This document shows, piece after piece, positions 1 to 36,462 of a DNA stretch of 36,462 nucleotides. The DNA comes from a virus. The notes under the pieces were generated by a model. The model worked only from the letters and a program-made list of their open reading frames with translations, searched no databases and was not told where the DNA came from. Numbering within the stretch: position 1 is the stretch's first letter; each line of letters starts with the position of its first letter. A program made the position numbers and the translations under genes. The stretch spans positions 1 through 36,462 of IMG/VR virus record IMGVR_UViG_3300031227_003508; one strand, given 5' to 3'.

Positions 1-75
1 TCCTTCTTCACGGAGTCCGGCCTCGTGGGTCGGCTCTGTGGAGATTTTTCACAAAAGAAGAAGGAGTTATGAATT
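1..75 (+). other. Upstream flank of first gene, no complete gene
   Basis: No complete gene fits here. One frame is open from base 1 to a TGA at 70-72 and another to a TGA at 77-79, so the C-terminus of an upstream gene may end here, but neither translation is recognisable. The A-rich stretch ending in AAGGAG at 61-66 is a strong ribosome binding site and supports the ATG at 76 (9-nt spacing) over the ATG at 69 (2-nt spacing). Confidence 0.5.
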
Positions 76-807
76 ATGAAGATGGATATTATGAAGGAAA
101 TCCAAAAAAGGGGGCAGCCGTACACGGCCCAAACTTTGTATAACACAATGCACGTCTCGCATATAGGGTATAGGCACAAGAACCAGGGGTTAGCAGTTGT
201 TTGTGACTGGCTTCATTTGTTACGAGACAAGAGGGGTGTGGTCCATGATCCGTGGACGGATAAGCCTATGACCATAATCGAGGTGGGCTGTGGCAATGGA
301 AAGCTCTGTGACTTTTTACGGAGTCTGGGCTTCCAAGTTGCTGGAATGGACATATTTGACAACAAAGTGGTTTACGATAGGTCGTGGTATTGCTTCGCAA
401 AACATGATTTAGCAGAAGTTCCTTATCCCTTTGATGACAAGAAGTTCGACTACTGTCTATGTTTCGATGTGCTGGAGCACTTGAAGGAAGAACACGTTGC
501 CCCTGCTTTACAAGAGATGGCACGAATAAGCAACGATGGTATTATTATCAAGGTGTCGTGTTCCGGGGAACCGCCACTTCATCTCACGGTCAAGACTCCT
601 GGTTGGTGGCTGGAGCAGCTCACAGAGAATTGCCCCGACTATTCATGGCAACTGCTCCGGAACTTCGAGCGAATCGCAAAGGAGGATGGTCCTATGATGA
701 GATCACAAAAGACGTTCTCGGATGTCCGTCCCCTCCCCGATGGTTATGTGCAGACCTTTGCTCCTCTTTTTTTTGGCAAGAGAGGAGCGATCGCTGATGA
801 AGGTTAA
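76..807 (+). CDS. SAM-dependent methyltransferase (class I)
   Basis: A 243-residue class I (Rossmann) methyltransferase of the Methyltransf_11/25 type. Motif I is visible as IEVGCGNGK around residues 68-76, followed by the acidic residue of motif II (GMDIFD), and the FD...DVLEHL motif typical of this group around residues 124-136. The substrate cannot be read from the sequence. It is the first of four enzyme genes that run into the virion operon; its stop overlaps the next start by 11 nt, which suggests translational coupling. By context it may methylate a sugar or peptide product of the neighbouring enzymes. Start chosen at ATG 76 for the AAGGAG upstream. No target-recognition domain is seen, so a DNA methylase is unlikely. 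Confidence 0.85.
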   Translation: MKMDIMKEIQKRGQPYTAQTLYNTMHVSHIGYRHKNQGLAVVCDWLHLLRDKRGVVHDPWTDKPMTIIEVGCGNGKLCDFLRSLGFQVAGMDIFDNKVVYDRSWYCFAKHDLAEVPYPFDDKKFDYCLCFDVLEHLKEEHVAPALQEMARISNDGIIIKVSCSGEPPLHLTVKTPGWWLEQLTENCPDYSWQLLRNFERIAKEDGPMMRSQKTFSDVRPLPDGYVQTFAPLFFGKRGAIADEG

Positions 808-1861
808 GCTCTATATGACTGGTGGTGAGGAGCCGATAAGCGAGTATCCGCTTGGCCTGGGTTACCTGAAGTCGAACTGTTCGGGTGACATTACAATCGT
901 CAACAACAGGAAGGATCTCAAGGATTGCGATTTAATCGGCCTGAGTTCCACTGTGGGCGGTCTTAAAGAAGCGGTTGACATTGTCACCTCTACCGATATT
1001 CCCGTCGCTATCGGCGGACAGGGGACTATGTGGGATGGCCTGGCGGATTATCCGTTCAAGCACATAATCAATGGCGAAGGCGAAAAGGCATTGCAGTCCA
1101 TAATGGACGGTAATACACAACGTCTTGTACAATTTGAGAATATCAAGAATCTCGACACTCTCTGTTTTCCGGAAAGGGGGAGGTGCGGTGAAGAGGTCCC
1201 GATATTGACAAGTAGGGGTTGTCCGTTCAACTGTCACTTCTGTTCGTCTCAGAACTACTGGGGCAAGACCAGGTGGCACTCGGCTGAGTATTTTCTGAAC
1301 GAGGTTGACTTTGTCAGTAGGAGATACCCTGATTCTCACGTCCTATACATCATGGACGATCTGTTCATTGTCAACCTGCAACGGTTCAACAAGATATACG
1401 AAGAATGGATGATGAACGGTCTGAACAAGAGATTCGAGCTGAAAGGTTTTGTTAGGTCAAGGAGTATGACTATTGACATAGCCAGGAAGATGAAGGCTAT
1501 GGGATTCAGGTCTGTTCGGTTCGGAGCTGAGTCTGGTAGTGACAGGATGCTCAAGATGATCAATAAGCAGGAAACAGTAGCGGATCATCAGAGGTGTATA
1601 GATATATGTGTAGAGGTTGGCCTGAATGTATGTGCTTCTTTTATCCAGTATTTGCCGGGTGAGACCGTAACGGATAGGCAGCTCACAGGGTTGTTCAAGA
1701 AAAAGAATAATCAGGTGTTGTGTGTTTCTGGTAACTATAAGTTTCAGCCGTTTCCTGGAACCTTCTTCTATGACGGAAGCAGTCCGCTTGATGGTTCTAA
1801 AGACTGGAGAACCCGCGGAAAGGTCAATCCAAGACTTTTAGAAGAAGGAGCTACAAAATGA
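797..1861 (+). CDS. Radical SAM enzyme with B12-binding-like N-terminus
   Basis: A 354-residue radical SAM protein. The [4Fe-4S] ligands are C142, C146 and C149 in a CxxxCxxC motif (RGCPFNCHFC). The N-terminal ~130 residues resemble the Rossmann domain of the B12-binding radical SAM (Elp3/MiaB/NifB fold) group, with GLGYL and the INGEGE motif, but the cobalamin-ligand DxHxxG signature is not visible, so it may not bind B12. ESGSDRMLKMINK around residue 240 matches the conserved SAM-ribose region. An open frame extends upstream to 722, but AGAGGAG at 781-787 lies correctly before ATG 797. The stop overlaps the next start (ATGA). The protein ends soon after the barrel. Substrate unknown. Confidence 0.87.
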   Translation: MKVKLYMTGGEEPISEYPLGLGYLKSNCSGDITIVNNRKDLKDCDLIGLSSTVGGLKEAVDIVTSTDIPVAIGGQGTMWDGLADYPFKHIINGEGEKALQSIMDGNTQRLVQFENIKNLDTLCFPERGRCGEEVPILTSRGCPFNCHFCSSQNYWGKTRWHSAEYFLNEVDFVSRRYPDSHVLYIMDDLFIVNLQRFNKIYEEWMMNGLNKRFELKGFVRSRSMTIDIARKMKAMGFRSVRFGAESGSDRMLKMINKQETVADHQRCIDICVEVGLNVCASFIQYLPGETVTDRQLTGLFKKKNNQVLCVSGNYKFQPFPGTFFYDGSSPLDGSKDWRTRGKVNPRLLEEGATK

Positions 1862-3165
1862 AGATCGCAATCTGCACACTGACGGAACAAAGGGACAAGT
1901 GCATTGATAACATGCTGGCAGTGGAGTTGAGGAAATACGGACACGATGTTGTGATCCGTAGTTACATCCATGCAGCAAGAGAGTCTATCTGTTACGAGAA
2001 GCCGGACGCAGTGATTGTTCCAATGGTCGGCGGCGAGTACAAGATGGACACTATTAAGAAGTGCAAGGAGTGGGGGATCGAGGTTATTGTCCGGCGCGGT
2101 GAAGCTGGTATGGGATGGGAACAATTCAAAGACCTTGACGACAACCGCAAAAAACTTCATCTCGGTAACTGGGATTATGGTCCCTACGTTGACCTTGAGT
2201 TGGTGTGGGGTCGAGAGTTTGGGCAGATAATTGCAGGACATGGACACATGATGGCACATAGGGTTAAGGCTTGTGGTGCGTTTGCTTTTGATCCGTACTT
2301 CCAGGAGGACACAAACGTCTATCTTGATCGGAAGAAAACAATTCTCTTCGCCACGGGCTTCTCGACCGCTGATTGCCGGCCTGGTTATTGCGAGACTGGT
2401 TTGCCTGAAGGTTCAAGTTACCATACAGAGCTCCAGAAGATACACAGTGATGCAAGGGTGGCGTGGTTGGACGCTATTGCCAACCTTGTCGCGGATTATT
2501 CAGACGAGTATGATTTTGAGCTGAAGGTCCGTCCCGGTGAGTCTGCTTCGGTATATGCTGACAAAGTTCCTTCATGTGTCAAGATACACAAGGACGATGC
2601 TTCATCCTCTGAAGTATTGAGAAGCATTGACATTCTTGTGCATAGCGGATCAACACTGGCTATCGAGGCTCACCTGCTTGGTGTGCCGTCGTTTAACTTC
2701 TGCAATGTCAATCCGGATCCGTTGCTCTCCAAGGTAAGTCCGATGCTTAGCACTTATCCAGAGTTGGAGTTTAATCTCAACAGGGTCACTCTTGGGCGAT
2801 CTAATATCAACGAAGACGCTTTTAATCAGTTGCAGGACCATCTATACGGTCCGATCGACGGTAAGGCTTGCGAGCGAGCTGCTGGTTTTGTCCACGAACA
2901 CCTTGCGGGTAAAGAGATTGAGAACACTTCACCTATGACCTGGCCGAAAGAAGCTAAGTATTTCAAAGGTGGCAACATCCATCTTGAGAAGCAGGAAGGT
3001 GATTTCCGGTGGTCGTGTCCGTGTTGCAGAAATATCTTCTGGGGCGAGCAGGAAGCTACTTACAATTGTCCTTATTGCAATATGAAAATAGACAGGACGA
3101 CTGTAAAACCCGGTGACAAAGCACCGTCACGAAAAAGAATGGTTACCGAGAGCGCTTTGAAGTAG
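1858..3165 (+). CDS. GT-B-like surface-polymer transferase with C-terminal zinc ribbon
   Basis: A 435-residue protein that starts within the ATGA overlap with the radical SAM gene, preceded by GAAGAAGGAG. The body resembles GT-B glycosyl/glycerophosphotransferases of surface-carbohydrate synthesis: an N-terminal half with IVPMVGGEY, then KVRPGES and the donor-binding-like DILVHSGSTLAIEA..GVPSF near residues 260-280. The last ~50 residues carry a separate zinc ribbon, C387-x2-C390 and C404-x2-C407, unusual for this family. No signal peptide or membrane segment, so it should act in the cytoplasm. The donor and acceptor are unknown. It could decorate a virion protein or host surface polymer; this is inference from context. 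A UDP-GlcNAc epimerase-like fold is the main alternative. Confidence 0.65.
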   Translation: MKIAICTLTEQRDKCIDNMLAVELRKYGHDVVIRSYIHAARESICYEKPDAVIVPMVGGEYKMDTIKKCKEWGIEVIVRRGEAGMGWEQFKDLDDNRKKLHLGNWDYGPYVDLELVWGREFGQIIAGHGHMMAHRVKACGAFAFDPYFQEDTNVYLDRKKTILFATGFSTADCRPGYCETGLPEGSSYHTELQKIHSDARVAWLDAIANLVADYSDEYDFELKVRPGESASVYADKVPSCVKIHKDDASSSEVLRSIDILVHSGSTLAIEAHLLGVPSFNFCNVNPDPLLSKVSPMLSTYPELEFNLNRVTLGRSNINEDAFNQLQDHLYGPIDGKACERAAGFVHEHLAGKEIENTSPMTWPKEAKYFKGGNIHLEKQEGDFRWSCPCCRNIFWGEQEATYNCPYCNMKIDRTTVKPGDKAPSRKRMVTESALK

Positions 3166-3180
3166 GAAGGAAGAAGGATT

Positions 3181-4035
3181 ATGACAAACAAGGAACGATT
3201 CAAAGCCAATATAAGGATGTTTGAGTTTGAACCACATTCCTACTGTAACCGGAAGTGTTGGTTCTGTCCGAACAACTTTATAGACCGAACAGGACCGGTC
3301 AAGTTCTTTGACGAAAAGATATACGCACAAGTCTTGGAAGATCTCCGGAGCATTGATTATTCAGAATGTATCGGCTTTGCTGGATGGTGTGAGCCTTTCA
3401 GTGAAGCGACTGCAACGATTCGCATGTTTCGTGATGCCAGAGACAAGTTGCCGAATGCAATGTTGTTTAGCAATACCAATACTGATTATTTGACAACAGA
3501 GATAGTTAAGGAAGCGGCAGACGCCGGGCTTGACCATCTCAAGTGCCAGCTATACTTTGGCAAGGATGAGGAATATACAAAAGATGCTATTTTGCAAAAG
3601 ATGATGTTCCTAAAGGCGAAGTTGCCTGGGATCGAGTTTAACGAAAGGGCTGAGGGGATCTGGTTTGCTTTGGTTGGCAACATGGTAGTTATCGCTTATT
3701 CCAAGGATTTTCACAAAGTTGGTAAGAACCGTTGTGATGTAAATGTCAGGAAACCAGTAGTAAGAACGGCTACTTGTTACGAAACACTGACGATGTTCGG
3801 CATCAATTACAACGGATGGGCAGTTCCATGTTGCAACATGCGAAGCGATTACCCTCCGCATAAAGAATTATTGCTTGGCAAGATGGACGATAAGCCTGGA
3901 AGGATTTTTGAAATGTATCAGGGCGTCTTGATACCAGAAACTCAATATCCTTGTTCGACGTGCATGGGCCTGCAGGGACATGCTAATATGAAAATGGTTC
4001 ACCATATAGTTTTGAAAGAGTTGAAGAATGGTTAA
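3181..4035 (+). CDS. Radical SAM enzyme with SPASM-like C-terminus
   Basis: A 284-residue radical SAM protein. The cluster cysteines are C22, C26 and C29 (CNRKCWFC). The C-terminal third has further Cys groups, TCYETLTMFGIN..GWAVPCCN and YPCSTCMG, in the order expected of SPASM/twitch auxiliary-cluster domains, which occur in peptide-modifying and sulfatase-maturing enzymes. A purine-rich GGAAGGAAGAAGGATT precedes ATG 3181. It is the fourth enzyme of the cassette, and its stop overlaps the adaptor gene start by 8 nt, so it is transcribed with the virion genes. No short precursor peptide gene was seen beside it, so a RiPP role is not supported; the substrate could be a virion protein or a sugar. 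Confidence 0.83.
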   Translation: MTNKERFKANIRMFEFEPHSYCNRKCWFCPNNFIDRTGPVKFFDEKIYAQVLEDLRSIDYSECIGFAGWCEPFSEATATIRMFRDARDKLPNAMLFSNTNTDYLTTEIVKEAADAGLDHLKCQLYFGKDEEYTKDAILQKMMFLKAKLPGIEFNERAEGIWFALVGNMVVIAYSKDFHKVGKNRCDVNVRKPVVRTATCYETLTMFGINYNGWAVPCCNMRSDYPPHKELLLGKMDDKPGRIFEMYQGVLIPETQYPCSTCMGLQGHANMKMVHHIVLKELKNG

Positions 4036-4939
4036 TTCTACCGGAGCTGCTCTGATCACCACGATCAGGCTCAGGTGTGCGAGGCAGAACGACACTGTCC
4101 TGATTACCGAAGCCTTCGTGCTTGCCGCACTGAACGAGGCTCAGATACACATTGTCCGGAAGTCACCGAGGATCGTCGGTCTCGACAGCAGTGATGCTAC
4201 CACCTACCGGATTGACAGGTGGGTCACCACCGCGATTGCCGTCACTGTGGCTGTTAGGGCCTCGACGGGTATTGTGACGCTTACGGCAGCAGGACATGGC
4301 CTTGAGGTGGGTGACATCGCCTCTGTTGTCGATGTCAATAACGATACCAGCTTCAATGGTACTTTCGAGATATTGTCCGTTGCCACTAACGATGTTACCT
4401 ACTTCTCGAATCTCGATGCGGATGATGGTATCGGTGCGACATTCGGAACGATTGCCAAGTCGGCAGCGAAGGCGAAGATCGACATCAGTACACTGGACCC
4501 GGCCCATATTGGTGGGGTCTGGATACTGAACGAATCTTCGACAAACCAGCGGGGGTTGAAGTACCGGGAGCTTTCCGACTTCCGGAGACGATACATACCA
4601 GTTGCCGAGATGCCACCAGCTGAACCACTGGAGTACACAAGGCAGGGCAGTGACATTCTTCTCAGTTCCCCGGTGAGCAGGGATTACCAAGGGCTGAGGT
4701 ACAGGATCGACTATACCGCTTGGGCGACTGCCTTGCTTAATGATACCGTTGCGTCTGTGCTTCCTAATTCTGACAAGGGGCTGATCCTCTTCGCTCTGGC
4801 TGAGATATACGATGAGATTGCATTGTCGGTACCGAGGTTCGAGAGCAAGGCCCTCAAGACCCGGGCGTTGTTCAATCAATGGCTGGGTGAGTATGCGGAT
4901 TACCAGGAAATGTTAATTGAAGAATTGTATGGAGAATGA
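4028..4939 (+). CDS. Head-tail adaptor / connector protein (gp6/gp11-like)
   Basis: A 303-residue protein whose order and features fit a podovirus head-tail adaptor. The N-terminus has helices as in gp6-type adaptors (ITEAFVLAALNEAQIHIVRKSPRI). A middle insert of about 60 residues (GHGLEVGDIASV...FNGTFEIL..T) is the beta-sandwich motif common in phage tail proteins, and a C-terminal helix follows (LALAEIYDEIALSVPRFESKAL). In the virion it would sit under the portal and contact the nozzle. The gene starts inside the end of the radical SAM gene, with AAAGAG upstream. The role rests on pattern and gene order; the portal gene expected upstream is not in the window. Confidence 0.65.
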   Translation: MVNSTGAALITTIRLRCARQNDTVLITEAFVLAALNEAQIHIVRKSPRIVGLDSSDATTYRIDRWVTTAIAVTVAVRASTGIVTLTAAGHGLEVGDIASVVDVNNDTSFNGTFEILSVATNDVTYFSNLDADDGIGATFGTIAKSAAKAKIDISTLDPAHIGGVWILNESSTNQRGLKYRELSDFRRRYIPVAEMPPAEPLEYTRQGSDILLSSPVSRDYQGLRYRIDYTAWATALLNDTVASVLPNSDKGLILFALAEIYDEIALSVPRFESKALKTRALFNQWLGEYADYQEMLIEELYGE

Positions 4940-4941
4940 TC

Positions 4942-5259
4942 ATGAAAACCAAATGGGCTTATCTGGTAATTTTTGTTTTGCTTATTGCTTTGGCAATATC
5001 CTATTACTGTGATCCTCCTCCGGATTCAAGAATAGACAAATGCAGGACATGGTCGCTCGGAGAAGATTGGAGAGAACTGGAAAGAAACCAAATTCCTGAA
5101 AGGTGGAATGACAGGCACGGGGATTTGTTTCTTTTGAAAGACACTAGCTCTGTGACTAAGAGCCGGTTGCTAATGCTTAAGGCGTGGATGAGAAGGCCAG
5201 ACGCTTCTTATTCTGACGTAAAAGATATGTCATTTAAGGAGCTTTACGGTGAAAATTAA
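4942..5259 (+). CDS. Small membrane-anchored protein, unknown function
   Basis: A 105-residue protein with an N-terminal hydrophobic segment (WAYLVIFVLLIALAISYYC, residues ~5-23) and then a charged, tryptophan-rich soluble part. The segment is either a signal anchor or a signal peptide with a Cys at its end; CDPPP is not a clean lipobox. ATG 4942 is preferred to ATG 4936 because GGAG at 4931-4934 is then 7 nt away instead of 1. The stop overlaps the next start by 11 nt. Family not recognised. Its place between the adaptor and a fibre-like gene suggests co-production with virion parts. Confidence 0.7.
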   Translation: MKTKWAYLVIFVLLIALAISYYCDPPPDSRIDKCRTWSLGEDWRELERNQIPERWNDRHGDLFLLKDTSSVTKSRLLMLKAWMRRPDASYSDVKDMSFKELYGEN

Positions 5260-6322
5260 AAAGTCAATAAAAATGCTAATACTGTTTGTTGCCGTAGTTT
5301 TCTGTTTAGGTGCTGCCACAACCCATGATCCTTGGGATGGTACCGTTTGGGTTGTCACGTCCCCGAACGATGAGGCGTTGGTCGGCAACACTTACAAGGA
5401 GATATATGATCTTCGTAAGGGTGTGGCACTTCGCATAAACAAGGAACATGAGACTCTTGCAACTACGTCTGCCGGTGGTGTCCACCTGCAGGGGTCGGCC
5501 AGGGCGTTCTTCCAAGACGCAGCGCCGACTACCCAGATTGATGGTACTGCATGGGACACTGGCGACTTGGGAAGTTTCTGGTTTGACTCAAACGCTACTA
5601 TTGACAATCAATTTAATGTTTTGACGAACCATGTAAGTACGGGAACATGGACGCCTATATCCACAGAGATCATAGCGGTGTTGCTTGCCGCGAATCGACA
5701 GTTTGCTGGTACCCTGGGCGTCACAGGACTTGCAACATTCACGGCAGGCATACTTTCCAACGATGATATTACGCTTGGTGCAGGTGACGATCTGGTGGGA
5801 TCTGCTACTTCAGATATATTGATAAACACTGACAAGTTCACTGTGGCAGGTGCAACGGGGAATACGGTGGTTGCGGGGACACTTGACGTAGCCGGTAATA
5901 TCGATCCTACTTCTTACGAAACTACAAATGGCGGTTTTATCGATGATAACGCTATGGGAGCAACTGCAACCGCAACTGTTGTCGCTAGCGCAGAGAGCAT
6001 TAAGGCTTATGTAGATGCTTCAATACCAGCCAGTGCTTTTGTTGCTAAAGGTTGGGGATTTATTACGCACCCTACAACGATAACGGCGGGGTCAAATATA
6101 ACAAGCGTATCAAATGACGGTACTGGAATATATACAGTAACTTGGGCTACTGATTTCGGAAGTGTAAATTACGCAGTCCTTGTTACACCAACAGGAGCAA
6201 CACACAGAACACCCATGATAACAGCGCAGGATGCCGGAACAGTTACAATTTTATTTGAAAGTACTGACAATGCTGCTGCCGATGTTACTGCTTTTAATAT
6301 CGTAGCGTTTGGAGCACAATAA
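5249..6322 (+). CDS. Fibre-like structural protein with an export-type N-terminus
   Basis: A 357-residue protein beginning with GTG, 7 nt after AAGGAG at 5236-5241. Residues 1-23 look like a Sec signal peptide (KIKKSIK, a hydrophobic run, then GAATT). The rest is Gly/Thr/Ala-rich and low in charge, as in trimeric fibre or head-decoration proteins: short beta repeats (LGVTGLATFTAG.., TLDVAGNI..), then a C-terminal domain (AKGWGFITHP to the end) of a type seen at the ends of phage fibre and appendage proteins. Host-receptor binding or tail decoration is likely. The signal-like start is unusual for a virion protein and may mean it is exported, or that the hydrophobic end is a virion anchor. Confidence 0.65.
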   Translation: MKIKKSIKMLILFVAVVFCLGAATTHDPWDGTVWVVTSPNDEALVGNTYKEIYDLRKGVALRINKEHETLATTSAGGVHLQGSARAFFQDAAPTTQIDGTAWDTGDLGSFWFDSNATIDNQFNVLTNHVSTGTWTPISTEIIAVLLAANRQFAGTLGVTGLATFTAGILSNDDITLGAGDDLVGSATSDILINTDKFTVAGATGNTVVAGTLDVAGNIDPTSYETTNGGFIDDNAMGATATATVVASAESIKAYVDASIPASAFVAKGWGFITHPTTITAGSNITSVSNDGTGIYTVTWATDFGSVNYAVLVTPTGATHRTPMITAQDAGTVTILFESTDNAAADVTAFNIVAFGAQ

Positions 6323-6326
6323 AATA

Positions 6327-8021
6327 ATGCCTGACATTCTAATAAGACAAGTGGATCAGGGCTTCGATGCTTCAATAAAGGACGCTGCCGAACTGCCGAG
6401 AGGTTCAGCCGCCGATGGCAGCCAGAACGTGTTATACTCTCGCGGAACAATCAAGACGCCCTTTGGTTTCGGCAAGGTTGGTACTCAGCTTGACAGCGGT
6501 AATGATGTTTTGAAGTTGGGCTTCTTCTCTGAGCTTGATAAGACACAGCACTTCCTCGCCGTTACCAAGAACAAGCTTTACGACTATAATCAGAATGGGG
6601 CCGCATGGGACGAAAAAACACAGAGCTACGCAACCACGGCTGTCGATTTCGGTGGTAGTATTGATTCCCCGGTGAGTATCGCCTCTGTCCTGCATACAGA
6701 TGGGCTGTTATTGAATGGAAGTGGTGACGCGTGGTACCATCACGTCGTTATCTGTCCGGGTAATGACTTGCCGGCCCAGAGGTGGGCCGGCAAGTACGAG
6801 GTTGATTTCGCTGATCTGGTGGGCGCGGATGATTACCACACAGTCGGCAGCAGTTATACAACGCATCACGCCTTACAAGTTGGTGCGTTCTTCAATCGAC
6901 TGCTCTTAATAAATCCCAAGGAGTCTGACGCCTCTGACAATATGGTCAACAACAATCAGCGTATCCGATGGCCGCAAGCTGGCAAACTTGAGATATGGAA
7001 AGGGACGGGGTCTGGTTATATTGACCTGCTGGATACCGGAGGACATAACGTATGGGGGGCTTTGCTCGGAACGCAGTGGATTCAATACCAGAATAATTCT
7101 ATATGGTCCCTTACCCATGTTGGCGGGACAAGAGTATTCGAGCCCGATACTGAAATGCCTGACCTGGGTCTATTAACCCCCCACCTTCTTTATTCCAAGA
7201 ACAATGTCCATTACTTTGTTGGCAACGATTACAATGTTTACGCATATTCTGGCGGATCGAACATCCAGCGAATATCCAAGAACATTGATGCCTATCTTCG
7301 CAGAGACCTTGATCCGGCGTATGCTAAGCGGAGTTGGATACAGATGGGAGCTGAGGACTCACGGCTTTGGATATTCATCGTTCCGAACGGCAAGACTTAC
7401 GTTACCCAAGCCTATGCCATCGACATGCTCACCGGCAAATGGATGAAGCGTGACTATACTCACAAGTGGGCTACCGGTGGAGTCAGTTGCGTTGGCCTGA
7501 TTGGTTCGAGCTTCTACGTTGCCGGCGAGACCTATGCCGAGGCTCTTGTAGTTGGCGAGTCTTATGCCGAACGAGCTGCACGGGCAGGGAATGAGACTTA
7601 CGCTTCTCTGCTTGAGGTTACTTTGACCAAAGAGCGTCTGGTACTCGGCGACTCTTCCGGGTATGTTTTTCAGTACGACAGCGACTTGACCGAGGATGAT
7701 ACCGTTGACATTCCAGCCAGGCACATTACTGAGATATACGATCTGACAAAGCCTCGATTCAACAAGATATGGCCCGGCTTCTTCGTGACAGCCAAAGGTT
7801 CTGGTCTGATAATCTCGTACCGGATCGGCAACTTCCAGACAACTACTACCGGCTGGACGGCGTTTTCTGAGCTTGCGTTGACCAGCGAGTATCTGGACTA
7901 TACGGTCCCGATCAATGACACAAGCAAGCGGATACAATTCAGGTTCACCAACGCTGACGGTGATGACTTCCAGATCAGCAACTATGGCTTGATGGACCCG
8001 ATACTGATGGAGGCGGTGTGA
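6327..8021 (+). CDS. Tail nozzle / tubular-type protein
   Basis: A 564-residue structural protein in the position of podovirus tail tubular protein B (T7 gp12-like) or the P22 gp10 stabilisation protein. It starts PDILIRQVDQGFD...LPRGSAADGSQN, the kind of opening seen in nozzle proteins, and then has repeated beta-rich blades (HYFVGNDYNVYAYSGG, RLWIFIVPNGKTYV, AIDMLTGKWMK) like a beta-propeller. A short ETYA/ESYAERA repeat lies around residues 405-435. The frame opens at a TTG at 6309, but ATG 6327 lies just after the upstream stop and is preferred; GGAG at 6311-6314 is 12 nt away, rather far. Role inferred from fold pattern and order. Confidence 0.65.
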   Translation: MPDILIRQVDQGFDASIKDAAELPRGSAADGSQNVLYSRGTIKTPFGFGKVGTQLDSGNDVLKLGFFSELDKTQHFLAVTKNKLYDYNQNGAAWDEKTQSYATTAVDFGGSIDSPVSIASVLHTDGLLLNGSGDAWYHHVVICPGNDLPAQRWAGKYEVDFADLVGADDYHTVGSSYTTHHALQVGAFFNRLLLINPKESDASDNMVNNNQRIRWPQAGKLEIWKGTGSGYIDLLDTGGHNVWGALLGTQWIQYQNNSIWSLTHVGGTRVFEPDTEMPDLGLLTPHLLYSKNNVHYFVGNDYNVYAYSGGSNIQRISKNIDAYLRRDLDPAYAKRSWIQMGAEDSRLWIFIVPNGKTYVTQAYAIDMLTGKWMKRDYTHKWATGGVSCVGLIGSSFYVAGETYAEALVVGESYAERAARAGNETYASLLEVTLTKERLVLGDSSGYVFQYDSDLTEDDTVDIPARHITEIYDLTKPRFNKIWPGFFVTAKGSGLIISYRIGNFQTTTTGWTAFSELALTSEYLDYTVPINDTSKRIQFRFTNADGDDFQISNYGLMDPILMEAV

Positions 8022-8215
8022 TGTCCGAAGAAGATCTGACAACTGGAACAATGATAAGCAGGCCGGTCAAGAAGATTCCGGAGGATCCGAAAGAGGCTGC
8101 AAAGGTACTACAGAAGGTGCTTACCGATCACTATAAAGACATTGCGACGCTATTCGCTCAGTGCACTGACAATGACCAATTTACGAAGAAGCAAAGGGAT
8201 AACATGGCCTTATGA
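8021..8215 (+). CDS. Small hypothetical phage protein
   Basis: A 64-residue charged protein with no membrane segment; the middle (PKEAAKVLQKVLTDHYKDIATLF) should form a helix. ATG 8021 follows GGAGG near 8009 and shares its A with the previous stop codon; a GTG at 8018 is the alternative start. Its stop overlaps the next start in an ATGA. Between the nozzle-like gene and internal virion genes, small proteins of this sort are often minor virion or assembly proteins. Family not recognised. Confidence 0.6.
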   Translation: MSEEDLTTGTMISRPVKKIPEDPKEAAKVLQKVLTDHYKDIATLFAQCTDNDQFTKKQRDNMAL

Positions 8216-8616
8216 GATTCTGGTTAGCCAAAAATCCGAAGGTTGCTTTGATGCTGGTGCCTTGGTTTGTCCCGGAGAACCAGACCAGGGAGGACATATA
8301 CCTGGAGTTGATTGACCGATTGACGAACACCCCGGACGAGACGTTTGTCTGTGTGGTGATCGAAGATGACCTAATAAAAGGGGTGGCGATTGCTTACTGC
8401 CGGGATAAGGATGTGTATATCTGGCAGACGAGGTCAGATAATGGAATGTCATCTGATGCCGTGGATCGCGTCTTGGGCGGGATGAAATGTTGGGCGAAAA
8501 GCAAGGGTTACAATCGCCTCTCTGCTGGTCCAAACCGAGCAAGAAGAGTTTCGAAGCGGCGATGGGGCTTTCAGGAATCACAAGACAATAAAAGGGAAGT
8601 TTACCTGGAGATATAG
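8212..8616 (+). CDS. GNAT-like small phage protein
   Basis: A 134-residue protein with the general look of a GNAT fold: an initial helix, strands FVCVVIEDDLIKGVAIAY and DVYIWQTRS, a helix with VLGGMKCWAKSKGYNRL, and a terminal KRRWGFQES segment like the end of GNAT proteins. The acetyl-CoA pyrophosphate loop (Q/RxxGxG/A) is not clear, so it may be a non-catalytic relative; such proteins occur next to internal virion protein genes in several podoviruses. It begins in an ATGA overlap. Called from pattern only. Confidence 0.5.
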   Translation: MRFWLAKNPKVALMLVPWFVPENQTREDIYLELIDRLTNTPDETFVCVVIEDDLIKGVAIAYCRDKDVYIWQTRSDNGMSSDAVDRVLGGMKCWAKSKGYNRLSAGPNRARRVSKRRWGFQESQDNKREVYLEI

Positions 8617-8618
8617 AT

Positions 8619-9464
8619 ATGAGCTTAGGGGCAAGTAAAGGAAGTTCAAAGTCACAGACCGAGGCAAAGACTCCGGAACAAAAAGCGGAACTTGCGAACA
8701 TGCTGGCTCTTTATGGTCCTCAAGCCGGTATAAATGAGAACGTGTGGCAGGGGCAACGGGTGACGCCGTTCTCTAATCTCCAGAGCACTGCGGTCTCTGG
8801 TGCTGGAAACTTCGCCGATATCTTCAGCCAGCCGACACAGGTTGGTACTCCACTGTTCCAGGAGACGGGGACGGCCCTCAAAGGCACGCTAGCCGGAACC
8901 ACTGGCGCACAGAAGATGGGCACTCAGGACGTTCAAGACTACTTCAAAGCCACGATGTATGATCCGACAATGACATCGCTACGGGAAGATGTGTTGCCGG
9001 GCATTGACGAGTCGTTTGCCGGACCTGGCTTCTTCGCTTCCGGAAGGAGTCATGCCAGGCAAGAGGCAACCACTGACACACGGGACTTACTGGCTCAGCA
9101 GAGTGCACAGCTCCAGTGGGATGTGTTCGGTCAGAACCAGGCGATCGACGAAGCGAAGGCCGGTAGGACGCTCGCTGCGGTTCCACAGGCGATGCAGTTT
9201 GGTCAGGTGCCGGCACAGGAGGTACAGAACAATCTCCAGATAGCAGCTCAGCAGATTGGTGGACTGAATGAACTGTTCGGTATTGGCTCGGCTCAACAGA
9301 CACAGCAGCAGGCAGAGCTTGAAGCTGAGATAATGAGGTTTGCCGAGGAGAACGCGATTACTGATCCGGAGAACCTGGCCGTCCTGATGGGTCTGCTTGG
9401 ACTTAACTTCTCGTCAGGTAGCAGCAAGGGCAGCAGCAGCTCGTTTAACGTAAGTGCTGGATGA
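8619..9464 (+). CDS. Internal virion / DNA ejection-type protein
   Basis: A 281-residue protein with Ser/Gly-rich ends (GASKGSSKSQ at the start, SSGSSKGSSSS at the end) around a Gln/Ala-rich helical middle. This make-up is typical of small ejection proteins placed before larger internal virion proteins in podoviruses (T7 gp14-like position). ATG 8619 is preceded by GGAG. The central FAGPGFFASGRSHARQEAT..LLAQQ motif recurs in phage proteins of this position and likely marks the family. It would leave the virion with the DNA and help cross the host envelope; the exact role is inferred. Confidence 0.6.
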   Translation: MSLGASKGSSKSQTEAKTPEQKAELANMLALYGPQAGINENVWQGQRVTPFSNLQSTAVSGAGNFADIFSQPTQVGTPLFQETGTALKGTLAGTTGAQKMGTQDVQDYFKATMYDPTMTSLREDVLPGIDESFAGPGFFASGRSHARQEATTDTRDLLAQQSAQLQWDVFGQNQAIDEAKAGRTLAAVPQAMQFGQVPAQEVQNNLQIAAQQIGGLNELFGIGSAQQTQQQAELEAEIMRFAEENAITDPENLAVLMGLLGLNFSSGSSKGSSSSFNVSAG

Positions 9465-9487
9465 TAATTATTATGAGGTAATATATT

Positions 9488-10702
9488 ATGGCTAACTTTT
9501 TCGATGACATCTGGAACGCTACTGCGTTGGGTAAGAACCAGCAGCAAGTTCGTGCCAGCCAGCAGAATGTGAGCAACCAGAAGCTCATGGAGGAGCTTAA
9601 AGCCTTCGAGTTGTCTGATGATCCGGATGAGAAAGCAAGGATGCGTGAAGCGATATTGCAGAGTTCTCGATTCAAAGGGTTACGGGAACGTATGGCATCG
9701 TTCGATACCAGCGGCAAAACACCAGGGGAGACCAGGGGTCCGGAGCAAGTCCTGAGGGACAAGGTTTTTACAGGGGCAGATCCGAAGAGTCCGGAAGTAC
9801 AGCAGTCTGTTCTTCGTCCAACTCGTTACGGGTCACAGGATTCTGAAGAGCAGAAAAGAGCCGACCTGGCTTACAGGTACTCTCAAACAGCGAACGTGTC
9901 ACCCGATGATGCCATACGGGTCGCTGCAAGTCAGAAGGCAATGGAGGCTCTTGGTATTGACCCGAGCAAGCCGGCATTTAATCCTGACATATCTCCCAAG
10001 GAGGTGTTGTTCGGGAATCTTAAAGGTGCTCCGCAAAAGACGGAACGCACTGGCGAAAGAACCCTCAACCCTTTTACCTGGTTAGGTGACGACACAATAA
10101 GCCCAGAGGCCGCTAACGACGCTGCACGAAAGACAGTAAACGAGCTGGTGGGTACGCACGGATGGAAGCAGGAAGATGCCGTGGCTGCTACCCAGGACGA
10201 GTACAACGCAAGACAGAACAAGGAGGGGGACCGCAAGTATCTCCCCGAGGGCAGGGTGGACGTTAGGGGTTTGTTCTCTGATGGCGTCAATGAGTTCAAG
10301 GGTCAAGAAGAACCACCAAGTCCCGGTCAGCAGGGAAAGGCTATTACTCAGCCCCAGCAACCTACTACTGGCGACGAGTTTAAGGCTGCCAGCGAGTTCC
10401 TCCAAACTGCAACTGAAACATCCCCGGAGGACAACACGAAGAAGACACGGAAGGAAGTTTTAAGAGAAGGGGCAACCAAGCAGCACCATGCCGACTATGC
10501 GAAGGTACAGAGCTTTGTTGAGTCGTCCCGGAAATCCGGTGAACTTCAAAACTACAATCTGGCCCAGAGCTATCAGGAAAACCCCGAGAGTTTCAATCAG
10601 TTGTTTAGTGCCATGAGGAACGGTATCCCGGATGGCAAGGGTGGCAAACGGAAGATGACGAAAGCCGAATGGCTTGAAGCACTCAAGAGCATGGGGAGGT
10701 AG
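9488..10702 (+). CDS. Internal virion protein, middle-sized
   Basis: A 404-residue, highly charged, Gln/Lys/Glu-rich protein with long predicted helices and no signal or membrane segment. It lies between the Ser/Gly-rich ejection-type protein and the 2039-residue protein, the place of T7 gp15-like internal proteins. GAGGT lies 5' of ATG 9488. The C-terminus (QSYQENPESFNQLFSAMRNG..) looks folded, while the middle is rich in Pro, Gln and Thr and may be disordered. No catalytic motif is seen. Called from gene order and composition. Confidence 0.6.
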   Translation: MANFFDDIWNATALGKNQQQVRASQQNVSNQKLMEELKAFELSDDPDEKARMREAILQSSRFKGLRERMASFDTSGKTPGETRGPEQVLRDKVFTGADPKSPEVQQSVLRPTRYGSQDSEEQKRADLAYRYSQTANVSPDDAIRVAASQKAMEALGIDPSKPAFNPDISPKEVLFGNLKGAPQKTERTGERTLNPFTWLGDDTISPEAANDAARKTVNELVGTHGWKQEDAVAATQDEYNARQNKEGDRKYLPEGRVDVRGLFSDGVNEFKGQEEPPSPGQQGKAITQPQQPTTGDEFKAASEFLQTATETSPEDNTKKTRKEVLREGATKQHHADYAKVQSFVESSRKSGELQNYNLAQSYQENPESFNQLFSAMRNGIPDGKGGKRKMTKAEWLEALKSMGR

Positions 10703-10708
10703 TGGAAA

Positions 10709-13700
10709 GTGCCTAACAGTTTCCTGGACGAGCTTCTGGAGAAACCGAAACCGGCGATTCAGCCTATTCAGCCGGTCCAACTCCCCCAGACTACCCAAGT
10801 TATCAACAGAAACAGCTATCTGGACGAGTTGCTGGGCAAACCTCCTGAGACGCTTCAGGATGCCCCACAGTCGTCGCAACTCCCGACCCCGCCAACCGCA
10901 CTCCCAGCAGGAGATCGTCTAGATTTGGCTACAATCCAGCGACCCACCGGCCAGATTCCGCCATTACAGACAGAAACCCAGCCGGGATTCGGTCAAAGAG
11001 CCGATGGGACGCCGAAAGGTCTTGGATTTTTCGGCAAATTACGTCTTGGAGGTCCATTACAGGATACGGATGGAGTTGCCACCGAATACTCGATAGGGGT
11101 TGACTTCGAAGGCGTAGAAACACAGATTCCGTCATTGGTTCCAACTTTGACCAAAGATGAACTCGATCTGATGACAAACGACATTATCCCGAACGGGAAA
11201 CAAGTACCAGATTCGATAATGCAAAAGGCCATTGAGTTTGCAAGAACACGGATAAGCCAAGGGAAAAGCCCGTTTGCGGAGGCAGGGGAGCAGCAAGAAA
11301 CGGGGATGCCGCCCGGTGGGGACATTTTCTTCGATTCTCCCGGGATAGCCGACCCCACCGATATTGAGGCAGGTCTTGACCTGGGTAAGCCTGTGGGACC
11401 GGACCTGCCGAGACGAGGGCCAGAAAGTATAGACGAAGTACGGCGAGCGATTCGAGGTGGGCCTTTCCCGCAATTTGGTATGCGGGAAAGGAAAGATGAA
11501 GGTGAATTGTCGAGCGATAAGGATTTTAACGGCTTCACAGGTCGGTTGTGGACAGGCGATGAACTGGCAAACGCCAGAGAGATTATAGCCAAAAACCCAG
11601 ACCAATTTGCCGAAGATGAGAAAATAGCACTTGAAAGGGCGGAGAATGCACTTCACCCGTTCAGGGCGTTGCCGACACAAATCGGTGTTACACTGTTAAA
11701 GGGAATCAGTAAGCCATTTGGATGGGGCGAAAAATTAAATCCTGGGATACAGCAAGCATTGAGCAAGGAGCTCCAGGCAATTCCGGGGATATATGGCGAG
11801 GCGGTTGGCGAGGCAGCAGCAGAGGGAGTTGACCTTTTTGTAAAATGGAAGTTTATATTCCCCGCACTTTTCAAGGCAGTCGGGTTGACCGGAAAAATAC
11901 CTTATGCGGCCAAAGCAGCCGCGGCACTCAAGAAGGCTACCGGACTTACAAAACTCGGAGAAGTATTGCCGCGAACAGCAAACGCAATCTCTACAACCGC
12001 AGCGGCATTTGCCAAAGGTGCCACAGTTGGAACTGTTTATACCGGGATAACCGCATACAACAACGGACTTTCATGGGAAGAAGCAAAGCCCTTAGTGCTC
12101 AGGGATGCGGTGATCATGGGGTCGATTGCAAGTGTTTTTAACGTCGCGTCGAAGATTGATACGCAGGTATATGTAAGAAAACTCCGAATGGAGATGATAA
12201 AAGCTAATAACCAGAAATACGCACAGAAGCTCAGTCAGATTGAATCAACAATGCAGCCGGGCCCGCGGAGAGTTTCGACAGTAAAGGGGTTGGCGTCTCT
12301 AAAGAAAGTTGACCTGAAAGCCATAGACGGAATCGTATCAGAAGTTGAATCGACACTTACAGGGATCAAGGCGGGGAAGCTTTACAAAACTGGACAGGAA
12401 CAATTTGAATCACCAGTAAAGGCCGCACAGAGATTTATCGAGAGCGGGACCAGACCAACCGCAGCGGTCAAAGGTGTAAAAGAACTTGAAGTGGGAATTG
12501 GCAGGGGTAAGAAATCGATCATATCCGAAAGCCGGATTGGAGAGATTATAGAATCGGCCAGGCAATCGACAAAAGCGTTTAAGCGGGAACTGCAATTTGG
12601 CACAAGGGGTGAAGAAGTTATGTTGGCTGTTGTCAAGATAGGAGATCAGACTTTCGAGGGACCAAGCCACGGCCAAGCTGTTCAGAAAGCCATTGATGCT
12701 GGTGTTGCTGAATTTACCGACAAAGGAACATTAAAAAAGGTTGGCGAACCTGATGCCGAGGTCGATAGTGGATTATTCAAAACCTCCACAGGAAGAATTG
12801 TAGATAGACTTGGTGCTCGTAAGATTTCCGGAAAGATGTTTGCAGAGGCAATAAAAACCATACCAGCAGAGGAAAAACCAGTCGCGGTGGCAGAGGGGAA
12901 AGTAGAGATAACAAAACCACAACAGGAAGCCGCAAAGGTCGAAGCTAAGATTCCAGGCGGCGAGGTCGATGTCAAGCCAGGACCGGCCAAAACACTCAAA
13001 ACGATAGAGGAAGAAGGCAAACAGGAAGCCGACACAACCGTTGTAGTGCCGCGGTCGGTTCCACTCCGGAAGATAATTCCGGCAAAAGCAAAAAAGAAAA
13101 CTGCTCCATCGCTGGAAACCAAAGGCGAACTATTCACTTATGGAGATCTCGGAGGTGGTATCGGGATTAAGGGCAAAAAACTATTTAACATACACACCCA
13201 GAAACAACTCATGGAGTTACCAAGTACAGTGTCAGCAAGAAAAGCTGCTACTGTGATAAAAGAATCAGGCATAGACCTCAAGCAAGGTGACGAGGAGGTT
13301 GCTAAACAATGGGAAGCGTTTCTGAAAGACAACAATGTCGAGAGAAACAAAGATGCTATTGTTGATTTTCTCACCGGCAGGGGTAAAGAATTGGCACCTG
13401 TGGATTATTACCAAGCATTTGACCAGGAGGCACTTGGAAAGATAGATCGTTGGCCCGCGAAGGCAGTGGGGATCATTCAGGGCCGACTGAACAATTTTGC
13501 ACGGATTGTCCCTGAGTTCACTCTCAATCCAACCTTTGCCTTTGATAAAGAATCTTCAATGTTGGTGTTCAAGGATAAGTATAAATACAGATTTACTCCA
13601 CAGCATTTTGGTTTAAGTGATAAAAATCTGAAAGACGGTCAAACCATAAGATTCGATTTGGAATCATTTGAAATCAAACCAGCAAAAAAGAAGGCCTTGA

Positions 13701-16700
13701 AAACGGCAGAGGCATTTCTTGGCAAGGGTGTAAGGCCCATAAAGGGCAAAACTACAAAGGTAATAGTTAAGGAAAAGACCGAAGCACAACAAAAGAAAAT
13801 CAGGGATGTCGAGATAAAACAATCAAAGTTTAGACAAAGGCTTAGGGAACTCAAAGATGTTCCAGATGGAGCCCATGTTGATGCTGATGATATAAAAGGG
13901 GCTGCTAGAGAAGGACGAATAGCCGGTCGAGACATTGAGGAAATAAAAAGCACGATCCAAGCAGCTCTAAAAGACAGTGCTACGCCAATGGATTTTATAG
14001 ATAGTGCCATAGAGGAGGCGTTGGAAACCAAAAAACCAGTTGCCAAGAAAGTAAAGAAAAAAGCAAAAGCAAAGAAGGTAGCAGAAAAAAAGGTTAAGCC
14101 AGGAGATAAACCGGAAAAACGTGTCATATCAACAGAGGCTTACGATGCAGCCAGAAAGAGGTTGCATGATCCAAACAGGCTGAAGTCCGGTATTAGCCCT
14201 CAAGACATGGCTGATTTTCTGACCATTGGCGCTTACCACCTCGAATCCGGGGTGAAGAAGTTCTCCGAATGGTCCAAGAAAATGATAAATGATTTGGGTG
14301 AAACAGTATCACCTTATTTGCAAGATGTGTGGGCACAGGTAAACCAGGATGTCACGGACAATGTCACTTCTGGTATGCGATCAATAACGGAACAGACTCC
14401 ACCGGAAGTACAGGAGTTCTTGTCCAAGACAAAAAGGCTTGCCCCATTGACGGTCACCAAGGCAACCCGGGACGCTGCGACACTGATGGATGCTTTCTTT
14501 GCCGAGCGTGACGAGCAGGAGTTCCGGTCGTTTGCCAGGACGTTCAATCTCCAGAACGATCTGAAGGAGGCGATGGGGAATGACCGACACAGTGGCTTCA
14601 AAGCTGAACATATCGAGATGGATATGGCAATGCAGGTCCATATCGACCTGAAGAACAACCCCGACCAGATCGAGAAGTATTACGACAAGGTGAATCCCAG
14701 GCAAAAGCGAATTACTGACCTCGCTCAGAACCTACCAGCTAAAGTAAAAACATTGGTTGACCAGATCATAGCGGCCAACAAGAAAATCGGACTAGAGGCT
14801 CTGGATGCCGGTATCATCAACAATGTCATGGACAACTACTCGATGCGGTTATGGGAAACTCCGAAAAGTGCCAGAAAGATGTATCGCAAATTCGGTACAA
14901 AGACTGCCAGGGCGAAACATCGGACGCTGAAAGGTATCCTGCATGGTTGGTCACTGGGCAAGGAGCTCCAGATCAAGGGGGCCACGAACGCTCACATGGT
15001 AATGTCGAGCCAGGTGGCGAATACCAAGGTTGACCGGCAACTCATTAAGACAGGTAAGCAGTGGGGATTACTGGGTAACCAAAGACTTGACGACTGGAAA
15101 CAGATCGAACACCCAAACTTCACGGACTGGAAATGGGCAGGCAAGGCAGAAGGAGCCAAGACTTACGGTAAGAACTTCTTCGTTACCAAAGACGGAAATC
15201 TGATGAAACGAGTAACGATGTACGCTGAGCCGAAGTTGGCAAAGCACTTGAACAGTGCTTTCGGAACATCAGTTCTCTACTCGATTCCCGGCGTCCGGAC
15301 CCTTACAGAGTACAATGCTATGCTCAAGCGGTGGGTACTATTTACCAGCCTCTTCCATCACCAGGCATATATCAGGTCATACGATCTAGGTGGTCGAACT
15401 GGATTCAAGAACCTCGGACCACGCAGGGCGTTTGTTGCTGGAAGGACGGCAATCGAGAACTTCGAACCAGACTTGATTCTTGGTGTACGACAAGGGTTGA
15501 CCCTGGGCAGGATACAGGATTACGACGAGAAGATACTCCGGGGCAAGAAGACTATCTGGGGTAAGATGGCTCGTAAGGTCAAGCCGGCAGGTGTCGCTAT
15601 AGATCAGATCAATAAGCTTCGGGATTGGAACGAACATCTCTTGTTCGCCAAGCTGGGGCCATTTCTCAAGGCCCAGGCATACCTGCTGGAGTACCGGGGT
15701 CTTATCAAGAAACACAAGAAAGCTATTCTCGCCGGCAGGATGGATATAGACGACGTTGCCAAGGAAGCAGCAGGTTTGGCAAACAATGACTTCGGTGGTC
15801 TGCATCTTCAACGAATAGGCAGGAACCCAACACTCCAGCATATCTTCCGGCTATTGGCTTTAGCCCCGGACTGGACCGAATCGAATGTACGATCCGCGGT
15901 GAAGGCGTTTAGGGGTGGACTTGGCGGAGAGGTTTATAGAGCATTTTGGGCAAGGATAGCATTGAAGGGGTTGACCTCATTAGTGGTCTTCAACTATCTG
16001 ATGGCGATGTTCGACGAAGACGATGAGGACACGTCCGGAGTCAATGAACGCTTTATCCGCAATTATAAGCGGGCATGGAAGAATGGGAAAACGCGATGGA
16101 TGGACGTTGACATTACTCCGCTGTATCGGGCTGTTGGCGGCAAGGCTAACAAGCAAAAGTATTTCTCAATCATTGGTCACTTCAAGGACCCGATTAAGTT
16201 TGTTGCGAGGGAAACAGTTAAGGAAGGGCCACTCAAGGGGGTTCCTGCCCCACTGAAAAGCCTGGCAAAGTCGGCGAAGTACAAGGGAAGCATTATTTCC
16301 AGAATCATCGCCGACGCATGGACCGGCAAGGACTGGGCAGGCAGAGAGTTTACGACTATGTCCGAGTTGATGGGCCTGGATGACAAAGGTGTCTATCAGC
16401 GATCTTCCAAGAAATACGGTTACAAGAAGGGAGATCCTAAAGGTGGCAAGTTAAAAGGTGAGTTGACTAAGTTCTCGCTGGGTGGCATGACGAAGCACTT
16501 GGGCATAACCCAGATACCGAGCTTCCTGTTGTATGAGTTTCAGACAAACACACCAATCCAGGTACAGAACGCGATCAGCTACCTGAAAGGCCAGATGGAC
16601 GGATTTGACGTAATCATTAAGAGCACGGGCACACACATCAGCTCGACGTGGGATCCGGCTGAGAACATAATAGATGGACTGTCACTGGAGCAGCTAAAAG

Positions 16701-16828
16701 AGTTACGAGGGCAATATGTATATGTGAATACTAACAGGCGACTCGGCCAAGTGCGGGGTAAACCAACAAAGGGTAATGAACGTATCGTAGAGGGAATTGA
16801 CAAAGCTATTAAGGAGTATAGCAGATGA
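10709..16828 (+). CDS. Giant internal virion protein (2039 residues)
   Basis: The largest gene, starting with GTG after GGGGAGG at 10693-10699. The first 45 residues hold two copies of an NSFLDELL/NSYLDELL motif. Residues ~110-190 contain a domain common in phage internal proteins (ATEYSIGV...IPSLVPTLTKDEL...AIEFARTRISQGKSPF). Hydrophobic helices follow near residues 370-470, then a Lys/Ala-rich linker (KKPVAKKVKKKAKAKK) and a C-terminal half with the LPD-like block LANNDFGGLHLQRI...LLALAPDWTESN seen in giant phage polyvalent proteins. It is probably ejected with the DNA to build a trans-envelope channel. No lytic transglycosylase motif was found. Codon choice shifts near 14.4 kb, suggesting a mosaic join. 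Confidence 0.78.
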   Translation: MPNSFLDELLEKPKPAIQPIQPVQLPQTTQVINRNSYLDELLGKPPETLQDAPQSSQLPTPPTALPAGDRLDLATIQRPTGQIPPLQTETQPGFGQRADGTPKGLGFFGKLRLGGPLQDTDGVATEYSIGVDFEGVETQIPSLVPTLTKDELDLMTNDIIPNGKQVPDSIMQKAIEFARTRISQGKSPFAEAGEQQETGMPPGGDIFFDSPGIADPTDIEAGLDLGKPVGPDLPRRGPESIDEVRRAIRGGPFPQFGMRERKDEGELSSDKDFNGFTGRLWTGDELANAREIIAKNPDQFAEDEKIALERAENALHPFRALPTQIGVTLLKGISKPFGWGEKLNPGIQQALSKELQAIPGIYGEAVGEAAAEGVDLFVKWKFIFPALFKAVGLTGKIPYAAKAAAALKKATGLTKLGEVLPRTANAISTTAAAFAKGATVGTVYTGITAYNNGLSWEEAKPLVLRDAVIMGSIASVFNVASKIDTQVYVRKLRMEMIKANNQKYAQKLSQIESTMQPGPRRVSTVKGLASLKKVDLKAIDGIVSEVESTLTGIKAGKLYKTGQEQFESPVKAAQRFIESGTRPTAAVKGVKELEVGIGRGKKSIISESRIGEIIESARQSTKAFKRELQFGTRGEEVMLAVVKIGDQTFEGPSHGQAVQKAIDAGVAEFTDKGTLKKVGEPDAEVDSGLFKTSTGRIVDRLGARKISGKMFAEAIKTIPAEEKPVAVAEGKVEITKPQQEAAKVEAKIPGGEVDVKPGPAKTLKTIEEEGKQEADTTVVVPRSVPLRKIIPAKAKKKTAPSLETKGELFTYGDLGGGIGIKGKKLFNIHTQKQLMELPSTVSARKAATVIKESGIDLKQGDEEVAKQWEAFLKDNNVERNKDAIVDFLTGRGKELAPVDYYQAFDQEALGKIDRWPAKAVGIIQGRLNNFARIVPEFTLNPTFAFDKESSMLVFKDKYKYRFTPQHFGLSDKNLKDGQTIRFDLESFEIKPAKKKALKTAEAFLGKGVRPIKGKTTKVIVKEKTEAQQKKIRDVEIKQSKFRQRLRELKDVPDGAHVDADDIKGAAREGRIAGRDIEEIKSTIQAALKDSATPMDFIDSAIEEALETKKPVAKKVKKKAKAKKVAEKKVKPGDKPEKRVISTEAYDAARKRLHDPNRLKSGISPQDMADFLTIGAYHLESGVKKFSEWSKKMINDLGETVSPYLQDVWAQVNQDVTDNVTSGMRSITEQTPPEVQEFLSKTKRLAPLTVTKATRDAATLMDAFFAERDEQEFRSFARTFNLQNDLKEAMGNDRHSGFKAEHIEMDMAMQVHIDLKNNPDQIEKYYDKVNPRQKRITDLAQNLPAKVKTLVDQIIAANKKIGLEALDAGIINNVMDNYSMRLWETPKSARKMYRKFGTKTARAKHRTLKGILHGWSLGKELQIKGATNAHMVMSSQVANTKVDRQLIKTGKQWGLLGNQRLDDWKQIEHPNFTDWKWAGKAEGAKTYGKNFFVTKDGNLMKRVTMYAEPKLAKHLNSAFGTSVLYSIPGVRTLTEYNAMLKRWVLFTSLFHHQAYIRSYDLGGRTGFKNLGPRRAFVAGRTAIENFEPDLILGVRQGLTLGRIQDYDEKILRGKKTIWGKMARKVKPAGVAIDQINKLRDWNEHLLFAKLGPFLKAQAYLLEYRGLIKKHKKAILAGRMDIDDVAKEAAGLANNDFGGLHLQRIGRNPTLQHIFRLLALAPDWTESNVRSAVKAFRGGLGGEVYRAFWARIALKGLTSLVVFNYLMAMFDEDDEDTSGVNERFIRNYKRAWKNGKTRWMDVDITPLYRAVGGKANKQKYFSIIGHFKDPIKFVARETVKEGPLKGVPAPLKSLAKSAKYKGSIISRIIADAWTGKDWAGREFTTMSELMGLDDKGVYQRSSKKYGYKKGDPKGGKLKGELTKFSLGGMTKHLGITQIPSFLLYEFQTNTPIQVQNAISYLKGQMDGFDVIIKSTGTHISSTWDPAENIIDGLSLEQLKELRGQYVYVNTNRRLGQVRGKPTKGNERIVEGIDKAIKEYSR

Positions 16829-17112
16829 GCACAACAGATGACAAGGTTGGCGAGATACTCTTGATCGTTACCAAAATAGTCCCTATGGTTGAGGAGCACC
16901 ATAACACTTTATACGGTAACGGCAGTCCCGGGGTAAAGGAGGATCTGTCTCTGACCATTCAACGGCAAGCGGACTGCCCGGCCAGAAAAGCGATGACCGC
17001 CGAAGGCAAGCGTCTTGGTTTGGCCCATATAGCCATAATCGTTGCTACCATAAGCTGCCTCACAGGCGTTGTGCTCGCAGTTGTAACTTTTATCCGTGGA
17101 GGACTGACATGA
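16825..17112 (+). CDS. Small membrane protein, holin-like candidate
   Basis: A 95-residue protein with a coiled-coil-like first half (KVGEILLIVTKIVPMVEEHHNTLYG) and one C-terminal membrane helix (HIAIIVATISCLTGVVLAVVTFI, about residues 68-91). This layout resembles XhlA-type haemolysin/holin partners, which have an N-terminal coiled coil and a C-terminal anchor. AAGGAG at 16811-16816 lies 8 nt before the start, and the start overlaps the giant gene's stop. With the lipoprotein that follows it forms a two-gene end to the late operon, a usual site for lysis genes. A holin role is inference; a virion membrane protein is possible. Confidence 0.6.
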   Translation: MSTTDDKVGEILLIVTKIVPMVEEHHNTLYGNGSPGVKEDLSLTIQRQADCPARKAMTAEGKRLGLAHIAIIVATISCLTGVVLAVVTFIRGGLT

Positions 17113-17372
17113 GATATTTACTGATCTTGTTATTGGGACTGGCCGGGTGTACCGGCTACCAGGCCAGCATCACGACTACGGAGTTAGATAGTGAGGGAAG
17201 GATTACTCAGCAAAGGGATGCCGTTATAAGTATGGATTACTTTTTCCAGGACAAGCAGGTTAAGGAATTCACCTTTAACCCGGACACTGGCGAGATCACA
17301 TTGGAGAGATTCGGGTCCGAGACGTCACAGGTGGTAGAGTCCATACTGAACAAGATACCTATTCCACCATAG
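17109..17372 (+). CDS. Small lipoprotein, possible outer spanin
   Basis: An 87-residue protein with a textbook lipoprotein signal: a short hydrophobic run and lipobox LAGC, lipidated Cys at residue 14. The mature part is about 73 residues, beta-prone, and not Pro-rich as in Rz1. A single outer-membrane lipoprotein beside a holin-like protein makes an o-spanin possible, but no i-spanin gene is clearly embedded nearby. It could instead be a superinfection-exclusion lipoprotein. GGAGG sits 5 nt before ATG 17109, and the gene overlaps the previous stop. It is the last gene before a strong terminator. Confidence 0.7.
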   Translation: MRYLLILLLGLAGCTGYQASITTTELDSEGRITQQRDAVISMDYFFQDKQVKEFTFNPDTGEITLERFGSETSQVVESILNKIPIPP

Positions 17373-17398
17373 CCATCGTTTCCTTTCTTTTTGGATTG

Positions 17399-17436
17399 GC
17401 TCATTCCGATACTGGCGTCGGGATGAGCTTTTTTTT
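17399..17436 (+). terminator. Rho-independent terminator of the late operon
   Basis: An 11-bp stem (GCTCATTCCGA / TCGGGATGAGC, with one G-T pair) closes an 8-nt loop and is followed by eight T residues. It lies 27 nt after the lipoprotein stop and separates the virion/lysis genes from the early-type genes downstream. Confidence 0.9.
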
Positions 17437-17539
17437 GTTTACATAACCCCTTGTATTTTCAATTGTTTACATTCTGACAAAATAAATCTTGTTAAAAATT
17501 CAAGAAAAGAGTTTGACTTGCCGACGATATAATGTAAAC
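17437..17539 (+). promoter_or_regulatory. Control region with three GTTTACAT/ATGTAAAC octamers
   Basis: The gap between the terminator and the next gene is AT-rich. GTTTACAT occurs at 17437-17444 and 17465-17472, and its reverse complement ATGTAAAC at 17532-17539, overlapping the candidate promoter -10 element. Two direct copies plus one inverted copy suggest binding sites for a repressor or activator. The RHH-like gene directly downstream is a possible binder. Function is inferred. Confidence 0.4.
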
Positions 17540-17540
17540 T
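17513..17540 (+). promoter_or_regulatory. Candidate sigma70-type promoter
   Basis: TTGACT at 17513-17518 is followed 16 nt later by TAAACT at 17535-17540. A perfect TATAAT also lies at 17528-17533, but only 9 nt after TTGACT, and no -35 match sits 17 nt upstream of it. Either box could serve as -10. The position, just after a strong terminator and before a run of genes with good ribosome binding sites, supports a promoter here. Confidence 0.4.
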
Positions 17541-17585
17541 GTTAAACGTGGGAGGTGGATAACAACGAATGACAAGGAGTGAAAC

Positions 17586-17735
17586 ATGAGACATATGATG
17601 CAGGTTGACGGGACCTTATGGGAGGCTTTGGTAATCAAGGCTGCCGAGGAATCACTGAAGCAAAAAAAGACGATTACACCAGCTAAGTATGTCAAGATGA
17701 TAATGTTGCGGCATCTGAAAAGAGTGGCGAACTAG
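17586..17735 (+). CDS. 49-residue RHH-like putative DNA-binding protein
   Basis: A short gene with AAGGAG at 17574-17579, 6 nt before ATG 17586. The product (MRHMMQVDGTLWEALVIK..., ending LRHLKRVAN) can be read as a short strand, helix A (LWEALVIKAAEESLKQKK) and helix B (TPAKYVKMIMLRHLKR), the order of ribbon-helix-helix regulators such as Arc/CopG. The turn between helices carries KKTITP. It is the first gene after the control region and may bind the repeated octamers there. The RHH assignment is by pattern; length is right for the family. Confidence 0.5.
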   Translation: MRHMMQVDGTLWEALVIKAAEESLKQKKTITPAKYVKMIMLRHLKRVAN

Positions 17736-17737
17736 GA

Positions 17738-17908
17738 ATGTCGGACTCGGGATACATTCAGGACGCAGAACGAAACGGCGGCGGGTTCCCTGAATTTTGT
17801 CCGCAGTGTGATAATCAAATTTGTACCGGGGATCAGCTTTGTCAGGATTGCGAATTAGAATATCAGATTTGTGAGGATGACGATGAACGAAGAAACTTTA
17901 CGATCTGA
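17738..17908 (+). CDS. 56-residue zinc-ribbon protein
   Basis: A small gene starting 2 nt after the previous stop. The product has two knuckles, CPQC and CQDC, with further Cys between and after them (ICTGDQLCQDC, YQIC), as in small phage zinc ribbons. It is acidic at the C-terminus (CEDDDE) and has no membrane segment. No strong ribosome binding site is visible, so translation may be coupled to the upstream gene. It overlaps the next gene by 26 nt. Function unknown; protein or nucleic acid binding is possible. Confidence 0.5.
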   Translation: MSDSGYIQDAERNGGGFPEFCPQCDNQICTGDQLCQDCELEYQICEDDDERRNFTI

Positions 17909-18044
17909 AATCATAAGCATGATGAGTGGGAACGGGTTCTGGCTGGATTCCGAGTGCATGGAAGAACTTCTCGAAAACAGGGTAATGACGTTCCTTCACC
18001 CCGATGGAACCGAAGTCGAGTTGAAAGCAAGAATAAGCAAATAG
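17883..18044 (+). CDS. 53-residue hypothetical protein
   Basis: A short gene starting inside the end of the zinc-ribbon gene in another frame. GAGG at 17873-17876 is 6 nt before ATG 17883; an ATG at 17877 is in frame but too close. The product (MNEETLRSEIISMM..., ending VELKARISK) should have an N-terminal helix and a C-terminal beta hairpin (MTFLHPDGTEVELKARI). Not recognised. Its spacing to the next gene, which has AAGAAGGAG, fits a continuous early operon. Confidence 0.45.
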   Translation: MNEETLRSEIISMMSGNGFWLDSECMEELLENRVMTFLHPDGTEVELKARISK

Positions 18045-18060
18045 AAGAAGGAGAACGAAA

Positions 18061-18540
18061 ATGAGTGAAGACGCGACAGAAGCAATGTTCGGTGATGATG
18101 ATCTCGGTACCACCGACCTGATCAAGATGATGGCCGAGGCTATCACGATCGAGATGGACGCTGTGGAGAAACTCCACAAAGAACATGCTCGGCGTAAGGT
18201 TGAGTTAGATTCGGCGAAGGAACGGCTCTGTGTCACCTTGCAGGAGGCTGGTATGGAGAGCTGCAAGCTGGATAACGGGTTGACGCCCCGGGCGGTTATC
18301 AAAGAGAAGTTCTTCAAGGCATCGGAGGTATCGGATGAGATCCTTCACGATTGGCTGCGAAAAGCAGGGATTGGCGACATCATCATCCCTTACGTTCATT
18401 GGGGAACCATGAACAGTACCGTCAAAGCGTTTCGTGACGGCGGTGGTGAGATTCCGGCTAGCGTACTGTCGTTGACACTGGTGCCGACGATTACGATGAA
18501 TGGCAAAAGCAAATTCCTCGCGGAAAGGGCAGGTGCATAG
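18061..18540 (+). CDS. Conserved phage protein of the recombination region
   Basis: A 159-residue protein with an N-terminal helix pair (residues ~19-65, coiled-coil-like) and a C-terminal part with LRKAGIGDIIIPYVHWGTMNSTVKAF..GGEIPASV. This C-terminal pattern, a helix with 'WLRKAGLGDLI' and then 'LSALVKE..ELPEGV', occurs in phage proteins near single-strand annealing genes. Function is not known. A strong AAGAAGGAG precedes ATG 18061. It may act with the two following genes in DNA recombination or replication; this is inferred from context. Confidence 0.6.
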   Translation: MSEDATEAMFGDDDLGTTDLIKMMAEAITIEMDAVEKLHKEHARRKVELDSAKERLCVTLQEAGMESCKLDNGLTPRAVIKEKFFKASEVSDEILHDWLRKAGIGDIIIPYVHWGTMNSTVKAFRDGGGEIPASVLSLTLVPTITMNGKSKFLAERAGA

Positions 18541-18692
18541 TGAAAACAAGAACAAAAGCATGTTTGATATTTGTTGCAATCTGGTATCTTTACCCGATAT
18601 GTCGTTTCTTGGAGGTTACTTGGGATTTCGTCACAATCAGTATTGATGTTATCGAGAAACATATGGTCAAAGGCGAGAAAGGGGATAGATGA
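18540..18692 (+). CDS. 50-residue membrane protein
   Basis: A short gene with a GTG start that shares its G with the previous TAG and a stop that overlaps the next start in an ATGA. The product (MKTRTKACLIFVAIWYLYPI..., ending VKGEKGDR) has a positively charged start, one hydrophobic segment (residues ~7-20) and a charged C-terminus, so it is likely an inner-membrane peptide with the N-terminus inside. The tight overlaps on both sides and full coverage of the gap support it being real. Function unknown. Confidence 0.5.
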   Translation: MKTRTKACLIFVAIWYLYPICRFLEVTWDFVTISIDVIEKHMVKGEKGDR

Positions 18693-19747
18693 GAATGGAG
18701 ACTAACCAAAATACCTCGGTAGTAGTGGACCCGTTCGCCAACAGTCTTGCTGTGTTCGAGCCACTGAAGGCTGAGATTGCCAAGTGGAAGGAAAAGAACG
18801 CAGGGCTGGTGTTCAGCTATGAGACACCAAAAGGTGAAATCGAAGCCAGGTCCCACGTCTTCAAGTTACGCCAGACTAAGAGCAAGATCAAAACCGTCCA
18901 CAAAGAGGCTAAGGCCAAGGCGCTTGCCCATTGTCAGGCTGTTGACGGTGAGAAGAACTGGTGCCTGGGTGAGGTGGAGGAGATGATCAAGGTCCACATG
19001 GATCCTATCAATGCCAAGGCCGAGAGAGCCAAGCAGGCAGAACTGGCAAAGATTGAGGCTGCTCGTGCTGCCAACGTCAAAGCCGAGCAGGAACGATTGG
19101 CTGAGATCGAGCGCAGGGAGGCTGAGGTTACCAAGAAACAGGCCGAACTGAAAGCCCAGCAGGAAGTGGCTATGAGGGCTGAAAAGGAACTTCAAGACAG
19201 AGTCATGGCTGAGGAGGAAGCAAGGATTGCCAGGAGGGACTTCGACGAAGCAGAGATTCGTCGGGCTGAGAAGGAACGGCAAGACAAAGTCAAAGCCGAG
19301 CAGGAAGCTCTGGCAAAGAAGGCTCAGGCCGAGGCCGACCAGCTCCGACGTGAGCGTGAAGCGTTCGAGGCCGAGAAGGCGGCTGAGGCCGACGCCAGAC
19401 GGCGTGAGCAAGAGGCTATAGCAAAGGCCGAACTGGACAAGAAAGAGGCTCTGGCTCAGGCTGAGAGGGATAAGATCGAAACTGTGGCAGCAGAGAAGCA
19501 AGCGGCGGCTGACGCAGCGGCGGCGATCGTCAAAGAAGAAGAGCAACTCGCCAAAGCAAAGCGGGTCGAGGCTGAGAAGGCGGCGGCGGCTGAGAAGAAG
19601 CGGGTGGAGGATACGGCACACCAAGAAGAGGTTGAAGTCGTGATACTTAGTCAGTTACATCAATTAACTAAAGAGTATGACACAGCGACTAATATCTTGA
19701 ACGCCATGTCAAAAGGTGAAATCTCTCACGTTTCCATCAACTACTAA
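18689..19747 (+). CDS. Long coiled-coil phage protein (recombination neighbourhood)
   Basis: A 352-residue protein with a folded N-terminal ~110 residues (LKAEIAKWKEKNAGLVFSYE, ARSHVFKLRQTKSKIKTVHK, then GEVEEMIKVHMDPINAKAE) and ~200 residues of Ala/Glu/Lys/Arg-rich single helix or coiled coil. The N-terminal pattern is common in phage proteins next to annealing and ssDNA-binding genes. Start taken at ATG 18689 (AAAGGGG just upstream, ATGA overlap); ATG 18695 is also possible. The very regular helical body may bridge complexes or be a scaffold on DNA. No enzyme motif. Confidence 0.65.
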   Translation: MRMETNQNTSVVVDPFANSLAVFEPLKAEIAKWKEKNAGLVFSYETPKGEIEARSHVFKLRQTKSKIKTVHKEAKAKALAHCQAVDGEKNWCLGEVEEMIKVHMDPINAKAERAKQAELAKIEAARAANVKAEQERLAEIERREAEVTKKQAELKAQQEVAMRAEKELQDRVMAEEEARIARRDFDEAEIRRAEKERQDKVKAEQEALAKKAQAEADQLRREREAFEAEKAAEADARRREQEAIAKAELDKKEALAQAERDKIETVAAEKQAAADAAAAIVKEEEQLAKAKRVEAEKAAAAEKKRVEDTAHQEEVEVVILSQLHQLTKEYDTATNILNAMSKGEISHVSINY

Positions 19748-19785
19748 AACAAGAACAGTAAACCATTTTGTAGGAGAAAAGAAAG

Positions 19786-20670
19786 ATGACAGAAGAAGGA
19801 AACAAATCAATCGAAGTAAGGCCAGAAGCCGAGACGGCACTGGCAATCCCAGCCGAGGAGCTGGACGAGATGTTCGGCGAATCGTCGCTGGACATGACAA
19901 CGGGCCTGTCGTTCAATGTCGTCAAGATCATCCGTGAGACGGGCCAGTTCGATCTTGGTAACGAGGTATATGCCAAGACAATCAAAGGACACATCCTGTT
20001 CAAGCACCGAGCTGCTCAGTTCTGGGATAAGTCGTTCGATGAGCGTGGGCCGGACGATGACCCAAGGCCGGTATGCTACAGCATCGACGGCTTCTCACCG
20101 TGTGGAGGCGAAAAGCCACAGTCCGAAGGGACGTGTTCCAGTTGCCCGCAGGACAAATGGGGCAGTGATCCCAAGGGCGGCAAAGGTAAGGCGTGTCGCA
20201 ACACGATGCGATTCCTCTTCCTACAGGACGGTGCAGTGATCCCGGTTGTGTTGTCCGCTCCGCCGACATCACTCGGTAAGAAGAGTCCGCTGACACACTG
20301 GCTGAACAGTGTGCCGAACGATGTGTCAACAGCGTTTGACGCTATCGGCATGAAGAACAAGAAGGGTGGTCCCATCGTTGAGTATTGGACCGCTCACGTC
20401 GAACTGAGTCTTGAGAAGAAAGATTTCGCCGGCGACTTGATGGCGAGTATCCTTGTCGTCAAGACCCTGGACATCGTGACGCCCAAGTCCGATCCGACTA
20501 TGCTCAGGTTACTGCACACGATGATGAAGGACACCTCCGAGATGTACAAGGCTGAGCAACTCAGTTACATCGAGTCCGAGCAGACCGAGCCGGAACCGGA
20601 ACCAGAGTACAGCGACGAGACGGCTGATGCTGATGCTGACGACAACGTCGGTGACAATATACCAATATAG
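19786..20670 (+). CDS. Cys-rich putative ssDNA-binding-type phage protein
   Basis: A 294-residue protein. The central part has the pattern GTCSSCPQDKWGS....GKGKACRNTMRF.FL, found in a phage family located beside recombination genes, with three Cys likely binding zinc. Around it are beta strands (VIPVVLSAPPTSLGK, AHVELSLEKKD..A) that could form an OB-like fold, and the C-terminus is acidic (EPEPEPEYSDE, then an Asp-rich end), as in phage SSBs. That tail would recruit partner enzymes. Start at ATG 19786 with GGAG 9 nt upstream. The ssDNA-binding role is inferred. Confidence 0.5.
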   Translation: MTEEGNKSIEVRPEAETALAIPAEELDEMFGESSLDMTTGLSFNVVKIIRETGQFDLGNEVYAKTIKGHILFKHRAAQFWDKSFDERGPDDDPRPVCYSIDGFSPCGGEKPQSEGTCSSCPQDKWGSDPKGGKGKACRNTMRFLFLQDGAVIPVVLSAPPTSLGKKSPLTHWLNSVPNDVSTAFDAIGMKNKKGGPIVEYWTAHVELSLEKKDFAGDLMASILVVKTLDIVTPKSDPTMLRLLHTMMKDTSEMYKAEQLSYIESEQTEPEPEPEYSDETADADADDNVGDNIPI

Positions 20671-20756
20671 TCCAGCGCCCTCCTCCGAAGTCAGGTCGGC
20701 CGCAGGTGGCTGAGGTCGGCCTGGCTTTATATTGTGAAAAGAAAAAGGACAAAATT
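20671..20756 (+). repeat. Gap with AGGTCGGCC repeats
   Basis: Between two genes, AGGTCGGCC occurs twice about 20 bp apart, with a related AGGTGGCTG in the middle, followed by an AT-rich ribosome binding region (AAAAGGA at 20743-20749). An open frame spans part of it but has no convincing start. The repeats could be a binding site; no clear terminator is seen. Confidence 0.35.
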
Positions 20757-21179
20757 ATGCCACTCAAAAACTATACATCTACTTTTCCGGTATCACGTTC
20801 GATAGCATATATCGAGACGAAGCTGACTCAGAACGGGGCTAAGCAAATTCTCAAGTTGTACGATGATACTCAGCGTGTAACATCTATCTTTTTCATTATT
20901 CCGCTGAACGGAAACGATATATCCTTCAAGTTGCCGGCAAGGGTTGCTGAATGTGAAAAAGTATTACGAGCTAATCTGAGGCCGAGAGCCACGTCGGAGA
21001 CAAGAAAGAAAGTTACACAGCAAGCCGAACGGACGGCATGGAAGATCTTACTGGACTGGGTAGAGGCACAAATGGCGATGATAGAACTTGCACAGGTCGA
21101 ATTTTTGGAAGTTTTTCTGCCATATACCTATAACAATCAGACCGAACAAACTTTTTATGATAAAAGAACGTGGTTATAA
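20757..21179 (+). CDS. Conserved phage protein, PLKNYTS family
   Basis: A 140-residue protein of a family widespread in phages, recognisable by the start PLKNYTSTFPVSRSIAYIE, the strand pair FFIIPLNGNDISFKLPARV, and the ending ERTAWKILLDWVEAQMAMIELA..FLEVFLPY. Its function is not known; homologues lie near DNA replication and recombination genes. The open frame begins at 20706, but ATG 20757, 7 nt after AAAAGGA, begins at the conserved motif and is chosen. It is the last protein gene before the RNA-rich interval. Confidence 0.7.
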   Translation: MPLKNYTSTFPVSRSIAYIETKLTQNGAKQILKLYDDTQRVTSIFFIIPLNGNDISFKLPARVAECEKVLRANLRPRATSETRKKVTQQAERTAWKILLDWVEAQMAMIELAQVEFLEVFLPYTYNNQTEQTFYDKRTWL

Positions 21180-21202
21180 GGCACTTTTGCCCAAGGGGTG
21201 AC

Positions 21203-21333
21203 CCACCTTAATAGCACCGGGGACTTCAAGGAACGAATCCTGCTAAATCAGGACGAACAGATAGGAGGTGTTCTATGATACGGTAAGTCAATAGCTTATC
21301 TTGGGGACCGTTGAGAAACAGGCCCCACCTTAT
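21203..21333 (+). other. Gene-free stretch with hairpins upstream of the tRNA
   Basis: No protein gene. CCACCTTA followed by (A)TAGC and GGGG occurs at 21203-21222 and again at 21325-21340, the second copy leading into the tRNA. Predicted local structures are TCCTG/CAGGA (21238-21242 / 21249-21253), AGCACC/GGTGTT (21213-21218 / 21267-21272), and TGGGG-CC / GG-CCCCA (21302-21309 / 21321-21327). A 3-codon reading frame ATG ATA CGG TAA at 21275-21286 follows AGGAGG. It may be the remains of a second RNA gene or a leader; neither is proven. Confidence 0.35.
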
Positions 21334-21406
21334 AGCGGGGTAGAGCAATTGGCAGCTTGCATGGCTCATAACCATGAGGTTGGGGGTTCGAGTCCCTCCT
21401 CCGCTA
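21334..21406 (+). tRNA. tRNA-Met (anticodon CAT)
   Basis: A complete 73-nt cloverleaf: acceptor stem AGCGGGG / CTCCGCT (one G-T pair), D stem GAGC/GCTT with loop AATTGGCA, anticodon stem CATGG/CCATG with loop CTCATAA (anticodon CAT at 21367-21369), a 5-nt variable loop, T stem GGGGG/CCCTC with loop TTCGAGT, and discriminator A. The CCA end is not encoded. The first pair is A-T and there is no G-C-rich initiator anticodon stem, so it reads as an elongator Met tRNA; a tRNA-Ile2 with a modified C34 cannot be excluded from the sequence. Confidence 0.9.
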
Positions 21407-21439
21407 ATTTATTGTGCTGCGACCAAACAACTATGCCCG

Positions 21440-21467
21440 TTTTCCTGTGCGGGTTATCACAGGAAAA
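21440..21467 (+). terminator. Perfect 10-bp hairpin after the tRNA, possible terminator
   Basis: TTTTCCTGTG and CACAGGAAAA form a perfect stem around an 8-nt loop (CGGGTTAT). It is followed by ACTTTTAT rather than a long T run, so termination on the + strand would be weak; the tRNA could instead be processed here. GCCCG just upstream (21435-21439) can also pair with CGGGT in the loop, giving an alternative fold. Confidence 0.5.
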
Positions 21468-21481
21468 ACTTTTATAAGTTA

Positions 21482-21591
21482 ATGCGTGGTAGTGGCGTGT
21501 GTGAAACGCTAAGTCCTGATCAGGCTTTTAATTGCCAATAAATATACCCTGCCAATGACGCATCAAAACGGGTAGGCTAACTGCCACGCAT
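21482..21591 (+). ncRNA. Candidate structured RNA of about 110 nt, unknown family
   Basis: The ends pair as ATGCGTGG / CCACGCAT (8 bp), then AGT/ACT after one mismatch. Inside are hairpin GCGT/ACGC at 21495-21509 with loop GTGTGAA, hairpin AAG-CCT / AGG-CTT at 21511-21527, and stem TACCC/GGGTA around a 20-nt loop at 21545-21573. That loop holds a second ACGCAT (21558-21563) that could pair with the 5' ATGCGT instead, so a switch is possible. It sits between the tRNA and the 3D-domain gene, ending 33 nt before its start, so it may be a cis-regulatory leader or an independent RNA. I do not recognise the family. Confidence 0.45.
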
Positions 21592-21624
21592 ATATTTTGA
21601 TAACCAGAAAAAAGGATACTCAGT

Positions 21625-22050
21625 ATGACTGACAAAGAAACCATACGATTGTTATCTTACCTGTTGATTTTCTTGACTACAATCGCAATCATCTTCGGTA
21701 CCAGAAAAGAGGTGACGGAGTCACCTGTCACGGAGGACACCGGGGCAGTGGATGCCCCATTATTGCTGGACGCTAATGTCAGTGCGTATTGTCCGTGTGA
21801 GAAGTGTTGTGGTAGGTGGGCAAACGGAGTAACCGCCTCTGGTCATGTGATTCATTCCGGTGACAAGTTCATGGCAGCACCCAGTAACTATCCATTCGGG
21901 ACGGTTATTGACATTCCGGGATATGGTGCAGCACCAGTGTTGGACAGGGGCGGGGCCATCACCGGCAATAAACTTGACGTGTTCTTCCCTACACACCAGG
22001 AAGCTCTGGAGTGGGGACGGCAGTATTTGACAGTGGAGGTTTGGAAATGA
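21625..22050 (+). CDS. 3D-domain protein, membrane-anchored cell-wall enzyme candidate
   Basis: A 141-residue protein with an N-terminal membrane segment (LLSYLLIFLTTIAIIF, residues ~9-24) and a C-terminal 3D (DPBB) domain. Conserved parts are visible: DANVSAYCPCEKCCG (Cys 56, 58, 61, 62), PFGTVIDIPGYG, and LDRGGAITGNKLDVFF with the aspartates D107 and D118 that give the domain its name. Related domains occur in MltA and YabE-type lytic transglycosylases, so it may cut peptidoglycan, either as a signal-anchor endolysin or for entry. The Glu/Asp nucleophile cannot be assigned with certainty. AAAAAAGGA lies upstream of ATG 21625. Confidence 0.8.
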   Translation: MTDKETIRLLSYLLIFLTTIAIIFGTRKEVTESPVTEDTGAVDAPLLLDANVSAYCPCEKCCGRWANGVTASGHVIHSGDKFMAAPSNYPFGTVIDIPGYGAAPVLDRGGAITGNKLDVFFPTHQEALEWGRQYLTVEVWK

Positions 22051-22111
22051 CAACCCAGCACCGTGGCGTACTAGGAGAAGGTTAAAGCGAGAATGGAAAA
22101 AAGCAAAGGAG

Positions 22112-22228
22112 ATGATCATGACAAAAAAGAAGGAAGCAAAAGCAAAGAAGATGATCATGACAAAAAAGAAGGAAGCAAAAGCAAAGAAGAAGGACAGGAC
22201 GAAAAAGAAGGAAGCAAAAGCAAAGAAG
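22112..22228 (+). repeat. 39-bp tandem repeat, three copies
   Basis: Copies start at 22112, 22151 and 22190, each 39 nt (13 codons). The first two are identical; the third differs at its start. The array encodes the Lys-rich N-terminus of the gene that follows, MTKKKEAKAKK-type units. Because the unit is a multiple of three, copy number change would leave the frame intact. Confidence 0.9.
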
Positions 22229-22531
22229 AAGGACAGGACGAGCAGGTCAACTGAGGCTGGCGAGCAACTCGAAATGTTCGACGTTCGCCCAAAACAGGGT
22301 AAAGCTATCGTGGAGGCGGTGAGGCTTTACAAGAAATATCAACAAGCTCGCATCGAGGCCTTGGACAAGGAAATCGAACAAAAAAAGGTTATCCTCAAGC
22401 TGGTGAAAGAGGAAAACCTGCAACCGCTGGCAACTGGTCAAATCAAGTTCGAGTTCGGTGGGATCACTGTCTCCGTCATGCCGAGAGATGAGCTGGTCCA
22501 GGTCAAGGACAAAGCGGGTGACAACGAGTAA
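22118..22531 (+). CDS. Lys-rich repeat protein, possible nucleic acid binding
   Basis: A 137-residue protein. The N-terminal ~40 residues are three 13-residue units rich in Lys (TKKKEAKAKK), a strongly basic tail as in histone-like proteins. The rest is a folded or coiled domain: EQLEMFDVRPKQGKAIVEAVRLYKKYQQARIEALDKEIEQKK, then a beta part KFEFGGITVSVMPRDEL. ATG 22118 lies 6 nt after GGAG and is preferred to ATG 22112, whose spacing would be zero. Function unknown; the tail should bind nucleic acid or acidic partners. It directly precedes the SNF2 helicase. Confidence 0.6.
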   Translation: MTKKKEAKAKKMIMTKKKEAKAKKKDRTKKKEAKAKKKDRTSRSTEAGEQLEMFDVRPKQGKAIVEAVRLYKKYQQARIEALDKEIEQKKVILKLVKEENLQPLATGQIKFEFGGITVSVMPRDELVQVKDKAGDNE

Positions 22532-22547
22532 GATAATTCTTGACAAT

Positions 22548-22596
22548 TGCTACAATGTTCAAGGTCACTAAAGGACATGTAAGCAACATTGTTGCA
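22548..22596 (+). promoter_or_regulatory. Inverted repeat in the helicase leader
   Basis: TGCtACAATGTT (22548-22559) and AACATTGTtGCA (22585-22596) pair over 12 positions with one T-T mismatch, around a 25-nt loop. It lies just after the upstream stop and ends 16 nt before the helicase start. TTGACA at 22540-22545 directly precedes it. It could be an operator or a hairpin leader controlling the helicase. Confidence 0.45.
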
Positions 22597-22612
22597 CGAA
22601 GGGCTTGGAAAC

Positions 22613-24010
22613 ATGTATAAGTTATATAAACATCAAGAAAAAGGAATAGAAATTGGGAAGCAAGGAAGCCTTGCTTTTTTCTGGGAATGTGGAGTTGGAA
22701 AAACGTTGGCGATGCTCAAGGTGATTCAGTATTACAAATCACAAGGTATAGGTCCAGCTTTAGTCGTTGCACCTTTGAGCATCTTGGACGCTGCATGGAT
22801 ACAGGACTGTAAGAAGTTCACCCCGGACCTGTCTATCGTGTCACTGTGGTCCAGTAAGCCACTGGAACGACGTAAGCGGCTGAAAGAGGACCACGACATC
22901 TATGTGGCTAACTACGAGACGTTCAAGAGCTTGTGGCTGGACATACAGGCCAAGCGGTTCGGCGTCTTGATCGTGGATGAGTCGTCGAAGATGAAGAACC
23001 CAACCAGCCAGATCACCCGGGGCTTGTTGGCGATGGCTGGTATCACCACCCGGGCGAAGAGTAGGGTACGGTACCCGGTCACATATACCGTACCCTATCG
23101 TTACGTCATGTCAGGAACCCCTGCACCGAATAACAAGGGTGAGTACTGGGCACAGATCAAGTTCATCACCGGGCGGGGCAATGAGTGTTACAATGATAAC
23201 TTCTATGCGTTCAGGTCCCGATACTTCTACTCGATTCCGATAGGACGGACCGGCCAGAAGAAGTGGAACTTCCGGAGAGCGACACACAATGAGTTTGTAG
23301 CGAAGATGCTGCCAGTGACGGACGTGGTGGCTAAAGCCGATGCGGTTGACCTTCCAGAGCAGGTACGCGAGATACGGAGCGTTGAGCTGTCGGTTCCGGA
23401 ACGTAAAGCCTATGACGAGCTAAAGGATGACCTGGTGCTCAAGTTAAAGGACGAGACGATACTTGCATCGTCGGCCCTGGTCGAAGTGATGAAGCTTCGA
23501 CAGCTTTCCAGTGGTTTCTGTTACGGCGAGACTTCGACGCACACTATCGGGACATCCAAGTTGAAGGAGCTGAAGGAGCTGCTCGAAGAGATCGGGAACC
23601 AGCAGGTTATTGTGTGGGCCAACTTCAAGCATGAGATACGGACGATATTAGATATGTTGGCGTCAGAGGGCTATATTGCTCAGGGACTATGGAGCGAAAC
23701 CCAAGAACGTGACATCGTTATTAAGACTTTCCAGAGAGGCTTCTCGCAAGTGCTTGTCGCCAACCCCCAGAGTGCGGCTCACGGCTTAACATTCACCAAC
23801 TGCTCTTATGCGATATATTTCTCAATGAACTACAGCTACGAACTTCAGAAGCAATCAGAGGACAGGATCCATCGTATCGGCCAGGGCAAAAAGTGTACTT
23901 ACTATTTCTTAATCGCTCGCAACACGGTTGACAAGATGATCTATAACGCCGTTTCCAAGAAGGGCGATCTGTCAAGAGAAGTGCTGGGGTATTTGAAAGG
24001 TGGTGTGTAA
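22613..24010 (+). CDS. SNF2-family (SF2) helicase/translocase
   Basis: A 465-residue SNF2-type ATPase. Motifs in order: Walker A ECGVGKT (residues 25-31), VVAPLSILDAAW (Ia), DESS (residues 122-125), MSGTPAPN (III), VIVWANFKHEI (IV), NPQSAAHGLTFTNCS (V), and QSEDRIHRIGQ (VI). SNF2 proteins move on double-stranded DNA; in phages they are thought to help recombination or replication restart. The frame opens at a TTG at 22589, but ATG 22613 begins the conserved YKLYKHQEKGI and is chosen. An insert of ~13 residues before motif III coincides with a perfect 12-bp inverted repeat in the DNA. Confidence 0.9.
   Translation: MYKLYKHQEKGIEIGKQGSLAFFWECGVGKTLAMLKVIQYYKSQGIGPALVVAPLSILDAAWIQDCKKFTPDLSIVSLWSSKPLERRKRLKEDHDIYVANYETFKSLWLDIQAKRFGVLIVDESSKMKNPTSQITRGLLAMAGITTRAKSRVRYPVTYTVPYRYVMSGTPAPNNKGEYWAQIKFITGRGNECYNDNFYAFRSRYFYSIPIGRTGQKKWNFRRATHNEFVAKMLPVTDVVAKADAVDLPEQVREIRSVELSVPERKAYDELKDDLVLKLKDETILASSALVEVMKLRQLSSGFCYGETSTHTIGTSKLKELKELLEEIGNQQVIVWANFKHEIRTILDMLASEGYIAQGLWSETQERDIVIKTFQRGFSQVLVANPQSAAHGLTFTNCSYAIYFSMNYSYELQKQSEDRIHRIGQGKKCTYYFLIARNTVDKMIYNAVSKKGDLSREVLGYLKGGV
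23062..23097 (+). repeat. Perfect 12-bp inverted repeat inside the helicase gene
   Basis: TAGGGTACGGTA and TACCGTACCCTA are exact reverse complements separated by 12 nt. The sequence encodes the RVRYPVTYTVPYR segment, extra to the usual SNF2 spacing before motif III. No T run follows, so it is not a terminator. It may be the scar of a small palindromic insertion or an RNA hairpin in the message. Confidence 0.85.
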
Positions 24011-24495
24011 TGTTAGAAACAAAGAAAATACTTGAAGACATACTAAAATATAACATATCGGCCAGCGATGTAGTTCACAGCAATGCAGAAAAAGCATTAG
24101 TTGAGATAGACCAACTCCAGGCCGAGAACAAAATTTTCAGAACAGGATGTGTGCCAAGAGATTTATGCCCTGATTGTCGGGACCAATGCTTAGAAAAAGC
24201 GACCAAATATCTTTGGACAAAAATTGAAGAACTCCAAGCCGAGAACAGAAAGTATCTTCTAGTTATCGGTGAAACTGCGATACAACGTGACAAACTCAAA
24301 ACCAAACTTGCCGCTGCCAACATTGCCCTTGGGCAGATATATGATGTGGCCGACGGTTTCATTGTTGAAGTTATAGACGTTCTGCGTGGCAGGGCTGTAT
24401 GGGACGAACATGGGGTGGCAGAGTATCCCGGGAAAAAAGAAAATGATGCTGATTTGTGTGGAAGATTAGCAAAGGGCGACCCAGACAGAATTTAA
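24010..24495 (+). CDS. Coiled-coil protein with a CxxC cluster, unknown
   Basis: A 161-residue protein starting with a TAATG overlap with the helicase stop. Two coiled-coil helices (VEIDQLQAENKIF and IEELQAENRKYLLV) flank a Cys group, GCVPRDLCPDCRDQC, which could bind a metal ion. The second helix continues to TAIQRDKLKTKL. Phage proteins with repeated 'L..QLQAEN' helices are common but of unknown role. Codon use is richer in A and T than in the helicase. Partner or regulator of the helicase is a possible reading from position only. Confidence 0.6.
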   Translation: MLETKKILEDILKYNISASDVVHSNAEKALVEIDQLQAENKIFRTGCVPRDLCPDCRDQCLEKATKYLWTKIEELQAENRKYLLVIGETAIQRDKLKTKLAAANIALGQIYDVADGFIVEVIDVLRGRAVWDEHGVAEYPGKKENDADLCGRLAKGDPDRI

Positions 24496-24514
24496 GAAAG
24501 GCGTAAAGGAGATC

Positions 24515-25120
24515 ATGAAAATAAACACCTACATCAAAAAAATCAAAGAATTAAGGGCTTGTGGTGCGGCGGTAAGGGCAACACTTGAGTACAAAACATC
24601 TCAAGAACTCTGGGGCGATTGCAATCGAGGCGACTGGATGTTATGGCTCATAGGCAAATTAAGCGGCGGACCTGGTAGTGAGAAACGAAAAAAGATGGTT
24701 TTAACGGCATGTAAGTGTGCCAGACTCGCACTAAAATATGTCCCAAAGGACGAAAAACGTCCCCTTGAAGCAATAGAGACCGCCGAGAATTGGGCAAGGG
24801 ACGAAGGGGCAACACTAAAACAGGTCAAGGCTGCTGCTGCTGCTGCTGCTGATGCTGCTGATGCTGCTGATGCTGCTGATGCTGCTGATGCTGCTGCTGC
24901 TGCTTATGCTGATGCTGCTGCTGCTGCTTATGCTGCTGCTGCTGCTTATGATGCTGCTGCTGCTGCTGCTGCTGATGCTGATGCTGCTGCTGCTGCTTAT
25001 GCTGCTGCTGCTGCTTATGCTGCTGCTACTGCTGCTGCTGCTCGACAAAAAACGTTGGCCAGGTGTGCGGACATTGTAAGAAAAGATTACCCTGAAGTAG
25101 ATTCGTTATTTGAGGGGTAA
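24515..25120 (+). CDS. Ala-rich triplet-repeat protein
   Basis: A 201-residue protein. The first ~105 residues look globular and helical (TYIKKIKELRACGAAVRATL, GDWMLWLIGKLSG, RKKMVLTACKCARLAL..VPKDEKRPLEAIETAENWA). Residues ~108-178 are almost only Ala with regular Asp or Tyr, from runs of GCT with GAT and TAT. The end (ARCADIVRKDYPEVDSLFEG) is folded again. This layout, a helical domain with a DAADAA insert, occurs in a group of immunity-like (Imm5-type) proteins; that name does not prove function. AAAGGAG precedes ATG 24515. The repeat should vary in length by slippage in steps of one codon. Confidence 0.65.
   Translation: MKINTYIKKIKELRACGAAVRATLEYKTSQELWGDCNRGDWMLWLIGKLSGGPGSEKRKKMVLTACKCARLALKYVPKDEKRPLEAIETAENWARDEGATLKQVKAAAAAAADAADAADAADAADAAAAAYADAAAAAYAAAAAYDAAAAAAADADAAAAAYAAAAAYAAATAAAARQKTLARCADIVRKDYPEVDSLFEG
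24834..25042 (+). repeat. GCT/GAT/TAT triplet repeat array
   Basis: About 70 consecutive triplets, nearly all GCT, with GAT or TAT every few units and one ACT. Longer sub-units such as GCTGCTGAT repeat several times. All changes keep the reading frame, so the array encodes a helical Ala spacer of variable length. Long open frames in the other five frames here are by-products of the repeat. Confidence 0.95.
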
Positions 25121-25146
25121 AAAATGGAATTGAAAGGCGGTGAAGG

Positions 25147-25650
25147 ATGAGCGATTATTGCAAAAAACACAACTATCCTCTGAATGTTTTTAGTGGATGC
25201 CTTAAGTGTGATGCCGAAGAACAAGGCAAGGCAACAAAGCAACTCATCGCCGACCTTGAGTATTACAAAACAAGGTCCGTTCCAGCAAGCACACCTCATA
25301 TCGTATGTCTTTGCGGATCAACGAGGTTTATGGAAGCCTTTTTTGACGCCGGGTGGCGATTCACACTCAAGGGATACATAGTCCTTTCAATTGGAGTCTG
25401 CAAGCACGCAAAAGACCACGGCGGGGAGGCTCTGGGGAAGGATGTCGCCAACAAGCTGGACGAACTCCACTTGCGGAAAATAGACCTTGCAGACGAAGTT
25501 TTTGTTTTGAATGTGGACGGGTACATCGGCAAAAGTACCCGAAAAGAAATAGAATATGCAAAGTCCCTACACAAGCCAATAGATTATTTAGAAGCCCTGA
25601 AGGAGACTCTGAATGTCCCTACAGTCCAAAGTACTGAACCGCCTGCGTAA
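25147..25650 (+). CDS. Nucleoside 2-deoxyribosyltransferase-like protein with zinc knuckle
   Basis: A 167-residue protein. Residues ~51-160 have the NDT/DUF4406-like Rossmann pattern: IVCLCGSTRFMEAFFDAGW, LKGYIVLSIGVCKH, DELHLRKIDLADEVFVLNVDGYIGKSTRKEIEYA..LHKPI. The family cleaves N-glycosidic bonds of deoxynucleosides or nucleotides, or binds nucleotides. The N-terminus has C5, H8, C18 and C21 (CKKH..GCLKC), a small metal site. It may serve in nucleotide recycling or in anti-defence nucleotide breakdown; which of these is not shown. It overlaps the nuclease gene by 38 nt. GGTGAAGG lies right before ATG 25147. Confidence 0.7.
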   Translation: MSDYCKKHNYPLNVFSGCLKCDAEEQGKATKQLIADLEYYKTRSVPASTPHIVCLCGSTRFMEAFFDAGWRFTLKGYIVLSIGVCKHAKDHGGEALGKDVANKLDELHLRKIDLADEVFVLNVDGYIGKSTRKEIEYAKSLHKPIDYLEALKETLNVPTVQSTEPPA

Positions 25651-25885
25651 AATGCCTGGTGTCTGGGTGATCAAGGTAGAGGTCGCCAACGAACGTGGCT
25701 GCCCGGACATACTGTGCTGCGTCGGTGGGCGTTTCTGTGCCATTGAAATCAAAGAGGGAAAAGATTGCCTGTCAGCGATCCAGGTAGAGCAACTAAATCT
25801 CATAAGAAAAGCTGGTGGTGCAGCCGCCGTAATAACAAACTTTGAGGAATTTGAGACATATTTATTATGCGTGCAATCTGCTTAA
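25613..25885 (+). CDS. VRR-NUC domain nuclease
   Basis: A 90-residue stand-alone VRR-NUC protein of the PD-(D/E)xK superfamily. The active-site signature is present: RGCPDILC (D32), then AIEIKEG (E45, K47), with the usual QVEQL...GGAAAVITNFEEFE ending. Length fits the phage family. Such enzymes act on branched DNA and are thought to be Holliday-junction or flap nucleases; the substrate here is not known. It starts inside the previous gene in another frame, so the two are coupled. Confidence 0.88.
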   Translation: MSLQSKVLNRLRKMPGVWVIKVEVANERGCPDILCCVGGRFCAIEIKEGKDCLSAIQVEQLNLIRKAGGAAAVITNFEEFETYLLCVQSA

Positions 25886-25886
25886 T

Positions 25887-25955
25887 CTGTTACAAGTGAC
25901 CGTCAGCTTACGAAAAAGTAAGGCACTGCAGGGAGTGTCACAGTGAGTATAACAG
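25887..25955 (+). promoter_or_regulatory. Candidate structured leader before the primase
   Basis: Right after the nuclease stop, nested stems can form: CTGTTA/TAACAG (25887-25892 / 25950-25955), GTGAC/GTCAC (25896-25900 / 25937-25941), and CTTAC/GTAAG (25907-25911 / 25918-25922, loop GAAAAA). There is no T run, so it is not a simple terminator. The primase starts 42 nt further on. A 14-codon GTG frame at 25943-25987 lies in between. Function inferred. Confidence 0.35.
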
Positions 25956-25997
25956 AACGAATTACAGAAAACATAAAGTTGTATTAGGAATATAAGT

Positions 25998-26855
25998 ATG
26001 TCAGTAGAAAGCCTGCTAAACAACTTGAACTTGTCCCCAAAGCCAGAGGGTAAAGATTACCTTGTCACTTGTCCAGCGTGTAGCAAGGAGCTGCATTGCG
26101 GTGTGGATAAAGAGGTCGGGATATGGAAGTGTTTTGTTTGTGGAGCGTCCGGTAACCCGTACCAGCTTGTCAAGCACTACAGGCCAGACGCGACTCCCAA
26201 AGAGATAATGACCCTTCTAAGCGAGTTCGGCCTGGCTGACGGGACCAGGACAGAGAGACCACCGGCAAAGCCCAAGGATCTGTCGTGGCTCCGTGACAAG
26301 CTGAGGAAGCCAGCCGCCAGCGAGATCGCCCGGGTATGCAAGGCGAAGGGGATAGCCGCGGAGGCTCTCCTGAGCTTCAGTCCTTACGTCCACGTCAAAG
26401 ATCCTATAATGTTCCTCCCCGGACGAAAGCCGGGACAGGCGAGGGCTGTGGGCTTCCTGAGAGTACATCTGGACGGTGAGCTGATCAAGACGAAGCAAGG
26501 ACCTCAGAAATACCCGATGCTGGGTAACTGGGGGCTTATGGGATTAGCCGTTGCGGAGGCCTCTGATTCTATAGTGTTCGCAGAAGGCTGGAGAGATGCA
26601 CTGGCGGCGATCGAGGCTGGTTTCGTTGCAATAGCTAACACCGGGGGGACCGGCTGGAAAGATGAGTGGCTTCCTCTCTTCAAAGGTAAGATCGTCTATA
26701 TTGTGCCAGACGCAGACAAGCCAGGTATGGAGTGTGCACAGAAGCGGGCTGTCGCGATCAGCAGGGTAGCGAAGGAGGTAAGAATAGTGACGCTGCCGTA
26801 TAAGATGACGCCGACCGGGGGCAAGGATCTGTGGGACTTTTTGAATGAGAAGTGA
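25998..26855 (+). CDS. Toprim DNA primase with zinc finger
   Basis: A 285-residue primase-like protein. The N-terminal zinc finger is formed by C25, C28, C45 and C48 (CPAC...CFVC), followed by GNPYQLVKHY, as in CHC2 primase fingers. The Toprim core is visible as FAEGWRDALAAIEAG (catalytic Glu), NTGGTGW, and IVPDADKPGMECAQKRA (the DxD). It lacks a helicase domain, so it would prime for a separate helicase, probably the SF3 protein downstream. The domain between finger and Toprim is short. AGGAA lies about 10 nt before ATG 25998. Confidence 0.88.
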   Translation: MSVESLLNNLNLSPKPEGKDYLVTCPACSKELHCGVDKEVGIWKCFVCGASGNPYQLVKHYRPDATPKEIMTLLSEFGLADGTRTERPPAKPKDLSWLRDKLRKPAASEIARVCKAKGIAAEALLSFSPYVHVKDPIMFLPGRKPGQARAVGFLRVHLDGELIKTKQGPQKYPMLGNWGLMGLAVAEASDSIVFAEGWRDALAAIEAGFVAIANTGGTGWKDEWLPLFKGKIVYIVPDADKPGMECAQKRAVAISRVAKEVRIVTLPYKMTPTGGKDLWDFLNEK

Positions 26856-26859
26856 GTAA

Positions 26860-27747
26860 ATGGATTTACTGGCAAATATGAAAATAAAAACGTTGGTACC
26901 GTGGTTTGGGGCAAAGCGGAATCTGGCGCCGGTGATCGTGGATCTGATCGGTTCGCATAAAGCATACTGGGAGCCGTTTTGTGGATCAATGGCAGTGCTT
27001 ATGAAAAAGCCTCCCTGTCAACTAGAGACGGTCAATGATCTGAACGGAGATCTAATCAATCTTGCCAGAGTAATCCAAGACAAAGATCTTGCATTTCGAC
27101 TGTACGACAAGCTAAGCCGGACGTTGTGTTCAGAGAGATTTTTTAGGGAATCAAAGGAACGATGGATATCTAATAGTAAAGACAATACAGAACCCGATAT
27201 CGGTAGAGCTTATGACTTTTTTGTTACTTCATGGATGGGAATCAACGGGGTATCCGGGACCCAGAGGTGTAATTATCAGTTTGCTTTGAGATGGTGTGTT
27301 GGTGGAGGCCAAGGGGCTACCCGCTGGGCAAACGTGGTTAGTTCAATGCCGGCCTGGCATAAGCGGTTACAAAATGTGATGATAATACAGAAGGATGCGT
27401 TTTGGTTACTTGAGAATATCAGAGACGAGCCTGCAGCAGTGATCTATGTCGATCCACCGTATTTTGATAAAAATGGAAAGTATATCCATGACTTCGAAGA
27501 CGCCGACCACGAACGACTGGCGGAGCTGTTGGGCAGGTTCAAACACACCAAGATAATTGTAAGTTATTACGATCATCCAAAATTAGAGGTCCTGTATCCC
27601 GGGTGGTATAGACCGTATTTTTCGACGACCAGACAATCGTTGCGAAACGCGACAAAGGGCAAGAAGTCACCCGCCCCAGGTAAATCAAAGAAAAATGTCG
27701 AGGTTTTACTGGTCAATAAAAAGCCGAGAGAACCAGGTTTGTTTTGA
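26860..27747 (+). CDS. DNA adenine-N6 methyltransferase (D12 class)
   Basis: A 295-residue Dam-type methylase. Motif I and the FxGxK region are PWFGAKRNLAPVI and WEPFCGSMAV; NDLNGDLINL follows, and the catalytic DPPY is at residues 198-201 (YVDPPYFDKNGKY). This class methylates adenine N6 in a short palindrome such as GATC, though the site cannot be read from sequence. No endonuclease gene is next to it, so it is an orphan methylase, likely guarding phage DNA or timing replication. The start is uncertain: ATG 26860 or ATG 26878, neither with a strong ribosome site. Confidence 0.9.
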   Translation: MDLLANMKIKTLVPWFGAKRNLAPVIVDLIGSHKAYWEPFCGSMAVLMKKPPCQLETVNDLNGDLINLARVIQDKDLAFRLYDKLSRTLCSERFFRESKERWISNSKDNTEPDIGRAYDFFVTSWMGINGVSGTQRCNYQFALRWCVGGGQGATRWANVVSSMPAWHKRLQNVMIIQKDAFWLLENIRDEPAAVIYVDPPYFDKNGKYIHDFEDADHERLAELLGRFKHTKIIVSYYDHPKLEVLYPGWYRPYFSTTRQSLRNATKGKKSPAPGKSKKNVEVLLVNKKPREPGLF

Positions 27748-27896
27748 AAGTAATATGGACGAAAACATTTTACCCGTTCTATTGCACAATATGTACTACG
27801 CAGTGGTACGGTACGGTGAAAGGCAAAAAGCTACCCTGCCCGAAATGCCAAAAGACAGATAATGTACTTGTGAGATGGGGAAAGAAGAAGGACTGA
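27744..27896 (+). CDS. 50-residue zinc-ribbon protein, TTG start
   Basis: A short gene that fills the gap between the methylase and the helicase. It starts with TTG sharing bases with the methylase stop (TTGA), and ends 4 nt before the next ATG. The product has two knuckles, FYCTIC and PCPKC, 14 residues apart, and a basic end (VRWGKKKD), the make-up of a zinc ribbon. There is no clear ribosome site, which fits coupled translation. The spacing of the Cys pairs and the exact fit between neighbours support the gene. Function unknown. Confidence 0.6.
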   Translation: MKVIWTKTFYPFYCTICTTQWYGTVKGKKLPCPKCQKTDNVLVRWGKKKD

Positions 27897-27900
27897 CACA

Positions 27901-28980
27901 ATGATTGAACTTGCAACACTAACAGACGAACAACAAGCGGCGGTTGACAAAGCCATCGAGGCCATCGGCAAGGGCGACGGGGCCATCTACAAGATCGGTG
28001 GCTACGCTGGCACGGGAAAAACAACGGTGGCGAGGCATATCGCCGAGAAGTTGCCGGGGTGCCTCCCCTGTGCGTTCACTGGCAAGGCGGCTTACAGGCT
28101 CCGTCAAAAAGGCATGGGGGGGGCGATCACCATCCACCGGACTATCTACGAGTACGCGACCAAAGACGCCAAGAAGCGGCTACAGTGGGAACTGAAGGAT
28201 GACGTAGAGGGTGACTGGTTCTTAATCGACGAAGGATCCATGATCTCCGGGAAATTGTGGGGCGACCTGATGTCTTTTGGCCGGCCAGTACTACTGTTGG
28301 GAGATCCCGGTCAGCTTGAGCCGGTGGGGCAAGACCCACGGCTGATGCACAAGGCCGATGTCGTGCTCGAACAGATACACCGCCAGGCAGAGGGTAACGG
28401 GATCATCCAGTTTGCGACGGACATACGCAAGGGATGGTACGACAAGTGTGACGTTTACCCAGATGTTGCAATACACCATGACAAGCCAACAGTTGCAGAT
28501 CTCAAGTGGGCGGATATAATGATCTGTGCGTTTAACCGGACCAGGATCAGGGTCAACCGGAAATACAGGGAGGTTTACGGGTACACTGGCCTGCTCAACC
28601 CGGGCGAGAAGGTCATTGTGTTACGCAATAACAACCGGAAAGGGGTGTTTAATGGGCAGATACTCACCATTAAGAACATTGTCAACGCCGGACCTATCAA
28701 GACCACGGCCATCTGTGTCACCGACGATGACCAAAACATCGAACTGTCCCTTTTTAACCAACAATTCAATACCAAACCGATAAGTAATTGGAATAGAGAC
28801 GATATCGTCCTTGCAGATTATGGATATTGCATTACATGCCACAAATCACAAGGTAGCGAGTGGGACCGAGTTGTCGTGATCGATGAACAATGCTCCAGAT
28901 TATGGGAAGCAAAGCGATGGAGATACACGGCGATCACAAGGGCATCGCAAGAATTACGCTATTTTACAAACGGGAAATAA
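27901..28980 (+). CDS. Dda-like SF1B DNA helicase
   Basis: A 359-residue helicase of the RecD/Dda group. Motifs: GYAGTGKT (Walker A, residues 34-41), LIDEGSM (II), LLGDPGQLEPVG (III), ICAFNRTRIRVN (IV), GYCITCHKSQGSEWDRVVV (V), and YTAITRAS (VI). Length is like T4 Dda. These enzymes move 5' to 3' on ssDNA and help start replication or remove proteins. AAGAAGGA precedes ATG 27901. It lies among primase and SF3 helicase genes, so it is likely an accessory fork or recombination helicase. Confidence 0.9.
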   Translation: MIELATLTDEQQAAVDKAIEAIGKGDGAIYKIGGYAGTGKTTVARHIAEKLPGCLPCAFTGKAAYRLRQKGMGGAITIHRTIYEYATKDAKKRLQWELKDDVEGDWFLIDEGSMISGKLWGDLMSFGRPVLLLGDPGQLEPVGQDPRLMHKADVVLEQIHRQAEGNGIIQFATDIRKGWYDKCDVYPDVAIHHDKPTVADLKWADIMICAFNRTRIRVNRKYREVYGYTGLLNPGEKVIVLRNNNRKGVFNGQILTIKNIVNAGPIKTTAICVTDDDQNIELSLFNQQFNTKPISNWNRDDIVLADYGYCITCHKSQGSEWDRVVVIDEQCSRLWEAKRWRYTAITRASQELRYFTNGK

Positions 28981-28984
28981 AAGT

Positions 28985-29056
28985 TTTGCTTGACTATCTG
29001 TAGCAGATGCAGCGATTAACCTACAGGCTGCTCATCTACGGTGCAATGTAAGCAAG
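28985..29056 (+). promoter_or_regulatory. Candidate hairpin leader before the SF3 helicase
   Basis: Four nt after the Dda-like stop, TTGCTT pairs with AAGCAA at the other end. Inside, AGATGCAGC can pair with GCTG-ct-CATCT (9 bp with a 2-nt bulge). No T run follows. The SF3 helicase starts 43 nt downstream. It resembles the gap before the primase in layout. Function inferred. Confidence 0.35.
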
Positions 29057-29099
29057 CACGCTGGAGGCGGCGGACAATTGAGATTGATGGGATAATAAC

Positions 29100-30743
29100 A
29101 TGATTACAGAAGCAAGGAAGCTGGCGTTTCAAAAGCTGATCGACAATGCGGAGGAATTTATCCCTCCGGAAAAAACCGATGACCCTTCGGATCTGAACAT
29201 TGTGATGGTTAAAGACTCAAGGCCAAGCACGGTAGCCGCAAAATTTGAAGAGTTGTCGCCAGTTACCCACCATTATAACAGTATCGACGGGTACAGCATT
29301 TATTCTGACAATAAATATCAGCAGGTAAGAGACAACAGGGAAATTGAATTGCATATCCGCAAGTTTATTTGCAATTGCGGCGTACAGGTACACAAAAAAA
29401 AGAGCACCGAAATAGAAATGCTTAAGCAAACAAGGTCATTTGTCAAGGATGTCATGGATGCCCTTGCAGCCCAGAAGAACGTCCATATCCTACCCAGCCA
29501 TAAGGCGATTTATTCCTTCAGTCCGGGTATTGACCCGGAAACAACAATAGCCGTCAAGAATGGGTTGTTAGACCTGTCGAACACAAAAAAGCCCATATTA
29601 AGGCCGTTCACACCCGACTTCTACACCTTCAATTACCTGCCTATCGAGTACGATCCAACCAGGAAAGCATCGCTATGGCTGAACAAGTGCCTGTCCTTCT
29701 ACTTCACAGAGGACGACGTCGCTGTCCCGGACGAGATCGCCCAGGACGTTATCCATTCATGGATGAAGCGGTGGCTACTCCGGATCGTCAACCCGCACAA
29801 GATATGTGCCCTAATAGGCAAGAAGCGCACTGGTAAGGGTACTATCGGGCGTGTTACCTGTGCTCTGATCGGCCAGGCAAACGTCTCGGCGGTCACAATA
29901 GCCACTCTGTCAGGCAACCACGGCCTCTATGGGCTTATGAACAAGCAGCTCGGCATAATGTGGGATGCGTCGGTTACGGGGCACACAGGCGACATAGCGA
30001 AGGCGGTGGAGGCACTCAAGAACTTGTCCGGCCAGGACAATGTCACTGTCAATCCCAAGGGGCGTGACACGATAGACCTGCCGGCGATGCGACTCAATCT
30101 CTTGATGATCGCCAACGAGCCAGCAGACCTGAAGGACTCTACCGGAGCACTGGCCTCACGGTTTACCTTCCTCCAGACAACTCAGTCATTTTTCGGACAC
30201 GAGAACCCAGGTATTGAGAAGGCGATTATTGCCAATGAATTGCCTGGTATCCTGAACCTGGTGCTGGCCGCTTCGGACTCTATTATCGAGCACCCTAAAA
30301 GTGCCTCACTCTCACAGGAATACGCCGAGATGACTTCGCCTTATACGGCTTTTGCGAACGATTGTTGTGAGTTCAATAACAATATAATCCCGACAGATAT
30401 AGTTTGGTTATATTACAAGGATTGGTGCGAAAAGTACAAACACGAGGTGCCTTCGGCACATGCCTTCAAGGTTAGGTTCTTCTCGGCGATCGAAGGGATA
30501 AAAAGGGTGAGAATGAGATTGCAGCCAAACGAAATAGAGTGGCTGGAGGACAGACACTATGTGGGCCAGAGGTATGGAAGTGTGGGCCAGAGGTATGGAA
30601 GTGTGGGCCACTGGATCAAAGTTTCCAGCCGGCCACACTGCTGGCGTGGAATCGACATAAAAGAAGAATTAATTGCGGCCCGGGTTGAGGACCAAAGGGC
30701 CAGAACTGGTCTGGGTAACTTCGAGGGATCTGGGCCGGGTTAA
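29100..30743 (+). CDS. D5-like SF3 replicative helicase
   Basis: A 547-residue protein of the D5/P4-alpha group. The D5 N-terminal region (FTPDFYTFNYLPIEYDP) precedes an SF3 ATPase: Walker A GKKRTGKGT (residues 240-248), GIMWDAS (Walker B-like), and LLMIANEPADLKDSTGALASRF (motif C and arginine finger). Such proteins unwind origins as hexamers and are loaded by or fused to primase; here the primase is a separate gene upstream. The far C-terminus holds two 7-residue repeats (VGQRYGS). The following gap is AT-rich and may be the origin it acts on. Confidence 0.85.
   Translation: MITEARKLAFQKLIDNAEEFIPPEKTDDPSDLNIVMVKDSRPSTVAAKFEELSPVTHHYNSIDGYSIYSDNKYQQVRDNREIELHIRKFICNCGVQVHKKKSTEIEMLKQTRSFVKDVMDALAAQKNVHILPSHKAIYSFSPGIDPETTIAVKNGLLDLSNTKKPILRPFTPDFYTFNYLPIEYDPTRKASLWLNKCLSFYFTEDDVAVPDEIAQDVIHSWMKRWLLRIVNPHKICALIGKKRTGKGTIGRVTCALIGQANVSAVTIATLSGNHGLYGLMNKQLGIMWDASVTGHTGDIAKAVEALKNLSGQDNVTVNPKGRDTIDLPAMRLNLLMIANEPADLKDSTGALASRFTFLQTTQSFFGHENPGIEKAIIANELPGILNLVLAASDSIIEHPKSASLSQEYAEMTSPYTAFANDCCEFNNNIIPTDIVWLYYKDWCEKYKHEVPSAHAFKVRFFSAIEGIKRVRMRLQPNEIEWLEDRHYVGQRYGSVGQRYGSVGHWIKVSSRPHCWRGIDIKEELIAARVEDQRARTGLGNFEGSGPG
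30561..30610 (+). repeat. 21-bp tandem repeat in the SF3 helicase gene
   Basis: Two identical 21-nt units start at 30561 and 30582, with a partial third (GTGGGCCA) at 30603. They encode VGQRYGS. GTGGGCCA appears again at 30884, and GGCCCAC at 30774, so the word recurs on both sides of the AT-rich gap. Confidence 0.9.
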
Positions 30744-30882
30744 CTATCCGGAAATAAAGGAGTTATGACGTGCCGGCCCACTGGTCCATATACATTCTAA
30801 TAAGATAGCAAGTAAAATAAATATATATATATATAAAGGGAATGTAAAGAAATTACATTAGTAGGGGTATCAACTAAAATAG
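30744..30882 (+). other. AT-rich gap, candidate replication origin
   Basis: A 139-nt gene-free stretch with a (TA)n run at about 30820-30833, a perfect inverted repeat AATGTAA/TTACATT (30841-30847 / 30853-30859), and GTGGGCCA words on either flank. An 11-codon frame (30765-30800) has a good AAAGGAG but is very short and may be a leader. Its place beside an SF3 helicase gene fits an origin; no replication evidence is available from sequence alone. Confidence 0.35.
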
Positions 30883-31236
30883 ATGTGGGCCAGGGCCAGC
30901 ACAGGTAAAAACGTGAAAATAACCGACAAGAAAACTCCGATTAAAAAAGGGGCGGACCTGCGACTTGGCTCCGAATCTTTCCGACAATCTGTACGCATTG
31001 TTCTAGACTTCCTTGGTCTTGAAGGAACGCAGGGAAATTACAGAAAACGACCCGAGATCGACTGGGAGTTGCTGGCAAATAATATCCAGAATCCAACCAA
31101 GCTGGCAGTGGTCGAAATCCTCACCCACGGAACGCCAACCGGACAGATGATCCTGCAGGAAATACCAGGGGTGACCAGGGCAGAGGCGCTGGGTAACCTG
31201 GATACGAAGTTTTATAGCTTCGAAAGGTGGTTTTAG
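30883..31236 (+). CDS. Hypothetical phage protein
   Basis: A 117-residue basic protein. After a variable N-terminus (DKKTPIKKGADLRLG) it is helical (SFRQSVRIVLDFLGL, DWELLANNIQNPTKLAVVEILT). The end TKFYSFERWF is aromatic. The start is uncertain: ATG 30883, which lies in the repeated GTGGGCCAG word, or GTG 30913. Not recognised. It lies between the candidate origin and the NlpC/P60-like gene, one nt before the latter. Confidence 0.5.
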   Translation: MWARASTGKNVKITDKKTPIKKGADLRLGSESFRQSVRIVLDFLGLEGTQGNYRKRPEIDWELLANNIQNPTKLAVVEILTHGTPTGQMILQEIPGVTRAEALGNLDTKFYSFERWF

Positions 31237-31237
31237 C

Positions 31238-31873
31238 ATGGACAGAATATACGATTGGAGAGATTTGGGATTACAGGGCATGGACATTGTGCTGTGTGCC
31301 GGCAACTCAAAGATGAGCAGGCGGATCCAGACGTTTCAGCGATTGACGACAATAGGGGAAGAGTGTGGGGAAGAGTGGAAGCTGACCCATGTCGCGGGGG
31401 TCTATCAGCGTGTCGAGGGCGACTGGGATCATGTTCAGGAATCTACGACGATCAATAAGTGGGCAGGTAAGAAGGGCGTCCAGATGAATCCAATGGCAAG
31501 TTGGCTCCCTAATTACGATGGCGAGGTTTATGTCCGGAAATTAGACTTTCACCGGGGAACGGGTTTTATAGACAGAGATTTTAATTTTTGGATGGAGCAC
31601 AAAGGCGATGATTACGAGAATGGCATACCGGGGGTACTGGAATTATTCCTATGCGGGTTGAGGTTGCACAGGTTTGTTCGTAAAATCTTTCCTAGCTATA
31701 CTCCGAAGTTTACAAAGGAGCCGCACTGTACTGAGCTACAGGCTAAGAGAATGTTGGAACACGACCTTTGGGATGGGCTTATGGCAATTAATCGTATGCC
31801 ACCGTGGATGTGGGCTTCCGCGATAGATAATTGCTTAAAAGTACCAATAAGCAAACCGATAAGAATAAAGTGA
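31238..31873 (+). CDS. Permuted NlpC/P60-like (YiiX-type) protein
   Basis: A 211-residue protein like YiiX/YebB-type, circularly permuted papain-fold enzymes. The expected parts are GMDIVLCAGNS near the start, LTHVAGVY with H51, VQES with E68, and late in the chain EPHCTELQA with C164 as the likely nucleophile. These enzymes act as peptidases, amidases or acyltransferases. There is no signal peptide. In a phage next to packaging genes it may cut peptidoglycan or process a virion protein; the choice is open. AAAGGTGG lies before ATG 31238. Confidence 0.68.
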   Translation: MDRIYDWRDLGLQGMDIVLCAGNSKMSRRIQTFQRLTTIGEECGEEWKLTHVAGVYQRVEGDWDHVQESTTINKWAGKKGVQMNPMASWLPNYDGEVYVRKLDFHRGTGFIDRDFNFWMEHKGDDYENGIPGVLELFLCGLRLHRFVRKIFPSYTPKFTKEPHCTELQAKRMLEHDLWDGLMAINRMPPWMWASAIDNCLKVPISKPIRIK

Positions 31874-31886
31874 AGAGACTGAGAAC

Positions 31887-32543
31887 ATGAAAGTAACAAG
31901 AGCCAGCGATGGCAAAATGATTGACGTAGGACGCAACGAACCCTGTCTATGTGGATCGGGTCGCAAGCTGAAACGCTGCTGCTTGCCAAAGATGCAGGCG
32001 GCACAAAGAGAAAGGATGTCGAGTATGGAAAACAATGGAGAATTGACCAACACGTTCCGCGACGAGGCGGCAAAACAGGAAAAAACACCACTGGAGATCG
32101 AGACAGAAGCGGTCGGCGAGGACGAGATGATGCGACGTGACTCGTTCGTGATGATGCGACACCTTCAGGCTCAGCATGCCTTGAAGGCGGGCGATGTGGT
32201 TCATGTCACCGACGCCATCAAGAGCCACATAGAGTTTCTTGCAGAGATGGACGCACTTCCTCTGTCCGAAGCCAGGGAGGGGATTATGCAGATCACAACC
32301 AAGCAGCTCAAGGAACTCGAAAAAGTATTGTTGGGCTGTTCCCTGGCACGGTCGAACGTGGTGACACTGGCGGCTCTGGAGTTTATGGCGGGGATGGTTA
32401 AAAGTACCATCGGCCAAACACCTCTCCAAGAAGAACTAGCCGAAGAGGACGAGACATATCCCGGGTTGGCAAAAGAGGACGATGATCTCGACGATGACGA
32501 TGACGATGACACAACGCCCGAAGCACTACGGGAAGAGATCTGA
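31887..32543 (+). CDS. SEC-C motif protein with an Asp-rich tail
   Basis: A 218-residue protein with an N-terminal SEC-C zinc motif, NEPCLCGSGRKLKRCC (ligands C20, C22, C31 and C32), the same element found at the end of SecA, where it binds zinc and partners. The middle is helical (LQAQHALKAGDVVHVTDAIKSHIEFLAEM..LPL). The C-terminus is a run of Asp (DDDLDDDDDDD). Its function in phages is not known. The stop overlaps the next start (TGATG). Confidence 0.72.
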   Translation: MKVTRASDGKMIDVGRNEPCLCGSGRKLKRCCLPKMQAAQRERMSSMENNGELTNTFRDEAAKQEKTPLEIETEAVGEDEMMRRDSFVMMRHLQAQHALKAGDVVHVTDAIKSHIEFLAEMDALPLSEAREGIMQITTKQLKELEKVLLGCSLARSNVVTLAALEFMAGMVKSTIGQTPLQEELAEEDETYPGLAKEDDDLDDDDDDDTTPEALREEI

Positions 32544-32782
32544 TGTCACAGGGCAAGGACAGGATAAAGCTCACGGTGTGGTCGGCCACCAATGGTGCAT
32601 GGCGGCTGATCACATCGCGGGCCGATGCCCTACAAACAATCGGGGAATGGAAAGACATAACTGGAAGCTTTGTGCATGTCAAGGGCAGGGTCAATGATGC
32701 TGACCAGAACAGCATATCAATAACGTGGGCAAAGGAATGTATAACCGCGATCGACGTCGTCGAGATTAACCAGGAGTACTAA
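32543..32782 (+). CDS. Small hypothetical protein
   Basis: A 79-residue protein beginning in a TGATG overlap with the SEC-C gene. It looks like a small beta fold: RIKLTVWSATNGAWRLI, SFVHVKGRVNDADQNSISITWA, ITAIDVVEI. Such a strand pattern could be an OB- or SH3-like barrel, but no family is recognised. It ends 2 nt before the next start. Confidence 0.55.
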   Translation: MSQGKDRIKLTVWSATNGAWRLITSRADALQTIGEWKDITGSFVHVKGRVNDADQNSISITWAKECITAIDVVEINQEY

Positions 32783-32784
32783 AA

Positions 32785-33126
32785 ATGAAGAAAAAACGTA
32801 AAAATCGGGTGATCTCCCCGGAAAATAGAGATTTTTTTCGTCTGGGTTTTCTCGCCAGCGAAGCAAAATGTCCAGGGGTCCAGCGAGCCTTGGACCTGAT
32901 GCAGACAACAAACAAAAACCTCCTGGAGATAATTAACGAAACCGACGAGAAACAACCTGTAATGGGGGTTGTGCTCACCTTCAAGCTTACTAGACAGGTT
33001 GCAAGTGCTCTTAAAAAGAACGGGCAAAATGCACCCCTTGCCGACAAAGTTTTAGTTTTTTTGAGCCAGGCCGAAAAAAGAACCGCCGACCTAGTTCTCG
33101 CGGAATTGGATGGAATCGTTGGTTAA
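32785..33126 (+). CDS. Small hypothetical protein before TerS
   Basis: A 113-residue basic protein with a charged start (MKKKRKNRVI), helical segments (VQRALDLMQTTNKNLLEIINE and LTRQVASALKKNG), and LADKVLVFLSQAEKRTADLVLAELDG near the end. GGAG lies about 8 nt before ATG 32785. Not recognised. Its place right before the terminase pair suggests a packaging or regulatory helper, without direct evidence. Confidence 0.55.
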   Translation: MKKKRKNRVISPENRDFFRLGFLASEAKCPGVQRALDLMQTTNKNLLEIINETDEKQPVMGVVLTFKLTRQVASALKKNGQNAPLADKVLVFLSQAEKRTADLVLAELDGIVG

Positions 33127-33153
33127 ATCACAAAAATCGCCGATAATAAGGGC

Positions 33154-33690
33154 ATGGGAGAAGAAGATGAAAACAATAATCCCCGCCATGCAGGGGGACA
33201 ACCCACCAAGTATCGCCCAGAGTACGTCGATATGGCGTATAAGTTTTGCCTCCTCAAAGCCACAGACAAGGACCTTGCTCGATTCTTCGAAGTTTGTGAG
33301 GCCACAGTCAATAACTGGAAGATCAACCACCCAGAGTTCTTAGAGGCCTTAAAAGCCGGCAAGGAGATTGCTGATTCCAAGGTAGCCCAAAGCCTTTATG
33401 ACCGGGCGACGGGCCTCTGTATTCCGGAGACCAAGGTACATTTTGACACTGACTCCGGAACATGGAAAACCAAGAACATCAAGAAGTATTATCCCCCGGA
33501 TACCGCAGCGGCTTTCATCTGGCTAAAGAATAGAGCCGGTTGGAGCGACAAGTCTGAGATATTGCAGACAGTCGAAACCCGGAAGGGACCACCTCTCACT
33601 GTCGAAGAGATACAGCGTCGGCTTGAAGCCGAGAAGGAGGCTGGCACTGGATTAGACATGCGTTCGATCGAGGGGGGCTCGGGATCATGA
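33154..33690 (+). CDS. terS: Terminase small subunit
   Basis: A 178-residue TerS. The N-terminal helix-turn-helix of phage TerS is clear: QPTKYRPEYVDMAYKFC..KATDKDLARFFEVCEATVNNWKINHPEFLEALKAGKE, which binds packaging-initiation DNA. AQSLYDRATG and YYPPDTAAAFIWLKNRAGW are conserved in this TerS group. The C-terminus is a charged helix for contacts with the large subunit. The stop overlaps the large subunit start by 4 nt. The ATG at 33154 is the only good start; it has a weak AAGGG. Confidence 0.9.
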   Translation: MGEEDENNNPRHAGGQPTKYRPEYVDMAYKFCLLKATDKDLARFFEVCEATVNNWKINHPEFLEALKAGKEIADSKVAQSLYDRATGLCIPETKVHFDTDSGTWKTKNIKKYYPPDTAAAFIWLKNRAGWSDKSEILQTVETRKGPPLTVEEIQRRLEAEKEAGTGLDMRSIEGGSGS

Positions 33691-35546
33691 CAACCACTAC
33701 GACCAGGCCGGCCACAGCTAAAGAGATCGAGATCTACACCGAAGGCTCCCTGGGCTGGCAAGCCGAGAACCTAATGATTATCAACAAAGAATCTGAGCTG
33801 GTACCTTTGGCTCACAACATCGCCCAGCTCAAGGTCAACCAGGCGATGAAGCTTCAGATCAAGCATGGCCTTCCTGTTCAGCTCTTGATATATAAAGCCA
33901 GGCAGGAAGGGATAAGCACTTACATCGAAGCGTGTCTATTCGAAAAGATCAACCGTAACGAGAATTATCATGCGTGTGTGGTGTCGGTTGACGATGACGC
34001 GACGGCCAAGGTATTCCGGATGTGTGAAACATTCCAGTCTGAGATACCGGTAAAGATACCAACCGACCGGGCCAGCGCCAAAGAAATCCGGTACAAAGCT
34101 CCACACCGGTCCTCGATGCTTTGTCAGACTGCCGGCAAGAAAGTGCTTGGCCGGGGTGGAACAACCAAGGGCGTTCATGCCACCGAGGTCTGCTTCTGGG
34201 CCAATGCTGAACGGCAGCTATTGTCACTATCCCAGGAGGTACCTGATCTCCCGGATACGATGATGGTCCTGGAAACAACAGCCAATGGCACTGGGAATGT
34301 ATTCTCTCGGCGATACTGGGCTGCGGTGACACGGTTGCGGGATCTGTATAAACGTGACGCACAGGGTAACAAGGTGATTGACCCGACCGTGCTCCGGGGC
34401 GACCTTCCTATCTTTCTGAGTTGGCAGGACTTCCCGGAGTACCAGACAGAGCTGCCTCTGGGATCTAACGATCATGTGCCTGGCATGAATGAGCAGATGC
34501 GTGACTATGTCCGAGAAGGTTTGGGGATGGGCATTACGTTGTCTCCGGAACAGATATACTTCGCATTGCTCAAGGTCCAGAACAAGTGTGGAGGTGATAT
34601 TGATCTGTTCAAGCAAGAGTATCCGCGAACGGCCAGGGAGGCTGAGCTTGCTACTGGGCGTATGGTGTTCAGGGCCGAGTGGCTCGATGCTATGGAGGTA
34701 AACTGTAAGCCGCCTATTGCCAACATAGAGTTTTACAGGGACGGTGGCGTCGCTACCAAGGTTGATGGATACGCCAAACTTGTCGGCGGTGTTGTCAAGT
34801 ACCGCGAGACAAGCCGACGCAATAACTGTTGGAGTGTGTGGCGATGGCCGGACGGGAACCACAGCTATGTGGGTTTTGGTGACGTGGCGGAGGGAGTGCT
34901 GTCCGATCCGGGCAATGAGAAGTCTGCTTCGGATAGATCTGTGGCCGGGTTGATGGACAGGGACCGACACGATGTTCCGATAGTCTATTATGGCCGGCCA
35001 GACACTATCGAGTACGCCGATCAGTTCATTCTGGCTTGTGAGTATTACAACATGGCATGGGCCTCACCGGAGATGAACAGTATCGGTCAAAGTGTGCTTG
35101 ATGCGTTCAAACGTGCTGACTACCCGTACATCTATTGCCGGGAGAAGAGGGAGGATGAGGTTGTCCGGGAGGATTCCAAAAAGCTCGGGTGGAAGACGAC
35201 GATAGCAACCCGCAAGCCGATGATCGCTGATCTGGTGCAGGTAGCCAAAGACAACGAGATCATGGTCTATGATATCCGGGTGATTGAGGAGATGAGGACG
35301 TTTATCTGGAACTCACAAGGTAAGCCAGGGGCGAATAAGGGCCAGCACGATGATTGTGTAATTATGTTGGCTGGGTTGATCCAGCTCCATCAGAGGTGCC
35401 CATTCAACGACGATCTGAGCCTGCTGGATGAGAAGCCGGCCAAGAAAGCGAGCTTCGCCGTTGCCGGCCAGAGCGGTGACGATGATGATGAGATGGACGG
35501 TGACAACGATGACTTAACGTATTCTGATATGGACGAGTTTGAATAG
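33687..35546 (+). CDS. terL: Terminase large subunit
   Basis: A 619-residue TerL. The ATPase half has a noncanonical Walker A, KARQEGIST (residues 70-78), and a Walker B region GVHATEVCFW, then VLETTANG (coupling motif). The nuclease half includes VGFGDVAEG and, near the end, NKGQHDDCVIMLAGL with acidic residues of the RNase H-like site. This protein drives DNA into the head and cuts it. The C-terminus ends in an acidic tail (DDDDEMDGDNDD). The strain of TerL would tell headful from cos packaging, which I cannot decide here. Confidence 0.93.
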   Translation: MTTTTTRPATAKEIEIYTEGSLGWQAENLMIINKESELVPLAHNIAQLKVNQAMKLQIKHGLPVQLLIYKARQEGISTYIEACLFEKINRNENYHACVVSVDDDATAKVFRMCETFQSEIPVKIPTDRASAKEIRYKAPHRSSMLCQTAGKKVLGRGGTTKGVHATEVCFWANAERQLLSLSQEVPDLPDTMMVLETTANGTGNVFSRRYWAAVTRLRDLYKRDAQGNKVIDPTVLRGDLPIFLSWQDFPEYQTELPLGSNDHVPGMNEQMRDYVREGLGMGITLSPEQIYFALLKVQNKCGGDIDLFKQEYPRTAREAELATGRMVFRAEWLDAMEVNCKPPIANIEFYRDGGVATKVDGYAKLVGGVVKYRETSRRNNCWSVWRWPDGNHSYVGFGDVAEGVLSDPGNEKSASDRSVAGLMDRDRHDVPIVYYGRPDTIEYADQFILACEYYNMAWASPEMNSIGQSVLDAFKRADYPYIYCREKREDEVVREDSKKLGWKTTIATRKPMIADLVQVAKDNEIMVYDIRVIEEMRTFIWNSQGKPGANKGQHDDCVIMLAGLIQLHQRCPFNDDLSLLDEKPAKKASFAVAGQSGDDDDEMDGDNDDLTYSDMDEFE

Positions 35547-35563
35547 AAGAAGGAGACAAGACA

Positions 35564-35815
35564 ATGGATACGAAGAAATTAGAGAGTTTGAGGTATCGGC
35601 CAAAGGAACCTGAGACTACTGGCAACCCCGAGGCCCACGATTACGGTGAGGTTGATTCTGTGGTCATCACTGCCCAACATGCCATGTCGCTGGGCGTGTT
35701 GGTGCAGCATTTCAAGGGGATGATTATCTCCGGAGTATTGCCCGAGGTGCCGGGTCGTAGCGACGAGTTGACCTCCGCATACTGTGACGAGCTGCTGGAG
35801 GATCTGAAACTATGA
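35564..35815 (+). CDS. Small hypothetical protein after TerL
   Basis: An 83-residue soluble protein with a strong AAGAAGGAG before ATG 35564. It has a proline-rich charged start (YRPKEPETTGNPEAHD) and helices (VVITAQHAMSLGVLVQHFKGMII). Acidic at the C-terminus. It could be a portal- or terminase-linked small protein; not recognised. Its stop overlaps the next start (ATGA). Confidence 0.6.
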   Translation: MDTKKLESLRYRPKEPETTGNPEAHDYGEVDSVVITAQHAMSLGVLVQHFKGMIISGVLPEVPGRSDELTSAYCDELLEDLKL

Positions 35816-36018
35816 CTCAGTACGTCCCCATAATCTATTTCTTACTCGGCGTGGTGTCCGGTGTTGGTGTGATGCTGCTCGGCCTGTATTTTGGCTTCAG
35901 GGCCAGTTATGACATCCGGAACCAGAAGGATGGCACAATCGAGGTATCTGGGTTACTGAGTCCCAGGCCCGATGACGGTGAGCTTGATATGCTCGATGAT
36001 GAGAAAGAGGAAGCATGA
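35812..36018 (+). CDS. Small single-span membrane protein
   Basis: A 68-residue protein with one membrane helix (IIYFLLGVVSGVGVMLLGLYFGF, residues ~7-29) and an acidic cytoplasmic end (DDGELDMLDDEKEEA). A holin-type role is possible but there is one helix only and no lysis neighbour. The start overlaps the previous stop, and its stop overlaps the start of the fibre-like gene. Function unknown. Confidence 0.6.
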   Translation: MTQYVPIIYFLLGVVSGVGVMLLGLYFGFRASYDIRNQKDGTIEVSGLLSPRPDDGELDMLDDEKEEA

Positions 36019-36462
36019 TAATTCAGCCTATGTTTAGTCCTGCTCTTTATGGCTCCGCCACATGGGGAAGTGGTGCGGACTTTACATGGACATTTAACAT
36101 CAACGGCACAAACTCCACGATGGCGTTTAGCGACGGCCAGATTAGCCTTGGTGCGAATAATCTCGTAACAACGGGAAGTTTAGTCACAGCAGAAAACATA
36201 ATTCACATAAATCCTCTTTCTCACATGGCGATACAAGCTTGGTCTAATATTGTTGAAACTGAATATTACTTTTTGACGTATGACCAAGATGGTAATTTAG
36301 GGTTTGGAGCAAAGAGATTAGTATTATATGATGAGGGAACAACTGCGGGGGAATTAGTACTTGATACTGATTTAGTTGTTACAGGAGATGTAAGTCTTAG
36401 TGCGAATAATCTCGTAACAACGGGAAGTTTAGTCACAGCAGGAAACACAATTCACATAAATC
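36015..36462 (+). CDS. Fibre-like structural protein, cut by the window end
   Basis: An open gene of at least 149 codons running off the right end. The product starts MIIQPMFSPALYGSATWG and is Gly/Asn/Thr/Ser-rich with short beta units (ISLGANNLVTTGSLVTAENI, LVVTGDVSLSANNLVTTGSLVTAGN), as in fibre or adhesin-like phage proteins of the 5249 type. It lies where portal or capsid genes might be expected. It overlaps the membrane protein gene by 4 nt. Two nearly identical 62-bp segments, 249 bp (83 codons) apart, lie in it. Confidence 0.65.
   Translation, partial: MIIQPMFSPALYGSATWGSGADFTWTFNINGTNSTMAFSDGQISLGANNLVTTGSLVTAENIIHINPLSHMAIQAWSNIVETEYYFLTYDQDGNLGFGAKRLVLYDEGTTAGELVLDTDLVVTGDVSLSANNLVTTGSLVTAGNTIHIN
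36152..36462 (+). repeat. 62-bp direct repeat in the fibre-like gene
   Basis: Copies at 36152-36213 and 36401-36462 match at 60 of 62 positions; the first 41 bases are identical. The distance is 249 bp, a multiple of three, so both copies read in the same frame and encode the SANNLVTTGSLVTA-type unit. The second copy ends exactly at the window end, as expected when an assembly stops at a repeat. Confidence 0.92.

Follow-up and report, generated by a model that had tools for sequence, protein, structure and literature searches.

The stretch of DNA analysed here, the window, is an entire IMG/VR record of 36,462 bases from an uncultured, short-tailed phage group, and is apparently a genome fragment. 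Four enzyme genes run directly into a head-tail adaptor-like gene. The features used below are the following.

76..807, plus strand: gene 1, class I SAM-dependent methyltransferase, core member of the cassette (Methyltransf_23, orthologues)
797..1861, plus strand: gene 2, probable B12-binding-type radical SAM enzyme, optional member (Radical_SAM, E 2e-17)
1858..3165, plus strand: gene 3, putative GT-B transferase with a C-terminal four-cysteine ribbon, core member (models below cut-off, low-confidence structure)
3181..4035, plus strand: gene 4, predicted BtrN-like twitch radical SAM enzyme, optional member (profile, structure model, cysteine pattern)
4028..4939, plus strand: head-tail adaptor-like gene, boundary of the cassette (8-nt overlap, homologues)
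6309..8021, plus strand: 570-aa virion structural protein, a marker for finding relatives (phrog_3287, E 1.6e-21)
33687..35546, plus strand: terminase large subunit, at the opposite end of the fragment (phrog_24361 terminase, E 3e-12)

All of these cassette genes lie head to tail, and the ORF coordinates place genes 1, 2, 3, 4 and the adaptor at spacings of -11, -4, +15 and -8 nt, exactly the overlapping layout claimed in the original prediction. Gene 2 has an alternative upstream start at 722, and the ATG at 797 fits both the overlap and the orthologues. A scan for promoter-like sites (16 versus 10.7 expected) and terminator-like sites (10 versus 7.0 expected) was not informative. The four cassette proteins contain no strong membrane or strongly hydrophobic segment. 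The adaptor gene has weak profile matches, and its probable identity comes from gene order and homology inside the phage group. Elsewhere in the window, a 2039-aa ORF (10709-16828) with a DarB-like antirestriction match (phrog_10089) and a weaker endolysin match is likely an internal virion protein, a tRNA-Met (CAT) gene (21333-21407) lies between the structural and replication regions, and the phrog_21347 protein encoded at 24515-25120 contains an extended Ala/Asp repeat.

Viral contigs scanned with the single proteins of genes 2, 3 and 4 gave no match, and two-sequence alignments were required to find relatives. The alignment that paired gene 4 with a homologue from bacteria recovered 59 virus loci, including L006 and L007 from one close relative, and a gene 3 alignment added L083, L085 and L086. 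The capsid-gene scan, which is independent of the cassette, added L088, L091 and L092, found others again, and left six relatives assessable (L084, L088, L083, L092, L086 and L085), L091 stopping too early. The relatives, few in number (seven sequences in the close group), are all metagenomic contigs, mainly fragments and none checked as a complete genome, and some share metagenomes. Terminase identities to the relatives are 49-62%. Among isolated phages, tblastn with genes 3 and 4 gave no match, and gene 2 matched only Streptomyces phage SF3, at 27.7% and in an unlike context. In the remoter annotated phages CRP-7 and ctuNt529 none of these genes is annotated at the equivalent place, where many of the encoded proteins are hypothetical.

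In the relatives the cassette comes after the terminase, portal, scaffold and capsid genes, in that order, and the full series in L007 and L084 reads terminase, portal, scaffold, capsid, decoration protein, methyltransferase, GT, radical SAM gene 4 and adaptor. Homologues of the portal, scaffold and capsid genes were not found within the 36,462-base window and terminase genes stand at its right end; the record thus appears to break off inside the head-gene block. Since these genes are missing from the fragment, we infer the left neighbour of the cassette from the relatives. The methyltransferase and the GT-B transferase occupy the slot after the capsid and decoration genes and before the adaptor in all six assessable relatives, and adaptor homologues come after the cassette wherever the contig extends that far. 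The placement of the cassette within the virion operon, proposed from the window alone, is thus repeated across the group. Because the cassette genes recur in the same location in other viruses at 31-74% identity, the arrangement is not a chance one.

Gene 2 is present in three of the six (L083, L092 and L086) and absent from the L084, L085 and L088 records. Gene 4 is found in two of the five that can be judged for it (L084 and L088), L086 not being counted as it ends inside the GT gene. Only the window has both radical SAM genes together, and profile searches of the full relative records agree with this pattern. A single fixed unit of four genes was therefore rejected, and the four-enzyme set of the original prediction reduces to a methyltransferase and GT-B core with two optional radical SAM genes. 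Scattered homologues, which that prediction had named as counting against it, were found for gene 4, whose relatives are spread over polysaccharide loci; the core pair, however, keeps its place in the phage slot. The GT identities do not track those of the adaptor (against the window, L092 has 66% for the adaptor and 48% for the GT, L084 57% and 62%), which suggests, on small trees, that GT genes have been exchanged.

Some of the related contigs carry further genes of interest. HNH-like ORFs are present in or beside the cassette (L083:9244-9864 and L093:12128-12556, minus strand; L108:3373-3936), those of L083 lying within it. Judged by eye and by the similarity between two L093 copies, they may be homing endonucleases through which cassette genes are moved or exchanged. 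In L088:18871-20224, a second methyltransferase-like gene and then a transferase-like gene, recognised by eye, follow the gene for the 570-aa virion protein; neither has a Pfam or NCBIfam family match at the thresholds used.

Gene 1 is well above the cut-off for Methyltransf_23 (54.1 bits, cut-off 27), and its orthologues in the six assessable relatives share 31-56% identity. Gene 2 has the CxxxCxxC radical SAM core motif at residues 142-149 and scores 64.1 bits against Radical_SAM (cut-off 29.5). Its best NCBIfam models are B12-rSAM families, with scores far under their cut-offs, and the B12-binding domain PF02310 is weakly detected in two of three gene 2 orthologues (best E 0.0029) and not in the window copy. 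Going by these best matches, gene 2 is probably a radical SAM enzyme of the B12 type; its chemistry is not readable from family scores. A relative at 53% identity is found in an unrelated virus, L102, where its neighbours are a GT-B-like gene, an APS-kinase-like gene, a second radical SAM gene, methyltransferases and a GT2-like gene. Two B12-type radical SAM genes stand in tandem there (L102:1952-4267), within this cluster of sugar-type genes.

Gene 4 is, according to its alignment and structure model, a BtrN-like twitch radical SAM enzyme with a predicted dehydrogenase fold. It passes the Radical_SAM cut-off narrowly (31.1 versus 29.5 bits), and C22, C26 and C29 of the CxxxCxxC cluster motif are invariant in a 32-sequence alignment, as are C199, C217, C258 and C261 of the twitch domain, which align to BtrN. 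A SPASM enzyme had been predicted here, but the pattern is that of a four-cysteine twitch domain and not the seven-cysteine SPASM motif, with no further conserved cysteine after C258xxC261. BtrN is the best sequence match, found by the 32-sequence profile at E 2.6e-34. The structure model (pLDDT 86.8) matches BtrN with Z 22.3 over 231 residues (rmsd 3.1); the next structural match is BlsE (Z 14.2), and SpeY also matches (12.8). A viperin-type reading was also considered and rejected, as those matches score far under BtrN. BtrN and SpeY are alcohol dehydrogenases of aminocyclitol/aminoglycoside-type pathways. Gene 4 shares with them the fold, the CxxxCxxC motif and the four-cysteine twitch domain; it differs in having 20% identity and in lying outside any aminoglycoside cluster.

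The virus relatives of gene 4 have GT61, GT4, GT2, GT15, 2OG oxygenase and sugar-pathway genes as neighbours, some of these names being read from the sequences. Bacterial relatives are located in surface-polysaccharide loci: in three genomes of the phylum that contains Gastranaerophilales the gene lies beside sugar genes (names again read from sequences), in one of them as a fusion to a GT2-like domain. A second recurrent virus arrangement of this radical SAM family was noted among L033, L035, L041 and similar loci: in many of them a GT61 gene comes after the gene 4 relative, with 2OG oxygenase-like or DUF6065 genes on the flanks.

Gene 3 matches BFO_1060 (84.8 bits, cut-off 200), whose tag we take to belong to Tannerella, and a TIGR04396 glycosyltransferase (77.3 bits, cut-off 125) over its full length, in both cases below the cut-off. 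A literature search of open-licence papers found none naming BFO_1060. The structure model is of low confidence (pLDDT 66.5), with GT-B enzymes including TarL, TagF and KpsC as top matches. Among PDB sequences gene 3 has no match beyond chance, the cysteine ribbon reaching Kti11 at E 0.6. The ribbon itself (C387, C390, C404 and C407) is invariant in nine orthologues. A search of 292 genomes from the phylum of the Gastranaerophilales MAG, run without a positive control, gave no match to the GT.

The 570-aa virion protein, used as a query, brought up the remoter relatives L107, L108 and L109, which have a gene 3 orthologue with 29-30% identity and the same four cysteines. This orthologue lies between the adaptor and tail-fibre genes; the adaptor side is visible in L108 and L109, and L107 begins inside the cluster. 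Its neighbours are genes for a class III aminotransferase, a PseH-like acetyltransferase, a FemAB-like protein and a cytidylyltransferase, and L108 and L109 also carry PseI-like (E 1e-99) and PseB-like (E 1e-115) genes, both just below curated cut-offs. No relatives of gene 1 or gene 4 were found in these three. Homologues of PseI and PseB, which belong to nonulosonic acid synthesis, were not found in the window or in its close relatives, most of them fragments, so a donor there must be host-derived or another sugar. The HP motif described for CMP-sugar transferases (PMC6388019) is also absent from the window group, which has VRPGE where L107-L109 have HPG, possibly indicating a shift in donor. 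A nonulosonic-acid-type donor is plausible at somewhat short of even odds, an estimate lowered because the window group has neither the synthesis genes nor the HP motif.

The GT-B enzyme GtfS of Tannerella forsythia (~440 aa), which is linked to pse genes and to methyltransferases, has experimental support as a transferase of nonulosonic acid in protein O-glycosylation (PMC6120980, PMC6388019). Gene 3 resembles GtfS by description, as a putative GT-B enzyme whose remote orthologues in L108 and L109 stand with PseI- and PseB-like genes. It differs in that its BFO_1060 score is below cut-off, the window phage has no synthesis genes, and the phage GT has the additional four-cysteine ribbon. Caution is needed in reading function from neighbours, since B. 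subtilis SpsB, which has a TagB domain, adjoins the legionaminic acid pathway yet is not needed for legionaminic acid transfer (PMC7439481).

The best explanation, to which we give a probability of about 0.5, is that a modular cassette among the late virion genes transfers and tailors an unusual, possibly nonulosonic-acid-like, sugar, with a virion protein or else the host surface as acceptor. A sugar-modifying role as such is well supported and very probable, and the proposal that the cassette makes or attaches an unusual group stands, with gene context pointing to a sugar as that group. We infer the enzyme activities, donor, acceptor and biological purpose as follows. The glycan cassette would be expressed together with the late virion genes. 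The GT-B transferase encoded by gene 3 would move an activated sugar, possibly a CMP-activated nonulosonic-acid-like one drawn from the host, to a phage-made or surface acceptor, and the gene 1 methyltransferase would O-methylate the transferred sugar. Gene 2 would most likely C-methylate the sugar or act on another unactivated carbon, and gene 4 would convert an alcohol to a ketone on it in the manner of BtrN. The purpose may be to change how the particle or the host is recognised.

A virion protein is favoured as the acceptor because the slot is fixed in the operon and the cassette proteins have no membrane segments. Modification of the host surface late in infection (O-antigen, capsule or another glycan), blocking re-adsorption or competing phages, is a serious rival, which we regard as doubtful. 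It is the usual reading for marine phages, and pelagimyophage glycosyltransferase genes accompanied by radical SAM cassettes have been so interpreted (PMC7029224). That host-recognition cluster, like the present one, has glycosyltransferases and variable radical SAM cassettes among virion genes; it differs in being a large hypervariable myophage region read as LPS modification, whereas the present short-tailed phages have a small slot at a fixed place, always holding the same two core genes. The Acinetobacter prophage genes epaA and epaB, whose products EpaA and EpaB alter the nonulosonic acid of the host capsule, are a further case of phage genes tailoring such a sugar (PMC12053666), and the polysaccharide loci of bacterial gene 4 relatives also fit a surface target. 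EpaA/EpaB, however, act in lysogens, and comprise a cytidylyltransferase/aldo-keto reductase plus an SDR without a radical SAM enzyme (PMC12053666). The position of the slot within the head/tail operon, the lack of strongly hydrophobic segments in all four proteins, and the little time that late expression would leave also weigh against a host-surface target.

Two other explanations are much less likely. Radical SAM enzymes could modify a peptide in a RiPP-like manner or mature a virion protein directly, and some of the families that match gene 2 and the gene 4 relatives in profile scans do act on peptides. Gene 4, however, has no SPASM cysteines and is nearest to BtrN, and both radical SAM genes are optional and adjoin a glycosyltransferase, making this very unlikely. 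DNA can be the target of phage glycosyltransferases, according to work cited in PMC12619734, and the transferase and tailoring enzymes might alter phage bases against restriction. Hypermodification of this kind is most improbable: the cassette is in the virion operon and the replication genes lie elsewhere, at 22-31 kb; sugar-pathway and polysaccharide genes accompany the relatives of genes 2, 3 and 4; and no base-modifying partner gene was seen.

Glycosylation of the virion itself is established in mycobacteriophages, where phage glycosyltransferases place glycans on capsid and tail-tube proteins (Freeman et al. 2023, as cited in PMC12619734 and PMC11256854). The present cassette is similar in its phage-encoded glycosyltransferase. 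It differs in belonging to unrelated phages, in having radical SAM enzymes, which the cited passages do not report, and in being known from its genes. Our literature search, over open-licence papers, found no paper describing this arrangement. In its most specific form, the reading of the cassette as a sugar-transfer module would have this lineage coat its own particles with a radical-SAM-tailored, sialic-acid-like sugar, diversified by exchanging the GT and both radical SAM genes at one fixed site adjoining the capsid gene; this form is speculative and unlikely as it stands.

The customary interpretation of sugar genes in phages is that they modify the host surface or DNA. The present group keeps two core genes at one place between capsid and adaptor, with radical SAM genes as optional additions and with remote relatives in which the transferase adjoins nonulosonic acid genes. 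Mass-shift predictions follow readily from the natural presence and absence of the radical SAM genes, and should a virion protein prove to be the acceptor, radical chemistry would serve to decorate virus particles.
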